DNA of 64,000 nt from Thermacetogenium phaeum DSM 12270 (lineage in GTDB: Bacteria; Bacillota; DSM-12270; Thermacetogeniales; Thermacetogeniaceae), in NCBI RefSeq assembly GCF_000305935.1, contig NC_018870.1, positions 1,319,942-1,383,941 on the forward strand, written 5' to 3'. Shown piece by piece: positions 1 to 64,000 of the stretch (positions within the stretch are counted from its first letter, which is position 1; the number at the start of each line of letters is the position of its first letter). The position numbers and the translations under genes are program-made. The notes below the pieces were generated by a model. It had not been told where the DNA came from, did no database searches, and saw only the letters and a program-made list of their open reading frames with translations.

Positions 1-1
1 A

Positions 2-850
2 AGCCGGAGCCAGATACAGCGTCTGATTGAGCGGGGGTTTGTCCTAGTAAATTCCAGCAGGACCCGCTCCAGCTACAAGGTGCGGTGCGGTGATGTGGTA
101 ACAATGCGGGTACCACCGCCAGAAGAGATCACCTTAAAGCCGGAAGAGATACCTCTCGATATTATTTATGAGGATGAAGATCTGCTGGTAATCAATAAAC
201 CGCAAGGGCTTGTTGTACATCCGGCAGCAGGACATAAAAGCGGCACCCTGGTTAATGCTGTGCTTAACCATTGCCCGAAGCTTTCGGGGATCGGGGGCTA
301 CCTGCGTCCGGGGATCGTTCATAGATTGGATAAGGATACATCAGGCCTGATTCTGGTAAGCAAGAGCGACCTTGCCCATCAGGAGCTAACGCGGCAATTG
401 AAGGAGCGCAGCATCAAGAGGGAATACCTGGCTCTGGTGCATGGAGAGGTCAAAGAGGACAAAGGTGTTATTGACGCCCCGGTGGGGAGGGACCCCCGGA
501 ACCGCAAAAAAATGGCCGTTCTGCCGGAAGGGGCTCCGGGAGCCAAGAGCGCACGCACCAGTTATCGGGTTCGCGAGAGATTCGCAGGGTATACCCTGCT
601 GGGAGTTTCTCTGGAGACCGGGCGTACCCACCAGATCAGGACACATATGTCCTTCTTGGGCCATCCGGTTGCAGGGGATCCGGTTTATGGACCCCGGCGC
701 AATCCTTTGGGGTTGCCTGGGCAGGCCCTGCATGCGGGAAAGATTTCCTTCCAACATCCCCGGACGGGAGAGGCTCTTACCTTTACGGCTCCGCCTCCGC
801 CGGTTTTTTTACAGGCACTGGAGAAGCTGCGTGCCCAAACCGGCCGGTAG
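2..850 (+). CDS. rluD: RluD-family 23S rRNA pseudouridine synthase, 5' end outside window
   Basis: The reading frame is open from base 2, so the gene starts before the window. The first residues (SRSQIQRLIERG, then a segment ending in SYKVRCGD) are the end of an S4 RNA-binding domain. The catalytic domain follows, with the HRLDKDTSGL motif whose Asp is the pseudouridine synthase nucleophile, and ETGRTHQIR further on. RluA/RluD enzymes isomerise uridines in 23S rRNA. In Clostridia this gene usually follows lspA, which would lie outside the window. It converges on the glutamine synthetase that follows. Confidence is high for the family, lower for RluD as opposed to a paralogue. Confidence 0.9.
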   Translation, partial: SRSQIQRLIERGFVLVNSSRTRSSYKVRCGDVVTMRVPPPEEITLKPEEIPLDIIYEDEDLLVINKPQGLVVHPAAGHKSGTLVNAVLNHCPKLSGIGGYLRPGIVHRLDKDTSGLILVSKSDLAHQELTRQLKERSIKREYLALVHGEVKEDKGVIDAPVGRDPRNRKKMAVLPEGAPGAKSARTSYRVRERFAGYTLLGVSLETGRTHQIRTHMSFLGHPVAGDPVYGPRRNPLGLPGQALHAGKISFQHPRTGEALTFTAPPPPVFLQALEKLRAQTGR

Positions 851-876
851 GGCAGCTTTGCCGGGTGCTCTTCACT

Positions 877-2205
877 CTAATAAAGGTTCATGTACTTCTT
901 GATTTCCCAGTCGTGAACTTCTTTGTTGTAAAGATCCCATTCGTGCTCCTTCAAGAGAATGTATTTTCGATAGATGTGCTCGCCGAGGACGTCGCGCATA
1001 AAGGCGCTCTCTTTAAAGATTTCGATGGCCTCGCCCAGGGTACGCGGGAGCGTCTTGATGTTTAACTTGTTTCTTTCTTCTGGTGAAATTAGGTAAAGGT
1101 TCTCTTCTATCAGCGGTGGTGCTGCAATGTTGCCGGAAACTCCCTCCAGGCCGGACTTGATAACGGCTGCTAGAGCCAGATAGGGGTTGCAAATGGGATC
1201 TGGACTGCGCAGTTCAACCCTGGTGTCGCTGCCTCTAGCGACGGGAACCCTTACCAGAGAACTGCGGTTGCCTTTTGCCCAGGCTACATAGAGCGGTGCT
1301 TCGTGCCCCGGTACCAGGCGTTTGTAGGAATTGACTGTGGGATTTGTTACGGCCGTGAACTCGAGCGCCCGCTCCAGGATACCGCCGATAAAAGACAAGC
1401 ATAACGGGGTTAATTCCATGGGCGCCTGGGGATCGTAAAAGAGGTTTTCATCCCTGTGGAAGATAGAAAAATTCAGGTGCATCCCAGAACCGCTTTGGTC
1501 GGAGAAGGGTTTCGGCATAAAAGTTGCTTTTAAACCGTGTCTGAATGCTATCACTTTGACGACGGTCCTGAATGTGGTAATGAGGTCGGCAGCAGCTAAG
1601 GCGGGGAGGTATTTCAGGTCTACTTCATGCTGGCCCGGGGCTTCTTCATGATGCGACGCCTCCACAGAGTAGCCCATTTCCTTTAAGGTTATAACAACCT
1701 CACGGCGGGCATCTTCACCCAGGTCTGCAGGGGCGAGATCAAAATAACCGGCGCTGTCATGTGTCTGCAGTGTATGGCTGTTATTTTCATCGTTATGAAA
1801 AAGGAAAAACTCTATTTCAGGACCAACTTGCACGGTATAACCCTTTTTTTCGGCCTCTGCTAGGACATTTTTGAGAACCTGGCGTGGGCACCCCGGAAAA
1901 GGTGAACCGTCGGGGAGAACAATATCGCAGATTAATCTGGCTACCCCGCCCGCCCGAGGGCGCCACGGGAATACCGTAAATGTGGCGGGATCGGGACGGA
2001 GATACATATCGGATTCTTCAATCCTGGCAAAACCCTCCACGGAGGAACCGTCAAACATTACTCTACCTTCAATTGCCCGTTCCAGTTGGTCAACAGTAAC
2101 GGAAACATTTTTGAGAACTCCAAGGATGTCAACAAACTGCAAGCGCACAAACTGAATATCGAGCTCCTGTGCGAGGCGCAAGACATCGTCGGCGGTAAGG
2201 CTCAA
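877..2205 (-). CDS. glnA: Glutamine synthetase, type I (first copy)
   Basis: Makes glutamine from glutamate, ammonia and ATP. The 442-residue length fits the GSI-alpha class of Firmicutes. Family motifs are present in order: DGSSVEGF, the ATP-binding GSGMHLN segment, NPTVNSYKRLVPG, and ELRSPDPICNPYLA. The start is TTG with AGGAGGG 7 nt upstream (positions 2213-2219). It lies 300 bp behind a second glutamine synthetase on the same strand, separated by a terminator-like hairpin, so it probably has its own promoter. I found no convincing ANTAR hairpin pair in its leader (2206-2430). Two adjacent GS genes suggest different regulation or a divergent substrate for one of them; the sequence does not say which. 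Confidence 0.93.
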   Translation of the reverse strand: MSLTADDVLRLAQELDIQFVRLQFVDILGVLKNVSVTVDQLERAIEGRVMFDGSSVEGFARIEESDMYLRPDPATFTVFPWRPRAGGVARLICDIVLPDGSPFPGCPRQVLKNVLAEAEKKGYTVQVGPEIEFFLFHNDENNSHTLQTHDSAGYFDLAPADLGEDARREVVITLKEMGYSVEASHHEEAPGQHEVDLKYLPALAAADLITTFRTVVKVIAFRHGLKATFMPKPFSDQSGSGMHLNFSIFHRDENLFYDPQAPMELTPLCLSFIGGILERALEFTAVTNPTVNSYKRLVPGHEAPLYVAWAKGNRSSLVRVPVARGSDTRVELRSPDPICNPYLALAAVIKSGLEGVSGNIAAPPLIEENLYLISPEERNKLNIKTLPRTLGEAIEIFKESAFMRDVLGEHIYRKYILLKEHEWDLYNKEVHDWEIKKYMNLY

Positions 2206-2434
2206 AATAGACCCTCCTAATTTAATAATAAAGTAATGTTTGATGCAGAACCCTCGTAAAATTTAACTTTGAGATACATTTTTGATGCGATAATACCGGC
2301 AAATAAGTTTGCATCTACATTTCCCTTGAAAAAGGTCGATAGTTCTGTAACAGTTTAGCAGCATCCAAGGTGGTGTCATAGGATTCTATCATATCAAGCT
2401 GTGCCTTTACCTTCCGAGAGGCACGGCAGTTTTT

Positions 2435-2464
2435 TAAAAAGGAGGCTGTCGTAGAAGACAGCCT
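2435..2464 (-). terminator. Intrinsic terminator after second glutamine synthetase
   Basis: The 8-bp stem AGGCTGTC/GACAGCCT (2443-2450 with 2457-2464) encloses a 6-nt loop. On the minus strand it is followed by CCTTTTT. It sits 42 bp beyond the stop codon of the upstream glnA. Confidence 0.7.
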
Positions 2465-2505
2465 AAAGCAATTGGAGGATGAGATTAACGTGTTCATAAA
2501 TCACT

Positions 2506-3846
2506 TCAAAACTTTTTAAGGTATTGGGCATTCTCCCAGGGGTGTACCTGGATTCTGTAGGTGTTCCATTCTAACTTCTTGGCTGCCAGAAACTTTTCAT
2601 ATATATGAGTACCCAGAGCTTCTTGCACTACGGTGTCTTTTTGGAGTTCTATTATCGCCTCACCTAAATTTTGCGGGAGAGTGTTAACCCCCAGTCTGTT
2701 CAGTTCTTCTTCGGTCATTTGGAAAATATTTTGATTAACAGGGGGAGGGGGAGCAATCTTATTTTTAATGCCGTCCAGTCCTGCTTTTATGATGACGGCA
2801 AAAGCAAGATAGGGGTTACAAGAGGGATCCGGGCTCCTCAGCTCAAAACTTGTGCCTTCACCCCGCCGGGCCGGAACCCTTACCAACGGGCTTCTGTTTC
2901 TGGGCGACCAGGCAATATAAACTGGCGCCTCGTATCCTGAAACCAGCCGCTTGAAGGAGTTGACAAGCGGGTTTGTAATGGCAGTATAGCCCCGGGCATG
3001 CTTTAACAAACCCCCCAGGTAATACATAGCAGTTTCACTTAATTGGAGAGGCTTTTCCGGATCGAAAAAGGCGTTCTTACCATTTTTGAATAGGGACTGG
3101 TTAACGTGCATTCCGGAGCCTGCAATGCCGAACACAGGCTTTGGCATAAAGGTGGCATGCAAACCGTGCAGCTGGGCGATGGCGCGTACTACATATTTGA
3201 AGGTGACAACATTGTCTGCTGTTGTCAGAGCATCGTCATACTTAAAATCGATCTCGTGCTGCCCAGGAGCAACTTCATGATGGGATGCCTCCACTTCAAA
3301 CCCCATTTTTTCTAATGTTGAGACGATATCACGGCGTGTGTCTTCGCCGCGATCAAGAGGATTTAAATCAAAGTAGCCCGCCTCATCGTGGGTGGATGTT
3401 GTCGGATAGCCGTTGCTATCAGTGTGAAATAAAAAGAATTCAGCTTCCGGGCCAACGCAGATGGTGTATCCCATTTCTCGGGCTTCTTTCAGCACTCTCT
3501 TCAGAGCGTAACGAGGGCATCCAGCGAAGGGAGTGCCGTCGGTATTGAAGATGTCGCAGATTAGGCGGGCTTCAACTCCATCACGAGAGTGCCAGGGAAA
3601 GATCGTGAAGGTTGCCGGATCGGGAACCAGGTACATATCCGATTCTTCAATCCTGACGAACCCCTCGATTGATGAGCCGTCGAACATAACACCGCAGTTG
3701 AGGGCTTTCTCCAGTTGTTTTACAGTAATGGAAACGTTTTTGAGCACCCCGAAAATGTCTGTGAATTGAAGCCTAATAAATTTAACTCCGTTTTCTTCTG
3801 CCAGTTTCAGGACATCTTCCTTGGAATGTGCTAGACGCGACACCAA
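2506..3846 (-). CDS. glnA: Glutamine synthetase, type I (second copy, nitR-linked)
   Basis: 446 residues, with the same GSI signature blocks as its neighbour: [28 protein letters not shown] and [14 protein letters not shown]. The C-terminus has the VHPWE segment typical of Bacillus/Clostridium GSI-alpha. The TTG at 3846 lies only about 5 nt from AGGAGG, so the GTG one codon downstream (3843) may be the real start. The gene follows the ANTAR regulator gene by 31 bp on the same strand and is presumably cotranscribed with it, under control of the attenuator in the nitR leader. A glnA-nitR pairing with an ANTAR regulator is known from solventogenic clostridia. Confidence 0.93.
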
Positions 3847-3877
3847 GTTTACCTCCTCCTCATATCCAGCATCTTGG

Positions 3878-4492
3878 TCATTTAATGTTGTCCTTCCGTG
3901 GGATTTCTTTTAAGTCATTATTGATGATGACTGCTTCAGCTACCTTTCGTAGAGGGATACACCTGTCCATGCTCTGTTTCTGTAAGATTCTGTATGCCTC
4001 GGCTTCGGAAATGTTCATTTGTTTCATTAAGATGCCTTTGGCCTTTTCGGTCAGCTTTCTGGTTTCGATTTTTTCATGGAGACTTTTTACCTGGGACTCG
4101 AGTTCCCGAATGTGCCTGTAGTAACTGATGGATGTGGCAATGGCAGGAAACAATTTATCATCACTTAATGGCTCGATAACATAGCTGAACGGGTAGGATT
4201 CCTGGATCGGGTCAACAAATGTCGGGCGGGATGAGCCGTTGACGATGATAAGTATGGGGGCAATTCGATCCTCAAAAAGAACCCGTCCCAACTCGAGAGC
4301 GTTAATTCCTTGCAAGTTTGTTTCTGCGATTATCAGATCCGGTTGGTAGTTGCGGGCATAACGCAGCGCTTGGAGCCCTTCTTCCGCTTCTGCGATTAAG
4401 TGGTAACCGCCCCTATTGAGCAGCTGTTTCAATGTACAACGCAGTGTTTGGTGGGCTTTTCCTACAACAATCAGAATCCTTGGCCGATCCAT
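3878..4492 (-). CDS. nitR: ANTAR-domain antitermination regulator with degenerate receiver (NitR-like)
   Basis: About 204 residues. Residues 1-120 have a CheY-like receiver fold and the C-terminal 60 have an ANTAR RNA-binding domain ([24 protein letters not shown]). ANTAR proteins bind paired hexaloop hairpins in nascent RNA and prevent termination. The receiver has lost its phosphorylation chemistry. The acidic pair is VGK where DDE is usual ([10 protein letters not shown]), the phospho-acceptor Asp is Glu ([10 protein letters not shown]), and the conserved Lys is Glu (YVIEPLS). ATG at 4492 has GGAG 10 nt upstream; the GTG at 4501 is too close to that site. The adjacent glnA and its own leader indicate nitrogen control and autoregulation. 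Confidence 0.88.
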
Positions 4493-4516
4493 CTGGTTCA
4501 CACTCCGCAGTCGCGC

Positions 4517-4564
4517 AAAAAGAAAAATGTCCTTTAAAGGGTAGTATAACCCTCCTCAAGGACA
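4517..4564 (-). terminator. Attenuator terminator in the nitR leader
   Basis: On the minus strand the arm TGTCCTT (4564-4558) pairs with AAGGACA (4534-4528), with an inner GGGT/ACCC stem. TTTTTCTTTTT follows (4527-4517). It ends 24 nt before the nitR ATG, so it can stop transcription before the regulator and glnA. Its 5' arm overlaps the second ANTAR hairpin, which makes the two structures mutually exclusive. Confidence 0.82.
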
Positions 4565-4600
4565 CCTTTGCCCGTTCATAACCGTTTCCCGCCTTTGGGA
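4560..4600 (-). promoter_or_regulatory. Two-hairpin ANTAR target (antiterminator) in the nitR leader
   Basis: Hairpin 1 is TCCC-AAAGGC-GGGA (4600-4587). Hairpin 2 is GGGC-AAAGGT-GTCC (4573-4560), after a 13-nt linker. Both have hexanucleotide loops with A at position 1 and G at position 4, the hallmark of ANTAR substrates as described for the Enterococcus eut leaders. The 3' arm of hairpin 2 is also the start of the terminator stem. The stems are short (4 bp, one G-U pair in hairpin 2), so the call rests on loop identity, pairing, spacing and overlap together. Confidence 0.75.
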
Positions 4601-4629
4601 TCCCGCGAGGGATTTTTATTTCCACTTGT

Positions 4630-4658
4630 ATTATGCACTTGGTGTTTTTAGATGTCAA
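4630..4658 (-). promoter_or_regulatory. Promoter of the nitR-glnA operon
   Basis: On the minus strand, TTGACA (4658-4653), a 17-bp spacer and CATAAT (4635-4630) match the sigma-A consensus at 11 of 12 positions. It lies about 140 bp upstream of nitR, leaving room for the ANTAR attenuator leader. Confidence 0.8.
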
Positions 4659-4760
4659 CAATTTTTTAACAGACTGGGAGAGTAGGGAAAGGGGGCGTGG
4701 TTTATAGTTTATGGGGAATCTCTACCATTTGTGCTACCGAACGGCCAGGTTTTTCAGCAA

Positions 4761-4774
4761 GTATACATGTATAC
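4761..4774. promoter_or_regulatory. 14-bp perfect palindrome upstream of the gltB-like promoter
   Basis: GTATACATGTATAC is a perfect palindrome ending 14 bp upstream of the -35 box of the following gene, and lies between two divergent nitrogen promoters. The position suits an activator or shared operator. The protein that would bind is unknown. Confidence 0.45.
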
Positions 4775-4788
4775 ATAAAAAATCTTGC

Positions 4789-4816
4789 TTGACAACGAAC
4801 AACGGAGAGTTATGAT
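4789..4816 (+). promoter_or_regulatory. Promoter of the glutamate-synthase-like gene
   Basis: TTGACA (4789-4794), a 16-bp spacer and TATGAT (4811-4816) form a strong sigma-A type promoter. It leaves a leader of about 80 nt before the ATG at 4905. Confidence 0.8.
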
Positions 4817-4860
4817 CTAACGCGAAAAAAGCCCATGCGATGGCGTGTGGAAAAGAAATT

Positions 4861-4880
4861 CCTGTGCAATGGGGTGCAGG
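4861..4880 (+). promoter_or_regulatory. ANTAR-type hairpin in the gltB-like leader
   Basis: The stem CCTGTGC/GTGCAGG (7 pairs including two G-U) encloses the hexaloop AATGGG, which has the A1/G4 identity of ANTAR targets. It ends 13 nt before the Shine-Dalgarno AGGAGG. No terminator lies between hairpin and start codon. A weaker upstream hairpin with loop ATGGCG (about 4833-4853) could be the first member of the pair, but its stem is mostly wobble pairs. The 5' foot TTCCT could alternatively pair with AGGAG of the ribosome site, so translation control is possible. Confidence 0.5.
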
Positions 4881-4904
4881 GGGACAATACAAGGAGGTAA
4901 TAAA

Positions 4905-6479
4905 ATGTCACTCAGTAAACCAAATGCTAGCGTGGCCACTTTAACCAAGAACCGCACAAAGAATGTTTGCCCCTTTAGCGGTCTCTGTGCCACCTGTGTG
5001 GATGGATGCGCCGGTCTCTGCGAGGTCGGCAAATCTGCCTATCGAGGGAAAGAAGTCCTTTATCCCCAGCCTTTCGGGAAGAACACCTCTGCTTCGGAAA
5101 AAGATTACCCGATCGACCTTTCGCACTTTAATATTATGGGGCGTGCTTCCGGTGCCTGGGGAGTCAAGGCAGATAGCGATGAAGCTATCTTCCCCGCGGT
5201 GGATGTCTCTACTGAAATTGGCGGCACTGCCAAGATTAAGATGAAAGTTCCCATCATTATAGCAGGCATGGGATCCACTGAAATTGCCCGGATTCACTGG
5301 GAAGGGCTAGCCGCAGGGGCAGCCATTACCGGTTCTGTGATTGTTATCGGGGAAAATGTTTGTGGGATGGACCCTAAGGTAGAGATCAGGAACGGACGAG
5401 TTGTCCGTTCACCGGAACTGGAAAGGCGTGTCAAGGTTTTTCGTGATTGGTATGACGGCTATGGAACGGTAGCGGTGCAGGCTAATGTAGAGGATACCCG
5501 TCTGGGTGTTCTGGAATATGCCATTGAGAAGCTTGGCGTTGATGCTGTTGAAATAAAGTGGGGGCAGGGTGCAAAAGACATCGGGGGTGAGGTTAAGCTG
5601 AACTCCCTGGAAAGCGCCCTGCAGTTGAAGGAACGCGGATATGTCGTACTTCCCGATCCTACGGATCCTGCCGTACAGGAAGCTTTTCGGAAGGGAGTTT
5701 TTCGCGAATTTGAACGCCACTCCCGCATCGGAATGGTGGATGAAGAGGCATTCCTGGAAAGGGTTGATCGGCTCCGCAAGCTGGGTGCAAGGTATGTTTT
5801 CCTCAAGACGGGAGCATATCGGCCGGTTGACCTTGCCCGGGCCGTCAGACTTTCCTCCCTGGCTCGCCTGGATCTCCTTACGGTGGACGGAGCAGGCGGC
5901 GGCACAGGGATGAGTCCCTGGCGGATGATGAACGAATGGGGAATCCCGACCGTCTACATTATATCTCTCTTGCGTCAGTATCTGGACTGTCTGTCAGAGC
6001 GCGGAGATTTTATCCCCAGTGTTGCCGTTGCAGGTGGTTTTTCTCTAGAAGACCATCTCTTTAAAGGGTTTGCTTTAGGAGCACCTTATGTGAAGGCAAT
6101 CGGCATGGCCCGTGCTCCTCTGACCGCGGTGATGGTTGGGAACAAGATCGGCCGGGATGCCGCTGCCGGCAAGCTCTCCAGCGAACACAGCAAATACGGG
6201 GATACTATTGAACAGATCTTTATCACCAGCAGCGAATTGAAGGCCCGCTTCCAGAATGATTTTGACAAGCTGCCGACCGGTGCTATTGGGCTTTATACCT
6301 ATTTTGATCGGCTCATGCAGGGATTGCGGCAGTTAATGTGTGGGGCTCGAAAGTTTGCGCTTAATTACATCGACAGAAATGATATCGCAGCTCTCACACG
6401 GGAAGCAAGTGAGGTCAGCGGGATTCCATACATCATGGATCTCAACAAAGAACAGGTTGAACAAATCCTCGAGTTTTAA
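4905..6479 (+). CDS. FMN-binding glutamate synthase family protein (GltB-like)
   Basis: 524 residues. The body is the FMN-binding TIM-barrel of glutamate synthase (IIAGMGSTEIARIHWEG, VDGAGGGTGMSP, VAVAGGFSLEDHLFKGFALG), without the N-terminal amidotransferase and C-terminal GXGXG parts of full GltB. The N-terminus has a Cys cluster (VCPFSGLC, TCVDGCAGLC) that may hold an Fe-S centre. The start is ATG at 4905 with AAGGAGG upstream; the longer frame back to 4845 has no site. Stand-alone proteins of this kind are common in anaerobes, and their exact reaction is often unproven. Its position divergent from nitR-glnA, and the hairpin in its leader, support a role in ammonia assimilation. Confidence 0.85.
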   Translation: MSLSKPNASVATLTKNRTKNVCPFSGLCATCVDGCAGLCEVGKSAYRGKEVLYPQPFGKNTSASEKDYPIDLSHFNIMGRASGAWGVKADSDEAIFPAVDVSTEIGGTAKIKMKVPIIIAGMGSTEIARIHWEGLAAGAAITGSVIVIGENVCGMDPKVEIRNGRVVRSPELERRVKVFRDWYDGYGTVAVQANVEDTRLGVLEYAIEKLGVDAVEIKWGQGAKDIGGEVKLNSLESALQLKERGYVVLPDPTDPAVQEAFRKGVFREFERHSRIGMVDEEAFLERVDRLRKLGARYVFLKTGAYRPVDLARAVRLSSLARLDLLTVDGAGGGTGMSPWRMMNEWGIPTVYIISLLRQYLDCLSERGDFIPSVAVAGGFSLEDHLFKGFALGAPYVKAIGMARAPLTAVMVGNKIGRDAAAGKLSSEHSKYGDTIEQIFITSSELKARFQNDFDKLPTGAIGLYTYFDRLMQGLRQLMCGARKFALNYIDRNDIAALTREASEVSGIPYIMDLNKEQVEQILEF

Positions 6480-6515
6480 GTTGGGCTGAAGTGATAACTG
6501 TTCTTTCCAGGTGGT

Positions 6516-6548
6516 GCCGGGGTTTGCTGGATAAACCCCGGCTTTCTT
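6516..6548 (+). terminator. Intrinsic terminator after the gltB-like gene
   Basis: A 10-bp stem GCCGGGGTTT/AAACCCCGGC (6516-6525 with 6533-6542) is followed by TTTCTT, 36 bp beyond the stop. Confidence 0.85.
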
Positions 6549-6616
6549 CGTTACGCGCCCCTATCCCTGTACTGCAAGTTGCAGATAGGGGCTTATCTTA
6601 TCCGGATTCGGGAAGA

Positions 6617-6949
6617 TCACAGTTTTTGGCGAAGGGTTGATACCGGTTTCCCGTGTAGTTTACACCGGAAATACCCGCAGGCCAGGGCGTTGGGATTGCA
6701 TCTGCTCACTATTTCTCCCAGCCCTTCTCTTCCTACCGCTTTCAACACTTCTCGGACGTGGATCTTCTCTGGGGGATTTCCGTACCATAAATCTTTGAAT
6801 TTTTCGATGCAACCGGAACGCACCTCTTCCTTTCCCTCGATCAGCACATAGTACCGGCACTCCCGACACTTACCTGTTGCCTTTTCCCGAAACTCCGGAA
6901 GGAGTACCCGGTGACCTTCCCAGAGTTTGTTATTACGGTAAATACCCAC
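6617..6949 (-). CDS. Small Cys-rich protein of unknown function next to dinB
   Basis: About 110 residues. I do not recognise the family. Two Cys clusters are visible (GKCREC about residue 27 with a further Cys about 17 residues later, and CNPNALACGYFRC near the C-terminus), which suggests a zinc or Fe-S site. The ORF can begin at TTG 6958, but that codon is 1 nt from GGAGG; GTG at 6949 has a 10-nt spacing and is preferred. It follows dinB by about 70 bp on the same strand and may share the LexA-controlled transcript. Basic residues and Cys pairs would fit a nucleic-acid role, but that is speculation. Confidence 0.6.
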   Translation of the reverse strand: MGIYRNNKLWEGHRVLLPEFREKATGKCRECRYYVLIEGKEEVRSGCIEKFKDLWYGNPPEKIHVREVLKAVGREGLGEIVSRCNPNALACGYFRCKLHGKPVSTLRQKL

Positions 6950-7022
6950 AGCAATCAAACCTCCAGGCGAGATTGTTTAATGTCGAGAAAATTCCAGACG
7001 AACGGTTTTTTGACGAGAAAAT

Positions 7023-8213
7023 TTAAAGATAACGCATGTGCTCCAAGCACCCTTCTTTTAGGGAAACTGCTCGAAAAACGGTCGTTTGTCCATAGCGGTC
7101 GCGAACTCTGTCGCAGGCTTTTTCAATTTCCCAGATCTTCTCCCTGTTGCCGAAAAGCGTTACCTGCCTGAGGCGAAAGGGAAAAAGATTGGCGAGGGTG
7201 ATACCGACCAGGCGCACTGGCCAATCAAAGGACCAGTGCCTCTGTAAAAGCTCAAAGGCAGCTGTAGCTATATCGGCGGCAAGGTTGGTTGGTTCTCTAA
7301 GGGTTTGCATTCGGGAAACCCAACGGAAATTGGGGTCCCTGAGGGTGAGGGCTACTGTTTTTCCCAGGTGTTCTCCGGTTCGCGCTCGGTAGGCAACCAG
7401 ATCGGCCAGCTCCAGGATCACCGTTTTGATTTCCTCCCCTCGGTAATCGCGGGGGAGGGTGATCTGCTGTCCGATGCTTTTCACCCGGTTGAGGCTGTCC
7501 GGATCTACCGGACTGAAGTCGATGCCGTTGGCGCTCAACCACAAGGTTTCCCCGTAAAGGCCAAACTTTTTCCTGAGGATGGTGCTTGGGTATTTGGCGA
7601 GGTCCCCAATGGTATGAATATTTAGTCTGTGGAGGTGACGCTCGTAGTTGGGGCCAACGCCGAAAAGCTCCCGCACCGGTAGCGGCCAGAGGGATAAGGG
7701 GATGTCCTCATGGTTGATAACTGTCAAGCCGTCGGGCTTTTGCATGCCGGCGGCCATTTTGGCCAGCAGTTTATTGGGGCCGACACCGATGCTGCAGGTG
7801 ATGCCGATCTCCCGGCGGATACGCTCCTTTAAGCGCCGGGCAATATCGATAGGGGAACCAAAAAGCTTTTGGGAGCCGGTGACGTCCAGGAAGGCTTCAT
7901 CTATTGAAAATGGCTCTACAAGGGGTGTGAAGTCATTCATAATGCGCAGGATACGGATGGAAAAGTCCACATAAAGGTGGTACTGGGGTTTAATAAAGAT
8001 CCCCTCCGGGCAGCGGTGCCGGGCCTCCCATACGCCCATCCCGGTTTTAATCCCTTTTTTCTTGGCTTCGTAACTGGCCGTAAGGACTATCCCGTGGCGT
8101 TTTTCAGGATCCCCGGCAACAATTACGGGTTTGCCTCGCAGTTCCGGATTAAGTGCCTGGTGGACACTGGCGAAAAAGGAGTTCATATCGGCGAGAAGAA
8201 TGGCACGTTCCAT
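7023..8213 (-). CDS. dinB: DNA polymerase IV, Y-family
   Basis: About 396 residues from the ATG at 8213. The longer frame to 8267 runs into the operator and has no ribosome site. Y-family landmarks are present: LLADMNSFFASV with the first metal Asp, SIDEAFLDVTGS with the catalytic Asp-Glu pair, CSIGVGPNKLLAKMAAG, and helix-hairpin-helix segments around FGVGPNYERHL. The enzyme performs error-prone bypass of damaged template. A sigma-A promoter with a LexA box in its spacer and a second box downstream shows SOS control. The C-terminal little-finger domain is present, so the gene looks intact. Confidence 0.93.
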   Translation of the reverse strand: MERAILLADMNSFFASVHQALNPELRGKPVIVAGDPEKRHGIVLTASYEAKKKGIKTGMGVWEARHRCPEGIFIKPQYHLYVDFSIRILRIMNDFTPLVEPFSIDEAFLDVTGSQKLFGSPIDIARRLKERIRREIGITCSIGVGPNKLLAKMAAGMQKPDGLTVINHEDIPLSLWPLPVRELFGVGPNYERHLHRLNIHTIGDLAKYPSTILRKKFGLYGETLWLSANGIDFSPVDPDSLNRVKSIGQQITLPRDYRGEEIKTVILELADLVAYRARTGEHLGKTVALTLRDPNFRWVSRMQTLREPTNLAADIATAAFELLQRHWSFDWPVRLVGITLANLFPFRLRQVTLFGNREKIWEIEKACDRVRDRYGQTTVFRAVSLKEGCLEHMRYL

Positions 8214-8231
8214 AAAATACCTGGCGCCTCC

Positions 8232-8278
8232 CGAACATGTGTTTTCTATATTATATTGCAAACACATGTTCGTTTCAA
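8232..8278 (-). promoter_or_regulatory. dinB promoter with two inverted LexA boxes
   Basis: Read on the minus strand: TTGAAA (8278-8273), a 17-bp spacer and TATAAT (8255-8250). The spacer contains CGAACATGTGTTT (8272-8260), close to the Gram-positive LexA box (GAAC-N4-GTTC type). The same 13-mer recurs in inverted orientation at 8232-8244 around the start site. The two arms form a perfect 13-bp inverted repeat separated by 15 bp. Confidence 0.85.
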
Positions 8279-8658
8279 GGTGGGATTCCCATCTGTCTCT
8301 GTACCGCCTTTTCTCTTAGCGTTAAGCTATGGCTCTTTTTATGAATCCGCAATTAACAGATGGGGAATGCGTTTTCGACCGGGCACACCTCGGATACTTC
8401 AAATAACTGAAGATATGGGCATCGTGGAGAAATGTCTTTTCTCGAGGACTGTTGGGCATAAGCCTTGCGGTCAGGCGACCAGGAAAATATACTTATTAGA
8501 TGAGGTGCAGAAGCAGTAATTGGCTTTATCTTCAATGCTTGTGGAAAACGTTAAATCGCCTTGAAGGGGGCCTCAAGCTTTCGGAAACAGTCTTTCTCTG
8601 CGGTAAAAGATCGCCAAGAAGCGGTTAAAACTACTTTTGGAACAGGAGTTGATGTGGG
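8279..8658. other. Intergenic stretch without a recognised gene
   Basis: No convincing coding sequence. The short frames lack ribosome sites and mostly shadow neighbours. It holds an imperfect inverted repeat (ATTCCCATCTGT near 8285 with ACAGATGGGGAAT near 8355, about 58 nt apart). The last 100 bp presumably hold the promoter of the next gene. Confidence 0.5.
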
Positions 8659-9627
8659 GTGCGGTGTATAAAGTGTAAAAAAGAGGCCGAAGTAAGGCTT
8701 AGGTCACCCAAGGTCGGTTTCTGTTCCGAACACTTTTTAGAGTATTTCTTGAGACAGGTGGAGCGGGCGGTAAAAAAGTTTAAGATGTTATCCCCCGGTC
8801 AGAAGGTATTGGTTGCGGTTTCTGGAGGAAAGGACAGCATCGTTTTATGGGATGCCATCTTGTCGTTGGGCTATGAAGCTGAGGGTCTTCACATAGACCT
8901 GGGCCTGGGAGAATATTCTGAGGCTTCCAGAGATGCCTGTTTGCAGTTTGCTCGGAATAATGGAACCAAACTCTACGTCGTTTCTTTTCCGGCAAACACC
9001 CGAAAAAGTATTGCTGAGATAGCACGCAATGCCCGCTTGCCCAACTGTTCGGTTTGTGGGGTGATAAGGCGTCACCTGATGAACATTCTGGCCGAAGCGA
9101 CCGGTCATCGGGTAGTGGCTACTGGGCACAACCTGGACGACGAGGCAGCGGCGCTTTTGGGCAATATCTTGAATTGGCAGACAGGTTACTTGGCTCGCCA
9201 GCATCCGCACCTTCCTGCCTATGGGCGTTATTTCCCCGCTCGGATAAAGCCTTTGGTACGCCTGAGCGAAAGAGAGATATTATCTTATTGTAGGTTGAGG
9301 GGATTGAATTATTATGAAGGCAGGTGTCCGTTTGCCAGGGGAGCTTCTTCCTTGGTCTATAAGCGGATCATCGAAGAACTGGAAGAGGAGATGCCCGGGA
9401 CCAAACACCGTTTTCTTTTTGGTTTCTTGAAGGAAGAACGAAAAAGATTTGTCATAACCTCCCTCGAAATGAAGGAGTGTCGAATTTGCCACCACCCCAC
9501 CACCTCCGAGGTTTGTGTTTTCTGCCGCCTTATGCAAAAGGCAGGGATCGAGCCCAATCTGCCGTACAACCCGGAAATATTCACTCCAGAGTCAGTCCTT
9601 GAATCCACAGGTGAACGCCGCGATTAA
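8659..9627 (+). CDS. TtuA/NcsA-type tRNA 2-thiolation enzyme (PP-loop ATPase)
   Basis: 322 residues. An N-terminal zinc knuckle (RCIKCKK then FCSEHF), a PP-loop SGGKDS at about residues 55-60, a central CSVCGVIRR and GHNLDDEAA, and a C-terminal zinc knuckle pair (CRICHH, CVFC) match the TtuA/Ncs6 family. These enzymes adenylate tRNA uridine (U54 in thermophiles, U34 in eukaryotes and archaea) and insert sulfur from a ubiquitin-like carrier using a 4Fe-4S cluster. GTG at 8659 has AGGAG 10 nt upstream. No ThiS/MoaD-like carrier is next to it. The separate TtcA at 20.7-21.4 kb is a different subfamily. Confidence 0.82.
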   Translation: MRCIKCKKEAEVRLRSPKVGFCSEHFLEYFLRQVERAVKKFKMLSPGQKVLVAVSGGKDSIVLWDAILSLGYEAEGLHIDLGLGEYSEASRDACLQFARNNGTKLYVVSFPANTRKSIAEIARNARLPNCSVCGVIRRHLMNILAEATGHRVVATGHNLDDEAAALLGNILNWQTGYLARQHPHLPAYGRYFPARIKPLVRLSEREILSYCRLRGLNYYEGRCPFARGASSLVYKRIIEELEEEMPGTKHRFLFGFLKEERKRFVITSLEMKECRICHHPTTSEVCVFCRLMQKAGIEPNLPYNPEIFTPESVLESTGERRD

Positions 9628-9724
9628 ACCGGACCTAAATGAGTTACTGGGAGAAGCAGGAGGGGCACCCCCTGCTTTGGGCTTTGAGAGAAGTTTTTGA
9701 CATACTCCCGCTAATGGCAAATCT

Positions 9725-10693
9725 TCAATGCTCATTTAAATCTCGATAGGCTATGAAGCCGTGAAGAGATGAAGCCTGTTTAACTGCTCTCACGATGGCC
9801 CTTTCAACGGCCCTGGCAGCTAACAGGCCTGCAACGTTGATGTCCGCTTCAACCTTTCCGGTGGCCAGCGCAAAGATAGTATCGCCGTCGACCATGGAAT
9901 GAGCGGGTCTTATGACCCTACCCAATCCGTTGTGAGCCATTGATGCTACCTTGTTCATCTGCGCTTTATTGAAAGAGCCGTTGGTGGCCACCACTCCCAC
10001 TGTTGTATTACCAGCGAAATAGTTTTTCTGCTTTGCGTACTCCAGCATCATCACCTTCTCGGTGTCGGCGAAGGTTCTTCTGTTATCACTCAAGGCGCCG
10101 GCCAATATTTCTCCTGTCGCCGGTTCTATGACATCTCCCATGCAGTTAACGGCGACTAAGGCTCCTACTTTCAGCTCCCCAACTTGAAAGCAGCAGACCC
10201 CGAGCCCTCCTTTCATCGCCCTTTCCATCCCTAGTATCTTTCCGACGGTAGCCCCTGTTCCGGCGCCGACGTTCCCCTCGGGACATTCTCTGTTGGTCGC
10301 ATTCAGACAGGCTTGATACCCCATCTCTTTGTCCGGTCTGACGCTGGGATCGCCTATTGCCAGATCAAACAACACCGCTCCGCAGACGATAGGCACTTTC
10401 GTAACCTGCACGTCGAAACCGATACCTCTTTCCTCAAGATACTGCATGACGCCAGATGCGGCATCGAGGCCGAATGCGCTCCCGCCGCAGATGATGGCCG
10501 CATGAATTTTTTCTACCAAATTAACGGGATTTAGCAAATCTGTCTCCCTGGTTCCCGGTGCTCCTCCCCTTACGTCGACGCCGGCTGCTGCTCCCTCCTC
10601 GCATAAAACCGCAGTGCAACCGGTCGCGGCCTCCATGTTTTGTGCATGGCCGACCTTAATTCCTTCGATGTCAGTAAACGCGGTCTCCTTCAT
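9725..10693 (-). CDS. P1/S58-family peptidase (DmpA-like aminopeptidase/esterase)
   Basis: About 322 residues. Conserved segments include CGGSAFGLDAASGV, GNTTVGVVATNG and RPAHSMVDGDTIFALATG, which identify the DmpA/peptidase S58 family of self-cleaving N-terminal nucleophile hydrolases. The position equivalent to the DmpA nucleophile appears to be Thr in NTTVG (inference from family alignment memory). The ATG at 10693 has AGGAGG 9 nt upstream; the ATG at 10702 abuts that site and is unlikely. It follows a nitroreductase gene by about 57 bp on the same strand, a possible two-gene operon. The substrate is unknown. Confidence 0.85.
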   Translation of the reverse strand: MKETAFTDIEGIKVGHAQNMEAATGCTAVLCEEGAAAGVDVRGGAPGTRETDLLNPVNLVEKIHAAIICGGSAFGLDAASGVMQYLEERGIGFDVQVTKVPIVCGAVLFDLAIGDPSVRPDKEMGYQACLNATNRECPEGNVGAGTGATVGKILGMERAMKGGLGVCCFQVGELKVGALVAVNCMGDVIEPATGEILAGALSDNRRTFADTEKVMMLEYAKQKNYFAGNTTVGVVATNGSFNKAQMNKVASMAHNGLGRVIRPAHSMVDGDTIFALATGKVEADINVAGLLAARAVERAIVRAVKQASSLHGFIAYRDLNEH

Positions 10694-10750
10694 CAAAAGC
10701 ATCCTCCTGGCCAGTGCAGGCTTTACAAAATATATCGGTTTTTAACCGAA

Positions 10751-11272
10751 TTAGTTGATTATCCGAACAACTTCATCCAACGGACGGCGCGGTACAGCTC
10801 TTCTTTCCTGGTCCGGGTAGCCTATGGGTACGAGCGCAACGGGCCTAAAACCCGGTTCCAGCTCTAAGATTCTGGCCGTTTCCTCTTCATCGAATGCTCC
10901 AACCCAGCACGCTCCCAGGCCGTAACCGGTTGCCGCCAATAGGATGTTCTCAATTGCCGCAGCGGTGTCCTGGATGCAGTAAAGTTCCCTGCCGCGTCGG
11001 CCGTACTCAAAGGCCGAGCGCTCTGGCTCTGCACATACGACAATGCAGATCGGTGCTCCTGCAATAAAGGGTTGTCCGGCGGCTTTAGCCAGTTTTCGGC
11101 GCAAGTCTTCGTTCAGGACGACCACAAAAAGCCAGGGCTGTAGATTGCCGGCGCTGGGCGCCAGCTGCGCTGCCTCGAGCAGGCGCCCAACCGTTGCCTG
11201 AGGCACCGGATCGGTTTTAAACTTGCGTATGCTACTTCTCTCTTTGATGGCATCCATAACGTCTTTAGTCAC
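10751..11272 (-). CDS. Nitroreductase-family flavoprotein
   Basis: 173 residues with the FMN-binding nitroreductase pattern: IKERSSIRKFKTDPVP at the N-terminus, LEAAQLAPSAGNLQPW, then ENILLAATGYGLGACWVG and a C-terminal PIGYPDQE. The short form is usual in anaerobes. These enzymes use NAD(P)H and FMN to reduce nitro-compounds, quinones or flavins; the natural substrate is unknown here. The start is GTG, with GGGGGA about 8 nt upstream. It lies upstream of the S58 peptidase on the same strand. Confidence 0.88.
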   Translation of the reverse strand: MTKDVMDAIKERSSIRKFKTDPVPQATVGRLLEAAQLAPSAGNLQPWLFVVVLNEDLRRKLAKAAGQPFIAGAPICIVVCAEPERSAFEYGRRGRELYCIQDTAAAIENILLAATGYGLGACWVGAFDEEETARILELEPGFRPVALVPIGYPDQERRAVPRRPLDEVVRIIN

Positions 11273-11440
11273 TCCATCATTCCCCCAATATAAGAATCTA
11301 TTTCTAATATTGTTATTCTAAGACAATATCTACATTTTCATTCTATCTAATCGCTAACCTGTTGGCAATCTCAGAGCTTTTTGGGGGATCGGGGTTGTTC
11401 TTACACGCAACTGGATATCCTAAAGGCAGGAGGGATTAAC

Positions 11441-11770
11441 GTGGATAAGAAACCCGTCAAAACAAGAGCAACAGACAGCAATCCGGGAAGGTATGGCCTT
11501 GACGCAGGGGCTGCTTTCCGCATCCGTTTCCGAAAACCTGATGAACTGCAGGATTACCTCGAGAATGCGGAAGAAGAGGAGCTTATTTTTTCTGCCATCC
11601 CTTTTTCGGGGGAACCGGAGACCTTCCGTTACAACAGTCGAGAAAGGGCGATTGTAAGAACCGAGGATGGTGCATTATTCGACAGTGTCGCTGACTTTAT
11701 CTGTTATGCCTTTCAGTGTGATAGCGAGGGGTATCCCCGCACTGAATATGTAGAGGTTGTATTTGGTTAG
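11441..11770 (+). CDS. Small acidic protein of unknown function
   Basis: 109 residues from GTG at 11441, which has a good AGGAGGG site. The frame extends to 11381 but without a start signal. I do not recognise the family. The protein is acidic, rich in Glu/Asp and Phe/Tyr, with no signal peptide, membrane segment or Cys motif. Coding quality (strong ribosome site, uninterrupted frame, a real gap to the next gene) supports a genuine gene. Confidence 0.6.
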   Translation: MDKKPVKTRATDSNPGRYGLDAGAAFRIRFRKPDELQDYLENAEEEELIFSAIPFSGEPETFRYNSRERAIVRTEDGALFDSVADFICYAFQCDSEGYPRTEYVEVVFG

Positions 11771-11876
11771 GCAAGAACGTACTCCGCGTACTGAATTCTA
11801 CGGCTTTTATTGCGCTAAGTAGCGCGTATGCTTTAGTATTTTTGAGCAAATTTTAAAAAGAAGGGAGGGCGATAAA

Positions 11877-12212
11877 GTGCCTTTGCTTGAAATAAGCGTG
11901 GTGCCTGTTGGAACCGGGCAACCGAGCTTTAGTTCCTCAGTGACCGATGCCGTGCGAACCATCGAAAGAAGAGGTTTAAACTATCAGATTACTCCTACGG
12001 CAACCGTTATTGAAGGAGATCTCGAAGAGTTAATGGAAGTGGCGAAAGAAATTCATCAAAACGCTCTAGGCAGGGCGGCCAGTCGGGTGATCACGAATAT
12101 TACCATTGATGACAGAATCGATAAAGATATCAGCCTGCAGCAGCAGGTCGAAACTGTGAAGCAATCTTTGAATGACGGTGCAGTACCTGAGTTGAGAATG
12201 CCTATGAGTTAA
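11877..12212 (+). CDS. MTH1187/YkoF-type thiamine-binding domain protein
   Basis: 111 residues with EISVVPVGTG at the N-terminus, TPTATVIEGDLEELMEV in the middle and RVITNITIDDRID near the end. This is the pattern of the MTH1187 (formerly DUF77) family, a ferredoxin-like fold that binds thiamine or hydroxymethylpyrimidine in known members. GTG start behind GGGAGGG. No thiamine genes or TPP riboswitch are adjacent, so the physiological role is open. The terminator begins inside the last codons. Confidence 0.8.
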   Translation: MPLLEISVVPVGTGQPSFSSSVTDAVRTIERRGLNYQITPTATVIEGDLEELMEVAKEIHQNALGRAASRVITNITIDDRIDKDISLQQQVETVKQSLNDGAVPELRMPMS

Positions 12213-12239
12213 AATTAAACTCGATGGGCATTCTTTTTT
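12196..12239 (+). terminator. Intrinsic terminator overlapping the 3' end of the MTH1187-like gene
   Basis: GAATGCC (12196-12202) pairs with GGCATTC (12227-12233). An extended inner pairing of TATGAGTT with AACTCGAT is possible, and TTTTTT follows (12234-12239). Confidence 0.8.
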
Positions 12240-12534
12240 CCCACATGTAGCCAGTCCAGGGCTTCCCTTTTTAAATAGTGAATCGCGGCCAACTGCAAAC
12301 CTCCTACTGGCGCAGCGCTTGCGTTGCTGATCAACTTTAAGAGTCATGCGCAAAGTATGCTATATTTTCTTTGTGACCTTTTTCGTGAACCGCCGAGAGA
12401 ACATATGCAACTGTAGATGCACGCCGAGCCTCTACCCTGTTGAGTAATGGTGGGGGCTTGAGTGATCCGAGGATGGTTCATCCTTCACTCCGATTTATAT
12501 CTGTTAAAGATTGTAAGGGAGGGGAGTGCGAGCA
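12240..12534. other. Intergenic, nothing recognised
   Basis: No coding frame with a ribosome site, no RNA gene and no strong hairpin. It should contain the promoter of the following gene. Confidence 0.5.
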
Positions 12535-12966
12535 ATGTCGGAGAAAGTTTTTGTGTATGGCACGCTGATGAGCGGTCGTTGCAATCATTTTTACATGGAG
12601 AAGAAAGAAGTGAAATTTTTAGGCAAAGGCCGCGCAAACGGATTTGCTCTTTACAATGTGACCCCTTATTATCCGGGCGCTGTCAAGGAAGAGGGGGAAA
12701 GTGTGTTGGGAGAGGTCTACGAAATTCCTAAGGACCACATGGACTGCCTTGACCGTCTTGAGGAGAACGGGTTTTTATACCGGCGAGAAAAAGCGGAGGT
12801 TGAGCTGGAGTCAGGGGAAAGGGTTGAGGCCTGGATTTACCTCTGGCTGAGAGATTGCTGCTCAGAAACCAAGGTCCCGCCGGATCGACAGCCCTGGGGT
12901 GAATGTGAGGACTTTGAAGACGATTTTGAAGTTATCAAGAACAACAAACGCAAGAGAGATTGCTAG
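12535..12966 (+). CDS. Gamma-glutamylcyclotransferase-fold (GGCT/AIG2-like) protein
   Basis: 143 residues from ATG 12535, with GGGAGGGGAG about 8 nt upstream; the GTG at 12526 is too near the site. The N-terminal VFVYGTLMSGRCNH holds the YGxL phosphate/substrate-binding loop of the GGCT fold, followed by GEVYEIPKDHMDCLDRLE, where the Glu-containing segment is typical of AIG2-like proteins. Related enzymes make 5-oxoproline from gamma-glutamyl compounds or trim gamma-glutamylamines. The exact substrate cannot be inferred. The acidic C-terminal tail is an addition to the fold. Confidence 0.82.
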   Translation: MSEKVFVYGTLMSGRCNHFYMEKKEVKFLGKGRANGFALYNVTPYYPGAVKEEGESVLGEVYEIPKDHMDCLDRLEENGFLYRREKAEVELESGERVEAWIYLWLRDCCSETKVPPDRQPWGECEDFEDDFEVIKNNKRKRDC

Positions 12967-13023
12967 CTGGGTATATTCTTAAAATAATGATTATAACGAC
13001 GAGACTTACAATTGGAATCGAGC

Positions 13024-13050
13024 TAAAAAAATAACACCCCGAAAAGGGGT
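13024..13050 (-). terminator. Intrinsic terminator (tRNA-Trp side)
   Basis: The stem ACCCC/GGGGT (13036-13040 with 13046-13050) is followed on the minus strand by GTTATTTTTTT. It could end the tRNA-Trp transcript and, more weakly, act on the plus strand too. Confidence 0.6.
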
Positions 13051-13165
13051 AATATTTTGTGGGCCATTTGTCGCCCCGCTTTTGGAAACCATGCAAAGTA
13101 TGGCTCAATCAAACTAAATGACGGGACTTAATAACCCCGTCAATCCTTGAATTTTTTGGTTTCTC

Positions 13166-13241
13166 TGGCAGGGGTGGCAGGATTCGAACCCGCAACCAAC
13201 GGATTTGGAGTCCGCTACTCTACCAATTGAGCTACACCCCT
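13166..13241 (-). tRNA. tRNA-Trp (anticodon CCA)
   Basis: A 76-nt cloverleaf with encoded CCA. The acceptor arm AGGGGTG pairs with CACCCCT, the D-arm has the TAGCTCAATTGGTAGAG type sequence, the anticodon loop ACTCCAAAT gives CCA, and the T-arm contains GGGTTCGAATCC. It has its own promoter at 13259-13287. Confidence 0.95.
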
Positions 13242-13258
13242 GTATAATCTGCAGTTTT

Positions 13259-13287
13259 ATTATAGCCGAAAATGGGCTTTGTGTAAA
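13259..13287 (-). promoter_or_regulatory. Promoter of tRNA-Trp
   Basis: On the minus strand, TTTACA (13287-13282), a 17-bp spacer and TATAAT (13264-13259), ending 17 bp upstream of the tRNA. Confidence 0.8.
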
Positions 13288-13339
13288 GAAGGTGTAATAG
13301 TTCGTCCGCGTCAAGATCTAGTAGGCAACTTTATCTTAA

Positions 13340-14915
13340 GAGACCTCGGATCCACTCAAGGAATAAGCAGAGAGTACTACGCGGTATTAACTCAGCGTTA
13401 CTTAGCAAGTAACCCCTAGCAAACGAGGGCAGCAAACTCTGGTCGGGTCAGTTCTCTGAGAACATGTTTTATCCAAGGACGACCGGCAAAAGGCCCTCTT
13501 AATGCCGGTACGCTTGCCTGCAACCATTCCCCTATATCCCCGGCTATTTTTCCTTCTGAAGAACTTTCTGTTTTTAGCTTTATTGTTTCTAGCTGCACTG
13601 CCTCCTTCAGTTTTTTGTGTTCTACCGACCAGCGCACTGTGTACTTGCTGAGCTCTCCATTCGCTCTGGCAGCCAGCAGACGGGCCATCCGGTCCCCCCC
13701 TTCTATAGTCCATTGAGCTCCTAGACGCTTCATCCGCCGTGCTATGTTGTGCTGTTCTGCCCTTCAATGGCTCCTAGACGTTTTGCTTCCTCTGAGTTGA
13801 CAATCCCTTCCCAGTTTTTCCTAAGATAATCTAACAGTTTGATGAGCCTCTTTTTGCGGTTGCCTTTTGTCTTTTTGCTCGCTTCCGTTATTGCTGCCTG
13901 GATTTTGACCCAGTTTCCTTCAGTTATGGCTGCGCAGGTCTCTTTATATGCTTCTTCATCGTGGTGAAGGGCTTCGATTAGATGCCTGTTTATATGGTAG
14001 CGGTCTAAGCAGTAGATGGCACGGGGAAAGTATTCCAGTCCCTCTTTGACCTGCTGCGCTCCATCACCACCAATGTAGATGGTTCCTACTTTTTCTAAAT
14101 CAATTTTTTCTCCGTTCCGAGCATAGCTCTCTTCCCATGCCTTCCGCCATTCCTCCATGGTGCTTGTTACTTGTTTGTCTTGTAAGATATTCCGCCCCCG
14201 GCTGATTTGTCTTTTCCCCCTGTAGCTTACTATGTGTTTCACTTCACCCCGTTTCTCTTTCTCCCGTTGAAGGTTGACTACTATCCCGTCTCCTTCGAAG
14301 TGCAGTTCTTCTACTACTTCTTTCCCTTCAGGTATCTCTCCGTCCTCAAATATCGCACTCCTCTTTTCTTCTCCTTCCTGCCGCGCCGCTTCCCCCGCTT
14401 CTTGCGTCACCCGCCAGATGGTCATGGCGCTTAGGTCGGGTACTAAGTAATTCAAAACCTCCGCCGCCCGCCTAAAGGGTAGTTCTACGCTCAGCTTCAC
14501 CGCCAGTTCCCTTAAGTAAGGAGTGACTTTCGCCCGTCCGGCCACCCAACCGCTTCGTCCAGTAAGTATTTGGCCTCCCCTGTCTCTCTGTTCCTGTACA
14601 GCCGCCTCTTTATGTTGAATTCCCCAGAGGCGCTGATTATCGTCTTCTTCCGAAAGCCAATTACCTCCCATTTCTTCCGGTCTCGCTCTTTCATCAGTCG
14701 TGTTCTATTTCTTCTAATGCCCAGGTGACTAGACGGTTGCATACAGCCCGACTAAGTTCTTGAACCCTTTTCTCAAGTTCGTAAAAGTCCCTACATCCCT
14801 CTATTATTTCGACTAATCCTTTTACAAATAGAAGGACTGCTCCTACTATGTGTCGAATATCCAACATGAGACCTCATACTCCTTTTTTGTGTTGTTGATT
14901 TTTCCCCGAGGTCTC
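13340..14915 (-). mobile_element. Degenerate ISLre2-family insertion sequence
   Basis: The 10-bp inverted pair GAGACCTCGG (13340-13349) and CCGAGGTCTC (14906-14915) flanks a broken UPF0236/ISLre2 transposase gene. The 1.58-kb spacing is the usual size of such elements. The pair may be only part of longer terminal repeats. No target duplication was recognised. The right arm also pairs with ATGAGACCTC at 14866, and the T-run after it would let the hairpin act as a terminator on the plus strand. Confidence 0.65.
13416..14867 (-). pseudogene. ISLre2-family (UPF0236) transposase, multiply frameshifted
   Basis: Reading from ATG at 14867: an N-terminal helix-rich segment (MLDIRHIVGAVLLFVKG) ends at a stop. 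The next frame carries LMKERDRKKWEVIGFRKK and a beta-hairpin with RETGEAKYLLDE. Another frame carries the bulk of the catalytic region (ELPFRRAAEVLNY, FEGDGI, YIGGDGAQQVKEG, YCLDRYHINRHL). A last frame carries the C-terminus (GAQWTIEGGDRMARLLAARANGE). At least three frameshifts therefore break the gene, and the transposase cannot be made in one piece. Confidence 0.85.
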
Positions 14916-14993
14916 ATTCTTTTTTTATTTGCCTTCCCCTTCTTTTGCCTACTGAAATTTTACGCGGCCTAATAGTTCAATACATGTGAAACA

Positions 14994-15314
14994 CTAAGAG
15001 GATGCATACTGTTGCAAGAATTGGGCGGGGCTCATATAGTTTCGCTGAGGATATTCTTCCCTTAATTCCCGAATCCTCTCAACCAATCTCACTGACCATG
15101 TCGGCTTCCTAACGTTCTTAGGCCTCCTACTCCTATTCTCAAGACTCCCGAGGTTGTTTGGGTTAAATCTCTTCTTCCACCTGTAGTATGTCGACCTGGA
15201 TATCCCAAATCGCCTGCACGTCACAGTTACAGGATGTTCCCGCCCAAATTCCAAAAACTTAAGCCTAACTTTCGCTTCTCTCGATATCTCTTTAACCTTC
15301 GAGAGCCTTCTCAC
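14994..15314 (-). pseudogene. IS481/IS3-like transposase remnant with internal deletion
   Basis: The 106-residue frame begins with a helix-turn-helix of the IS481/IS3 kind (VTCRRFGISRSTYYRWKKRF), goes on to SRRPKNVRK and RIRELREEYP, then jumps straight to a C-terminal NYMSPAQFLQQ resembling the end of an integrase core. The roughly 200 residues holding the DDE catalytic core are absent, so this appears to be an in-frame internal deletion. GTG start at 15314. It borders the 5' side of the repeat described below, which may be part of the same old element. Confidence 0.65.
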
Positions 15315-15324
15315 TGATGAAGAG

Positions 15325-15500
15325 CCAATTGCGATGACCGGAAGTAAAGATGAATAGGACGTTTGAGGGCAATGGCGAAAAAAATTTACCCCGGTGCGAT
15401 CCAGGTTTTATGCTGGTTGTGGGTATGAGCAAACGGTCTTTTGGCAAAATTGACCCCACAGAAGAAAAACGAAGGAATGGAGAGAAATAACGGGAAATAA
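15325..15500 (+). repeat. Repeat copy A, left part (interrupted by an IS)
   Basis: About 176 bp that align collinearly, with roughly 85% identity by eye, to the reverse complement of 21550-21727. The alignment stops at GGGAAATAA (15492-15500) and resumes at 17035, so the IS between them interrupts the repeat. No coding capacity is evident. Confidence 0.85.
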
Positions 15501-17034
15501 AAAGAGCCTCTCTTTATAGCGAATTCTTCTTAATAGCCAAAAAAGAACCAAAGGAGGTTTCCCTTATGGCAATTATACCACAACAACGCCTCTTTGGGTG
15601 GCGAGAAATAGATGAACTGGGCGATCTGGAGCGCCTGGCATTGGTACTCCGTCATCTGCCTGATGAAGAGCTGATGTGCAAACTGGAGCGGGAACGGGCA
15701 AAAGGCCGAAATGATTACCCGATCCGTGCTGTCTGGAACTCGGTAGTGGCGGGGGTAGTCTTCCAACACCCATCCATTGAGAGCCTGCGGCGGGAACTGG
15801 CCCGCAACGCCCAACTGCGGGACATTTGTGGCTTCGACCCGTGTTTGGGAGAGCGGGCAGTTCCACCGGCTTACGTATACAGCCGCTTTCTGGGGAAACT
15901 TATGTGGTACTCCGGCGAAATAGAAAGAATGTTTGACCGGCTGGTGGAAAAAGTGAGCACACTGCTGCCGGATTTCGGGCGGGTTTTGGCAATGGACAGC
16001 AAACCCATAAATAGTCTGGCCCGGGGCAGAAAAAAGGACGAAGAAGAAAAGCCCCGAAAGCCCGATGGGCGCCGCGACACCGATGCCGACTTTGGCAAGA
16101 AAACGTACCGGGGGCGAAGAAAAGACGGAACACTGTGGGAGAAAGTAGTTTCATGGTTTGGCTATAAGCTTCATCTTATAGTTGATGCTGTCTATGAATT
16201 ACCCGTAAGCTTTTCAGTAACGAAAGCATCTGCCAGCGATATCCAAGAGGGGCATCAACTGATTGCGCGACTAGAAGAACAACAGCCGGAGATTATAGAA
16301 CGTTGTGAAGTGCTAACAGCGGATAAAGGGTACGACGACACGAAACTAATCGTGAACCTGTGGGACGAACACCAGATCAAGCCGGTGATTGACATCCGCG
16401 ACATGTGGCGGGACGGTGAAGACACACGGCTTTTAACAGGGAAAGACAATATCGTTTACGACTGCAGGGGAACGGTCTATTGCTACTGTCCCGAAACCAA
16501 CAAGCGCCGGGAGATGGCCTTTGGGGGTTTTGAAAAGGGCAGGGAAACTCTGAAGTATCGCTGTCCGGCCCGGCACTACGGGGTGGAATGTCAGGGGATG
16601 GAGCGATGCCCCGCAGCTTGCGGTGTACGCGTTCCTCTTGCTGAAGACCGGCGGATCTTCACCCCCTTGGCGCGGTCCAGCTACAAGTGGAAGAGAACCT
16701 ACAAGAAGCGTACAGCCGTGGAAAGAGTGAACGCCCGCCTGGACGAGGCCTTTGGATTTGAAAAACACTTCATCCGGGGCCTGCAAAAAATGAAGCTGTG
16801 CTGTGCGTTAGCGCTAACCATAATGCTGGCCATGGCGGTGGGCCGGATACAGGAAAAACAAGGAATGAATATGAGGAGCCTGGTGAAGGCGGCCTGACGC
16901 CGGCACTCTAGAAAAACAAAAAAACAAATGGATGATGCACCAAGGGGTAAGTATGCCCTTTTCGTGGAAATAATGTTTAATATCGGTTTGAAAGTGCTGC
17001 ATTTTTGCTCAAAAAACCGCAGTGGTTGGTGTTT
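15501..17034 (+). mobile_element. IS4/IS5-type insertion sequence inside the repeat
   Basis: The limits are set by comparison with the uninterrupted repeat copy at 21504-21727: 1534 bp are present here and absent there. It contains one intact transposase gene. No clear terminal inverted repeats or target duplication were found at these limits, so one end may be eroded or include lost repeat sequence. Confidence 0.7.
15566..16897 (+). CDS. DDE transposase (IS4/IS5-like, DDE_Tnp_1 superfamily)
   Basis: 443 residues, apparently full length. An N-terminal dimerisation/DNA-binding part (SIESLRRELARNAQLRDICGF) precedes the catalytic core: first Asp in LAMDSKPIN, second in LTADKGYDD, Glu in KRTAVERVNARLDEAFG. 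A Cys-rich insert (YCYCPETNKR, CPARHYGVEC, CPAACGV) between the second Asp and the Glu is found in several related transposases. ATG start with AAAGGAGGTTTCCCTT upstream. All three catalytic residues are kept, so the enzyme may be active. Confidence 0.88.
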   Translation: MAIIPQQRLFGWREIDELGDLERLALVLRHLPDEELMCKLERERAKGRNDYPIRAVWNSVVAGVVFQHPSIESLRRELARNAQLRDICGFDPCLGERAVPPAYVYSRFLGKLMWYSGEIERMFDRLVEKVSTLLPDFGRVLAMDSKPINSLARGRKKDEEEKPRKPDGRRDTDADFGKKTYRGRRKDGTLWEKVVSWFGYKLHLIVDAVYELPVSFSVTKASASDIQEGHQLIARLEEQQPEIIERCEVLTADKGYDDTKLIVNLWDEHQIKPVIDIRDMWRDGEDTRLLTGKDNIVYDCRGTVYCYCPETNKRREMAFGGFEKGRETLKYRCPARHYGVECQGMERCPAACGVRVPLAEDRRIFTPLARSSYKWKRTYKKRTAVERVNARLDEAFGFEKHFIRGLQKMKLCCALALTIMLAMAVGRIQEKQGMNMRSLVKAA

Positions 17035-17078
17035 GCTGTTTACACCGAAGTTAAAAAATGTTTACAGCGCAAATAGCT
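17035..17078 (+). repeat. Repeat copy A, right part
   Basis: Forty-four bases continuing the repeat after the IS. They match the reverse complement of 21504-21546 with few differences. They contain TGTTTACA twice, reminiscent of the multiple terminal repeats of IS21-like elements. Confidence 0.8.
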
Positions 17079-17387
17079 TATGAAGGATAAATATTGACAA
17101 CCCTCATGGAAGCCCCTGTCCCATGAACCTGTAGACTTTTTTCACTGGATGCGCTAAGCTTCATATTGGGTGTGGGGATCCTCCTTTCTATCCTTGTGTC
17201 TCTTTCTCAAAACCAAGGATAATGATCCCCGCACCCTTTTGTCTACTCCCTCCCCCTCTATCCCCTTACCTGTTCCACATGTGTCTGAGCTTTGTCAGAA
17301 GGTTGAAAAACGATTTGAGTTATTTTATTAATTAAGAGAGAATATCTAGAAGAGGAGAGTCAAAATAACTGTACAGAGGTGAAAGGT
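17079..17387. other. Intergenic with nested inverted repeat
   Basis: No gene. A two-tier inverted repeat lies at 17174-17230: GGGGATC with GATCCCC outside, ATCCTTG with CAAGGAT inside. TTGACA near 17095 and an AT-rich stretch near 17320-17345 could belong to promoters of the next gene. Confidence 0.5.
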
Positions 17388-18356
17388 GTGGCCGGCAAAA
17401 AACCGCGTAAAGTCGTGGTGTTGATGGGCGGGCGTTCTCCTGAACGGGAGATATCGCTTAAGACTGGGAGACGGATATCCTCTGCCCTGGCGGAGGTAGG
17501 TTATAAAGTCCTAGATGTTGATCCTAAAGGGGATTTCATTAAGAGTCTCAACGATTTCCGCCCCGATGTGGTTTTTATTGCCCTTCATGGAAGGTATGGT
17601 GAGGACGGGACGATTCAGGGGTTGCTGGAAGTTCTTGGATACCCTTATACTGGGTCGGGGGTTCTGGCCAGCGCCCTGTGTATGGATAAAGTAATGGCGA
17701 AAAAAGTTCTTCTCTATGAAGGGATTTCCACCCCTCCTTTTCGAATTATTACGGCAGGGGAGTGTCAGGAGCGACAGCGAACGGAGACGGCCGACAGGCT
17801 GATAGAAGAACTCGGGCTGCCGTTGGTGGTGAAGCCTTCGAGGCAGGGCTCGACCATCGGCGTTTCGGTAGCCAGAAAAGCAGAGGAGCTGGAAAAGGCC
17901 ATTACCGATGCTTTTCGTTATGATCAAACGGTTTTTGCGGAAAAGTTCATTGACGGCGTCGAAGTGACAGCATCCATTATCGGCACAAAGAATCCGCGAG
18001 TTCTTCCTCTTCTTGAGATAGTGCCGGCGACAGGGTTCTACGATTATACGGCCAAGTACAGTCCGGGAATGAGCCAGCATATTATTCCTGCCCGCATCCC
18101 TCAGGATGTTGCCGAGAGAGTAGAGGAACTGGCCCTGCGATCTTACCGGGCTCTGGGGTGCCGGCAGTTTGCCCGGGTGGATTTTATGATCGACCGTGAA
18201 GACACACCCTTTGTGCTGGAGGTGAATACCATCCCCGGGATGACCGAAACCAGTCTGTTGCCGGACTCGGCAAAAGCGGCGGGAATCACCTTTGCAGAGC
18301 TTGTTTCCCTCTTTGTTGAGGAGGCCTGGGCTCTGGCACATGATGAATGTTCTTGA
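17388..18356 (+). CDS. ddl: D-alanine--D-alanine ligase
   Basis: About 322 residues of the ATP-grasp fold. MGGRSPEREISLKTG at the N-terminus, HGRYGEDGTIQGLLE, CMDKVMAKKVL, VKPSRQGSTIGVS and the Mg-binding FVLEVNTIPGMTETSL are diagnostic. It joins two D-Ala in the cytoplasm for peptidoglycan precursors. GTG at 17388 is preferred because AGAGGTGA lies just upstream; GTG at 17379 overlaps that site. No cell-wall genes are adjacent, which is common for ddl in Clostridia. Confidence 0.94.
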   Translation: MAGKKPRKVVVLMGGRSPEREISLKTGRRISSALAEVGYKVLDVDPKGDFIKSLNDFRPDVVFIALHGRYGEDGTIQGLLEVLGYPYTGSGVLASALCMDKVMAKKVLLYEGISTPPFRIITAGECQERQRTETADRLIEELGLPLVVKPSRQGSTIGVSVARKAEELEKAITDAFRYDQTVFAEKFIDGVEVTASIIGTKNPRVLPLLEIVPATGFYDYTAKYSPGMSQHIIPARIPQDVAERVEELALRSYRALGCRQFARVDFMIDREDTPFVLEVNTIPGMTETSLLPDSAKAAGITFAELVSLFVEEAWALAHDECS

Positions 18357-18417
18357 GCTGAGCGTCCAAGATTTTATGTTTTAGCGCAATATATTATTGT
18401 TTAAAGAGGTGTAGCTA

Positions 18418-20133
18418 TTGCAGGACAGCAGGACATTTAGTTCGAAGCTCAACAGAATTAACAACCGAGGTTATAAGGCCTATCAGGAACTTCAGGGAGA
18501 GTACGACTTTGGACGTTATCGTTTGTTCGTGGACCATGTTCAAGGTGACCCCTTTGCCGCCCCTTCGCGTGTTAGTGTCCGGGTTTATCAGGATCGGGCC
18601 AAATTTCCCGCCTCCCTTTTTCAAAAAAAGCCGAGGCGTATTGCTCTCTGCGACTATCTGGCCAGATGCTTCTCCCAAGCGGTGAAAAAATATTGCGGGG
18701 GGATTAGGGGTACCGGAAAGAGCGGTCTGATTTTTATCGATTCCGGGAAGCAGGAAATTTTAGAGCGCAGTGCGGTGGTGATTAACGAGAGCTTTGTAGA
18801 GGCGCGTTTCTTCTGCGGACTCCCGGCCAGGGGACGCACAGTTCTGAGCAATGTGGCTGAAAAGATGTTCTTTCAGGAAATACCCGAAATCGTTGAGGCC
18901 AGCCTTTACTACGAAAAACTCAACCACGGGGAGCTTCTTGAGTATGTCAATCTGGCCGAGGACCAGGAGTACATCAGGGAATCCCTATCCGAACAGGGTT
19001 TGGTGGCCTTTATAGCCAATGGTTCCGTTCTACCGCGCCGCAGCGGCATCAGCGATCTTCCTTTAACCGGTCCAAAAGTAATATCCTTTCAGAGCCCTGC
19101 ATCTCTTGAGGTGTCTTTTAATACCCCCAATCACGGTGAGATCAGAGGGATGGGGATCCCCCAGGGCGTTACCTTGATTGTTGGAGGGGGCTTTCATGGC
19201 AAGTCTACATTACTCCATGCCTTGGAGCGGGGGGTATACAACCATATACCCGGCGATGGCCGGGAATGGGTCATTACCGTCCGAGATGCCGTCAAAATCC
19301 GGGCGGAGGAGGGGAGAAGAGTGGAAAAGGTGGATATCACCCCTTTTATCAACAATCTCCCCTTTGGTCAGGATACGCAACAGTTTTCCACAGATAACGC
19401 CAGTGGAAGCACCTCTCAGGCGGCGAATATAATCGAAGCTCTGGAAATGGGTTGCAAGTTATTATTGATAGATGAAGATACAAGCGCTACCAACTTCATG
19501 ATTAGGGACGGGCGAATGCAGGCTCTGGTGACCAAAGATAGGGAGCCTATCACGCCCTTCCTGGATCAGGTGCGCCCCTTATATGAGGAGCTGGGTGTTT
19601 CTTCTGTGCTGGTAATTGGAGGCTCTGGGGACTATCTGGATGTGGCCGACCACGTTATCATGATGAACGAGTACAGTCCGGTAGATGTCACCAAAGAAGC
19701 CGAGGCCATCTGCAGTCAGTACCCGGCGCGCAGGGTTCCGGAGCGAGGAGAAGGTTTTGGAAAGCTGAAGCCGCGCATTCCCCTTCCTGGCAGTTTTGAT
19801 CCGCAGCGGGGGAGAAAAACAAAGGTGGGGGCAAAAGGGCTGGATGTTGTCCAGTTCGGCCACTATCAAATCGAGCTTGATGATGTCGAACAGCTGGTAG
19901 ATCCCAGCCAGACGCGGGCAATTGCGGATATCATCTATTATGCTTGGAAAAAGTACTTTAACGGCCGCCGTTCTTTGAGTGATGCCATCAGGCAGATAGA
20001 AGAAGATCTAGATAAATATGGTTTAGATGTGATCTCGCCGTTCAGAGAGGGCAGGGCAGGGGATTATGCTCTGCCGCGGCGTTATGAAATTGCTGCAGCG
20101 ATTAACAGATTGCGGAGCCTGGAGGTCCGCTGA
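18418..20133 (+). CDS. ABC-class ATPase of unknown function (COG3044 type)
   Basis: 571 residues. An N-terminal segment (RINNRGYKAYQELQGEYDF) is followed by a P-loop GGGFHGKSTLLHAL at about residues 258-271 and DEDTSATNFMIRDGRMQ with the Walker B acidic pair, and then an ABC-type SVLVIGGSGDYLDVADHVIMM. This is the pattern of the predicted ABC-class ATPases conserved in many bacteria whose role is not established. There is no transmembrane segment. The start is TTG, with AGAGGTG upstream, 61 bp after ddl. It is followed by an SGNH hydrolase 17 bp later, possibly one operon. Confidence 0.85.
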   Translation: MQDSRTFSSKLNRINNRGYKAYQELQGEYDFGRYRLFVDHVQGDPFAAPSRVSVRVYQDRAKFPASLFQKKPRRIALCDYLARCFSQAVKKYCGGIRGTGKSGLIFIDSGKQEILERSAVVINESFVEARFFCGLPARGRTVLSNVAEKMFFQEIPEIVEASLYYEKLNHGELLEYVNLAEDQEYIRESLSEQGLVAFIANGSVLPRRSGISDLPLTGPKVISFQSPASLEVSFNTPNHGEIRGMGIPQGVTLIVGGGFHGKSTLLHALERGVYNHIPGDGREWVITVRDAVKIRAEEGRRVEKVDITPFINNLPFGQDTQQFSTDNASGSTSQAANIIEALEMGCKLLLIDEDTSATNFMIRDGRMQALVTKDREPITPFLDQVRPLYEELGVSSVLVIGGSGDYLDVADHVIMMNEYSPVDVTKEAEAICSQYPARRVPERGEGFGKLKPRIPLPGSFDPQRGRKTKVGAKGLDVVQFGHYQIELDDVEQLVDPSQTRAIADIIYYAWKKYFNGRRSLSDAIRQIEEDLDKYGLDVISPFREGRAGDYALPRRYEIAAAINRLRSLEVR

Positions 20134-20150
20134 AAAGGAGAGCATTTACT

Positions 20151-20714
20151 ATGCAGTGCGTTAGAAAAATTGTCTGCCTGGGGGACAGCCTTACCTACGG
20201 CTATCCGTACGGGTTGGAGGCATCATGGGTGAATTATGTTTCCCGGAATTCTTCCTTTGAACTCGTCAATGCCGGTGTCAACGGTAATACCTTCGAAGAC
20301 ATGGTAGGGAGGTACGAAGGGGACGTCAGGCGTCACCGCCCTGATGCTGTGGTCATCCTGGGCGGCACCAATGATGCCCACTGCAGCGAAATATCCTGTG
20401 ATCAGGCCATTTATTGTCTTGGTAAAATAATTGTCAGCGCCCTGAAAGACGGCATTCGACCGGTAGTTGCCACACCAATCCCGGTTGCCGATGATGATGC
20501 CGTTAACGCTAAGTTGCAGCGCATTGTTTCTGATGCGCGCCGGCTGTCCGAAGAACTGCGATTGAGCCTGCTGGATTTTGCAGCGCCTTTTTACAACGAG
20601 CAGGGAGCCATTCGAGAAGAACTGTATATTGATGGAGTTCACCCCAACAGGGACGGCTACGAGGTAATGGGAAAAACGGCTTTGAATTTTTTTCTGCATT
20701 ATTTCCAGAGATGA
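20151..20714 (+). CDS. SGNH/GDSL-family hydrolase
   Basis: 187 residues with all four SGNH blocks: GDSLTYGYP (nucleophile Ser), GVNGNTFEDM (Gly), GGTNDAHC (Asn) and DGVHPNRDGYEVM (Asp-x-x-His). No signal peptide, so it is cytoplasmic. Such enzymes are esterases or lipases of varied substrates, often acyl-CoA thioesterase/lysophospholipase-like. ATG behind AAAAGGAG. Its last 16 bp overlap the convergent ttcA-like gene. Confidence 0.88.
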   Translation: MQCVRKIVCLGDSLTYGYPYGLEASWVNYVSRNSSFELVNAGVNGNTFEDMVGRYEGDVRRHRPDAVVILGGTNDAHCSEISCDQAIYCLGKIIVSALKDGIRPVVATPIPVADDDAVNAKLQRIVSDARRLSEELRLSLLDFAAPFYNEQGAIREELYIDGVHPNRDGYEVMGKTALNFFLHYFQR

Positions 20715-21424
20715 TTCGGTTGTGCATTCTTTAGTGCCGTGAGAATACGTTCGCGCACACCCGGGAATTTCTTTTCCAGAAAAGAAATAACCTTCTTCAT
20801 TTCATCACGCTCTGTGTGATGGTTGGCAGGGCAGGGGTTTTCTACGACCGGCAACTTAAAAAACAGGGCGAAGTTGGTCACTGTTTTTTCATGCACGTAT
20901 ATTAAAGGCCGGATCAGCATCAGATTTCTGCGTGACAGGTAGCTGACTGGCTGGAAGGTTTTTATCCGACGCTCGTAAAAAAGACAGAGAAAAAAGGTTT
21001 CGATAGCATCGTCCAGGTTATGGGCCAGGGCTACCTTGTTGCATCCCATTTGTTGTGCCGCCATGTGCAGGGCTCCATTGCGCATCTTACTGCAAAGAGA
21101 GCAGGGGTTTGGTTCTTTGCGGTAATCGAAAACAATAGGACCGATCTGTGTGTGTACTTGTGACCAGTTGACATTGATCTCCCGGCAAAAATCCCTGATC
21201 GGATCGAGGGAAACATCGTAGCCGAGGTCTACGGTAATGGCGTACAGATCGAACTTGACCGGGGAAAACTTTCGAATTTCGCTTAAGGCGTAGAGCAGCG
21301 TGAGGCTGTCCTTGCCGCCGGAAATGCCGGCGGCTATTCTATCTCCTTCTTGAATCATATGGTAATCGCTAATGGCCCGTCCAACAGGCTTCCAAAGAGA
21401 GTCGTGAAACCGCTTCTTTGCCAA
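20699..21424 (-). CDS. ttcA: TtcA-family tRNA 2-thiocytidine synthase
   Basis: 241 residues. PP-loop SGGKDSLTLL at about residues 34-43, NPCSLCSKMRNGALHM with the Cys pair that helps bind the 4Fe-4S cluster, and GCNKVALAHNLDDAIETFFL are typical of TtcA, which makes 2-thiocytidine at tRNA position 32. A third conserved Cys lies in VENPCPANHHTERDEMK. TTG start with GGAGGG 7 nt upstream. It is transcribed towards the SGNH hydrolase and overlaps it by 16 bp. Confidence 0.85.
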   Translation of the reverse strand: MAKKRFHDSLWKPVGRAISDYHMIQEGDRIAAGISGGKDSLTLLYALSEIRKFSPVKFDLYAITVDLGYDVSLDPIRDFCREINVNWSQVHTQIGPIVFDYRKEPNPCSLCSKMRNGALHMAAQQMGCNKVALAHNLDDAIETFFLCLFYERRIKTFQPVSYLSRRNLMLIRPLIYVHEKTVTNFALFFKLPVVENPCPANHHTERDEMKKVISFLEKKFPGVRERILTALKNAQPNHLWK

Positions 21425-21503
21425 TAGTTATCCCTCCATCTGCCGCGTCACTCAACTATTATATCCGGTTGACTTTGAACATGCCAATATCATTATTTAT
21501 GGG

Positions 21504-21727
21504 AGCTATTTGCGCTGTAACATTTTTTAACTTCAGTGTAAACAGCTTATTTCTCGTTACTTTTCGCCGTTCCTTTGTTCTTCTTCTTTGGGGTCAATTT
21601 TACCAAAACGCCGTTTGCCCATACCCACAAGCAGCATAAAACCTGGCTCATGCCTGGGTAAAATATTTTCACCATTCCCCGCAAACGTTCTATTCATCTT
21701 TACTTCCGGTCATCACAATTGGCCCTT
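21504..21727 (-). repeat. Repeat copy B (uninterrupted, 224 bp)
   Basis: The reverse complement matches 15325-15500 followed directly by 17035-17078. The ends are AGCTATTTGCGC on the left and CAATTGGCCCTT on the right. It lies in the divergent region between ttcA and trmL and has no coding frame. It gives the pre-insertion state of copy A. Confidence 0.85.
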
Positions 21728-21783
21728 ATGAATAACTATACAGATATGTATAAATAACCATCCTCAGGCGGTTAATATACAGC

Positions 21784-21801
21784 TTTGCATAAATATGCAT
21801 A
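21784..21801. promoter_or_regulatory. Arginine-box-like palindrome upstream of trmL
   Basis: TTTGCATAAATATGCATA fits all fixed positions of the ArgR/AhrC box pattern TNTGNATWWWWATNCANA. It lies about 20 bp upstream of the -35 region. The neighbouring gene is not an arginine gene, so relevance is uncertain. A second, looser palindrome TATACAGATATGTATA lies at 21737-21752. Confidence 0.35.
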
Positions 21802-21823
21802 ATGAGGGATTGCGAAAAGTTTG

Positions 21824-21853
21824 TGGACAAACACTTAAGCATACGGTTATAAT
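21824..21853 (+). promoter_or_regulatory. Likely promoter of trmL
   Basis: TGGACA (21824-21829), an 18-bp spacer and a perfect TATAAT (21848-21853), 23 bp before the ATG. Confidence 0.6.
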
Positions 21854-21876
21854 GCTGTCGTGAAGGGGATTGTGAA

Positions 21877-22338
21877 ATGTTCAACGTAGTTCTTTACGAA
21901 CCAGAAATACCTCAAAATACAGGAAACATTGCCCGGCTCTGCGCAGCGACCGGGTGTCGTCTGCACCTTATCGGTCCTCTTGGTTTCTCTCTGCAGAATC
22001 GCTATTTGAAGAGGGCGGGGCTTGATTACTGGGATATGGTTGATGTTTATTATTACGACTGTTTTGATGACCTGAAAGCTAAACACTCCAAAGGAAGATT
22101 TTTTTATGTAACGACCAAGGGGAAAAGGTTTTATACCTACTTTGATTACGAGCCGGGTGACTTTTTTGTTTTTGGGAGCGAGACAAAGGGGTTGCCGGAA
22201 AAGCTCTTGGCTGACAACAGCGAATTATGCGTCCGCATTCCTATGGTTCCTGCAGCGAGATGCCTGAACCTGTCGAATTCCGTTGCGATAATAGTTTATG
22301 CTGCCTTGTCTAAACAAAAGTTTAGAGGCTTAAGCTAA
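21877..22338 (+). CDS. trmL: tRNA (cytidine/uridine-34 2'-O)-methyltransferase TrmL
   Basis: 153 residues of the minimal SPOUT fold. NVVLYEPEIPQNTGNIARLC at the N-terminus, FVFGSETKGLPEKLL and the knot-forming IPMVPAARCLNLSNSVAIIVY are typical of TrmL (YibK), which methylates the wobble ribose of tRNA-Leu isoacceptors using SAM. ATG behind AAGGGGA. A small unknown gene follows 21 bp later. Confidence 0.9.
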   Translation: MFNVVLYEPEIPQNTGNIARLCAATGCRLHLIGPLGFSLQNRYLKRAGLDYWDMVDVYYYDCFDDLKAKHSKGRFFYVTTKGKRFYTYFDYEPGDFFVFGSETKGLPEKLLADNSELCVRIPMVPAARCLNLSNSVAIIVYAALSKQKFRGLS

Positions 22339-22359
22339 TATTAAGAAAGGGGTATTTTT

Positions 22360-22617
22360 GTGAAAGAGCAGGGAAGACTGCAGCGCAGTTTTTGGATCGA
22401 GCTTCTGGAGCTGTATGATGACTTTATGAAAACAGGGAAAACCGACCGGCATACTCTGGAGATGCTGGAGAAAGCCGGTCTTTTAACGGAAGGGACGATG
22501 ATCGGCAAGGAATTATTGGAAGCATTTCCTCATCTCGAGTTTAAGGATGTGGAGCAGCTCGTCAGAAGAGGCATCAGGGAAAAAATCGTTGAAAATATCA
22601 GGCGCTCTAGAGACTGA
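22360..22617 (+). CDS. Small protein of unknown function
   Basis: 85 residues, highly charged and predicted helical (ELLELYDDFMKTGK, DRHTLEMLEKAGLL). I do not recognise it. GTG start with AAGGGG upstream, 21 bp after trmL, so probably in the same transcript. No Cys, signal or membrane segment. Confidence 0.6.
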   Translation: MKEQGRLQRSFWIELLELYDDFMKTGKTDRHTLEMLEKAGLLTEGTMIGKELLEAFPHLEFKDVEQLVRRGIREKIVENIRRSRD

Positions 22618-22657
22618 ATTTACTCTGGTTGTTCTGCACACGAACACTTTTATGGTC

Positions 22658-22687
22658 TTGACATTACCTGCAGGTTCGGGATAAGAT
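22658..22687 (+). promoter_or_regulatory. Promoter of tRNA-Ala
   Basis: TTGACA (22658-22663), an 18-bp spacer and TAAGAT (22682-22687), 12 bp upstream of the tRNA. Confidence 0.75.
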
Positions 22688-22699
22688 TAAATAAGTGAT

Positions 22700-22775
22700 G
22701 GGCGTGTAGCTCAGTTGGGAGAGCACCTGACTCGCATTCAGGAGGTCACGGGTTCGAATCCCGTCACGTCCACCA
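22700..22775 (+). tRNA. tRNA-Ala (anticodon CGC)
   Basis: A 76-nt cloverleaf with encoded CCA. The anticodon stem CCTGA/TCAGG encloses the loop CTCGCAT, giving CGC. The acceptor stem has the G3-U70 wobble pair that identifies alanine tRNA, which confirms the amino acid. The T-arm has GGGTTCGAATCC. Confidence 0.95.
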
Positions 22776-22784
22776 GTATAGAAC

Positions 22785-22817
22785 AGAGTCTCCTGAAGGA
22801 GACTCTTTCAATTTTTG
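22785..22817 (+). terminator. Intrinsic terminator after tRNA-Ala
   Basis: AGAGTCTCC/GGAGACTCT (22785-22793 with 22798-22806), loop TGAA, then TTCAATTTTT. It may serve both strands. Confidence 0.85.
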
Positions 22818-22833
22818 GTTGAAATAGTCACTA

Positions 22834-23736
22834 TCAGAGCAGATGGAAGTCAGAACTGGCCTTCCTTGCTGCTTCTAGGGCTTCAAGGAATTCCTTTCGG
22901 GTGATCCTTCTATCAATTTCAGGGTAGCGATGGGCGAGATAGGTGGGATAGTACTGCTTCATAATGTTAATCCATGAATTGGGGGAGACCTCTTGGGCAA
23001 TAAACTTCATTAAATCTGCTGTGCCTGCTACTCCACCCGGCATTACCAGGTGACGGATAAGCAGTCCTTTCAAGGCAACACCTTTTTCATCCAGCACCAA
23101 TTCTCCTACCTGACGGTGCATTTCCTTGAGAGCATCCTTGGCAACCTGCGGGTAATCGGATATCCGGGAGTACTTAAGCGCTATTTTTTCATCGGCATAC
23201 TTAATGTCCGGAAGATAGATGTCTACAATTTGATCTAGCTTCCGCAGCACCTCTAGTCTTTCATATCCGCTGCAGTTATAGACCAGGGGTAAATTGAGGC
23301 CGCGCTCACAGGCTACAAGCAGAGCATCTAATATTTGCGGGATGTAATGAGTTGGAGTAACAAGGTTGATGTTAACGCACCCTATCCTCTGGAGTTCGAG
23401 CATTATTTCTGCAAGCTTGCCAGTATTGACGGTATATTTGTACTTTCCCCTGCTGGTTTCGAAGTTCTGGCAGAAGACGCAGCGCAGGCTGCAGAAGGCG
23501 AAAAAGATCGTTCCGGAGCCTCCTTTTCCGACAAGTGGGGGCTCTTCGCCGAAATGCGGCCCATAATCTGAGATTTCCGCATTCCTTCCGGCACCGCACT
23601 CACCGCGCTCGCCGGATATTCTGGATGCGCCGCATTTTCTCGGACAGAGCCTGCAAGGCTCCAGTAGCTTCTTGAAATCAGCAGTTCGCCGGGCCAACTC
23701 GCCGGTCTGATAGAGTTCAAGGTAACCCATATTCAT
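22834..23736 (-). CDS. Radical SAM protein of the PflX (COG1313) family
   Basis: 300 residues. The radical SAM motif C-x3-C-x2-C is in FCSLRCVFCQN at about residues 81-91, preceded by an extra Cys set (CRLCPRKCGA, GECGAG) that probably ligates more iron. NLVTPTHYIPQIL and RHLVMPGG are family signatures. PflX/COG1313 proteins resemble pyruvate-formate-lyase activating enzymes but their substrate is not established. No glycyl-radical enzyme is adjacent. ATG at 23736 or 23730; neither has a strong ribosome site. Confidence 0.85.
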   Translation of the reverse strand: MNMGYLELYQTGELARRTADFKKLLEPCRLCPRKCGASRISGERGECGAGRNAEISDYGPHFGEEPPLVGKGGSGTIFFAFCSLRCVFCQNFETSRGKYKYTVNTGKLAEIMLELQRIGCVNINLVTPTHYIPQILDALLVACERGLNLPLVYNCSGYERLEVLRKLDQIVDIYLPDIKYADEKIALKYSRISDYPQVAKDALKEMHRQVGELVLDEKGVALKGLLIRHLVMPGGVAGTADLMKFIAQEVSPNSWINIMKQYYPTYLAHRYPEIDRRITRKEFLEALEAARKASSDFHLL

Positions 23737-23957
23737 CCGATCGCTTTTTTATAATCGAGTCCAGCGCACTCGACTGCGACCATTGTTACTCCTTTCCGGA
23801 TTTCTCTCCCCTTATTGTATCTAAAAACTATTCTAAATCCATACCGGAATCTGTGACTTTAAGCTCTTTTGGAAGGATTTCCTTGTCTCCTGAGAGAATG
23901 TCTACTTAGCGAATAACGGGGTAGATTAATAATAAATTTTATAAAGGAGTGTTTTTC

Positions 23958-24542
23958 ATGAATGTTCTGGTAATATACTCCCATCCGAATCCGGCGAGTT
24001 TTAATTCGGCTATTTTAGGGGTAGTAAAGGATGAGCTCGCCAGAAGGGATGTTTCGGTAAAAGTTAAGGACCTTTATGCCATGAACTGGAATCCGGTATT
24101 AAGCAACTTCGATTTGGAGCAGATGGCGGCTGGTATGGTACCCGATGACATTGCCAGGGAGCAGGAGGATGTTTCCTGGGCCGACTTGTTGATCTTTATC
24201 AGCCCGGTCTGGTGGTATTCTGTTACCGCAATAATGAAGGGATATATCGAGCGGGTGATGAGCCTTGGATTCGCCTATGAGGAGACAGATCAGGGAGCAC
24301 GTGGGCTGATGCAAGGCAAGAGGGCGCTTTTTATCACCACTTTAGGCGCCGATGAACAGACTGCCCGGGAAACCGGCATGATTGATGCTTTAAGAATATC
24401 GCTGATCAATGGTTTTGGAAAGTACTGCGGTTTTGATGAAGTGGTTTTTAGGGGTTATTACGCGGTACCTTTGGTTTCCGACGAGGAGCGCAAAAAGATG
24501 CTGGAGAATGTGAGATTGGTGGTTACCAGTATGATTTCCTGA
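23958..24542 (+). CDS. NAD(P)H:quinone oxidoreductase-type flavoprotein (flavodoxin fold)
   Basis: About 194 residues. VLVIYSHPNPASFNSAIL at the N-terminus, DLLIFISPVWWYSVTAIMKGYIERV and GKRALFITTLGA match the NQO1/MdaB/KefF family that uses FAD or FMN to reduce quinones or other acceptors with two electrons. ATG 23958 has AAAGGAG about 8 nt upstream; the in-frame GTG at 23949 is too close. It precedes malic enzyme by about 100 bp on the same strand. Confidence 0.88.
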   Translation: MNVLVIYSHPNPASFNSAILGVVKDELARRDVSVKVKDLYAMNWNPVLSNFDLEQMAAGMVPDDIAREQEDVSWADLLIFISPVWWYSVTAIMKGYIERVMSLGFAYEETDQGARGLMQGKRALFITTLGADEQTARETGMIDALRISLINGFGKYCGFDEVVFRGYYAVPLVSDEERKKMLENVRLVVTSMIS

Positions 24543-24649
24543 GAGAGGAGATAATTAGTTTTCCCGGGAGTAACAGATTTTCTACTGTGGAGTCGCCTGC
24601 TTTGAATATTGAATTGAATATATTATTAAACAAGATGAGGGGAATGCCT

Positions 24650-26050
24650 ATGGATACCAAACCAACAGCAGGATACAGCGCAACGGTAAGGATCGAATAC
24701 CCGAATACAGTGGGAATGCTGGGCAAGGTGACATCAGCCATCGGAATGGCCGGCGGGGATCTGGGGTCCATTGATATCGTCTCTATCGACCGCAATCTGA
24801 TCACAAGAGACATCAACTTTTATGCCGCCGGTACCGAACACATTCACCAGATTGTAAAAGAGATCAAAAAAATTCCCCATATTACGATCAAACAGGTAAC
24901 AGATAGAATATTTGCCGTACATCATGGTGGAAAAATTGAGACCAAGATAAAGTATCCCATCAACAACCGGGATGACCTTTCCCTTGTCTATACCCCCGGA
25001 GTAGCCCGGGTTTGCCGGGAGATACATGAAAATCCCAAACACGTTTACAACTATACCATAAAAGGTAACACGATCGCTATTGTTACCGACGGCACCGCTG
25101 TTCTGGGGTTAGGTGAGATGGGCCCATTGGCGGCACTACCGGTGATGGAAGGTAAAGCTATGCTCTTCAAAGAGTTCGCCGGTATCAATGCCTTTCCTAT
25201 CTGTCTGGACACTAAGGACCCTGATGAGATCGTTAGCATTGTTAAAAATATCTCCCCTGTTTTCGGCGGCATCAATCTTGAAGATATTTCTGCGCCCCGT
25301 TGTTTTGAAATCGAGGAAAGACTGCGTGAGGGGTTGGATATACCGGTTTTTCATGACGACCAGCATGGAACAGCCGTTGTTGTTCTGGCAGCTCTTTACA
25401 ACGCTTTAAAAATCGTTAAAAAAGACCTCGGAGAGATTAAAATTGCCGTATCTGGTGCCGGGGCCGCCGGAATTGCCTGTGTCAAATTGCTGATCAGCGC
25501 CGGTGCGAATCCCAAAAAAATAATTATCGCTGATAACTGGGGCATCATCTACGAGGGCCGTCCCGATGGGATGGATAAATACAAACAGGAACTGGCCGCG
25601 ATCACCAATCCAAAGAAGGTGACCGGTACTATTCATGATGCCGTTGAAGGCGCCGATGTTTTCCTTGGAGTTTCGGTCGGAGGCCTTTTAACAAGAAAAG
25701 ATATTATCAAGATGGCCAAAAACCCAATTGTTTTTGCTCTGGCCAATCCGGTACCGGAGATATCTCCGGAAGAGGCACAGCCCTATGCCAGGGTGGTGGC
25801 TACTGGAAGATCGGATTACCCTAATCAGATCAATAATGTCTTGTGTTTTCCCGGATTCTTTAGAGGGCTTTTAAACGCCCGGGTGAGAAGGATTACCAGG
25901 GGGATGGAAATTGCTGCCGCTCAAGCCCTGGCGAGCCTTATCAAGCCCGATGAATTGAACGAAGACTATATTATCCCTTCGGTTCTTGATCGAAGGGTAC
26001 AGCTTGCGGTTGCCCGGGCTGTGGAAAGGGTTGCCAGAGAAGAATGGTGA
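24650..26050 (+). CDS. NAD-dependent malic enzyme with N-terminal ACT domain
   Basis: About 466 residues. Residues 1-85 form an ACT-like regulatory domain (RIEYPNTVGMLGKVTSAIG, DIVSIDRN). The malic enzyme core follows: LVYTPGVARVCREI, GTAVLGLGEMG, FHDDQHGTAVVVLAAL and the NAD-binding GAGAAGIACVKLL. The reaction is malate to pyruvate plus CO2, or the reverse. ATG 24650 has GAGGGGA upstream; the frame reaches back to GTG 24587 without a good site. In anaerobes the enzyme links C4 acids with pyruvate. The ACT domain suggests allosteric control by an amino acid. Confidence 0.92.
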   Translation: MDTKPTAGYSATVRIEYPNTVGMLGKVTSAIGMAGGDLGSIDIVSIDRNLITRDINFYAAGTEHIHQIVKEIKKIPHITIKQVTDRIFAVHHGGKIETKIKYPINNRDDLSLVYTPGVARVCREIHENPKHVYNYTIKGNTIAIVTDGTAVLGLGEMGPLAALPVMEGKAMLFKEFAGINAFPICLDTKDPDEIVSIVKNISPVFGGINLEDISAPRCFEIEERLREGLDIPVFHDDQHGTAVVVLAALYNALKIVKKDLGEIKIAVSGAGAAGIACVKLLISAGANPKKIIIADNWGIIYEGRPDGMDKYKQELAAITNPKKVTGTIHDAVEGADVFLGVSVGGLLTRKDIIKMAKNPIVFALANPVPEISPEEAQPYARVVATGRSDYPNQINNVLCFPGFFRGLLNARVRRITRGMEIAAAQALASLIKPDELNEDYIIPSVLDRRVQLAVARAVERVAREEW

Positions 26051-26120
26051 ATTGGTCGGTTCCGGTTTAATATTCTTCGCTTCACTCTAGCTGATGGCTT
26101 TAGGGAAAGTATCTATCGAG

Positions 26121-26339
26121 TAGGAGGGGGCGGCTAGCCCCCGTCCTCTCACACCACCGTACGTACCGTTCGGTATACGGCGGTTCACCAAGCTTGACGA
26201 TGCTTTGGGCCGGAGGTTTGCCGCCGGCTACCTTCAGATTCCGCCTCGCGACGGACACCCTTGCCTTAAGCTACGGCTACTGCTACCTTCGCCATTCGGG
26301 ACTTGCACCCTAGAGACAGCGCCCATGCCGGGCGCACAC
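26121..26339 (-). mobile_element. Relic of a group IIC intron (about 219 nt)
   Basis: On the minus strand it begins GTGTGCGCCCGGCATGGG and runs through domain I-like text (AAGGGTGTCCGT, GGAATCTGAAGG, GGCAAACCTCCGG). It then passes directly to domain V (GAACCGCCGTATACCGAACG, ACGTACGGTGGTGTGAGAGG) and domain VI (GGGGGCTAGCCGCCCCCTCCTAC). These segments resemble the Oceanobacillus iheyensis group IIC intron. Domains II-IV and the reverse transcriptase are missing. It lies immediately behind a terminator hairpin and T-run, the known target of class IIC introns. Exact 3' limit uncertain by a few bases. Confidence 0.85.
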
Positions 26340-26345
26340 GAAAAA

Positions 26346-26379
26346 GGCAATTTCCAAAAAAGGAAGTTGCCTTTTTTTT
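26346..26379 (+). terminator. Bidirectional terminator, also the intron target
   Basis: GGCAATTTCC/GGAAGTTGCC (26346-26355 with 26362-26371, one G-T) has TTTTTTTT on the plus strand and TTTTT on the minus strand. On the plus strand it would end the malic enzyme transcript. On the minus strand the group IIC intron begins 6 nt after the stem. Confidence 0.85.
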
Positions 26380-26436
26380 GCGAATTATTATTAGGGAGGT
26401 GATAGAGGCGGTCGCTATGCCGTCGTAGTTCTTACC

Positions 26437-28203
26437 ATGCCTGTATGGAAATTTCGCAATACATCAATATCATATACTGATCGCGGTCTTTTAGAATGTG
26501 TTCTCGCTGCCAGAGGCCTCCGCAGAGATGACCTACAGGTATATCCTGTTTCACCTTTTCATCTCCCGGGTATGGATGCTGTGGCGCGCAGGCTGGCCAG
26601 GGCGGCCGCAAAGAGAGAAAAGGTGCTGGTTGTAGGGGATTCCGATTGCGATGGGGTATGCGGAACCCTGATTATGACCCGTTTTCTCACGCGATGTGGT
26701 GCGAATGCGCGCCCATATATACCGGCACGCCAGGATGAAGGGTATGGGATTCAACCCTCTCATGTGCGGCGTGCCGTGGACAATGAGTTTGATCTTATTG
26801 TGACCGTTGACAACGGCATCTCGGCCTTTCAGGCAGCGGAGACTGCGCGAGCGCTTGGAATCGATCTCGTCGTTACAGACCATCATGAGCCTCAGGGAAA
26901 GCTTCCAGATGTGCCGATTGTCGACCCAAAACTGCCTGGCTCCGTCTGTTACCGGGAGTATTCGGGAACAGGAATTGCCTATCTTACATGCTGGGCTGTT
27001 GCCAGAATATTGGGTGTTCCTGCTCCAGAAGAGTATCTCGATCTTGTTGCTCTGGCTACGGTTGTAGATGTTTGCCCTCTTACTGGTGAAAATTTTTCTC
27101 TAGCGCGCCGTGGCCTTCTCCAGATGCGGGCCAATCTGCGCCCAGGATTGCAGGCTCTGCTGAATGGGGGAAAAGGACTCCCAATTACCGGGCGAACCTT
27201 AAGCTGGATTTTGGGGCCGCTTATTAACTCGGCAGGGAGGTACGGTAACCCCCTTCTGGCCTATCGACTGCTTTCAGCCCGGACGGTGGAGGAGGCGGAA
27301 CCACTCGCCAGAGAGCTAAAGAGGATCAATGCCGAACGCAAGAATATGGTTGAAGCAGTCAGCAAAGAATGTCTTGCCAGGTGCGACGGCTCGGCCTTTC
27401 CCCTGATTGCGTCACCGGACTGGCCTGAAGGGGTTATCGGCATTGCGGCCGGGAGGCTGGTTGAGGCTGTGCTCAGGCCGGCGGCAGTTGGCGTCATTTG
27501 CGGAAAAATTGTTCGTTTTTCGGCGCGTTCCATCGGAGAATTTAACCTGACTGCGGCTTTGGAGGAATGCCAGTCTCGCACTAAAGCCTTAAAGGCCTTC
27601 GGTGGGCATAAGCTTGCTGCGGGATTTTCAATCGACTATGCAAATTTACACCTCGTAAGGGACACCTTGAACGATATTGCCAGGAGCCAGCTGCAGCCTG
27701 AGGACCGGGCCCGGTGGATCGAGATCGATGCCAGACTCGAGGCAGTACCGACTCCGGCTGAAGTGGAGCGTCTTGATTTCTTGGAGCCTCATGGAAACGA
27801 AAACCCTGAACCCACTTTTTATGTGCATGACCGTGCCGTTAATGTCAGAAGTGGTGCGGGGTGGTTTCTGGTGAGGCTAAATTCGGGATTGAAGTTTTTC
27901 ACCTCCCAGCCTGTGGAGGCCGGGGAGAGGATCCATACTGCTATATCCCTCGCAGTTGATGTTTATGATGGACATAAAGAAATCATCGGGCATGCCGTGG
28001 ATGTGCGCACCTTTCTCTGTGCCCGGGATAGCCTGATGCGCCAGTATATGTTGTGGAGACGGGGGAAGGATATCTCCGAGTGGGCAGAGCGGATCTTCAG
28101 CGAGCTTGGCCTTGAACGGACAGGTTTTAATGCCAAGACAAGCCTTTTCTTGAGCCCAACCTTTTTACGTTTTGGTGCCGTCAGATCCGGTCAGGACCTA
28201 TAG
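26437..28203 (+). CDS. recJ: RecJ-like single-strand DNA exonuclease (DHH/DHHA1)
   Basis: 588 residues. DHH-family metal sites are seen in GDSDCDGVCGTL, VTVDNGISAF and VTDHHEPQG. The DHHA1 nucleic-acid motif GGHKLAAGFSI is at about residue 388, with an OB-like C-terminal part. RecJ degrades single-stranded DNA 5' to 3' in repair and recombination. The length is on the short side for RecJ, without the extended C-terminal region seen in Bacillus. ATG 26437; the only purine-rich site (GGGAGGTGATAG) is 30 nt upstream, so the start is uncertain. Confidence 0.85.
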   Translation: MPVWKFRNTSISYTDRGLLECVLAARGLRRDDLQVYPVSPFHLPGMDAVARRLARAAAKREKVLVVGDSDCDGVCGTLIMTRFLTRCGANARPYIPARQDEGYGIQPSHVRRAVDNEFDLIVTVDNGISAFQAAETARALGIDLVVTDHHEPQGKLPDVPIVDPKLPGSVCYREYSGTGIAYLTCWAVARILGVPAPEEYLDLVALATVVDVCPLTGENFSLARRGLLQMRANLRPGLQALLNGGKGLPITGRTLSWILGPLINSAGRYGNPLLAYRLLSARTVEEAEPLARELKRINAERKNMVEAVSKECLARCDGSAFPLIASPDWPEGVIGIAAGRLVEAVLRPAAVGVICGKIVRFSARSIGEFNLTAALEECQSRTKALKAFGGHKLAAGFSIDYANLHLVRDTLNDIARSQLQPEDRARWIEIDARLEAVPTPAEVERLDFLEPHGNENPEPTFYVHDRAVNVRSGAGWFLVRLNSGLKFFTSQPVEAGERIHTAISLAVDVYDGHKEIIGHAVDVRTFLCARDSLMRQYMLWRRGKDISEWAERIFSELGLERTGFNAKTSLFLSPTFLRFGAVRSGQDL

Positions 28204-28279
28204 AAATGTTCCCGGTAATTACCTAAGTGATGTGTAAAAAGAAAGCTTATAATACAAATGCTGAGGAGGAGATTCAACG

Positions 28280-28384
28280 ATGGCAATTTGGAAGTGCGGG
28301 GACTGCGGATGGGAAAAGGACACCCGGTGTAAACCTAAAAAGTGTGGATCTTGTGGGGGGAGCAACATTAAAAAGAAGGAGTGA
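28280..28384 (+). CDS. RCKP-type rubredoxin-like mini-protein (34 aa)
   Basis: 34 residues, too short for usual gene callers. Two CxxC knuckles (KCGDCG and KCGSCGG) and the sequence TRCKPKKC are those of the small RCKP-type rubredoxin-like domain, expected to bind one iron or zinc. ATG at 28280 is preceded by GAGGAGGAG at good spacing. It lies 58 bp upstream of the aminotransferase on the same strand. Free-standing copies are common in anaerobes and probably act in electron transfer or peroxide defence; the partner is not evident here. Confidence 0.8.
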   Translation: MAIWKCGDCGWEKDTRCKPKKCGSCGGSNIKKKE

Positions 28385-28442
28385 GAATAAGGGTAGCTAT
28401 AAGGCTACCCCTAAACATTATCAGCTTCAGGAGGAACAATTA

Positions 28443-29831
28443 ATGAAAGCAGGGGAAACCAAATTGATTGGTCTTCAAGAAGCACTGCAACTGGAGCGCA
28501 AAAAAATAAGCAGTCTCTACAAGCAATATGCAAATCCCGGCCTGGCCACGATGCTGGGCTTGATTAACTTCGACAAGAAGTTCGTGCGCGCTGAAGGGGT
28601 GCGTGTCTGGGATGATAAAGGGGATGAATATCTGGACTTTTTAGGCGGTTACGGTGCCCTTAACTTTGGGCACAACCATCCCCGCATCGTCGAGGCTGTG
28701 CAGCAGGCTGCGGAACTTCCGAATCTTCTGCAGGCAGCATTGGGTACCCTCTACGCCGCGCTTGCCCACAACCTGGCCCAGATAACTCCCGGAGAGCTTT
28801 CCCGCTCCTTTTTTGGAAACAGCGGAGCAGAAGCGGTTGAGGGTGCTTTAAAGCTGGCGAGGGCGGCTACCGGAAGGAAGAGGATCATTTACTGTGAGGG
28901 CTCCTTCCACGGAAAAACTCTTGGTGCTCTCTCGGTTACGGGCAAGGGTAAATACCAGGACCCTTTTCGTCCTCTTATTCCCGGGTGTGAGTCTGTCCCG
29001 TACGGTAGCGCTGAGGCTCTGGAAGATAAACTGAAGGATGGAGATGCAGCAGCCTTCATCGTTGAACCCATTCAAGGGGAGGGAGGTGTTTACGTACCGG
29101 AGCCAGGGTATTTGAAAAGGGCCAGAGAAATATGTAGCCGCTACGGAACACTATTAATAATCGATGAAATTCAAACCGGCTTCGCCCGCACAGGTACGCT
29201 CTTTGCCTGTGAGCAAGAAGGGGTCGTGCCCGACATCATGTGCCTCGGAAAATCGCTTGGCGGAGGTATCATGCCCATATCTGCCTTTACAACCACGGAG
29301 GAAATCTGGGACCGGGCATTTGGAGGATTTGAGAGGTGTACCCTTCATACTTCTACTTTCGGGGGTAATGCTCGCGCCTGTGCCGCGGGAATTGCCGCCA
29401 TCCAGGTTATGCTTGAGGATAAGCTGGACGCCGAGGCGCGGGAGAAGGGTGCCTACCTGATGCAGGGCATGAAAGAATTGCAGCAAAAGTATCCCTCCTT
29501 TATCAAGGAGGTGCGAGGAAGAGGGCTGTTGATCGGCGTGGAATTCAACCGCTTTTCAGGGGGAATTCTGAACAGGGTTACCGGAGGCAGGCTCGAGAAG
29601 ATCGTTGATGAATATCTGGCCGCCCTGGTGGCGGGGGAGTTGATGAATAGATATCATATTATTACTGCTTACACACTCAACAATCCTAATGTCATCCGGT
29701 TTGAGCCACCTTTGATAGTCTCTCGGGAGCAGCTTGACTATCTATTGGAAGCCCTGGATGATATCTTTAAGAAGCACCGCAGTATCTGGGGGCTTCTCCT
29801 GGCCGGTGGGAAGAATATCTTGCTGAAGTAG
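28443..29831 (+). CDS. Class III aminotransferase (putrescine/ornithine aminotransferase-like)
   Basis: About 462 residues. FFGNSGAEAVEGALKLAR, GSFHGKTLGALSVTG, LLIIDEIQTGFARTG and the PLP-Lys segment CLGKSLGGG are class III landmarks. The N-terminal extension LERKKISSLYKQYANPGLA and overall length resemble putrescine aminotransferase (YgjG/PatA) more than acetylornithine transaminase. It would transfer an amino group from a diamine or ornithine to 2-oxoglutarate. ATG 28443 has AGGAGG 9 nt upstream. The long open frame back to 28227 overlaps the RCKP gene and is not the real start. Confidence 0.85.
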   Translation: MKAGETKLIGLQEALQLERKKISSLYKQYANPGLATMLGLINFDKKFVRAEGVRVWDDKGDEYLDFLGGYGALNFGHNHPRIVEAVQQAAELPNLLQAALGTLYAALAHNLAQITPGELSRSFFGNSGAEAVEGALKLARAATGRKRIIYCEGSFHGKTLGALSVTGKGKYQDPFRPLIPGCESVPYGSAEALEDKLKDGDAAAFIVEPIQGEGGVYVPEPGYLKRAREICSRYGTLLIIDEIQTGFARTGTLFACEQEGVVPDIMCLGKSLGGGIMPISAFTTTEEIWDRAFGGFERCTLHTSTFGGNARACAAGIAAIQVMLEDKLDAEAREKGAYLMQGMKELQQKYPSFIKEVRGRGLLIGVEFNRFSGGILNRVTGGRLEKIVDEYLAALVAGELMNRYHIITAYTLNNPNVIRFEPPLIVSREQLDYLLEALDDIFKKHRSIWGLLLAGGKNILLK

Positions 29832-29845
29832 CCTTTGAAAGCGGC

Positions 29846-30322
29846 TCAGACTGTAGCTTGGTCCGATTTTTTGAGTTTTTGAGATAGATAAGCGCCTCCA
29901 GCCGGAATCAGCGGGAGCAAGAAAGAAGCCGTCAGGGTGAGACAGAAATAGAGGGGTATTCCCAGCAAGCTGGTGCGTGGTAGCAGGGGGTAGATGGGGG
30001 AAAGGGGGGTTTGCCAGATCTGAATGAGAAAGTCGAAGGCATCGTTGGCAAAGGGCAACCTGTTTCCTGCCATAATAATAAGTGTAATTATGATCCCGGG
30101 AAGCTGGCTGAAATAACCGGCCAACAGGGTTGTGCGGAGCGGTTTGAGAAACTTTTCGGTTCGGCGAAAACCCACCCAGAAAAGGATAGCCGCATAAGCG
30201 AGAGGTCCGCCGATGGAGAAGCGGTTGAACGTCAGGAGCAGGGGAGTAATCAAGATAAAACAAATGTGGAGCCCGAACAACTTCTTAATTAAGTCCGGAA
30301 GTGGACGTGCTGTCTGCCTCAT
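29846..30322 (-). CDS. Small integral membrane protein of unknown function
   Basis: 158 residues with about four hydrophobic helices (LFGLHICFILITPLLLTF, AYAAILFWVGF, GIIITLIIMAG, LYFCLTLTASFLLPLIP). No family recognised. Its ATG directly abuts the stop of the upstream YiiX-like gene, so the two are translated from one transcript and may act together at the membrane. Confidence 0.65.
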   Translation of the reverse strand: MRQTARPLPDLIKKLFGLHICFILITPLLLTFNRFSIGGPLAYAAILFWVGFRRTEKFLKPLRTTLLAGYFSQLPGIIITLIIMAGNRLPFANDAFDFLIQIWQTPLSPIYPLLPRTSLLGIPLYFCLTLTASFLLPLIPAGGAYLSQKLKKSDQATV

Positions 30323-30943
30323 TTATTGCTGTACCTCCGATACGGCGATGATCTCTACATTGGGGCTGTGAATAAAAGCATCGGGGAGAACCCAGTAAAA
30401 GTTAAAGGGATCGAGATCAATCCCCTGTTTGAGATAGGCAAGCCAGATCAGCTTAGAGCAGTACCAGAGGCCGTTTTCCGTTTTCGGGGTCAGGATGAAG
30501 AAAGCTCCACCTACCTGAGAGCGGCAGTAAGAGACTGCTGCTTGTTTCTGGGCAGGGCTTGCTTTTACTCTGAGAATCGCTGCCCACTGGTAATGCTGAT
30601 AGGCGGTGGGGGGTTCCAGGTAAATTCCGCTGGCTGTATACATGGTGACAACCTGGTTGTTGCCGATGTATAAACCGGCATGTGTATAACGCCCATAGGA
30701 ACCACCGGGATTTCCTCCGAGAAGAATATCCCCGGGTTCGAGCAAAGATAAATCCAGATTATTCGGGGTGCCCCCGAAATTCCCGGTGCCGAAATGGCCT
30801 CTCCCTGCAGAAGCAAGCAGCTGTATCCACAAGGGAGGATATTCACCCTTTGTTTGGTAGTAGTTTTCTATTTTTTTCGACACGTGACAAAGGATGAGGA
30901 GAAAAATTACAATAAACAAAAAAACGAATACCTTACTCCGCAC
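30323..30943 (-). CDS. YiiX/NlpC-P60-like cysteine hydrolase, membrane-anchored
   Basis: 206 residues. An N-terminal hydrophobic helix (VFVFLFIVIFLLILCHV) acts as signal anchor. The rest is a permuted papain-fold domain: LEPGDILLGG, YTHAGLYIGNNQVV with the likely catalytic His, and LWYCSKLIWLAYLKQGID with the catalytic Cys in YCS. Such proteins are extracytoplasmic amidases or lipid-acting hydrolases. The following membrane-protein gene starts at its stop codon. Substrate unknown. Confidence 0.8.
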   Translation of the reverse strand: MRSKVFVFLFIVIFLLILCHVSKKIENYYQTKGEYPPLWIQLLASAGRGHFGTGNFGGTPNNLDLSLLEPGDILLGGNPGGSYGRYTHAGLYIGNNQVVTMYTASGIYLEPPTAYQHYQWAAILRVKASPAQKQAAVSYCRSQVGGAFFILTPKTENGLWYCSKLIWLAYLKQGIDLDPFNFYWVLPDAFIHSPNVEIIAVSEVQQ

Positions 30944-31099
30944 TGCTTCACCTCATGACTGAACCTGAATAGTATTATGGTCAGGTTTTTGAAGATTATA
31001 AAAAAAAACGGGTATTGACATTTTATAATAATTGAACAGTAAAGCAACCAAATAATGAAAAATTTAGAATACTCAAAGCAAGGAAGAGAGTTGATTACA

Positions 31100-31450
31100 A
31101 TGCATTTTATTACGTTAATTACCGGTCTGGCGACCGGGTGGTTAAGCGCTCTTCTCGGCATCGGCGGTGGTGTTATTTTAATTCCGGCAATGGTATACCT
31201 GTTAAAAATTCCGGTACAACAGGCAGTGGGTACATCATTGATGGTAATCATCCCGACTGCTGTTGTGGGTGCCTGGAAACATTATAATTTAAATCATGTA
31301 AATTTAAAATTTGCCTTGCTTTTGGCCATGGGAGCGGTGGTCGGTGCCTATTTCGGGGCTTTGACTACCTCTTATATATCCGGCGAAGTGATCCGGAAAT
31401 TATTTGCTGTTCTTCTATTGATCACGGCAGTGCGCATGTTTATTTCTTAA
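31100..31450 (+). CDS. Half-length TSUP (TauE/SafE) family membrane protein
   Basis: About 116 residues with four membrane segments. ATGWLSALLGIGGGVILIPAM and VGTSLMVIIPTAVVGAW are the repeat signature of the TSUP/TauE family of anion (sulfite, sulfonate) transporters. Full-length members have two such repeats (about 250 residues). This gene encodes one, so it may work as a homodimer or with another half. ATG 31100 with AAGGAAGAG upstream. The C-terminus finishes cleanly, so it does not look like a truncation. Confidence 0.8.
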   Translation: MHFITLITGLATGWLSALLGIGGGVILIPAMVYLLKIPVQQAVGTSLMVIIPTAVVGAWKHYNLNHVNLKFALLLAMGAVVGAYFGALTTSYISGEVIRKLFAVLLLITAVRMFIS

Positions 31451-31599
31451 AGTTCGTGATGACTGCTGCCGAGGGTGTTCCGGGAATATTTAAGGTTTTC
31501 CCTCTGAAAAGTTATTCTACGACAGAACGGAGGATAGTCAATTTTACCGTGACAATCACATTCCAGTGGATACGGTCGTGGACACGGTTGTGTGGGTTA

Positions 31600-31629
31600 T
31601 TGACACTAAAAAAAGGCATGTGTTATACT
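31600..31629 (+). promoter_or_regulatory. Promoter of the infC operon
   Basis: TTGACA (31600-31605), an 18-bp spacer and TATACT (31624-31629). Confidence 0.75.
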
Positions 31630-31635
31630 CTTTAA

Positions 31636-31778
31636 CGCAAGCAGAAGCCACTCGCTTCTCACCCTGGGGCGAGAACTGCTACCAGGGTAATGATGAGGGA
31701 TTGTTTTGGATATGTAAGGCGGGTGGGCCATACCATCCGCCTTTAGGTGTTTGGGAGACCTTGAGGAGGTGGCGGATA
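31636..31778 (+). promoter_or_regulatory. infC leader, candidate L20-type autoregulatory RNA
   Basis: A leader of about 140 nt with three hairpins: AGAAGC/GCTTCT, CCCTGG (31662-31667) with CCAGGG (31682-31687), and a strong GGCGGGTGG/CCATCCGCC (31718-31726 with 31733-31741) followed by TTT. In Bacillus the infC-rpmI-rplT leader is bound by L20 to cause termination. Position and structures fit, but the U-run is weak, so the mechanism is inferred. Confidence 0.55.
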
Positions 31779-32309
31779 ATTAACAAAGATCTGCGGGTCA
31801 ATGAAGAGATCCGTGCCCGGGAGGCTCGAATAGTTGGCAGTGACGGCCAGCAGCTGGGAATTATGCCAGTCAAAGAAGGCCTTCGCATTGCAATGGAACA
31901 GGGCCTTGACCTTGTCGAAGTAGCGCCCCATGCAAAACCCCCGGTATGCCGGATCATGGATTACGGTAAATATAAATATGAACAAAGTAAAAGAGAACGG
32001 GATGCCCGGAAGAAGCAGCGGGTTATTAATATTAAAGAACTAAAGATCAGACCCGGCATTGAGGAGCATGACTTTCAAGTAAAAGTGCGAAGTGCTCAAC
32101 GATTTTTAAGCGACGGTGACAAAGTTAAAGTGACCTTGATGTTCAGGGGGCGGGAGATCTCGCACGCCGAGTTAGGGCATAACCTTTGCATGAGGTTTTA
32201 TCAGCAGCTGGAAAAGCAGGCTATCATGGAGAAAGAGCCGAGGGTTGAAGGAAGAAATATGATTATGATCCTGGCGCCGAGACCCCAGGAACAGGTGAAA
32301 GGAGACTAA
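31779..32309 (+). CDS. infC: Translation initiation factor IF-3
   Basis: 176 residues. RVNEEIRAREARIVG, GLDLVEVAPHAKPPVCRIMDYGKY and the C-terminal RGREISH are IF-3 signatures. IF-3 binds the 30S subunit and checks start codon fidelity. The start is assigned to ATT at 31779, 8 nt after GAGGAGGTG. The rare AUU start lets IF-3 control its own synthesis in E. coli and Bacillus. The open frame continues upstream through the leader but has no other site. It is followed by rpmI after 3 bp. Confidence 0.93.
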   Translation: MNKDLRVNEEIRAREARIVGSDGQQLGIMPVKEGLRIAMEQGLDLVEVAPHAKPPVCRIMDYGKYKYEQSKRERDARKKQRVINIKELKIRPGIEEHDFQVKVRSAQRFLSDGDKVKVTLMFRGREISHAELGHNLCMRFYQQLEKQAIMEKEPRVEGRNMIMILAPRPQEQVKGD

Positions 32310-32312
32310 GAA

Positions 32313-32510
32313 ATGCCGAAGATGAAAACGCACCGGGGTGCAGCCAAAAGGTTTAAACGAACTGGAAGCGGGCTCTGGAAGCGTGCCAAAGCCTATAAGA
32401 GCCACCTTTTGGCCCATAAGCCCCAAGACCGTAAGCGCCGCCTCCGCCGACCGGGGCTCGTGAGTGCGGCCGACCAAGGGAGACTAAAGCGGCTACTGCC
32501 TTACCTGTAA
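32313..32510 (+). CDS. rpmI: 50S ribosomal protein L35
   Basis: 65 residues, basic. [20 protein letters not shown] at the N-terminus and [15 protein letters not shown] are L35 signatures. It lies between infC and rplT in the standard order, 3 bp after infC with AAGGAGA overlapping the infC end. Confidence 0.96.
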
Positions 32511-32531
32511 CAGTGAAGGAGGTTGTTGTTC

Positions 32532-32891
32532 ATGGCTAGAGTAAAGGGCGGACCCGTAACCAGGCGCCGTCATAAAAAGGTTTTGAAGCTGGCGAGGGGT
32601 TATCGCGGTGCCAAGAGTAAACTCTTCCGCGTGGCTAACCAGCAGGTGATGAAGTCCCTGAATTATGCCTATATACACCGGAAACTGAGGAAGCGAGATT
32701 TTCGGAAGCTTTGGATTACCCGGATCAATGCCGCGGCCCGCATGTACGGACTCTCCTATAATAAGTTTATGAACGGTTTGAAAAAGGCCGGGGTAGCCGT
32801 CAACAGGAAGATGCTGGCAGAACTTGCGGTCAACGATATTCAGGCATTTGGAAAACTGGTGGAACTCGCCAGACAAAAGCTGGAGAGCTAA
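32532..32891 (+). CDS. rplT: 50S ribosomal protein L20
   Basis: 119 residues from ATG 32532 behind [48 protein letters not shown] and [18 protein letters not shown] are L20 hallmarks. L20 is needed early in 50S assembly and represses its own operon in Bacillus through the infC leader. Confidence 0.96.
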
Positions 32892-32990
32892 GGGGAGTTT
32901 CTTCCAAGAGGCACGCGGTGTATCCGTAAGAAGTGGTGTTTTTACTGGCCGACGGCAAAACAGGAAATGGCGTAGGATTAGCGGCGTAGG

Positions 32991-33023
32991 AAAAGTATGG
33001 TTTCTTCAGACCATACTTTTTTG
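32991..33023 (+). terminator. Intrinsic terminator of the infC operon
   Basis: An 11-bp stem AAAAGTATGGT/ACCATACTTTT (32991-33001 with 33010-33020) followed by T residues, 100 bp after rplT. Confidence 0.9.
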
Positions 33024-33102
33024 TTCAGCTGAACCGGGGACGCCACCTCCATTTTCCGAGGGAGTTGTGCTAATTACATGTCGGTGAACCAAGGGGGTAG
33101 CG

Positions 33103-33936
33103 GTGACTCCTTTAACGATTAATACCGTAAAACAGGCAGTACGCTTGGCGCGTGAATTAAAGAGAAGAAGACACCGGGAAGCTACGGGGCGTTTTCTCAT
33201 TGAGGGGATCAACTTTGTAGGGGATGCCCTCCAGGGGGGGGCAGCTATTGACTGCTTGCTGATGACGGAGAGAGTCCGGCAACGAGAAAAAGGCAGGATT
33301 ATTCTGCAGCACGCCCTTTCCCGGGAAATTCCTTTTTTCTTCGTTAAAGAGGAAATCCTGGACAGGCTGGCCGATACCGAAACCCCCCAGGGAGTGCTTG
33401 CTATCGCGCCTAAGCCGGTATGGGACGAAAATGAGGTGATCGCTGCTGAAGAAGCTCTACTCCTGGCACTCGACGGCATACAGGACCCGGGGAATCTGGG
33501 AACGATTATCCGGTCCGGCGACGGGGTAGGGGTTAACGGTATTTTTCTGGGGGGAGGAACGGTTGATATCTACAACCCCAAGGTTCTGCGGTCAACGATG
33601 GGGTCCGTCTTCCGTGTACCCGCTTTCCCCAAAACCGAACTGCTGCAACTGATCCGGAAACTGCGCGAGAGGGGATTTTTTGTTGTAGCTGCAGACCCAC
33701 GTGCGGATATCAAGTATTATCAGGCTGATTTTCGCAGAGGGCGCTTCCTGATTGTAATCGGGAATGAAAGCCGCGGTATCAGCCCGGCGCTCCTGGAGCT
33801 GGCCGACCTCAAAGTCCGCATACCCCTTAAGGAGGATGTTGAATCTTTAAATGCTGCAGTGGCAGCGGCATTGATCCTCTTTGAGGTTCTCCGCCAGCGG
33901 GACACGATCGAAGATTTAAGGCGAATACAAAAGTAG
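33103..33936 (+). CDS. TrmH/SpoU-family RNA 2'-O-methyltransferase
   Basis: 277 residues. An N-terminal substrate-binding domain (ARELKRRRHREATGRFLIEG) is followed by the SPOUT domain with DPGNLGTIIRSGDGVGVNG, IVIGNESRGISP and the knot PLKEDVESLNAAVAAALILFE. It methylates a ribose in rRNA or tRNA with SAM. The gene next to pheST in Firmicutes (YsgA type) is usually this one, acting on 23S rRNA. GTG start with AAGGGGG upstream. Confidence 0.9.
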   Translation: MTPLTINTVKQAVRLARELKRRRHREATGRFLIEGINFVGDALQGGAAIDCLLMTERVRQREKGRIILQHALSREIPFFFVKEEILDRLADTETPQGVLAIAPKPVWDENEVIAAEEALLLALDGIQDPGNLGTIIRSGDGVGVNGIFLGGGTVDIYNPKVLRSTMGSVFRVPAFPKTELLQLIRKLRERGFFVVAADPRADIKYYQADFRRGRFLIVIGNESRGISPALLELADLKVRIPLKEDVESLNAAVAAALILFEVLRQRDTIEDLRRIQK

Positions 33937-33982
33937 GGGATTTTTGGGCAGCTGGTTCCGGTATGGCCCGGAGGGCTTGCTA

Positions 33983-34011
33983 TTGTCGAAAGAAAGGCCT
34001 TATGATATAAT
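33983..34011 (+). promoter_or_regulatory. Promoter of the T-box/pheST operon
   Basis: TTGTCG (33983-33988), a 17-bp spacer and perfect TATAAT (34006-34011), 460 bp upstream of pheS. Confidence 0.7.
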
Positions 34012-34017
34012 GCATCT

Positions 34018-34179
34018 GAGGTATTTAATTCGTCTCCGTAAAGGAGCGTGAGGCAAGTGTCTCTATCGGCTCGCTTCTGTTGGATGATCTTCAAGTATAC
34101 CGGGTCACCGCGGGCATTTCTCCTTTACAGGAGATTTCTCATGCATTAATCCGGTTTATCCATACATCCTGAATACAGT
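34018..34179 (+). promoter_or_regulatory. Extra 5' leader segment before the T-box
   Basis: About 160 nt between the promoter and the recognisable T-box. CTCCGTAAAGGAG near 34034 is almost fully complementary to CTCCTTTACAGGAG near 34121, and each half also forms a small local hairpin. No coding frame with a ribosome site. Function unknown. Confidence 0.4.
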
Positions 34180-34443
34180 AAAGGCGATGACCGGGAGGAG
34201 TAGGAAGGGTAAAGGGTTCTTTCAGGGAGGTCATGCCGCAGACTGAGAGTGCGACCAGAACCCTCTTCTGAAGTTCGCCCGTAAGCTGCACCGCTGAACG
34301 CCTTAAGGCTATTAGGCGGTGCCGGTTAACCTGTTAGAGTTAGAGCATTTGGTTACCCTAAGAGAGGGCCTCTGCGGCCAAGAAGGGTGGTACCGCGCGG
34401 GTTAGTAGAACCCCCGTCCCTTATGAACGGGGGTTTGTTTTTT
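34180..34443 (+). promoter_or_regulatory. T-box riboswitch (tRNA-Phe) with terminator, upstream of pheST
   Basis: The conserved T-box AAGGGTGGTACCGCG is at 34383-34397, and the stem I region has AGTA (about 34199) opposite GAA (34270-34272), the specifier-loop motif. TTC at 34266-34268, directly before TGAA, is the likely Phe specifier; another TTC at 34274 is less well placed. The terminator is AACCCCCGT/ACGGGGGTT (34409-34417 with 34427-34435) followed by a T-run. Uncharged tRNA-Phe would stabilise the antiterminator and switch on pheST. Confidence 0.93.
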
Positions 34444-34470
34444 AGTCTAGAAAAGGGGTGTTCCGTAAGA

Positions 34471-35508
34471 TTGAAAGAGGAAATTTTAAGGATTAAAGAG
34501 AACGCTTTGAGGGAACTGGAAACCGCCGGGAAGCGTGAAGAACTGCAAGACTTGAAGGTGAAGTATCTGGGGAAGAAGGGCCTGCTCACGAAGGTCCTGC
34601 GGGGGATGGGAAGTGTTCCGGCGGATCTGCGCCCCAGCCTTGGTCATCTCGCCAATGAGGTGCGACAGCTTCTGGAAGAGAGGCTGGAGGAGAAACTGTC
34701 CGCTATTCTCGAGCAAGAGAAGAAAGAAAGGCTTGTCAATGAAGCCATAGATGTAACGCTCCCGGGGCGACCCGTTCGCCGCGGGCACAGGCACCCGTTG
34801 ACTTTGATTCTCTGTGAAATCAAGGAAATTTTCATTGCCATGGGTTTTGAGGTTGCCGAGGGGCCGGAGGTGGAAACGGATTACTATAATTTTGAAGCCC
34901 TGAATATTCCTAAAGGGCACCCCGCCCGGGATATGCAGGATTCTTTTTATATCGGCCCGGAAATACTTCTGCGAACCCATACCTCACCGGTGCAGATACG
35001 AACGATGAAAAGGATGGTGCCTGATCTTCCCGTCAGGATCATTGCTCCAGGAAAGGTTTACCGCAGGGATGATGACGCCACTCACTCCCCGATGTTTCAC
35101 CAGGTGGAGGGGCTTCTTGTTGACAGGCAATGCACGCTTGGAGATCTGAAGGGCGTGCTCTTGACCTTCGCCCGTCAGATGTTCGGCCGCGATCGGGAGA
35201 TCCGGCTGCGCCCGAGCTTCTTTCCCTTCACCGAGCCGAGCGCCGAGGTCGATATCTCCTGTATCAGCTGCAAGGGTTCGGGATGCCGGGTGTGTTCGGG
35301 GACAGGATGGCTGGAGATATTGGGCTGTGGTATGGTTCACCCGAATGTGCTGGTTAATTCCGGCTATGATCCGGAAGAGGTTACCGGTTTTGCCTTCGGT
35401 ATGGGAGTGGAAAGGATTGCTATGCTGAAGTACGGCATTAACGATCTGCGCCTCTTTTTCGAAAATGATGTCAGATTTATCCGGCAGTTCGGGGGAGGGA
35501 GTTATTAA
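34471..35508 (+). CDS. pheS: Phenylalanyl-tRNA synthetase alpha subunit
   Basis: 345 residues from TTG 34471, with AGGGG about 12 nt upstream; the open frame extends back into the T-box terminator and is not coding there. An N-terminal coiled coil ([20 protein letters not shown]) is followed by the class II core: [17 protein letters not shown] (motif 1 region), [11 protein letters not shown] (motif 2) and [17 protein letters not shown] (motif 3). It works with PheT as an alpha2-beta2 enzyme. Its stop overlaps the pheT start by one base (TAATG). Confidence 0.96.
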
Positions 35509-37925
35509 TGCGTGTTTCTTATCAGTGGCTGCGTGATTATGTGAATATCGATATAAGCCCTGAGGATCTGGCTGAAAGGCTGACGATGGCAGGAATTGCC
35601 GTGGAGGCGGTCGTTCCTCCGGTAGAAGGCCTAGAGAAGATCCTGGTAGGCAAGATCCTGGATGTTGACAGACATCCCGATTCCGACCACCTTATGCTGT
35701 GCCGGGTTGATACGGGCTCGGATGTTGTCCAGATAATCTGCGGAGCGCCGAATGTGAGAGCCGGAGTCTGCGTGCCGGTGGCCCTTCCGGGAACAACCCT
35801 GCCCGGAGGAATGAAGGTAGAGGCGAGGAAAATACGCGGTCAAATCTCTCAAGGTATGATTTGCTCCGGTGCGGAGCTCGGCACCGACGAGTGGGGTTAC
35901 GGTGATGATCAGGGCATTTTAATTCTCCCGGAAGGTGTTGCCCCTGGCACAAGGCTTGATGAAGCCCTGGGATTGAATGACCGCATCTTGGAACTGGATT
36001 TGACGCCTAACAGGGGGGATTGTCTGGCCGTGATCAATATTGCCAGGGAGGTCCGGGCGCTGACCGGGGCGGAACTCAAGCTACCCGAGATCACTTTAGC
36101 TCGGGAACTGGATGAACACACCGGGGACGCGGTAAGGGTGAAGATTAAAGCTCCCGACCTCTGCCGCCGCTATGCCTGTCGAATCGTGCGCAATATCAGG
36201 ATAGCCCCCTCCCCATCCTGGATGCAGTACAGACTCCGCTCCGCAGGGCTGCGGCCGATCAACAATATCGTTGATGTGACCAACTATGTGATGCTGGAGT
36301 TCGGACAGCCTCTTCACGCCTTTGATTATGAGAGGCTGAAAGGCGGGGAGATCATCGTCAGGAGAGCCCGGCAGGATGAAAAAATGGTAACGCTGGATGG
36401 TGAAACCAGAAGCCTTTCTTCGGATATGCTGGTGATCGCCGACCGGGAGGAACCGGTGGCAATCGCCGGGGTCATGGGCGGCCTGCCCAGCGAAGTGACG
36501 GAGAAAACCCATACCGTTCTTTTAGAATCAGCATGGTTCGACCCTTTGAGTATCAGGATGACGGCAAGCAGACTCGGGATGCGGACCGAAGCCTCGCAGC
36601 GCTTTGAAAAGGGGATCAACCCAGAGGGGGTCTTGCCGGCCCTTCACAGGGCGGCGCAGCTTATCGAGGAGTTGGGAGCAGGAGATGTCACCCAAGGTGA
36701 TGTGGATGAGTATGTCAGGCCTGTCGTGCCCAGGTCGATCCGCTTGCGCCTTTCCAGGACGAACCGGGTCCTGGGAACAAGCCTTTCCCGCGGGGAGATT
36801 CAGGAAATTCTGGGTAGGCTTGATTTCCCCTGCGAGATTTGCGGCCGGGATGCCCTGCTGGTAGGTGTGCCTCCGCACCGTGTGGACATTAACGGAGAGA
36901 TCGACTTGATTGAAGAGGTTGCCCGCCTCTACGGCTATGACCGCATTCCCACCACCTCACCTGTCGGAATGCTGGCTCCACCGGGGAAGGAGCGGGGCTT
37001 TTCACTGAAGGATTTTATCACCGATGCCATGATAACTTTTGGCCTTGATGAGGTCATCACCTATAGTTTTATCGGGGAAAGCGCTTTGAACAGGCTGCGT
37101 GTTCCTGCAGATAGCCCGCTGCGCAAAGCATTGCGCATCCAAAATCCGCTTAGCGAAGAGCAGAGCATAATGCGCACTACCCTTCTGCCCGGCCTTTTGG
37201 ATACCGTTATTTACAATTATAACCGCAAATTGGCGGATCTCGGTTTCTTTGAGGTAGGGAACGTCTTCATCCCGCAGGAGGAGGGCGGACTGCCGAAAGA
37301 GCGGCTGCACCTGGGGATTGCCGCCTGCGGCAAGGTCGTCAAGGGCTGGCAGCTGAGGGACGAGGAGGTTGACTTCTATTATGTGAAGGGGATTGTGGAA
37401 GGACTGCTCGAACTTGCCGGGGTTGCAGATGTAATTTATGAGCCGACTTCAAAGATACCAACCCTGCACCCGGGGCGGGCGGCGCGCATCCTGGCAGGCA
37501 GCCGGGAACTCGGTTTCCTCGGGGAGCTGCATCCCGATGTACTCTCTGACTGTGAACTTAACCTGAGGGTTGTCGTCTGTGAGATAGACCTGGAGGAGCT
37601 CACCGCGGTTATGAATCTTAAAGCAATGTACCGCCAGATTCCCCGCTATCCCGGGGTCACCAGGGATTTGGCTGTGCTTGTTCCGTTGTCCGTACGGGCG
37701 GATCAGGTTGAAAAGGCTATTTACAGCAGCGGTGGGCCGCTGCTGAGAGAGTGCCGGCTTTTTGACGTCTATCAAGGTGAGCAGGTACCGGAAGGATACC
37801 GCAGCCTGGCCTATTCGTTGCTCTTTCAGTCGTCCGATCGTACCCTGACGGATGAAGAGGTTGCGGAAGTATACTCAACTATTGTGAAAAGCCTCATCCG
37901 GAATTTAGGGGCGCGCCAGAGATAG
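35508..37925 (+). CDS. pheT: Phenylalanyl-tRNA synthetase beta subunit
   Basis: 805 residues, normal length. The domains in order are an N-terminal tRNA-binding OB fold ([18 protein letters not shown]), B3/B4 editing region ([24 protein letters not shown] type sequence around 250-275), B5 domain, a catalytic-like core ([21 protein letters not shown]) and a C-terminal ferredoxin-fold anticodon-binding domain ([12 protein letters not shown] to the end). It recognises tRNA-Phe and edits misactivated Tyr. Translationally coupled to pheS. Confidence 0.96.
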   Translation: [805 protein letters not shown]

Positions 37926-38006
37926 CCCGGGAAAGACAACTGGCAGGAGATAATTCCTTCAATGGAGAATCCTAGTGTAGCCGTAATAAGCGGGGAGGAG
38001 TGAGCG

Positions 38007-38351
38007 ATGAGCGACGACAGAGCCGCTTTCCGGCACCAAGAGACGGTTGCTTCACCTCAAATGAACCCGATTCCAAAGCCGGAGAAAAACAATGAAAAGT
38101 CGAGGGTTGCGGTTAAGATTTACGGGGAAGAGTATGTAATCAGGGGTAACGCCGATCCCGCGTTTATCGAAAAGATAGCAGCATATGTTGATAGAAAGAT
38201 GCGCCTGATCGGACAGAAAAACCCGAACTTGAGCCTAAGCAAGCTGGCAGTCCTTGCCGCTCTTAATATCGCAGAAGACATGGCCAGGCTCCAGGATGAT
38301 TACGACAGCCTTGTTAAACAACTGGAGGACATTAAAAAACTGGGTCAGTGA
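38007..38351 (+). CDS. zapA: Cell division protein ZapA
   Basis: 114 residues. RVAVKIYGEEYVIRGNADP begins the ZapA beta domain at about residue 32, followed by the long helix PNLSLSKLAVLAALNIAEDMARL. ZapA bundles FtsZ filaments at the Z-ring. ATG with GGGGAGGAG upstream gives an N-terminal tail of 30 residues beyond the usual length; a second Met at residue 20 lacks a site. It lies 3 bp upstream of polX, and the zapA-polX-mutS2 order is a common Firmicute arrangement. Confidence 0.9.
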   Translation: MSDDRAAFRHQETVASPQMNPIPKPEKNNEKSRVAVKIYGEEYVIRGNADPAFIEKIAAYVDRKMRLIGQKNPNLSLSKLAVLAALNIAEDMARLQDDYDSLVKQLEDIKKLGQ

Positions 38352-38354
38352 AGG

Positions 38355-40070
38355 ATGAATAAGTGGGAAATTGCTCAGATATTTTATGAAATTGCCGATC
38401 TTCTGGATATCCTGGGGGAGAACCCCTTCAAAGCCAGGGCCTATCGTAAGGCTGCCCACATTCTTGAGAGCACCCTGCTTGATATTGCTGAACTCAGCAC
38501 AGAAGGCCGCCTTCAGGAGGTACCTGGTATCGGGGACGCCCTCGCCAAGAAAATCAAGGAACTGGTGGAAACGGGAAGGCTCAATTATTATGAGGAGTTA
38601 AAAGAGAGGATCCCTCCTTCAACCCGCCAGCTGCTGATGATTCCCGGAGTTGGGGTAAAAACCGCCCGGCTTTTGTTCCGGGAATTGAACATTACCAGCC
38701 TTGAGGAGCTTGAGGAGGCCGCTCGGGAACAGCGCTTGCAGGGTTTGCCGGGGATCGGAGAAAAAACAAAGGAAGCGATCTTACAGGGGCTGAAGGAATT
38801 GGTTGGTGAACGGCCGAAATGGCTCCTCAACTTCGCCTTTGCGGCAGCAGGTGAAGTTGCTTCCTTTTTAAACGGGATTCCCGGCGTCGTCGAAGTGAGT
38901 GCTGCCGGCAGCCTCCGGCGGGGGAGAGAAATGGTAGAAGCCCTTGACTTTGTTGCCTCCGGAACGGATCCGGAAGATGTTGCTTTAGCCTTTATCAGAG
39001 CTCCCTTCGTTCAGGAGGTGGTGGCCGGAAAAGCTCCAACCGCGGTAACAACGAAGTGGGGGATACAGGCAAATCTCCTGGCAGTTCGGCCCGAGCAGTT
39101 CGCCTCTGCTCTGCAATACCTGACGGGCTCCCGGGCGCATAATAAATGCCTGCAGGGAATAGCACGGAAGCGTGGGTGGAAGCTCGATAAGTACGGTGTA
39201 GATCTCGGGAAAAGGATCGTCACTCCAAAATCGGAGGAAGATCTCTATCAATTGTTGGAGATGCCCTACATCCCGCCGGAACTCCGGGAGGGACAGGGGG
39301 AGATCGAGGCCGCCCTTGCGGGGAACCTACCGGTGCTCGTTGACATCGGAGATATCAAAGGGGATCTTCACGTTCACAGCAACTGGAGTGATGGAGCCAA
39401 CAGCATTGAGGAAATCGCTCTGGCAGCCCGGGAAAGGGGTTATAGCTATCTGGCCATCACCGATCACTCCCGTTCTCTGCGTGTAGCGCGCGGTCTCGAC
39501 GAAGAAAAACTCCGCCAGCAGCGGCTGGAGATTGAAAGCGTCAACCGGATGTTTGATGACTTTCAGTTGCTGGCGGGGATTGAAGTGGATATTCTTCCCG
39601 ACGGCAGCCTTGATTTTGATGACGATATCCTGGAGGAAATGGATGTGGTCATCGCTTCTATTCACTCCGGGTTCAAGCAAGACCGGGACACCCTTACCTC
39701 CCGGATCATCACCGCCATCCGTAATGAGCATGTGGATATCATCGGCCATCCTTCAGGGCGCCTGCTTGGGAGAAGAGGTCCTTATCAGATCGATATGGAA
39801 CGGGTGCTGGATGCCGCGGCAGAAACCGGTACCGCACTGGAAATCAACGCCTCACCGGATCGCCTTGACCTGAATGATCGCTACATCAGGTTGGGCAAGG
39901 AGCGGGGGGTACGGTTTTCCATCAATACGGATGCCCATGGCAGGCACTGCCTGGCGGATATGCGCTATGGGGTGCTCACTGCTAGACGTGGATGGGCGGA
40001 AAAGGAAGATATAATCAACACAATGCCCCTTTCCGAGTTGAGAAAGTGGTTGCAGAATAAAAGTCGGTGA
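38355..40070 (+). CDS. polX: PolX-family protein: degenerate polymerase domain with intact PHP nuclease
   Basis: 571 residues. Helix-hairpin-helix segments (VPGIGDALAKKIKELV, IPGVGVKTARLL, LPGIGEKTKEAI) come first, then the Pol-beta-like nucleotidyltransferase region (GSLRRGREMVEALDF). The PHP domain follows from about residue 338 (KGDLHVHSNWSDG, AITDHS, GIEVDILPDGSLDFDD, IASIHSG, GHPSGR, NTDAHG), keeping all metal-binding His/Asp positions. In active PolX the NT motif has a DxD pair and a later Asp. Here the first is Ala (EALD) and the third looks like Asn (GIQANLLAV). The exonuclease or AP-endonuclease activity is probably kept and polymerisation lost. Confidence 0.88.
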   Translation: MNKWEIAQIFYEIADLLDILGENPFKARAYRKAAHILESTLLDIAELSTEGRLQEVPGIGDALAKKIKELVETGRLNYYEELKERIPPSTRQLLMIPGVGVKTARLLFRELNITSLEELEEAAREQRLQGLPGIGEKTKEAILQGLKELVGERPKWLLNFAFAAAGEVASFLNGIPGVVEVSAAGSLRRGREMVEALDFVASGTDPEDVALAFIRAPFVQEVVAGKAPTAVTTKWGIQANLLAVRPEQFASALQYLTGSRAHNKCLQGIARKRGWKLDKYGVDLGKRIVTPKSEEDLYQLLEMPYIPPELREGQGEIEAALAGNLPVLVDIGDIKGDLHVHSNWSDGANSIEEIALAARERGYSYLAITDHSRSLRVARGLDEEKLRQQRLEIESVNRMFDDFQLLAGIEVDILPDGSLDFDDDILEEMDVVIASIHSGFKQDRDTLTSRIITAIRNEHVDIIGHPSGRLLGRRGPYQIDMERVLDAAAETGTALEINASPDRLDLNDRYIRLGKERGVRFSINTDAHGRHCLADMRYGVLTARRGWAEKEDIINTMPLSELRKWLQNKSR

Positions 40071-40094
40071 AGATGAATAAGGGGGAGAAGAAGA

Positions 40095-41048
40095 TTGAGG
40101 ATCGGAGACATTTATGAACTGGCTGTCCGCATGGGGGTAAAAGCCGACCCGCGTGGGGAAAATCAGATCAAAAGGGAGTTGGCCAAGCGCAAGAAGGAGT
40201 TCGAAGAATATAAAGAAAGCGAAAAAATTGATTTTGATGGAGAAAGTCTTGTCAATCCATACAACGATACCAGAATTTTATATGGAGACCCAAAGGATGA
40301 TGTGCGCGGTGTGCTGGCGGGAATCGACATCGAGGTCGGAGAGGTGCTGCTGGCCGATCGTCTGCGCGAGAAAGGAAGGAGAATCGACCTGATCATTTCC
40401 CACCATCCGGAGGGAAAGGCCCTGGCTGCCCTGCATGAGGTAATGCACATCCAGGAGGATGTGCTCTATCAGCTCGGCGTACCGATTAATGTTGCCGAAG
40501 GCCTTCTGGCGGGCAGGATCGCCGAAGTAGAACGGCGCCTGATGCCTGTCAATCACAACCGGGCGGTAGATGCTGCTTCTCTGTTGGGGATTCCCTTCAT
40601 GTGCGTGCACACCCCGGCGGATAATCTGGTACAGGAATTCTTGACCCGTTACTTTGAGAGAAAGTCCCCGGAGACGGTTGGTGATGTGGTGAAGGCTTTG
40701 AAGGAACTGCCTGAATACCGGGAGGCGGTCAAACGCAATGCCGGCCCGAAGATCATCGTCGGAAAGGAGAAGGGCCGCGCCGGGAAGATCTTTGTGGACA
40801 TGACCGGAGGTACCAGCGGTTCCAAGGATGCCTATGAGAAAATGGCGGTAGCCGGTGTCGGGACGATTGTGGGAATGCACATGACCGAGGACCACCGCAA
40901 GGAGGCGGAAAAGCACCACATCAATGTGGTGATCGCCGGACACATGGCCAGCGATTCCCTTGGGCTGAACCTCTTCCTGGATGAGCTGGCCCGGTGGGGG
41001 GTGGAGATCATACCCTGCTCCGGCCTGCTGCGTGTCAGCCGCGTTTAA
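40095..41048 (+). CDS. NIF3-like (NGG1p-interacting factor 3) family protein
   Basis: 317 residues. VLAGIDIEVGEVLLADRL, the metal-site LIISHHPEGKA, HMTEDHRKEAEKHHINVVIAGHMASDSLG are the usual blocks of a NIF3-like dinuclear-metal protein. These form hexameric rings; the biochemical role is not settled (GTP cyclohydrolase-like fold, various proposals). TTG start with GGGGGAGAAG upstream. It is 24 bp after polX and probably in the same operon. Confidence 0.8.
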   Translation: MRIGDIYELAVRMGVKADPRGENQIKRELAKRKKEFEEYKESEKIDFDGESLVNPYNDTRILYGDPKDDVRGVLAGIDIEVGEVLLADRLREKGRRIDLIISHHPEGKALAALHEVMHIQEDVLYQLGVPINVAEGLLAGRIAEVERRLMPVNHNRAVDAASLLGIPFMCVHTPADNLVQEFLTRYFERKSPETVGDVVKALKELPEYREAVKRNAGPKIIVGKEKGRAGKIFVDMTGGTSGSKDAYEKMAVAGVGTIVGMHMTEDHRKEAEKHHINVVIAGHMASDSLGLNLFLDELARWGVEIIPCSGLLRVSRV

Positions 41049-41068
41049 TTGAGGGGGATTGCAATTTG

Positions 41069-41485
41069 ATGGACCTAATTTGGGTGGGTCTGGGCGGTCT
41101 TCTAGGTGCCCTCGCCCGTTATGGTGTCTGGAGAGCATTCCTGCACTGGAGTGCGACATTTCCCTGGGGCACATTGATCACTAATATTACCGGGAGTATC
41201 CTCCTGGGTCTAATCCAGGCACTGGTCCTGGAGGGATTGATTCTGAGCCCCCGTTCCCGTCTTTTTCTGGGGGTTGGTTTTTGTGGGGCGTACACAACTT
41301 TTTCCACCTTTACAAAAGAAAGCCTGGATCTCCTTGATAGTAATCTGTTTCCGGAAGCGTTGCTGTATGTGTCGGGAACAACGGTTTTATGTCTTGCCGG
41401 AGTCTGGCTGGGTATCGTCCTGGGGAGATTATCTTATTCCCTGCTGGAGAAAAGACCCCTCAGGCTCGGGGAAGATCGGGACTGA
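41069..41485 (+). CDS. crcB: Fluoride channel CrcB/Fluc, first subunit
   Basis: 138 residues, four membrane helices. LGGLLGALARYGV, PWGTLITNITGSILLG with the pore Asn, and GFCGAYTTFSTFTKESL are Fluc signatures. Flucs are dual-topology dimers that expel fluoride; where two genes occur in tandem they often form a heterodimer. ATG 41069 has GAGGGGG about 10 nt upstream. No fluoride riboswitch was seen upstream, where the NIF3-like gene is only 20 bp away. Confidence 0.92.
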   Translation: MDLIWVGLGGLLGALARYGVWRAFLHWSATFPWGTLITNITGSILLGLIQALVLEGLILSPRSRLFLGVGFCGAYTTFSTFTKESLDLLDSNLFPEALLYVSGTTVLCLAGVWLGIVLGRLSYSLLEKRPLRLGEDRD

Positions 41486-41506
41486 TCCCGGGAAATGAGG
41501 AGTTAG

Positions 41507-41881
41507 ATGATTGTTCTGCTGGGAATCGGCTTGGGTGGCATGTTGGGAGCCGTGGGGCGTTATTTTCTCGGGCGGCTGATAATGGAAAAATGGAAAGGAA
41601 CCTATCCCCTGGGGACGTTTCTGATTAATATAAGCGGTGCTTATATCCTCTGTTTTCTCTTGGCATATCTATCTCATGGCGTTACTTTCTCACCTGTGCT
41701 GAAATCTGCTTTGACAACAGGGTTTCTCGGGGCATATACAACCTTTTCGACTTTTGCTTATGAGGTAGTAAAACTGCTTGAGGATAATGAGAAACTAACC
41801 GCAATAGGCTACACCTGCAGCACAGTTTTCTTCGGTCTTACTTTCGGTTGGCTGGGGTATTTGACGGGAAATATGCTTTAA
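41507..41881 (+). CDS. crcB: Fluoride channel CrcB/Fluc, second subunit
   Basis: 124 residues, four membrane helices, with GLGGMLGAVGRYFLG, YPLGTFLINISGAYIL and TGFLGAYTTFSTFAYEVVKLL. All motif residues (pore Asn, TTFSTF) are kept, as in the first copy. It lies 21 bp downstream of that copy, so the pair probably makes a heterodimer. ATG behind GAGGAG. Confidence 0.92.
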   Translation: MIVLLGIGLGGMLGAVGRYFLGRLIMEKWKGTYPLGTFLINISGAYILCFLLAYLSHGVTFSPVLKSALTTGFLGAYTTFSTFAYEVVKLLEDNEKLTAIGYTCSTVFFGLTFGWLGYLTGNML

Positions 41882-41901
41882 CCAGGGAGGAGGTATTCAC
41901 C

Positions 41902-42222
41902 TTGCCCGAACAAAAACCGGCTCTTTTGCTCAGAATATATACCGGAGAGAAGGAGCAGTGGGGGCACAAGGCACTGTATCACGCTTTGGTATTAAAATTC
42001 CGGGAACTCGGGCTGGCAGGAGCCACTGTCTATCGAGGCGTGGAAGGCTACGGCCCGGAAAACAGGCTGCGTACCAGCAGGGTCCTCGATCTTTCTGTGG
42101 ATCTTCCCGTGGTTATCGAGGTTGTAGATTGTGAGGAGAAGATCAGAGGTGCACTGCCAGTAATCAGGAAAATGGTCAAAAAGGGGTTAATCACCATATC
42201 CGTTGTGGAGGTTGTTAAGTAA
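41902..42222 (+). CDS. DUF190 protein (PII-like) associated with fluoride channels
   Basis: About 106 residues. LLLRIYTGEKEQWGHKALYHALV, GATVYRGVEGYG and PVVIEVVDCEEKI match DUF190, a small ferredoxin-like PII-related family often next to crcB. TTG 41902 with GGGAGGAGG upstream is chosen over the overlapping earlier ATG at 41848. A regulatory or binding role in fluoride resistance is suggested by gene neighbourhood only. Confidence 0.85.
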   Translation: MPEQKPALLLRIYTGEKEQWGHKALYHALVLKFRELGLAGATVYRGVEGYGPENRLRTSRVLDLSVDLPVVIEVVDCEEKIRGALPVIRKMVKKGLITISVVEVVK

Positions 42223-42226
42223 AGGC

Positions 42227-44791
42227 ATGACAGAACGGAAAAAACCGGAACTCCTGGCACCTGCGGGAAACCCGCTGGCCTTGCGCGCTGCGGTGGAGAA
42301 CGGTGCCGACGCCGTCTATCTGGGGGGGAAGATGTTCGGGGCGCGCGCCTTTGCGGAAAACTTTACTGAAGAGGATCTGGCCTCCGCCCTGAGCTACGCC
42401 CACGGCCGCGGGGTGCGGATTTATGTAACAGTCAATACCCTGGTGGATAACAGGGAATTCGGAGAATTGACCGATTACCTGTTTTTTTTATACCGGGAGG
42501 GCGTTGATGCCCTCATTGTTCAGGATGTAGGGGTGGCCGGGTACATCAGGGCGGTGCTTCCCGACTTCCGGCTGCACGGGAGCACTCAGATGACGGTGCA
42601 CAACGCCGCCGGTGCCAGGTTCCTCGCCGAGGCGGGGTTCCAGAGGGTCATCCTTGCCCGGGAGACAACCTATTCCGATCTCCAGGAGATCCGGAAACAT
42701 TCCTCCCTGGAACTGGAGGTCTTTGTCCACGGGGCGCTGTGCATCTGTTACTCAGGTCAGTGTCTGTTCAGCAGCATGATCGGGGGTAGGAGCGGAAACC
42801 GGGGGAGGTGTGCCCAGCCCTGCAGGCTCCCTTACTCCCTGGTAGATGAAAAGGGGCGGGAATTGAGTGACTCTGTTCCGGGGGAGCATCTCTTGAGCCC
42901 CAGGGATCTGCTGCTCTTGAGGGAGCTGCCAGACCTCTGCCGGGTTGGCGTTGCCGCTCTGAAGATTGAGGGCCGCATGAAGCGACCGGAGTATGTGGCA
43001 ACGGTCGTCCGGATTTATCGGGAAGCACTGGACAGGGCCTGGGAGGACCCGGAGCACTATACGGCGAGCGATCGGGAAGTACGGGAACTCTCCCAGATCT
43101 TCAACCGTGGCTTCACTACAGGATACTTTTACGGTAATCCCGGGCGTGGCCTGATAGGTTATACCAGACCCAACAACCGCGGCCTTTATCTGGGGCGTGT
43201 GGTGAAAAAAGGGCACCGCCATGCCGTCTTGCAGAACCGTCTCCCTTTGAGAACGGGGGATGGGATCGAGTTCTGGACCGGTTCAGGGCGGCATGGCTTA
43301 ACTGTACAAGGAATGACAGTCAAGGACAGAGAGGTGGAAGAGGCCCCTCCGGGCAGTGATGTACAGATTACTGTTCCCTTCCATGTGAGCCCCGGTGATC
43401 GCGTTTTTAAAACCCATGATCGGGTGCTGATTGAAAAAGCACGGGAGAGCTTCACGGGGCCCTCCCGGCGCCGCACTCCCATCACCCTCAGGGCCGTCGC
43501 CCGTATTGGCGAGCCTTTTTACCTTGTCGGATGGGATGCGGACGGCTGCCGGGCGGAATCCCGTGGAAATATCTGCGGTGAGAAGGCGCGCAAGCACGAA
43601 CTTACTCCAGAGATCCTCAGAGCTCAGCTGGATCGGTTGGGGAATACCCCCTTTCAACTGAAAAAGCTGGAGTGTGAGCTCGAACCGGGGGTGATGTTGC
43701 CCCTCAGCGAAATCAACGCCGTGCGCCGCAGTCTGACGGCCGCTCTGGAGGAAAAGCACCTGCAAAAGTACCGGCGCCGTCTACCTCAGGATCTTACGAA
43801 ACGGGAAGAGGGATACTGGTCAGGGCTGCAGGCAAGGGCGCGAGATGTGCAAAAGGTTATAAGGCGTCCCTCCCTTGCCGTCGCCGTAAGTGATTTGCCG
43901 AGCCTGCAGGCGGCCGCTGCAGGGGGGGCGGACATCATTTACTTCGGCGGATATTCTCTCAAAGGGAGGGCGCCCTGGACCGATGAGGCATTGCGGCGTG
44001 GTATTGAAGATTGCCTGGGGCGAGGGGTGCAGCCCTATCTCATCATCCCACGCATCTGGCAGGAGCGGGAAGGGGATAGGGTACTCCGAATGCTCGAAGA
44101 GGCGCTTCTCTTATCTGTTGCCGGGGTACTGGTCGGTGACCTGGGCGGTTGTTATCTGGCTTTGAAAAAAGACCTCAGTGTGGTGACCGATTTCTCGGTG
44201 CCTGTTTTCAACGATTCGGCGATCTTTTCCTTGCTGGAAGCAGGGGTGAGTCGCGCTACTTTATCTCCGGAATTGAATCGGGAGCAATTGATGCGCCTTA
44301 CTTACAGGGGGTCGGAGGTACTGGAACTGCCGGTGCACGGAGCAATACCCCTGATGATCAGCGAGCACTGCGTCACCGGAGCGGTAACGGGGGAGGGGGG
44401 GCGGTGCATGAGGATCTGCTCTCAAAACCGTTGTTACCTTAAAGATCGCTGTGGCTACCTGTTTCCTGTAGTTCAGGATGAGCGCTGTCGGATGACCATT
44501 TACAACGCCCGGGAACTCTGTTTAATCGAACACCTTGCCGAAATAATAGAGGAAGGTTATGATCATCTCAGGCTGGAGCTCCGTTATTCACAGGCCCGGG
44601 AGGTTAAAGAGATCACCTCCATTTACCGCAGTGCTGTTGACGCAGTTGTTTCCGGATGCTGGAGCCGGGAGCGGGCAAGGCATGCCTGGGAGAAGCTTTC
44701 CGTTATCTCTCCACTCGGCCTGACGCGCGGTCACTACCTGCGCGGTGTTCTCCGGGCAGAGGAGAGAAAGGAGGGGGCTTTAAATGGATAG
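42227..44791 (+). CDS. U32-family peptidase-like protein (RlhA/TrhP type), long form
   Basis: About 854 residues. The N-terminal U32 domain has ELLAPAGNPLALRAAVENGAD, FVHGALCICYSGQC and RCAQPCRLPY, followed by a DUF3656-like central region and a C-terminal U32-like repeat (VHGAIPLMISEHCV, RCMRICSQNRC). Related E. coli proteins RlhA and TrhP hydroxylate rRNA or tRNA bases, so the name peptidase is historical. The Cys residues probably hold an Fe-S cluster. ATG 42227; its stop overlaps mutS2 by 8 bp, so the two are coupled. Confidence 0.85.
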   Translation: MTERKKPELLAPAGNPLALRAAVENGADAVYLGGKMFGARAFAENFTEEDLASALSYAHGRGVRIYVTVNTLVDNREFGELTDYLFFLYREGVDALIVQDVGVAGYIRAVLPDFRLHGSTQMTVHNAAGARFLAEAGFQRVILARETTYSDLQEIRKHSSLELEVFVHGALCICYSGQCLFSSMIGGRSGNRGRCAQPCRLPYSLVDEKGRELSDSVPGEHLLSPRDLLLLRELPDLCRVGVAALKIEGRMKRPEYVATVVRIYREALDRAWEDPEHYTASDREVRELSQIFNRGFTTGYFYGNPGRGLIGYTRPNNRGLYLGRVVKKGHRHAVLQNRLPLRTGDGIEFWTGSGRHGLTVQGMTVKDREVEEAPPGSDVQITVPFHVSPGDRVFKTHDRVLIEKARESFTGPSRRRTPITLRAVARIGEPFYLVGWDADGCRAESRGNICGEKARKHELTPEILRAQLDRLGNTPFQLKKLECELEPGVMLPLSEINAVRRSLTAALEEKHLQKYRRRLPQDLTKREEGYWSGLQARARDVQKVIRRPSLAVAVSDLPSLQAAAAGGADIIYFGGYSLKGRAPWTDEALRRGIEDCLGRGVQPYLIIPRIWQEREGDRVLRMLEEALLLSVAGVLVGDLGGCYLALKKDLSVVTDFSVPVFNDSAIFSLLEAGVSRATLSPELNREQLMRLTYRGSEVLELPVHGAIPLMISEHCVTGAVTGEGGRCMRICSQNRCYLKDRCGYLFPVVQDERCRMTIYNARELCLIEHLAEIIEEGYDHLRLELRYSQAREVKEITSIYRSAVDAVVSGCWSRERARHAWEKLSVISPLGLTRGHYLRGVLRAEERKEGALNG

Positions 44792-47165
44792 ATTTTCATT
44801 GAAGAAGCTGGAGTTTCACAAGATCAAAGAGATGCTGGAAGGATGCTGCAGCACTCCTCTGGGTGTTCCCTATGTGCGGGAACTGGAGCCGGCGACGGAA
44901 GTCGAGGAGATCCTCGCTCGCCAGGCGGAAACTACCGAGGCCTGCCATGCCTGGAGGCTCTGCCCCGAACTGTCCTTTGATGGGGTCGCCGACCTGGCAC
45001 CACTGCTGCGGCGCGCCCTCATCGGAGGGGTGCTGGAGCCTCAAGATTTGCTGAGCTGCCGCGATACCCTGCAGGCAGGAGAGCGGTTGAAGAAGGCCCT
45101 CCTGAGCGCCGGCAGGGAACTGCCGCGCCTGCAGGCGAGAGCCCGCAGGATCCAGGAGTGCCGGACACTGCAGGAGAAGATCAACCTCTGCATACAGCCG
45201 GACGGAGAAATATCCGACAGCGCCTCACCGGAACTGGCCAGACTGCGGCAGCAGATCCGAACACTGCAGGTTCGGATTCGCGGCTTGCTGGATGAGATCC
45301 TGTCTAAACCGGAGTGGAACAGATATCTGCAGGAGCCCATTTACACTGTGCGAGGGGACCGTTATGTAGTTCCCGTCAAGCAGGAACACCGCAGCCAGTT
45401 CCCCGGCCTCGTTCACGATTTGTCCGGAAGTGGAGCGACCGTTTTCATGGAGCCCCTGCCGCTGGTGGGCCCGATGAATGAACTGATGGCAAAGCGCACC
45501 GCCGCTCACCGGGAAGAGCAGCGCATCCTGGAGGAACTGACCAAGATGGTGGCGGCTTTTCACGACGCAATTCAGGAGAATCTGAGGATCCTCGGTGAAC
45601 TGGATTTTATTCTGGCAAAGGGGCATCTCAGCAGTAAACTCAAAGGGAACCCTCCCCGCTTCGGCGATGGGAGATGTTTAGTGCTGAAGTCGGGGCGCCA
45701 CCCGCTCCTCAGAGGGAAGGTGGTTCCCCTGGATCTCCACCTGGGAAGAGATTTTGACTGCCTGATCATTACGGGGCCGAATACCGGAGGAAAAACGGTC
45801 GCTTTGAAAACAGTCGGCCTGCTGGTGGTAATGGCTCAGGCCGGGCTCCATATTCCTGCCGGGGAGAGGACTGTGCTTCCCGTTCTCCAGAATGTTTTTG
45901 CCGATATCGGGGATGAGCAGAGCATTGAACAATCATTGAGCACCTTCTCCGGCCATATGAAAAATATTGTGCGCATCCTGGATCAGGTCGGGGAGGGAAG
46001 CCTGGTGCTCCTGGATGAATTGGGGGCGGGCACCGATCCCGAGCAGGGAGCCGCTTTGGGGATGGCAATACTGGATAGGCTGATCAACAAAGGCGCTCTG
46101 ATCATCGCTACTACCCATTTCAGCGAGCTGAAAATCTTTGCCCATACCAGGCAGCGGGCGGAAAATGCTTCTGTGGAGTTCGACAGCAGGACCCTCCAGC
46201 CCACCTACCGCCTTTCCATCGGTGTTCCCGGAGAGAGCAATGCCTTTGAGATCGCCGCAAGGCTGGGACTCGATTCTGAAGTGGTAGAGCGGGCGAGATC
46301 CTTCTTGCGCCCCGAGCAGCGGGAACTTTCCGATTTGATCAAGCACCTTAAAGAGGACCAGTTCGCAGCCAGTTCGGCTCGGGCTGAGGCCGAGCTTGAG
46401 CGAGCAGAAGTCGAAAAATTAAAGGAGAAGTTACGGCGGGAGGAGGAAAGGCTGCGGAATAAGCAGCAGGAGATCCTGTCCATGGCCCATGAGGAGGCAC
46501 GGGAGCTGGTACGCACCGCCAGGCGGGAAGCCGAGCAGTTGATCCGCTTCCTGAGGGAGAAGATGCGCCAAGAGGATGCCCGCATTGCTCTGGAGGAGGC
46601 TCAGGCAGTGCGGCAGAAGCTAGGTGATCTGTCCGGTCGAATCGAAGAAAGGGCTGCGGCTACGGAGGAATCCGCCTTTGCCGGCGATATTCCGGATACG
46701 CTGAAGCCCGGGGATGTTGTAGCCATACCCCGCTTCCATCAGGAAGGATATGTTATTTCTCCCCCCGGTCCGGATGGAGAGGTGCTGGTTCAGGTCGGTG
46801 CGCTCAAGCTCCATCTCCCCATCAAGGAGCTGCGCCGCAGTCTGAAACGGGATAAACAAAAGAAAGAATTGACAGCGACGGGCAGTAGATCCGGTGGTAG
46901 AACCATCAAGGAACATGCACAGGTGTCTCCGGAGTTTGACTTTCGGGGAATGCGGGTGGAGGAAAGCCTCAAAGAGATTGATAAATACCTGGACGCGGCC
47001 TATCTGGCGGGAATAAACAGGGTTTCTCTCATCCATGGGAAAGGAACAGGGGCCTTAAGGGAGGCTGTAAGACAGTACCTTTCCAAACATCCCTTCGTGG
47101 CTTCCTACCGCAACGGGAATTACTACGAGGGGGGGACGGGGGTTACCATCGTCGAATTAAAATAA
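44784..47165 (+). CDS. mutS2: Endonuclease MutS2
   Basis: 793 residues. The MutS-like core and clamp are followed by the ATPase with Walker A TGPNTGGKTVALKTVG at about residue 332 and VLLDELGAGTDPEQGAAL (Walker B), a long coiled coil (about 510-620), and a C-terminal Smr nuclease domain (FDFRGMRVEESLKEI, LIHGKGTGALREAV). MutS2 lacks the mismatch-recognition domain. In Firmicutes it suppresses recombination and acts on collided ribosomes. Full length, overlapping the U32 gene. Confidence 0.95.
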   Translation: MDRFSLKKLEFHKIKEMLEGCCSTPLGVPYVRELEPATEVEEILARQAETTEACHAWRLCPELSFDGVADLAPLLRRALIGGVLEPQDLLSCRDTLQAGERLKKALLSAGRELPRLQARARRIQECRTLQEKINLCIQPDGEISDSASPELARLRQQIRTLQVRIRGLLDEILSKPEWNRYLQEPIYTVRGDRYVVPVKQEHRSQFPGLVHDLSGSGATVFMEPLPLVGPMNELMAKRTAAHREEQRILEELTKMVAAFHDAIQENLRILGELDFILAKGHLSSKLKGNPPRFGDGRCLVLKSGRHPLLRGKVVPLDLHLGRDFDCLIITGPNTGGKTVALKTVGLLVVMAQAGLHIPAGERTVLPVLQNVFADIGDEQSIEQSLSTFSGHMKNIVRILDQVGEGSLVLLDELGAGTDPEQGAALGMAILDRLINKGALIIATTHFSELKIFAHTRQRAENASVEFDSRTLQPTYRLSIGVPGESNAFEIAARLGLDSEVVERARSFLRPEQRELSDLIKHLKEDQFAASSARAEAELERAEVEKLKEKLRREEERLRNKQQEILSMAHEEARELVRTARREAEQLIRFLREKMRQEDARIALEEAQAVRQKLGDLSGRIEERAAATEESAFAGDIPDTLKPGDVVAIPRFHQEGYVISPPGPDGEVLVQVGALKLHLPIKELRRSLKRDKQKKELTATGSRSGGRTIKEHAQVSPEFDFRGMRVEESLKEIDKYLDAAYLAGINRVSLIHGKGTGALREAVRQYLSKHPFVASYRNGNYYEGGTGVTIVELK

Positions 47166-47402
47166 TCTTCATCTCTTTATTTGCTAAGAAATTGACCATA
47201 CACACCTGGCAAATGCCGTACGGCAATTCAAGATTTCTTTAAAGCCGTTTGTTGCGGCAGCAACGGGGGATGCAGCACAAAAAAGGGGATAATTGCATAG
47301 CCAGGCCATCCTGTTAGAAGTGCCGGTATTCTTTGTTATGTTATATTTAAATAAAGAAGCTTTCCATAAAGGGTTAGTTTAGTAATTACCTGGAGGCAGA
47401 CC
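47166..47402. other. Intergenic, no gene
   Basis: 237 bp with a 12-bp palindrome TGCCGTACGGCA (47214-47225) and a small hairpin GTTGC/GCAAC near 47255. AT-rich sequence before 47370 probably holds the promoter of the SRAP gene. No LexA box seen. Confidence 0.5.
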
Positions 47403-48059
47403 ATGTGCGGGCGTTTCAGCCTTACTGTGGATGGAGAAGCGCTGTGCCGCTATTACCGTGTTGATGCGGGGAACATTATCTTTGAGCCGAACAGCAACAT
47501 CGCTCCGGGGCAGTACATACCTGTGATCACCGGCGGCCCCCGGAGGGAGGCGTTCATGATGCGTTGGGGGCTAATTCCACGCTGGAGCAGAGAACCGGCA
47601 AAGGGTTACCGGATGTTCAATGCCAGGGCAGAAACGGTAGACAGAAAACCCGCTTTTCGAGAACCGTTTTTGAAGAGGCGCTGTTTGATTCCGGCCGATG
47701 CCTTTTATGAATGGAAAAAGGTTGCCGGAAGGAAGATCCCCTTCCGCATCAACCTGCCGGGGAAGCGATTGTTTTCCCTGGCGGGCATCTGGGATTGCTG
47801 GGTGGCTGAAGATGGAAGAAGGATTTTATCCTGCAGCATCCTGACCACCGACTCCAATGATTATTTAAAGGAGGTTCATAACCGGATGCCGGTGATCCTG
47901 GCGGATGATGACTACCAGCAAACGTGGCTTCAGGAAAGGAGAATCGCGGAGGTAAAGAGGCTGCTGCACCCCTATCCCGGAGAGATGATAGCCGTACCCT
48001 GTTCTCCGGGGAGCGGCATCATGAATCCACCCAGGGATGCTTTCCCGGGGCAAGAGTAA
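47403..48059 (+). CDS. SRAP-domain protein (YedK/HMCES-like)
   Basis: 218 residues. MCGRFSLTVDG supplies the catalytic Cys2 after Met removal. MRWGLIPRW, NARAETVDRKPAFRE, RCLIPADAFYEWKK with the catalytic Glu and HNRMPVIL with the active-site His complete the SRAP signature. Such proteins form a thiazolidine link with abasic sites in single-stranded DNA and protect them. ATG behind CTGGAGG. It precedes a macrodomain and a sirtuin gene. Confidence 0.93.
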   Translation: MCGRFSLTVDGEALCRYYRVDAGNIIFEPNSNIAPGQYIPVITGGPRREAFMMRWGLIPRWSREPAKGYRMFNARAETVDRKPAFREPFLKRRCLIPADAFYEWKKVAGRKIPFRINLPGKRLFSLAGIWDCWVAEDGRRILSCSILTTDSNDYLKEVHNRMPVILADDDYQQTWLQERRIAEVKRLLHPYPGEMIAVPCSPGSGIMNPPRDAFPGQE

Positions 48060-48170
48060 ACAGACAATACCAATCACCATTCTGAGGGTTCCTAATAAAG
48101 GCTTGAGGCGATCGGTAAAATTGTTGAGAGGTAGATCTTTGACCCGGAATGCAAAAAGGAGGGAGTGGTT

Positions 48171-48701
48171 TTGAAAAGAAAGATTAAGAATGCCGTGCTG
48201 GAACTCATCGAAGGGGATATCACGGAGATGGATACCGATGCCATCGTCAACGCCGCCAATTCCTACCTGAAACACGGCGGCGGGGTGGCCGGGGCAATTG
48301 TCAGGAAGGGGGGCCAGGAGATTCAGAGGGAGTCCGATCAAATCGGCTATTGCCCTGTAGGAGGAGCGGTGATTACAGGGGCAGGCAGACTTAAAGCGAA
48401 AAAGGTGATCCATGCCGTAGGCCCGAGGATGGGTGAGGGGAACGAAGACGAGAAGCTGAGAAGTGCCACTTTGAACAGCCTCAGGGTTGCCGAACAGAAC
48501 CATCTGGAAAGCATCTCCTTCCCGGCCATCAGCACCGGCATCTTCGGTTTTCCCCTCGATCGCTGTGCAAAGATCATGCTGGAAACTGTTATCACCTACC
48601 TGCAGGGAACTACTGATTTGAAGAGGATTGTTTTTTGTCTTTTCGGGAGGGATGCCCTGGAGGTTTTTCAAGAGGAACTCCAGAGGCGGCTTCCGGAGTA
48701 A
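48171..48701 (+). CDS. Macrodomain protein (ADP-ribose / O-acetyl-ADP-ribose hydrolase-like)
   Basis: About 176 residues. EGDITEMDTDAIVNAANSYL, the GGGVAGAI substrate loop, VIHAVGP and FPAISTGIFGFPL are typical of MacroD/YmdB-like domains that bind ADP-ribose and remove it, or deacetylate O-acetyl-ADP-ribose. TTG at 48171 is 8 nt after AAAGGAGG; GTG at 48165 is nearer. The sirtuin begins 15 bp downstream, so product and processing enzyme are probably made together. Confidence 0.9.
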   Translation: MKRKIKNAVLELIEGDITEMDTDAIVNAANSYLKHGGGVAGAIVRKGGQEIQRESDQIGYCPVGGAVITGAGRLKAKKVIHAVGPRMGEGNEDEKLRSATLNSLRVAEQNHLESISFPAISTGIFGFPLDRCAKIMLETVITYLQGTTDLKRIVFCLFGRDALEVFQEELQRRLPE

Positions 48702-48716
48702 CAGGAGGGGCGGTTT

Positions 48717-49469
48717 ATGAACGAGGAGCAAAAATTAACGAGAGTTGCCGAACTCCTTGCCTCTTCACGAAATACTGTTGTGGTAACAGGGGCGGGTATC
48801 AGCACCGAGGCCGGCATTCCCGATTTTCGAGGAGAAAAAGGAATTTACCGCACCCTCGGCGAGCAGAAAGTGACAGCGCTGCTCAATATCAATGCCTTCC
48901 GAAAAAGACCTCGCGAATTTTACGAATTTTATCGCCGCTACTTTCTGCTGCCAGAGGTAAAACCGAGCCGTGCCCACCTACTTCTGGCCGATCTGGAAAA
49001 GAAAGGTATAATCAAAGCGGTTGTAACGCAAAATATCGATAATCTGCATCAAATGGCCGGCAGTAAACGGGTTATCCCCGTCCACGGGAGGGCGGATCGT
49101 TTTCTGTGCACCGGAATCGGGTGCCGGTTCGAATCCGATGCCGGGTATGTCAGGGACTACCCGGATCTCGTGCCCAAGTGCCCCGAATGCGGGAACATTC
49201 TGAGGCCCGATGTCGTCCTTTTTGGAGAGCCGATTCAGAACCACCGCCTGGCCAGGGATACAATTCTGGCTGCCCAGGTGTTGCTGGTGATCGGTTCATC
49301 ATTGACCGTTTATCCCCTTGCCGGGTTCGTAAGTGAATACTGCACAGGGGATAGGACCATGATTATCATCAATAAGGGTCCTACCGCTCTCGACTACGCC
49401 GCTACGTTAAAGCTCGATGTAGAAAGCACGGCTGAGGTTTTGGAGAAGATTGCCCGAAATCTGCCGTGA
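48717..49469 (+). CDS. Sir2-family NAD-dependent deacylase
   Basis: 250 residues. GAGISTEAGIPDFRGEKGIY, TQNIDNLHQMAG, the catalytic His in PVHG, two Cys pairs for zinc (CTGIGC, CPEC) and VLFGEPIQ are all present, so this is a catalytically complete sirtuin and not the SirTM type. It would remove acyl groups from lysines using NAD and yield O-acetyl-ADP-ribose, a substrate of many macrodomains. ATG with AGGAGG upstream. Confidence 0.92.
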   Translation: MNEEQKLTRVAELLASSRNTVVVTGAGISTEAGIPDFRGEKGIYRTLGEQKVTALLNINAFRKRPREFYEFYRRYFLLPEVKPSRAHLLLADLEKKGIIKAVVTQNIDNLHQMAGSKRVIPVHGRADRFLCTGIGCRFESDAGYVRDYPDLVPKCPECGNILRPDVVLFGEPIQNHRLARDTILAAQVLLVIGSSLTVYPLAGFVSEYCTGDRTMIIINKGPTALDYAATLKLDVESTAEVLEKIARNLP

Positions 49470-49497
49470 ATAAGATTATGGTGGCGGCCCAATTGTA

Positions 49498-49548
49498 AGA
49501 CCAGCCATCAAGCCTTTTTGAGAGGATTTTATCCTCTGATGGCGGTCT
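49498..49548 (+). promoter_or_regulatory. Compact multi-stem RNA element upstream of the DUF89 gene
   Basis: AGACC/GGTCT and GCCATCA/TGATGGC stack with one bulged A (49498-49510 with 49537-49548). An inner GAGGA/TCCTC hairpin and an 11-nt internal loop lie within. No T-run follows, so it is not a terminator on this strand. It could be a leader element or mRNA-stabilising structure. I cannot match it to a known riboswitch. Confidence 0.4.
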
Positions 49549-49596
49549 CCGGAGGCACCGTGGTTTATCAGCGCAGCTTTGTAGGAGGTTCAATAA

Positions 49597-50487
49597 ATGC
49601 AGACTGCTGTTGACTGTATTCCCTGCTATTTAAAACAGGTAATATCAACCATGAGGGTAGCCGAGGTGGAGGAAGCTGACCAGAGGCGTATTTTAACAGC
49701 CCTTTTTGATACCATCGCCGCTCTTGATCCGGCAAAAACACCGGCGGAAAATTCTTCGGTGGTGCTTTTCGAAGCGTATCGGCTGATGGGTTCTGACGAC
49801 CCCTACAGTGAAGCTAAAGCGGCATCCAACCGCCTGGCGTGCACTTATCTCTCCTCCCTGGAAAAGATTATTTCCTATAGCGAGGACCCTCTTCTGACGG
49901 CCATTAAGGTCTCGGTTGCGGGTAATGTCATCGACATGGGAATCAACCCTGACTTCGATGTCAATGCCAGCATCCAACAGGAGCTGGAGCGGGAATTCAA
50001 ACTCTGCGATCTGGATGCTTTCCGGGAGCTTTTAAACAGTCAAAGCCCTGTGGTCATCATCGGAGATAATAGCGGAGAGATTGTCTTTGACTACCTGCTG
50101 CTCGCCTGTTTGCGTGACTTCAACGACAAGCTTTTTTATGTTGTCAAGGAGGGTCCTATTTTAAATGATGCCACCCGGGATGATGCCGAGGAAGCCGGAA
50201 TACACCTACTGGCAGAGGTGGTGACAACAGGGAGCAACTACCTTGGTGTAATACCCGAGCTGTGTAGTGAGGAATTCCGTGATCTAATGGGGCGGGCCGG
50301 ACTGGTTCTGGCAAAAGGGCAGGCCAATTATGAAACCCTTGAGGGAACAGTTTTTGCCGGGGAGAAGACATTTTTCCTTCTTCGTGCCAAATGTCCGGTG
50401 GTTGCCGGCCATCTCGGTGTTCCTCTCGGAAGTTCTGTGTTGCTGCGCAATCAACCTGACGGTCCGGCTGCATCAGAAAAAAAATAA
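49597..50487 (+). CDS. DUF89/ARMT1-like family protein
   Basis: 296 residues. An N-terminal CIPCYLKQ (CxxC), KISVAGN-like IKVSVAGNVIDMG and VVIIGDNSGEIVFDYLL with the metal-binding Asp/Asn define DUF89 subfamily I, common in archaea and anaerobes. Members are metal-dependent phosphatases proposed for metabolite damage control. ATG 49597 with AGGAGG upstream. The arginase-like gene follows 44 bp later. Confidence 0.85.
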   Translation: MQTAVDCIPCYLKQVISTMRVAEVEEADQRRILTALFDTIAALDPAKTPAENSSVVLFEAYRLMGSDDPYSEAKAASNRLACTYLSSLEKIISYSEDPLLTAIKVSVAGNVIDMGINPDFDVNASIQQELEREFKLCDLDAFRELLNSQSPVVIIGDNSGEIVFDYLLLACLRDFNDKLFYVVKEGPILNDATRDDAEEAGIHLLAEVVTTGSNYLGVIPELCSEEFRDLMGRAGLVLAKGQANYETLEGTVFAGEKTFFLLRAKCPVVAGHLGVPLGSSVLLRNQPDGPAASEKK

Positions 50488-50531
50488 GCTCCAAGAAAAT
50501 AAGCTCCCCTATCCGGGGGAGGTGTTGTTTT

Positions 50532-51323
50532 GTGATTACGGTGCTAAATTTTGATGACACCCTGATTCCACAGACCAGGTATTATTGTTTACCCTTTCGG
50601 GTGATCGAGTGCAAAGAGATCAGGGGGACCAAACTGTTCTGCGAAGAGCGCTCCCTGCTGCTGCTCACCCGACTGTTGCAGAACCGGGAAAAGGATCGAG
50701 TTGTACTTATCGGATGTGCAGATTACCATTACGTTTCATATATCTTACTCGCAGAAATGGTTCAACCTTTTACGCTCGTTCTTTTTGACAATCATGCTGA
50801 CCTCCGGCAGTCGCCGGAGAGAACACTTCTTTCCTGCGGTTCCTGGGTTGCCAGAGCGGCAGAGCTTCAGTACTTGGTGAAAATAGTTATCATTGGTGCT
50901 CGACCCGATTCCTTTTTAGGGGCAGATTGTCGGGCTTTACAAAAGGTACTGTATGCGCCGTACTCGCCGGGCAATCTGGAAACAGCAGCTCTTCCCGAAA
51001 GCATAGCGCCGATTGAGGAACAAGGTATCGCTTCGGTCATCAGAGAGGTGATTGAGAAGATCCCCACAGATGACGTTTATATCAGCATAGATAAAGATGT
51101 TCTTTGCAAGGAGGACGCCCTGACCAACTGGGATCAGGGGGAGATGACCCTTCAAGAGCTGCTCGTTGCGCTCCGGAGCCTTGCCTCCAGCAAGCAGATC
51201 TGCGGAGTGGATTTATGTGGAGAAGAGGTGCTGCATCCTTTGGATTGGATGCGGGCAAAAGGGCAGGAGGTAATTCGGAAAAATGCCGTAGCCAACATGC
51301 AAATCTGCAGCCTGTTTTGTTAA
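50532..51323 (+). CDS. Arginase/agmatinase-fold protein of unknown substrate
   Basis: 263 residues. The binuclear manganese site can be traced: CADYHYV for the first His, FDNHADL for the Asp-x-His-x-Asp set, and SIDKDVL with Asp-x-Asp, followed by NWDQGEM. This is the ureohydrolase fold, but the sequence is divergent from arginase, agmatinase and formimidoylglutamase. GTG start behind GGGGGAGG. Co-transcription with the DUF89 gene is likely. Substrate unknown. Confidence 0.75.
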   Translation: MITVLNFDDTLIPQTRYYCLPFRVIECKEIRGTKLFCEERSLLLLTRLLQNREKDRVVLIGCADYHYVSYILLAEMVQPFTLVLFDNHADLRQSPERTLLSCGSWVARAAELQYLVKIVIIGARPDSFLGADCRALQKVLYAPYSPGNLETAALPESIAPIEEQGIASVIREVIEKIPTDDVYISIDKDVLCKEDALTNWDQGEMTLQELLVALRSLASSKQICGVDLCGEEVLHPLDWMRAKGQEVIRKNAVANMQICSLFC

Positions 51324-51365
51324 GCTAAACGAGCTTCTGAGAGGATAATTCGGAGCTGTGTTGGA

Positions 51366-51770
51366 TCAGCATTTACATATTTTCAGGCAGACCCGGCGCT
51401 GGCGCGGGCCGTCGAACTCACATAAGAATACCCCCTGCCAGGTGCCGAGCAGAAGCCTGCCTCCCGATACGGGGATTGTAAGAGATACCCCGGTTAAAGC
51501 CGCCTTGATATGGGCTGCTGAATTTCCTTCCGTATGCCTGTAGTCGGCTTCAAAAGGGATCAGTTTCTCTAGGGTGCCGGCAATATCGTGAACAACGCTG
51601 GGATCGGCGTGTTCATTGACCATAATGCCGCAGGTGGTATGGGGTACGAAGATGCAGCAAAGGCCCTCATTTACTCCCCTTTCTTTGCAGATATTATTGA
51701 TCGTGGGGGTGATCTCCACCATCTCAACCCGCTTGGTGGTTCTTACCGGAAACTCGATTACTCCTATCAT
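51366..51770 (-). CDS. YjbQ-family (UPF0047) protein, copy 1
   Basis: 134 residues. CIFVPHTTCGIMVNEHADPSV and GTWQGVFLCEFDGPR are YjbQ signatures. Members have weak thiamine-phosphate-synthase activity, but the physiological role is unsettled. It is divergent from a second family member, with 125 bp between them. The ATG is followed by an intact frame with normal length. Confidence 0.9.
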   Translation of the reverse strand: MIGVIEFPVRTTKRVEMVEITPTINNICKERGVNEGLCCIFVPHTTCGIMVNEHADPSVVHDIAGTLEKLIPFEADYRHTEGNSAAHIKAALTGVSLTIPVSGGRLLLGTWQGVFLCEFDGPRQRRVCLKICKC

Positions 51771-51895
51771 GAATGCGGCTCCTTTTCATGGTGATCTTTT
51801 GTTATATGATAATAAATCACAGCTACCGGTGTAAAGCCTTTGCGGCAGGAGGGCATCCGGCCATTGAATAATAACGATCACGAGGTGAAATCTTC

Positions 51896-52309
51896 ATGAA
51901 GTGGCATACCGAATACCACTGGTTTCATACCAGGCAGAAAAGGGAATTCATTAACATCACCGACCTTGTTGCCCAGGCGGTCAAAAAGGCCGGTATCAAC
52001 GAGGGGATGGTTCTCGTAAGTGCAATGCATATCACCTCCGGGGTTTATGTCAATGATGAAGAGGATGGTATCAAAAAGGATATGATGGAATGGGCGGAAA
52101 AGCTGGCTCCCTACAAGGATGACTATGAACATCACAAAACAGGGGAGAGCAACGGAGATGCTCATCTGAAAAGCATTCTTTTTCACCATCAGGTCGTTGT
52201 ACCGGTGACCGATGGGAAGCTGGATATCGGCCCCTGGCAGCAAATTTTCTATGCCGAGTTTGACGGCCAGCGCCGCAAGAGGCTGATAATCAAGGTTTTT
52301 GGTGAGTAA
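51896..52309 (+). CDS. YjbQ-family (UPF0047) protein, copy 2
   Basis: 137 residues. [39 protein letters not shown] and [18 protein letters not shown] are the family blocks. It differs from copy 1 at the signature (HITSG for HTTCG), so the two belong to different subgroups. ATG with CGAGGTG upstream. Confidence 0.9.
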
Positions 52310-52346
52310 AAAAGCCGTTCCCTGACAACTGAAGGTGGTGAAATAA

Positions 52347-52544
52347 ATGATCATTACAGGCGGCCCCCCCGACCCAGAAAGAACTCCGGACGCTCCTAGA
52401 GCTTCCGGAGCTGTAATCTGCTCTGCCTGCGGAGTGCTCTGGCAGTTGTCGGTTGTCATGTCGATTTTTAGTGAAGAGGAAAAGGAGAGGTTCTGGGCCG
52501 GAAAAGGCTGTCCGGACTGCAGGTTTCAGTGGAGCAACTACTAA
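52347..52544 (+). CDS. Small zinc-ribbon-like protein
   Basis: 65 residues. Two CxxC pairs (CSACGV, CPDC) 32 residues apart suggest a zinc ribbon. A Pro-rich head (GGPPDPERTPDAP) precedes it. ATG with AAGGTGG upstream, 37 bp after the YjbQ gene. Its last codons overlap the convergent BON gene by 4 bp. No family recognised. Confidence 0.6.
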   Translation: MIITGGPPDPERTPDAPRASGAVICSACGVLWQLSVVMSIFSEEEKERFWAGKGCPDCRFQWSNY

Positions 52545-53047
52545 CCTTCTTCTTTATCGTTTCTTACCTGGTTATGAAAGATATCCTTCAGGGTTGGTTC
52601 TTTTTTCTCAGGCTTTACATCTGTGACGACATCGGTCACGCCGCGTGCGCTGGCTGCCGCCGTTCTGGCAGCCTCAATTTCCCGGGTGTCATCTGTGTGC
52701 CCCTTCAGCACAACTGTTCCTCTGTCAACAGCTGCGACGCCGATCCGCCGCAAATCAACCCGGTGGTTCGTTGCCAGCTCTTCCGTGACTTCCGTGGCCA
52801 CATCACGGTTTCGAATAGCCCCGTCGGTGCTGACGGAGATGGCGTTGGCCACCCCTTTTACACCCGGAATACTGCTTGCCAGCTTTTCTGCTCGCTCCTT
52901 TTCTTTAAGCGTATCCACAATACCCTGCAGCTGCACTTCACCCTGAACCACGTCGGCATTCAACCCGTATCCCCGCAGGTCTTTGTCCACTTGCAGCAGA
53001 GAGCGAACGCGCTCTTTAAGCTCCTCATCCGAAATGCGACCCGCCAT
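52541..53047 (-). CDS. Protein with two BON domains
   Basis: 168 residues. Two BON repeats, each with the pattern of a helix followed by GVAAV or VVQGEVQLQG and GxVxx (residues about 8-75 and 84-150; VVLKGHTDDTREIEAA in the second). BON domains bind membranes or phospholipids in OsmY-like proteins. There is no signal peptide, so this copy is cytoplasmic or on the inner face. It converges on the small zinc-ribbon gene. Confidence 0.85.
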   Translation of the reverse strand: MAGRISDEELKERVRSLLQVDKDLRGYGLNADVVQGEVQLQGIVDTLKEKERAEKLASSIPGVKGVANAISVSTDGAIRNRDVATEVTEELATNHRVDLRRIGVAAVDRGTVVLKGHTDDTREIEAARTAAASARGVTDVVTDVKPEKKEPTLKDIFHNQVRNDKEEG

Positions 53048-53131
53048 CTGATCACCTTACCTTGTATTTTTCTTTTTATTATTTCACCGTGCCCCCTGGA
53101 GAATGCGGGTTATCAAAAAGATTCTGCATAG

Positions 53132-53623
53132 TTAATAAATGTGAACAGGTGTACCCTCGGGAATGTTCTCATAGATCCATTTTGCCCTGCTCGACTTGCA
53201 GATGGACACACCCGTGTGATGCCGGGCTTCCCAGCTTTTCCGCTTCCTCTTGAATAATATTTTTTGGCGATCCATTGGTACGCTGTGAAAGAGGTAAACG
53301 CCCCAGTTTTTAAAAGATACCCACCACATGGCTCCCTGTTGATATTTTTCACTGAAGAACCATTCACCCCTGTTCTGGATGATGAAGTGTCCGAGGTGGG
53401 TCGAGTTATTAACTCCAGTAGAGACGGTAAAGGTTCTATGCAGATTGCCGTTATAATAAACGCTCTGTTGTTGTTCGCCAATGCTGACTTCGAGCCTGGA
53501 GCCGCGCTCCTTAGAAGCAAGGCTATTGCCCGGTAAGGAGGACAAATCTATCATGGCTGCACCTCGCAGGTGAAGATGGATCCGTTTGCCGTCCAGCCTA
53601 TTATACATTATTTTTTGAGCCAT
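53132..53623 (-). pseudogene. L,D-transpeptidase (YkuD) with catalytic motif out of frame
   Basis: The 163-residue frame has the YkuD start (LEVSIGEQQQSVYYNG, FTVSTGV, NRGEWFFSEKYQ, WWVSFKNWGVYLFHSVP) and end (AKWIYENIPEGTPVHIY). Between them the expected LGSPASHGC is missing. In the next frame, the bases at about 53190-53245 encode exactly EKLGSPASHGCVHLQVEQ (minus strand). So a one-base loss near 53247-53250 and a one-base gain near 53183-53187 cancel each other while removing the catalytic His and Cys. Either two sequencing errors or an inactivated gene. No signal peptide is seen. Confidence 0.8.
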
Positions 53624-53944
53624 ATCCTGATATTTTGTTGTTAGGTTGTCACGGATTCAGGTGCATAATTTTTTACCGGCACCGACAAATTAACAATAAA
53701 ATTAAGAGTGGTGAGTGGACGGAATAAATGGCAGTAATGAAAAGCTTTTAAACGGCCGGGTATAATCAAAGATGGACAACAAATGAGTGATGCTAAAAGT
53801 TTTTGGTTTTCTATAACTTCAAAAGTAGGGGAGGGGGTTGTAAAAAAAATTTGTATTAAGTTATAGATCGATGATATTTAGGAATACTGTTTATAGATAG
53901 CTAATATAAATATTACCGGAAGGAGATACTTCAGATATATAAAA
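53624..53944. other. AT-rich intergenic region with an inverted repeat
   Basis: No gene. TCTATAACTT (53810-53819) and AAGTTATAGA (53858-53867) form a 10-bp inverted repeat around a G-rich then A-rich loop. AAGGAG at 53921-53926 serves the next gene. Confidence 0.5.
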
Positions 53945-54553
53945 ATGCCTGTAGGAAAGAAAAAGCCTAAAAAAATTTTAATGCCGGGCGATCTCGGGGA
54001 TGCAGCAACCAGAAGAAATTATCGCAAACCGGGGCCGGTAATAATTTATAAGTATGCGGAGGCGTTTGACGAAATGGGAAAGGCAATCTCTTTAAACGAA
54101 TTTTTAAAACTTTCCGATGCTCAAGCGAAGGATGTCATGCTCGAGTTGAGCAAGATGAGCGACCAGGAACTGGCCTCAGAGTGGAATGTACACACAAGCT
54201 TCATTAGGAAGATACGACACATTTTGGGAATCCGCAAGGACCACAGCGGATCGGTTGTTGCTAATGCCGATATTCTGAGTGATAAGTGGCCGCCTGTTTA
54301 CAGGCCGCGCAAAAGAGTGGTTGCTGCAGCCGTCTTTGAAGAGAAAATGCAGCTACCGGAGATCAGGGTTCCCGCTCAAGTGGAGGAACAAAAAGATGCC
54401 CGGGGGTTCTTCTTCTCCCTGGAGGGAGTTTTCCCTGCTTCGGAAGTTCAAAAAAGGATAGAAGCGCTGGCCTTGATGGCCTCCTGTTCGCCGCAGAGCA
54501 GGTTTGCGGTGACAATTAAACTGGAAGAGGTAACGGGAGAAGGGGCAGGCTAG
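53945..54553 (+). CDS. Protein of unknown function with an HTH-like segment
   Basis: 202 residues. The very basic N-terminus (KKKPKKILMPGD) is followed by a helical block with a possible helix-turn-helix (MSDQELASEWNVHTSFIRKIRHILGI at about residues 76-101). The C-terminal half is mixed alpha/beta with FFSLEGVFPASEVQKRIEAL. I do not recognise a family. AAGGAGATA 13 nt or more upstream of the ATG. A DNA- or RNA-binding role is inferred from composition only. Confidence 0.65.
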   Translation: MPVGKKKPKKILMPGDLGDAATRRNYRKPGPVIIYKYAEAFDEMGKAISLNEFLKLSDAQAKDVMLELSKMSDQELASEWNVHTSFIRKIRHILGIRKDHSGSVVANADILSDKWPPVYRPRKRVVAAAVFEEKMQLPEIRVPAQVEEQKDARGFFFSLEGVFPASEVQKRIEALALMASCSPQSRFAVTIKLEEVTGEGAG

Positions 54554-54593
54554 CTCTTACAGTACGGCGCTTTTACGGATTGGATCAATTAAC

Positions 54594-54620
54594 AAGCCGG
54601 GAAACCGGCTTATTTTATAC
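54594..54620 (+). terminator. Intrinsic terminator
   Basis: AAGCCGG/CCGGCTT with GAAA loop (54594-54611), followed by ATTTTATACTTTT. Confidence 0.75.
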
Positions 54621-54751
54621 TTTTGAACGGAAACACAATATACCATCTTGGGCAATAAGTGGTTATTTGGGTAAAAATTATCTCTTCCGGAAGGAATATA
54701 ACCATCCTTGTTGAATGTAAGTATTATATCAAACCCATAGGAGGTGTTTTC

Positions 54752-56065
54752 ATGAGGAAGGCCTTATTGACGTTGACCCTGGCGCTGATCATGGTTGCGG
54801 CAGGGGCTTTTTCAGCTTTAGCAGCTACAGAAGTAAATCTGAATGTAAACGGAAAAGGGATTCCGTCCATCAACGTCCTTGTCGAAGAGGGAATTTCCAG
54901 ATTCTCAATTGATGACTTCAGCCGGATTACCGGTGCTACTGTGGTATGGACGGAACAAGACGTTATTCAGATCTCCAAAAATGGCAAGACGTTGCTTCTG
55001 ACGATGGGAGAACGAGATGCCTTGCTGGATGGCAACAAGGTTGTTCTTCCCCGTGCCCCTATCCGCAACGGAAGCGTTGTAGAAGTCCCGCTGCGTTTCT
55101 TATGCGAAACCTTTGGCTGTCGTGTTGATTGGAACGCCGCAGATAAAACAGTTTTAGTAATAAACGATGAAAAAAGAAATGGGATGAACCCGACAGAACT
55201 GTTGGTTAATTCCAATCTTGCCAGCGAGAGCGTCAACACTTGCTCCCTGGACGGTATCACGAACATGAAGATAGATGCTCTGGTTGACGGGGAAAGGGTT
55301 CTGCCCACTCCGCTGGCCCTTTCCGTCAAGCAGCAAGGATCTGTGCAGATTGAACCGTTGCAAGTTTACATTAAGCAGAACATTACTTCGAAGATGGAAA
55401 CGGATGCTTCTCAGGAAAGTATGGTTACGGAGAGCTATATTACCGGAGATAAAATCTATATCAGGCCTAACGGAGAGGATTGGTTTGTTCAAGATCTTCC
55501 TTTGCCGGAAGAATTCTGGAAAGAACAGCGGGATATTCAATCTGATCCTCTCAGAGCAGCGGCCTATATCCGGGAGACAGGTATGATCCTCAGCTTCGGA
55601 GATGATGTATCACTGGACGGGAAGGATTATTATGTAATCAACGCCTATCTGGATCCTAACAAGTTTCAGCAGACTTACTTGAATCTGATGCAGCAGATGG
55701 CGCAGGGTATGCCGCAGGATCTTCCTCCGGAGATCATTCAACAGATGGAGCAACTGCTGGCCAAAGTTGCAATATTTGATTGTAATTACAAGCTTTACAT
55801 CAATAAGGACACTTTAATCTCTGAAATCCTGGAACTTTGCATGCGGATGGATCTGAACTTGACAAAGGAAGACCTGGAGCAGTTTGGACTGCCGGCGGAA
55901 TCCGAAAAGCTTCCTGAGGAAGTTTATGTAAGTATGGAGATCGATGGAAGCTACAAAATGAGTGATTTCGGAGAGCCCTTCGTCGCCCCTGATGTCAGTA
56001 ATGCCCGAAACATAGCTGACATGATCCCTCAACCAGGAGAGAATATATCTGAACAAAGTAACTGA
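54752..56065 (+). CDS. Secreted protein with copper-amine-oxidase N-terminal (stalk) domain
   Basis: 437 residues. A signal peptide (MRKALLTLTLALIMVAAG, predicted cut after ALA about residue 26) is followed by a stalk domain (about residues 28-140) with the VEVPLRFLCETFGCRVDWNAADKTV repeat typical of copper amine oxidase N-like domains. The remaining 290 residues resemble lipid-carrier or anti-sigma type export proteins with a C-terminal helical part rich in Met and Gln. ATG 54752 has GGAGGTG upstream. It acts outside the membrane; ligand unknown. Confidence 0.82.
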   Translation: MRKALLTLTLALIMVAAGAFSALAATEVNLNVNGKGIPSINVLVEEGISRFSIDDFSRITGATVVWTEQDVIQISKNGKTLLLTMGERDALLDGNKVVLPRAPIRNGSVVEVPLRFLCETFGCRVDWNAADKTVLVINDEKRNGMNPTELLVNSNLASESVNTCSLDGITNMKIDALVDGERVLPTPLALSVKQQGSVQIEPLQVYIKQNITSKMETDASQESMVTESYITGDKIYIRPNGEDWFVQDLPLPEEFWKEQRDIQSDPLRAAAYIRETGMILSFGDDVSLDGKDYYVINAYLDPNKFQQTYLNLMQQMAQGMPQDLPPEIIQQMEQLLAKVAIFDCNYKLYINKDTLISEILELCMRMDLNLTKEDLEQFGLPAESEKLPEEVYVSMEIDGSYKMSDFGEPFVAPDVSNARNIADMIPQPGENISEQSN

Positions 56066-56106
56066 GGGTTGGCCTGGTCAGTATTCGCTTGAAGAGGCAG
56101 GAAACA

Positions 56107-56140
56107 GGGAACAATCTTGGTTGATTGTTCCCGTTTTTAT
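56107..56140 (+). terminator. Intrinsic terminator after the stalk-domain gene
   Basis: GGGAACAATC/GATTGTTCCC (56107-56116 with 56123-56132), followed by GTTTTTAT. Confidence 0.9.
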
Positions 56141-56450
56141 CTAGCGATGGATCAAAAGATGTCCGAAAAGAGCTTGGATTCCCGATATATGGAGAAACTT
56201 ACCTGAGATATTGATGTCAGATGCTTGCAGGAGCCGGTCGCAAACAATTCCCCATCAGACCCCGCCTGTGTTTACTGATAGTGCCAGCCGGAGGAATGAG
56301 CGTTTACTTAGCTCATAGGCCTTTCTGCCTCAGATGGGTAACCGGCCATCGCTTCTGGAGGGGGTGAGTTCTCGAGAAAGTGGTTAAATAGGGAAAAGAA
56401 TCCTCTGCAGGGGGACGAACGCCATAATTGCGAGGGAGAGATCAATAAAT
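56141..56450. other. Intergenic or eroded sequence
   Basis: No intact frame. It may contain worn remains of the N-terminal part of the radical SAM gene that follows, but nothing could be assigned with confidence. Confidence 0.4.
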
Positions 56451-57085
56451 ATGGAAGAGAAAGGATCAAAGGGTAAAATTCTTCAGGTGCGGATGGGGAT
56501 TAACCCCAACTCCAGCGGGCACGGGATCTTATGGGGCGCCTTGTTTTTTATGCCCTATTCCTTGCTCAGCTTCATCTTGCTGGGTGGATTGGAAAAAGAG
56601 CTGGAGGCCGGCCTGAGGAAATACCGGGAAGAAGTAATGCCCTGGAAAAAGCGGGACATGGTGCTTCCAGTAAGCAAAGGGAATTACTACCCATGCTGCT
56701 GGAACTGGGAAACAGGTATCAACTTCCCTTTCATCTGGATTGTGCTTTGGCACCACTTATGCTGAATTCCGGGCTTCCCATGAAAACTCTGAAGCTTCTG
56801 GGAGGTTATGGGTGTATTGCCGGACAACTGCTGGTAACCGTGGATACGTCCGGGCTTATTCACCCCTGCAGCCATCTTGATTTTACCGTTGGTGTCGTCG
56901 AAGACCTCCCAGAGCTATGGAAGAAAAATGAGCTCTGGAAGGGATTCCGGGATAGAGCGTCTATTCTGAAGGGGAAGTGTAGTCGCTGTCCGGTTCGGGA
57001 ACTGTGCCGTGGGGGATGCGCCGTCTTCAACCAGCATAATAACCTCGGGTTTGACGAACCCGATCCGGATATAGCTTGCTGTTGA
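56451..57085 (+). pseudogene. Radical SAM/SPASM protein remnant
   Basis: One frame (from 56451) carries QVRMGINPNSSGHGILWGALFF, a segment seen in some radical SAM/SPASM proteins. Another frame (56531-57085) carries the C-terminal SPASM-like Cys set (GYGCIAGQLLVTVDTSG, HPCSHLDF, CSRCPVRELCRGGCAVF). The radical SAM CxxxCxxC core is not found upstream and the frames are shifted, so this is a 5'-truncated, frameshifted relic. Confidence 0.7.
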
Positions 57086-57306
57086 CTAGGAAGGATCATC
57101 GGGAAAGCCCGATTACCTCCGGAACCCACTCCGATAATATACCAATTCACAATTACACAAATACCCTCAGCCTTTCCGTTTCTGTCTAACGAAAATCAAA
57201 GCAGCTTGAGATATAGCAGGGTCCGAATTTAGAAATTTATCTGCAGTTTTATCTGCAGGGTCAACTGTTACAGCACACTCAGAGAATTGCCCCATTATGC
57301 ATTGTT
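57086..57306. other. Intergenic or eroded sequence
   Basis: No gene, terminator or promoter could be assigned. Confidence 0.4.
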
Positions 57307-58341
57307 ATGGCGGCGGTCGGGGAGGTCGTTTTTCTCAGTCGATCATTTTTTCTGTCGGGCTTTCCTGAAGCGCGATGGCGAATCCTGGTATGCTACCGAA
57401 GACATCCGGCACCGAGGAACTTACCTTCGGCCCGGGAAAATGTTAAAAAACTCAGTGAGTTCAACTGCACTTTGCCGGGGATTGAAGATATCTGCAGCAA
57501 ATTCCTGGTCAAACAGTTCTGCCTGGATGATGTGGCCAAAAAGAAGAACGCCACTTTGCTTCCCTCTACCTTTGATAACGGCGTGGACATTGCCCGGCAG
57601 GTAGCCGAAGAAGCTGCCGCCAGCTATGAGAAGCGCCGCAAACGGGTAAATATTGATTTACCTGAGCACGGTTACGATAATTCCCTGACCGGATTCGGCG
57701 AGAAAAACCTGCGCTCCTTCCTCGGCGGCAACTACGAACCTCTTCTCAAACTGATCGTAGACGGCAAGATTAAAGGAGTGGCCGCGATCGTCGGTTGTTC
57801 CAATCTGGCCGCAGGAGGCCATGACGTTTTCACCGCCGGGTTGACCAAAGAACTGATCGAGAACGATATCCTGGTGCTCTCCGCCGGATGTACCAGCGGC
57901 GGGCTGGCTAATCTGGGCTTCATGTCACCGCAGGCCGCAGAATCGGCCGGAAATAATTTACGCCAGGTCTGTCAGTCACTCAATATACCTCCGGTTTTAA
58001 ACTTCGGCCCCTGCCTGGGAATCGGCCGACTGGAGGAGGTGGCCACCGCTTTGGCCCGGGCGCTGAATGTAGATCTACCGCAACTGCCGCTGGTGTTATC
58101 CGCACCGCAGTGGCTTGAAGAGCAGGCCCTGGCCGACGGGTGCTTCGCCCTGGCTCTCGGATTGCCGCTTCATCTTTCTCTACCGCCTTTTATAACGGGA
58201 AGCGAATTGGTTACCAGGGTTCTCACCGAGAACCTGGTAGAGCTCACCGGAGGCAAGGTGATTATAGACGGAGACGTGAAATCAGCAGCGGCACAGCTGG
58301 TGGAGATCATCTCCCAAAAGAGAACAGCCTTGAAAATATAA
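57307..58341 (+). pseudogene. cooS: Ni-carbon monoxide dehydrogenase (CooS), C-terminal half only
   Basis: From about residue 60 of this 344-residue frame the sequence is CooS-like: LPSTFDNGVDIARQVAEEAA, AAIVGCSNLAAGGHD, VLSAGCTSGGLANLGFM, NFGPCLGIGRLEE. These hold the last Cys ligands of the active-site C-cluster. Intact CooS has about 630 residues; the N-terminal half with the D and B cluster Cys and the first C-cluster ligands is absent. The first 60 residues look unrelated. The protein could not be an active CO dehydrogenase. It is followed by CooF and flavoprotein remnants. Confidence 0.82.
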
Positions 58342-58354
58342 GGGGGTGGCAGGT

Positions 58355-58474
58355 TTGAAGACCATAGTCGTACGCCCTGATTTATGCATGGGCTGTAAAA
58401 ACTGTCAGTTTGCCTGTATGGTTGCTCCAGCAGGGACGGGTAGCAGGAATGAACATGGTAGGGAAAACCGTTGA
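58355..58474 (+). pseudogene. cooF: CooF-like ferredoxin, truncated N-terminus
   Basis: 39 residues: MKTIVVRPDLCMGCKNCQFA then CMVAP. It has one complete 4Fe-4S Cys set (C-x2-C-x2-C-x3-C), then a stop after an unrelated tail. Intact CooF has about 190 residues and four clusters. TTG start with AGGGGG upstream, 14 bp after cooS. The gene was joined by deletion to the next fragment. Confidence 0.7.
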
Positions 58475-58782
58475 AATTGATGGTACTTTTGCCCACCAGT
58501 ATACGATGTCATTCTTCGGTCTTCCCACAATTTCCTTCGGGTGGCCTGAACCTCCTGAAGACGGCTGCAGTGTGGAAATAGACATTTTCCCTGACTATTA
58601 CTAAGAAGGTTATTTACAAAGAAGGACGCCTTCTGGGAGCAATCTTACAAGGGGATTTGGCGGGAGCCGGAACATTCGGTGCACTGATTAGCAATAAGAT
58701 TGACATCTCCAATCAGCATGGAAAACTGTTGGAGACCAACTATAGTTATTACCTCACACCGGAGAATGGAATCCGCAATTAG
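58449..58782 (+). pseudogene. CooF-linked FAD/NAD oxidoreductase, C-terminal fragment with frameshift
   Basis: One frame gives NMVGKTVEIDGTFAHQYTMS then FFGLPTISFGWPEPPEDG. After a +1 shift near 58600 the next gives KKVIYKEGRLLGAILQGDLA then GAGTFGALISNKIDIS and a stop at 58782. Together they are the C-terminal third of the pyridine-nucleotide-disulfide oxidoreductase that is usually encoded after cooS-cooF. The FAD- and NAD-binding parts are gone. Confidence 0.72.
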
Positions 58783-58806
58783 AAGATAAAACATTCCCCC
58801 AAAAAG

Positions 58807-58842
58807 CCGTGGATGAATGACGCTCGTCCACGGTTATTTTTT
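58807..58842 (+). terminator. Intrinsic terminator after the decayed coo cluster
   Basis: CCGTGGA/TCCACGG (58807-58813 with 58827-58833), followed by TTATTTTTT. Confidence 0.8.
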
Positions 58843-59317
58843 GTTTCCCGTGGCTCGGCTGCTGAGCTGGTAGGTGGGTTGGAAGAAACCCATGCCAACT
58901 AACCTGCGGGAAGACAACCCGTAAGCAAAGATGGCACTGGTAGAAAGGGACTTCAACATTGGGTTTTTCGAAATAGGTGGCTTTTCAGATTGGTAATTGT
59001 TGTATTAAACAAAAATATTCGTAGAAAAATTGTAAAGAAAAACAAAGGAATTTCTTCGAATGTTCACAATGTTATATAAGGCCGCGTAGTTATATAGTTA
59101 CCGAAGCAAAAGGTTGTGTTGTGGTTGGGGAAAGGGAATGGTAGCCCAGTTCAAAATTCTAATCCGCACAATTCCTCCTGTAGGGGAGAGGGAGGGGAGA
59201 CTTTGTCCCGGTGAGCCGCCGAAAATAGCCATAAGGGAAACATTCTTAAGGGAAACATTCTTAGGTTTTTTAAAGATTTAAGACAATGGAATAGAACATT
59301 CGAAAGGAGAGACGAAC
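58843..59317 (+). other. 475-bp leader/intergenic region with hairpin cluster and tandem repeat
   Basis: Three consecutive hairpins lie at about 58852-58921: GCTC/GAGC, a longer one with AGGT/ACCT and GTTGG/CCAAC, then CGGG/CCCG with loop AAGACAA. A perfect tandem duplication of TAAGGGAAACATTCT lies at 59232-59261. No gene. AAGGAG just before 59318 is the ribosome site. Confidence 0.5.
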
Positions 59318-61564
59318 ATGGCTAATGATGAGAAACCAAAAACAGGCATCTCACGCAGGACATTTCTTAAAGGAGCAGTTGTCGGCGCGGCCGGAGTAGC
59401 TTCAGGCGGATTGTTAGCTGGTTGCGGCGGAAAAGAGCAGCCATCAGAAAGTACTGGTGCTGCGACACCCAGTGGCGCAGATAAAAGAGAGCTGATAGCG
59501 GCGGCCTATGTCAATCCGCAAGATTATAACTACCGTCAAAAAACCACCGACTTCAAGACGCTGTTTTCGCCCTTGAAGATCGGCCCGCTTAAACTCAACC
59601 ACCGCATGATTAAATCCGCTGCCGGATCGGCCACTTATTTGGCTGGACCTACTGATGAGTTGCTCCAGTACTATATACAGTTTGCCAAAGGCGGTGTTGA
59701 GTTAATCTGGGTAGAAAAAATTCCTTGGTTAGAGCCACCTGCAGACGGCAGCGCAGTACCCCGGGAAAATGTTGAATTCGGCAAGAAACTCGTTAAGGAG
59801 TGCGGCAAATACGGCGCCAAGCTCGGTTATCAGACATATGGGCCCCCACCGAAACCGGTTGGCGAAATGACGTCCGAAGACATCGCCGGGGCCCAAGCCC
59901 GTATTGTGGCCATCGCTAAGTTAATTCAGCAAATGGGCTTTGTAGGTTTGGAGATCAACGCCGCCGGCTTTAACCTCGGCGCGCATTTCCTTTCGCGTTT
60001 CCACAACAACCGCACTGACAAATACGGTGCAGGCAGTCTGGAAAATCGTGCTCGCTTCGTGACCGAATGCATCGAAAAAATCAAAAAAGCCTGTGGCAAA
60101 GACTTTATCGTTCAAGTATTGATGAACTGCATCGAAGAAAACGACAACCTCACCAACAACGCTACCTTGGCGACGTTAGATAAAGATGTTACCACACCGC
60201 ACAATAGAGTAATGACTATTGAAGAAGGCATCGAAATTGCCAAGTTGTTCGAGGCTGCTGGTTGCGATTCGATGCATCTGCGCTTAGGTCCTCTCGACAA
60301 CCATCCTTGTCAATTCGCCGGCGACCTTTACTTTATCTTAAACGGTATAGAGGGCGCAACCGGTTTTGGTACCCAGTGGGATTTCTCAAGGCATTGGCAA
60401 GGCCAGTTGATCGGCAACCACAGTGGCGCCGGCATGACGCTCAACATTGTCGCGCGCTACAAAAAAGCGCTCAGCATTCCTTGCGGCGCCGTCACCTACA
60501 TGGATCCGGCCCATGCCCCGGCTTATTTCGAGAAGGCACTCGCCGACGGCAAGGTCGACTTCTATATGATGAACCGCCCGCTTACCGTTGACCCCGAATA
60601 CGTCAATAAACTGAAAAAGGGGCGCATCGACGAAATCGCCCCCTGCACGCGTTGTTTACACTGCCACGTTGGCTCAAACGAGATGAACCGCGAGATGGCC
60701 TATTGCCGCGTTAACGCCCTGACGCAACGCGTAATGACCGACAAGGGCCCGAAGACCTATGAGCTCGAACCGGCTGCAACTCCAAAGAAGGTCATGGTTA
60801 TCGGCGGCGGCCCTGCCGGTATGGAAGCTGCCCGCATCGCAGCCGCCCGTGGTCACAAAGTCACGCTCTATGAAAAGAAAGGTACGCTCGGAGGCAAGCT
60901 CACCTTTGCCAGCATGGTCAAAGGACCTCACGAAAACCTTGACGACCTTAAGGCTTACCTGATCAGACAACTGGAGATTAACGGGGTGAAGGTTGTTTTG
61001 AATAAGGAAGTCGACGCCGAGTTTATTAACAGTGAAGCCCCCGATGTCGTAATCCTTGCAGTCGGCGCTTTGCCGGGCAAGGTGGGCGTGAGTGGCGGTA
61101 ACGTGCCGATTATCGAGTATGACCAATTTATGAGCAAGGACACCGGCAATAACGTCGTGGTATTCGGCTCAAACGCCCAGGCCTTTGACTGCGCTTTGTG
61201 GCTGACGGTGCGCAAGAAGAAAGTCACCATTGTGACGCCGAACCCCAACGAGGAGCTCGACAAGCAGCAGTCTCAGCACGCCAAACGATTTATGACCACA
61301 GCGCTCTATTCTCTGGGTGTAAAAGTCTATCCGGGATCCAAGATCAAGGAAATCGGCGACGGCCAGATCACCATTGTAACAGATACCGGTGTTGAGACCG
61401 TCATCCCCGCAGACTCAATCATCAACGCCGCCGACTTGTTGCCGAACAAGTCTTTGCTTGAAGGTATTTCAGTGAAAGAGAAATACGCAATCGGCGACTG
61501 CAATGAACCGTATAACATTGCTATGGCAATCCGCGCCGGAAACGATGTGGGCCGCGCTGTGTAA
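59318..61564 (+). CDS. Tat-exported lipoprotein flavoenzyme, 2-enoate reductase-like (OYE + FAD/NAD domains)
   Basis: 748 residues. The twin-arginine signal SRRTFLKGAVVGAAG ends in a lipobox LLAGC, so it is folded inside and anchored outside. Residues about 85-430 are an Old Yellow Enzyme barrel (FSPLKIGPLKLNHRMIKSAA, GFVGLEINAAGFNLGAHFLS). A 4Fe-4S Cys set follows (CTRCLHC plus a Cys 14 residues on), then the FAD/NAD(P) part (MVIGGGPAGMEAARIAAARG). It resembles 2-enoate and dienoyl-CoA reductases. Substrate unknown. It is followed after 67 bp by a second exported flavoprotein. ATG with AAAGGAG upstream. Confidence 0.88.
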   Translation: MANDEKPKTGISRRTFLKGAVVGAAGVASGGLLAGCGGKEQPSESTGAATPSGADKRELIAAAYVNPQDYNYRQKTTDFKTLFSPLKIGPLKLNHRMIKSAAGSATYLAGPTDELLQYYIQFAKGGVELIWVEKIPWLEPPADGSAVPRENVEFGKKLVKECGKYGAKLGYQTYGPPPKPVGEMTSEDIAGAQARIVAIAKLIQQMGFVGLEINAAGFNLGAHFLSRFHNNRTDKYGAGSLENRARFVTECIEKIKKACGKDFIVQVLMNCIEENDNLTNNATLATLDKDVTTPHNRVMTIEEGIEIAKLFEAAGCDSMHLRLGPLDNHPCQFAGDLYFILNGIEGATGFGTQWDFSRHWQGQLIGNHSGAGMTLNIVARYKKALSIPCGAVTYMDPAHAPAYFEKALADGKVDFYMMNRPLTVDPEYVNKLKKGRIDEIAPCTRCLHCHVGSNEMNREMAYCRVNALTQRVMTDKGPKTYELEPAATPKKVMVIGGGPAGMEAARIAAARGHKVTLYEKKGTLGGKLTFASMVKGPHENLDDLKAYLIRQLEINGVKVVLNKEVDAEFINSEAPDVVILAVGALPGKVGVSGGNVPIIEYDQFMSKDTGNNVVVFGSNAQAFDCALWLTVRKKKVTIVTPNPNEELDKQQSQHAKRFMTTALYSLGVKVYPGSKIKEIGDGQITIVTDTGVETVIPADSIINAADLLPNKSLLEGISVKEKYAIGDCNEPYNIAMAIRAGNDVGRAV

Positions 61565-61631
61565 AAGGCGTTGTTGTGTGATGTAATATTCGAAGTATAC
61601 TTTTGGAAAACATGGGGAGGATGGACAGAAA

Positions 61632-63233
61632 ATGGAGAAAGAGAAAAAGGGAATTTCACGCAGAAGTTTCCTGAAAGGGGTGGCGGTAGGTGCGGCAGGC
61701 ATAGCCGCGGCAGGAGCTTTGGCCGGCTGCGGACAGCAGGAGAAACCCCATCCTGACTCTAATGCTGAAAAACAAACAGGATACAGCTGGGAGGTGCCGC
61801 CGGAGCCGATCCCCGAGAAAGAGATCAAGAAGACGGTTACCTCGGACGTAGTGGTAATCGGGGCGGGGGTGTCGGGCTTGATGGCGGCCTTAGCGGCAGT
61901 AGAGTCGAATGTTAAAACTGTGCTCATTGAAAAACATTCCTCTTTTACGGCCCGCGGTGGCCATAACGGGGCCATCGGCAGCAAGCTGCAGAAGAAGCTA
62001 GGGATTGAAATTGACAAGGCGCAAGTGGTCAGGGATCTGGTAAGATGGGCCGGAACTAAGGTTGATGAGCGACTGATCATGCTTTGGGCAGATAAGAGCG
62101 GGGAAGTTATGGACTACCTGATAGATATGGCCGAGGCTGAAGGCATGGAAGTCACCATGTTTAACAGTGGAAGCAGTGATAAGTACTACACCGAGTATGT
62201 GACGGCCCATATGTTCGGTGGTATGAACGAAGCCAATCTGGCCGGTATGTTGGAGAAGAAGATCCGACAAAAGGGCGGGGATATCTATTACAAGACACCA
62301 GCAGTGCAGCTGATCCGGAAAGAAGGCGGCCGTGTTACCGGAGTTATCGCTGGCGAGGAAGGCAATTACACGTTATTTAACGCAAGAAAGGCTGTGGTGC
62401 TCTGCACCGGAGATTATGGGAACAACAAGGAGATGCTGGAGAGGTTCTGTCCCAAGGCGCTGGATGTAGATATGAATGTTTATGCCCCTGCTTTGAACAC
62501 CGGAGACGGCCATAAAATGGGGCTCTGGATCGGGGCGGCCCTGCAGGAGGAGGAACCCCATGCGCCCATGATCCACAACCTTGGTGGCGCACCAATGACC
62601 TCCAATCCGTTCCTCCGTGTTAATGCCCTGGGTGAGCGCTACCAGAATGAGGATGTGCCGGTGCCCTATATTTGTAACGCCATCTCCCGACAACCGCGCA
62701 ATATCGCTTGGGTGGTATTTGATGGAAAGTTTGCAGATGATGCCCCAAAGATGGGCGGAGGATTTGCACGAGAACCGATGGTTACGCAGGAGACGCTTAA
62801 AGCTTTGGAAAAGGCTATTGGCAACAAAACGGCAGTTAAGGCCGACACCATCGAGGATCTGGCCCAAAAGATGGGTGTTCCTGTGGAGAGCTTCCGAGCC
62901 ACCGTGGAGAGATACAACCAGTTGGCGAAGATGGGAGTAGACCTCGATTTCGGGAAGAATCCCAGGATGCTTACCACCATTGAGCAGCCGCCTTTTTACG
63001 CCGCCAAGATACCGACAGCGCTTCTGGTGGTCCTGGGTGGATTCAAGGTGAATACTAAGATGCAGGTACTGGATACCAAAGGGAAAATCATTCCGGGGCT
63101 TTATGCAGCAGGAAACGTGACGGGCGATTTCTTCGCTAATGATTATCCCGTAATCTGCCCGGGGCTTAGCCATGGGCGTGCTTTGACATTTGGTCGCATC
63201 GCCGGTTTAAATGCCGCCGCTGAGAAAGTTTGA
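61632..63233 (+). CDS. Tat-exported lipoprotein FAD-dependent reductase (fumarate reductase/flavocytochrome c-like)
   Basis: 533 residues. A twin-arginine signal (SRRSFLKGVAVGAAG) with lipobox ALAGC is followed by an FAD-binding core (VVVIGAGVSGLMAALAA, ARGGHNGAIGSKL) and a capping domain with NPFLRVNALGERYQNEDV, and a C-terminal GLYAAGNVTGDFFANDYPV. This is the FrdA/urocanate-reductase fold without haem or FMN-carrier domains. The active-site Arg segment of fumarate reductase (EAxRGxGA type) is not evident, so another substrate is likely. ATG at 61632. It is probably cotranscribed with the upstream enoate-reductase-like gene. Confidence 0.88.
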   Translation: MEKEKKGISRRSFLKGVAVGAAGIAAAGALAGCGQQEKPHPDSNAEKQTGYSWEVPPEPIPEKEIKKTVTSDVVVIGAGVSGLMAALAAVESNVKTVLIEKHSSFTARGGHNGAIGSKLQKKLGIEIDKAQVVRDLVRWAGTKVDERLIMLWADKSGEVMDYLIDMAEAEGMEVTMFNSGSSDKYYTEYVTAHMFGGMNEANLAGMLEKKIRQKGGDIYYKTPAVQLIRKEGGRVTGVIAGEEGNYTLFNARKAVVLCTGDYGNNKEMLERFCPKALDVDMNVYAPALNTGDGHKMGLWIGAALQEEEPHAPMIHNLGGAPMTSNPFLRVNALGERYQNEDVPVPYICNAISRQPRNIAWVVFDGKFADDAPKMGGGFAREPMVTQETLKALEKAIGNKTAVKADTIEDLAQKMGVPVESFRATVERYNQLAKMGVDLDFGKNPRMLTTIEQPPFYAAKIPTALLVVLGGFKVNTKMQVLDTKGKIIPGLYAAGNVTGDFFANDYPVICPGLSHGRALTFGRIAGLNAAAEKV

Positions 63234-63305
63234 TCGAAATAATTGGGGGATATAATCCCTGTTTACGGAAAATCAAAAAAACTAATAATGGCAGGAGAAA
63301 GGAAT

Positions 63306-63466
63306 AGGTTCCGCTTTTTGAGGGCTTGCAAGTGAGAATAGGGGAGAACCGGGGGAAAATCCCGGACGAACCGCCGCTGTGAAGAGGAATGACTGGAGAT
63401 ACTGCTCCCTACGGGAATAGGGGCTAAGGCGTGGTCTCCGAATCAGGAGACCTACCTGAAGAGGTT
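63306..63466 (+). promoter_or_regulatory. Cobalamin riboswitch
   Basis: Conserved parts are in order: GAGAATAGGGGAG, CCGGGGGAAAATCCCGG, ACGAACCGCCGCTGTGA (B12 box variant of GCCACTGT) and AATCAGGAGACCTACCT. A terminator follows at 63501. No coding sequence is visible within the 470 bp that remain. Confidence 0.85.
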
Positions 63467-63500
63467 AGACTCTGCAATATAAGTGCAATGGATGATGGTT

Positions 63501-63531
63501 AAGTCCACGCTCTATTTCAGCGTGGACTTTT
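63501..63531 (+). terminator. Terminator of the cobalamin riboswitch
   Basis: An 11-bp stem AAGTCCACGCT/AGCGTGGACTT (63501-63511 with 63519-63529) is followed by a short T-run. The T-run is interrupted by sequence resembling a group II intron 5' end. Confidence 0.85.
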
Positions 63532-63533
63532 AT

Positions 63534-64000
63534 GTGCGCCCGGCATAGACGGGGTTCCTTGTACATGTAGTTAGTTAAATCCTGTTTGCCGGGTGCAATA
63601 GTTCCCGCTCTGAATTACGAGACTCCCTGCCGGGAGCACCCTGTTAATAACATTCATAGAAATATTTAATAAACTTCAGAAAGCAGGAGCTGACAGATAA
63701 TAAAAGAAAACTTTCCACACAAGAATTTGTCGAAAAATCTGCCAATAAATCGAAGAAGACCTTCTATGTCAATGAGAAAATTAAATTTTTTCACTGTTAG
63801 TATAAACATTTACAGCCTTTAAAGGACAAAGCATCCCCTTGCGCCTAGCGTGGGTTGGTTCAAACCCTGTCCCGCTGGCGGCTTTAGAACATTGACAACT
63901 AAATACCAGACCTCACGCTACCCGGTTAAAATGCCTGGAGCGGGCGGCAATGAATGCAGCTTCGTCGTAGCAAGTGCGGTTTTTCCACATGGCAAAGATA
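63534..64000 (+). other. Non-coding end of window, intron-like sequence
   Basis: No gene. The first 14 bases overlapping the junction (TGTGCGCCCGGCAT, from 63533) are identical to the start of the intron relic at 26.3 kb, and lie right behind a terminator. Further on, from about 63838, the text (TTGCGCCTAGCGTGGG, AACATTGACAACTAAATA, TTCGTCGTAGCAAG) has the look of a group II intron domain I, but I cannot confirm it. Confidence 0.35.

Follow-up and report, generated by a model that had tools for sequence, protein, structure and literature searches.

Introduction

Dual-hairpin ANTAR targets that overlap terminators were described in 2012 (PMC3369931; commentary PMC3369936). The set reported then comprised leaders of glutamate/glutamine synthase genes, ammonium transporters and regulators, from Desulfotomaculum and others (PMC3369931, PMC3369936), and glutamine synthetase leaders were already among its members. 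The antitermination mechanism has been established for EutV (PMC3369931, PMC8934654), and one hexaloop was found to be the minimal binding unit in structural work (PMC8934654). The pseudo-receiver of another ANTAR protein, AmiR, binds a partner (PMC3369931, PMC3369936).

Here we analyse the leader of the nitR and glnA genes of Thermacetogenium phaeum, located in a 64,000-nt stretch of its genome (the window). The leader is best explained as an ANTAR-target antitermination switch with NitR as its most likely reader, so that nitR would be autoregulated and glnA controlled along with it. We assign this reading a probability of about 0.92.

Layout of the nitR-glnA leader

The leader is read from the minus strand and precedes nitR (3878–4492), which encodes a degenerate receiver and an ANTAR domain. 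The next gene, glnA (2506–3846, minus strand), encodes a type I glutamine synthetase and begins 31 nt past the stop codon of nitR. The proposed placement of the target in front of an ANTAR gene and glnA is correct. No terminator-like site was found in the 31-nt gap. A second ANTAR target at this position is absent from the window; one genus of the family has such a target between nitR and glnA in two loci (L014, 2098–2137; L015, 2120–2159). The most likely start codon of nitR is ATG 4492, with GGAG at 4506–4503, 10 nt upstream, and GTG 4501 is kept only as an alternative.

A sigma-70-type promoter is located at 4630–4658 (minus strand). It consists of TTGACA (4658–4653), a 17-nt spacer and CATAAT (4635–4630) and matches the consensus at 11 of 12 positions. 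TTGAC(A/T)...TTCATAAT is found at the matching position in the leaders of relatives, and the promoter that had been proposed from the window alone is thus kept in the same arrangement. Further downstream, a small hairpin, ATCCC-TCGC-GGGAT (4600–4613, minus strand), abuts the 5' side of hairpin P1 and shares one base with it. None of the relatives' leaders that were inspected shows such a hairpin.

The two hairpins P1 (TCCC-AAAGGC-GGGA, 4587–4600) and P2 (GGGC-AAAGGT-GTCC, 4560–4573), both on the minus strand, have short stems and hexanucleotide loops with A at position 1 and G at position 4, as had been claimed. They are separated by a 13-nt linker, and the stem of P2, the proposed antiterminator, includes one G-U pair. 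The intrinsic terminator occupies 4517–4563 (minus strand). Its stem (4563–4528) begins inside the 3' arm of P2, with GTGTCCTT pairing with AAGGACAT, and is directly followed by the U tract TTTTTCTTTTT at 4527–4517.

We searched both strands of the window with a strict pattern, defined as a pair of A1/G4 hexaloop hairpins separated by no more than 40 nt plus a terminator overlapping the second. The pattern occurs once, and it did not occur in any of 40 first-order Markov simulations. As far as sequence can tell, the leader has every feature of a terminator-overlapping ANTAR-target RNA.

Terminator and antiterminator folds

The terminator region alone has a computed folding energy of -22.4 kcal/mol. 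When the leader is folded through its first U run, the structure containing the terminator reaches -34.1 kcal/mol, compared with -25.3 kcal/mol when P1 and P2 are enforced, which indicates that the two states are mutually exclusive and that OFF is the default without protein. The 5' arm of the terminator is the 3' arm of P2, as the sequence-only reading had it, and its terminator coordinates were right. In cells, the terminator would be expected to win by default, and P2 would have to be held by something to block it.

Without an active ANTAR protein, the nascent RNA would fold into the terminator (4563–4517), and transcription would stop before nitR. The hexaloops of P1 and P2 would be bound by an ANTAR protein in its active state, and NitR is the most likely one. 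With P2 held, its 3' arm would be unavailable to the terminator, allowing the polymerase to continue into nitR and glnA. The outcome would be positive autoregulation of nitR together with coupled control of glutamine synthetase.

Conservation of the ANTAR target

NitR was searched in 61 genomes, and the nitR leaders of five other genomes of the same family follow the same two-hairpin plan. In an alignment of 12 related leaders, 98% of P1 is paired, double changes affect four of its five pairs, and 23 double-change cells were counted. Its covariation score is 0.574, compared with 0.203 in shuffles, and was reached by none of 500 shuffles; no slid register exceeded 0.18. In the same alignment, variation in P2 is one-sided (G-U, G-C, A-U), as expected for an arm that is also needed for the terminator. 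Double changes are missing, so the antiterminator pairing of P2 rests on conservation and on P1. Compensatory changes had been anticipated for both stems; they are present in P1 and not in P2.

These data bear on a simpler explanation, in which the promoter and the intrinsic terminator form a plain constitutive attenuator and P1 and P2 have no role. The terminator alone is strong, as such an attenuator would require. P1, however, lies outside the terminator and yet shows compensatory changes and an invariant G at loop position 4, which makes a constitutive attenuator very improbable.

No Rfam family matched the leader above its gathering score. The Rfam matches in the window, all outside the leader, are two tRNAs, a piece of a group II intron and a cobalamin riboswitch. 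We know of no ANTAR-target family in Rfam, so for such a target the result is neither positive nor negative evidence. It does bear on the idea that the leader acts as a riboswitch and directly senses a small molecule such as glutamine. Riboswitches for glutamine are known from other bacteria, but no riboswitch family matched this leader, and its conserved core consists of two short hairpins with ANTAR loop signatures, adjoining an ANTAR gene. We give a riboswitch practically no credence.

Two covariance models were used for the ANTAR target. Model R1 was built from eight leaders, two of them from the T. phaeum genome. Since it includes the window's own sequence, its score for the window is circular, and R2 was built to avoid this from 12 leaders that all come from other genomes, without any T. 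phaeum sequence. Across the whole 2.94-Mb genome, R2 ranks the nitR-glnA leader first (31.1 bits, E 3.6e-4); a covariance-model search had been proposed as a check. The second match is the leader between nitR2 and the glutamate synthase operon (25.3 bits, E 0.0094), and a lower match is the leader of a third glutamine synthetase, which has a good terminator (17.0 bits, E 0.94).

Across 399 genomes, R2 detected 29 sites at E ≤ 0.001. Among the 16 sites that are neither in the training set nor in the T. phaeum genome, 14 precede glnA, nitR, glutamate synthase, amt or eutA, where the genes were named by eye from N-termini or first residues, not all by HMM, and the two amt loci come from near-identical genomes of one genus. 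For R1, seven of ten out-of-training sites precede nitrogen genes, and its targets across the phylum are found before glutamate synthase, glnA, amt and a glutamate-dehydrogenase-like gene. In other members of the phylum, the ANTAR target is thus found upstream of glnA, glutamate synthase, amt, nitR and eut genes.

Loop composition was counted in 35 two-hairpin targets, 23 of them outside the training set. G4 is present in all 35 in each loop. Position 1 is A in 31 and G in four targets, again in each loop. The two loops have A at position 2 in 34/35 and 35/35 targets. Part of this conservation is built in, as the sites were found with the model. Judged from these targets, the known A1/G4 rule reads "A or G" at position 1. 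The expectation that the loops keep A1/G4 was borne out for G4 and in part for A1, and as a rule it is slightly too strict.

Variant leaders

In some nitR leaders, including that of nitR2 in T. phaeum and those of several relatives, only P2 and the terminator are present. In the nitR2 leader, the predicted start leaves little space for P1, and a recognisable P1 was not found in the leaders of some relatives. These single-hairpin variants agree with one hexaloop as the minimal unit (PMC8934654).

Loci L145 and L146, both from one genus, have no terminator; here the P2 3' arm (TCCTCAC) can pair with GTGAGGA, the ribosome-binding site of amt. In L022, the P2 3' arm can pair with a GAGG before nitR. 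We infer that the three are translational versions of the target, and L145 and L146 point to possible translational control in Firmicutes. One further locus, L062 (G003:C22), contains a two-hairpin target and terminator followed immediately by the apparent 5' end of a group II intron, and looks as if the intron had been inserted behind the terminator.

Other nitrogen and eut leaders of T. phaeum

Leaders similar to that of nitR-glnA precede nitR2, the glutamate synthase operon, a third glnA and eut genes in T. phaeum. The set outlines a small regulon in one genome. The third glutamine synthetase, of about 460 aa and of a different type, is preceded by a two-hairpin target and terminator (L114, G000:C1:895669-895706, minus strand). 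A hexaloop hairpin, AACGGC, with an overlapping terminator is found between eutV and eutA of the T. phaeum genome (L005, 7030–7110). Downstream of the nitR-glnA operon, the window contains a second type I glutamine synthetase gene (877–2205, minus strand). Its leader carries no ANTAR target in T. phaeum; the homologue in another genome (G004) has one (L070).

The T. phaeum genome encodes three ANTAR proteins: NitR, NitR2 (at about 885,000) and EutV (at about 722,000). Together with the very similar targets at nitR2, the glutamate synthase operon, the third glnA and eut, this makes cross-talk possible. The leader could then be a true ANTAR target that is read mainly by NitR2 or EutV, in which case nitR would not be strictly autoregulated. 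The target is, however, directly upstream of nitR-glnA in T. phaeum and in most family members, and we consider a main reader other than NitR unlikely.

A glutamate-synthase-like gene (4905–6479, plus strand) is divergent from nitR. Its leader (4817–4903, plus strand) contains the second R2 match in the window (4833–4879, 10.1 bits, E about 1) and two hexaloop hairpins, CCATGC-GATGGC-GTGTGG and CTGTGC-AATGGG-GTGCAG. We do not claim an ANTAR target here, as near relatives keep the second stem with a loop that is not a conserved hexaloop. Glutamate-synthase-like homologues in other families do carry ANTAR targets (L083, L100, L102, L142). The sequence GTATACATGTATACAT at 4761–4794 (plus strand), 12 bp upstream of the -35 element of the divergent gene, looks like an operator of some DNA-binding regulator. 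Sites of the form GTATACAT or GAATACAT are present upstream of the nitR or glutamate-synthase-like promoters in relatives, and upstream of nitR2 in T. phaeum. Genome-wide, the GTATACA..TAT DNA motif is no commoner than a reversed control.

NitR has a degenerate receiver

The C-terminal domain of NitR matches the ANTAR family (PF03861, E 2.5e-21, 75.7 bits, above the curated cut-off), and its receiver-like domain matches PF00072 (E 2e-8). The nearest solved relatives of NitR are 1s8n, a putative antiterminator, and 6wsh, a response regulator. We compared the receiver residues of NitR, 28 homologues and EutV of the same genome in one alignment. NitR has K/A at the acidic pair, E in place of the phospho-acceptor Asp, V at the Thr/Ser position and E at the Lys position. 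EutV keeps the full set (D/D, D, T and K), and the acidic pair is missing in most NitR homologues. By these residues, NitR lies outside the phosphorylatable receivers of the EutV class and belongs to the pseudo-receiver (AmiR-like) class. The loss of the phosphorylation residues makes phosphotransfer unlikely, and NitR would more probably receive its signal from a partner protein or a ligand than from a kinase. As the phosphorylation site is lost in these NitR proteins, another nitrogen signal must control them.

GlnA is the obvious candidate for the partner. Its gene adjoins a nitR homologue in 22 of 30 loci. The T. phaeum enzyme is a type I, Bacillus-like glutamine synthetase and keeps the FVRIEES segment, which includes the Arg on which inhibition by glutamine depends in B. 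subtilis. The lost phosphorylation residues, the Bacillus-like GlnA and the frequent linkage of nitR with glnA lead us to suggest, tentatively, that the degenerate receiver docks GlnA. Glutamine-inhibited GlnA might then sequester NitR and thereby terminate its own transcription, a scheme that we consider doubtful. In Bacillus, GlnR and TnrA are controlled by glutamine synthetase. If true, docking of GlnA would be an RNA-level counterpart of this control.

Discussion

Both structures, their overlap, the conservation and covariation of the target, and the linkage to nitR-glnA are supported at the level of sequence. We infer NitR binding, read-through, a default-off state in cells, cotranscription and autoregulation. 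In this thermophilic syntrophic acetate oxidizer, the locus would provide a clean, conserved case of ANTAR control that covers both glutamine synthetase and its own regulator.

That the leader represents a new example of the known ANTAR-target mechanism is well supported, in a comparison made without the 2012 supplementary tables. Like the eut leaders of Enterococcus faecalis (PMC3369931, PMC8934654), it contains two short hexaloop hairpins with conserved loop positions 1 and 4, the second of which overlaps an intrinsic terminator, and its putative reader is a receiver-ANTAR protein. E. faecalis EutV, however, has an intact phosphorylatable receiver, which NitR lacks, and the genes controlled here would be glutamine synthetase and the regulator itself. 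The nitrogen leaders of Desulfotomaculum and others (PMC3369931; PMC3369936) share the type of regulon and the overlapping terminators, and differ in species. The dual stem-loops and A1/G4 loops are also common to actinobacterial ANTAR RNAs (PMC8164766). Those RNAs have highly divergent sequences and may act in translational regulation, whereas the T. phaeum leader is of the firmicute, terminator-overlapping type. AmiR of Pseudomonas aeruginosa is, like NitR, an ANTAR protein with a non-phosphorylated pseudo-receiver. AmiR is held by the ligand-binding AmiC, while the neighbours of nitR are glnA and a glutamate-synthase-like gene.
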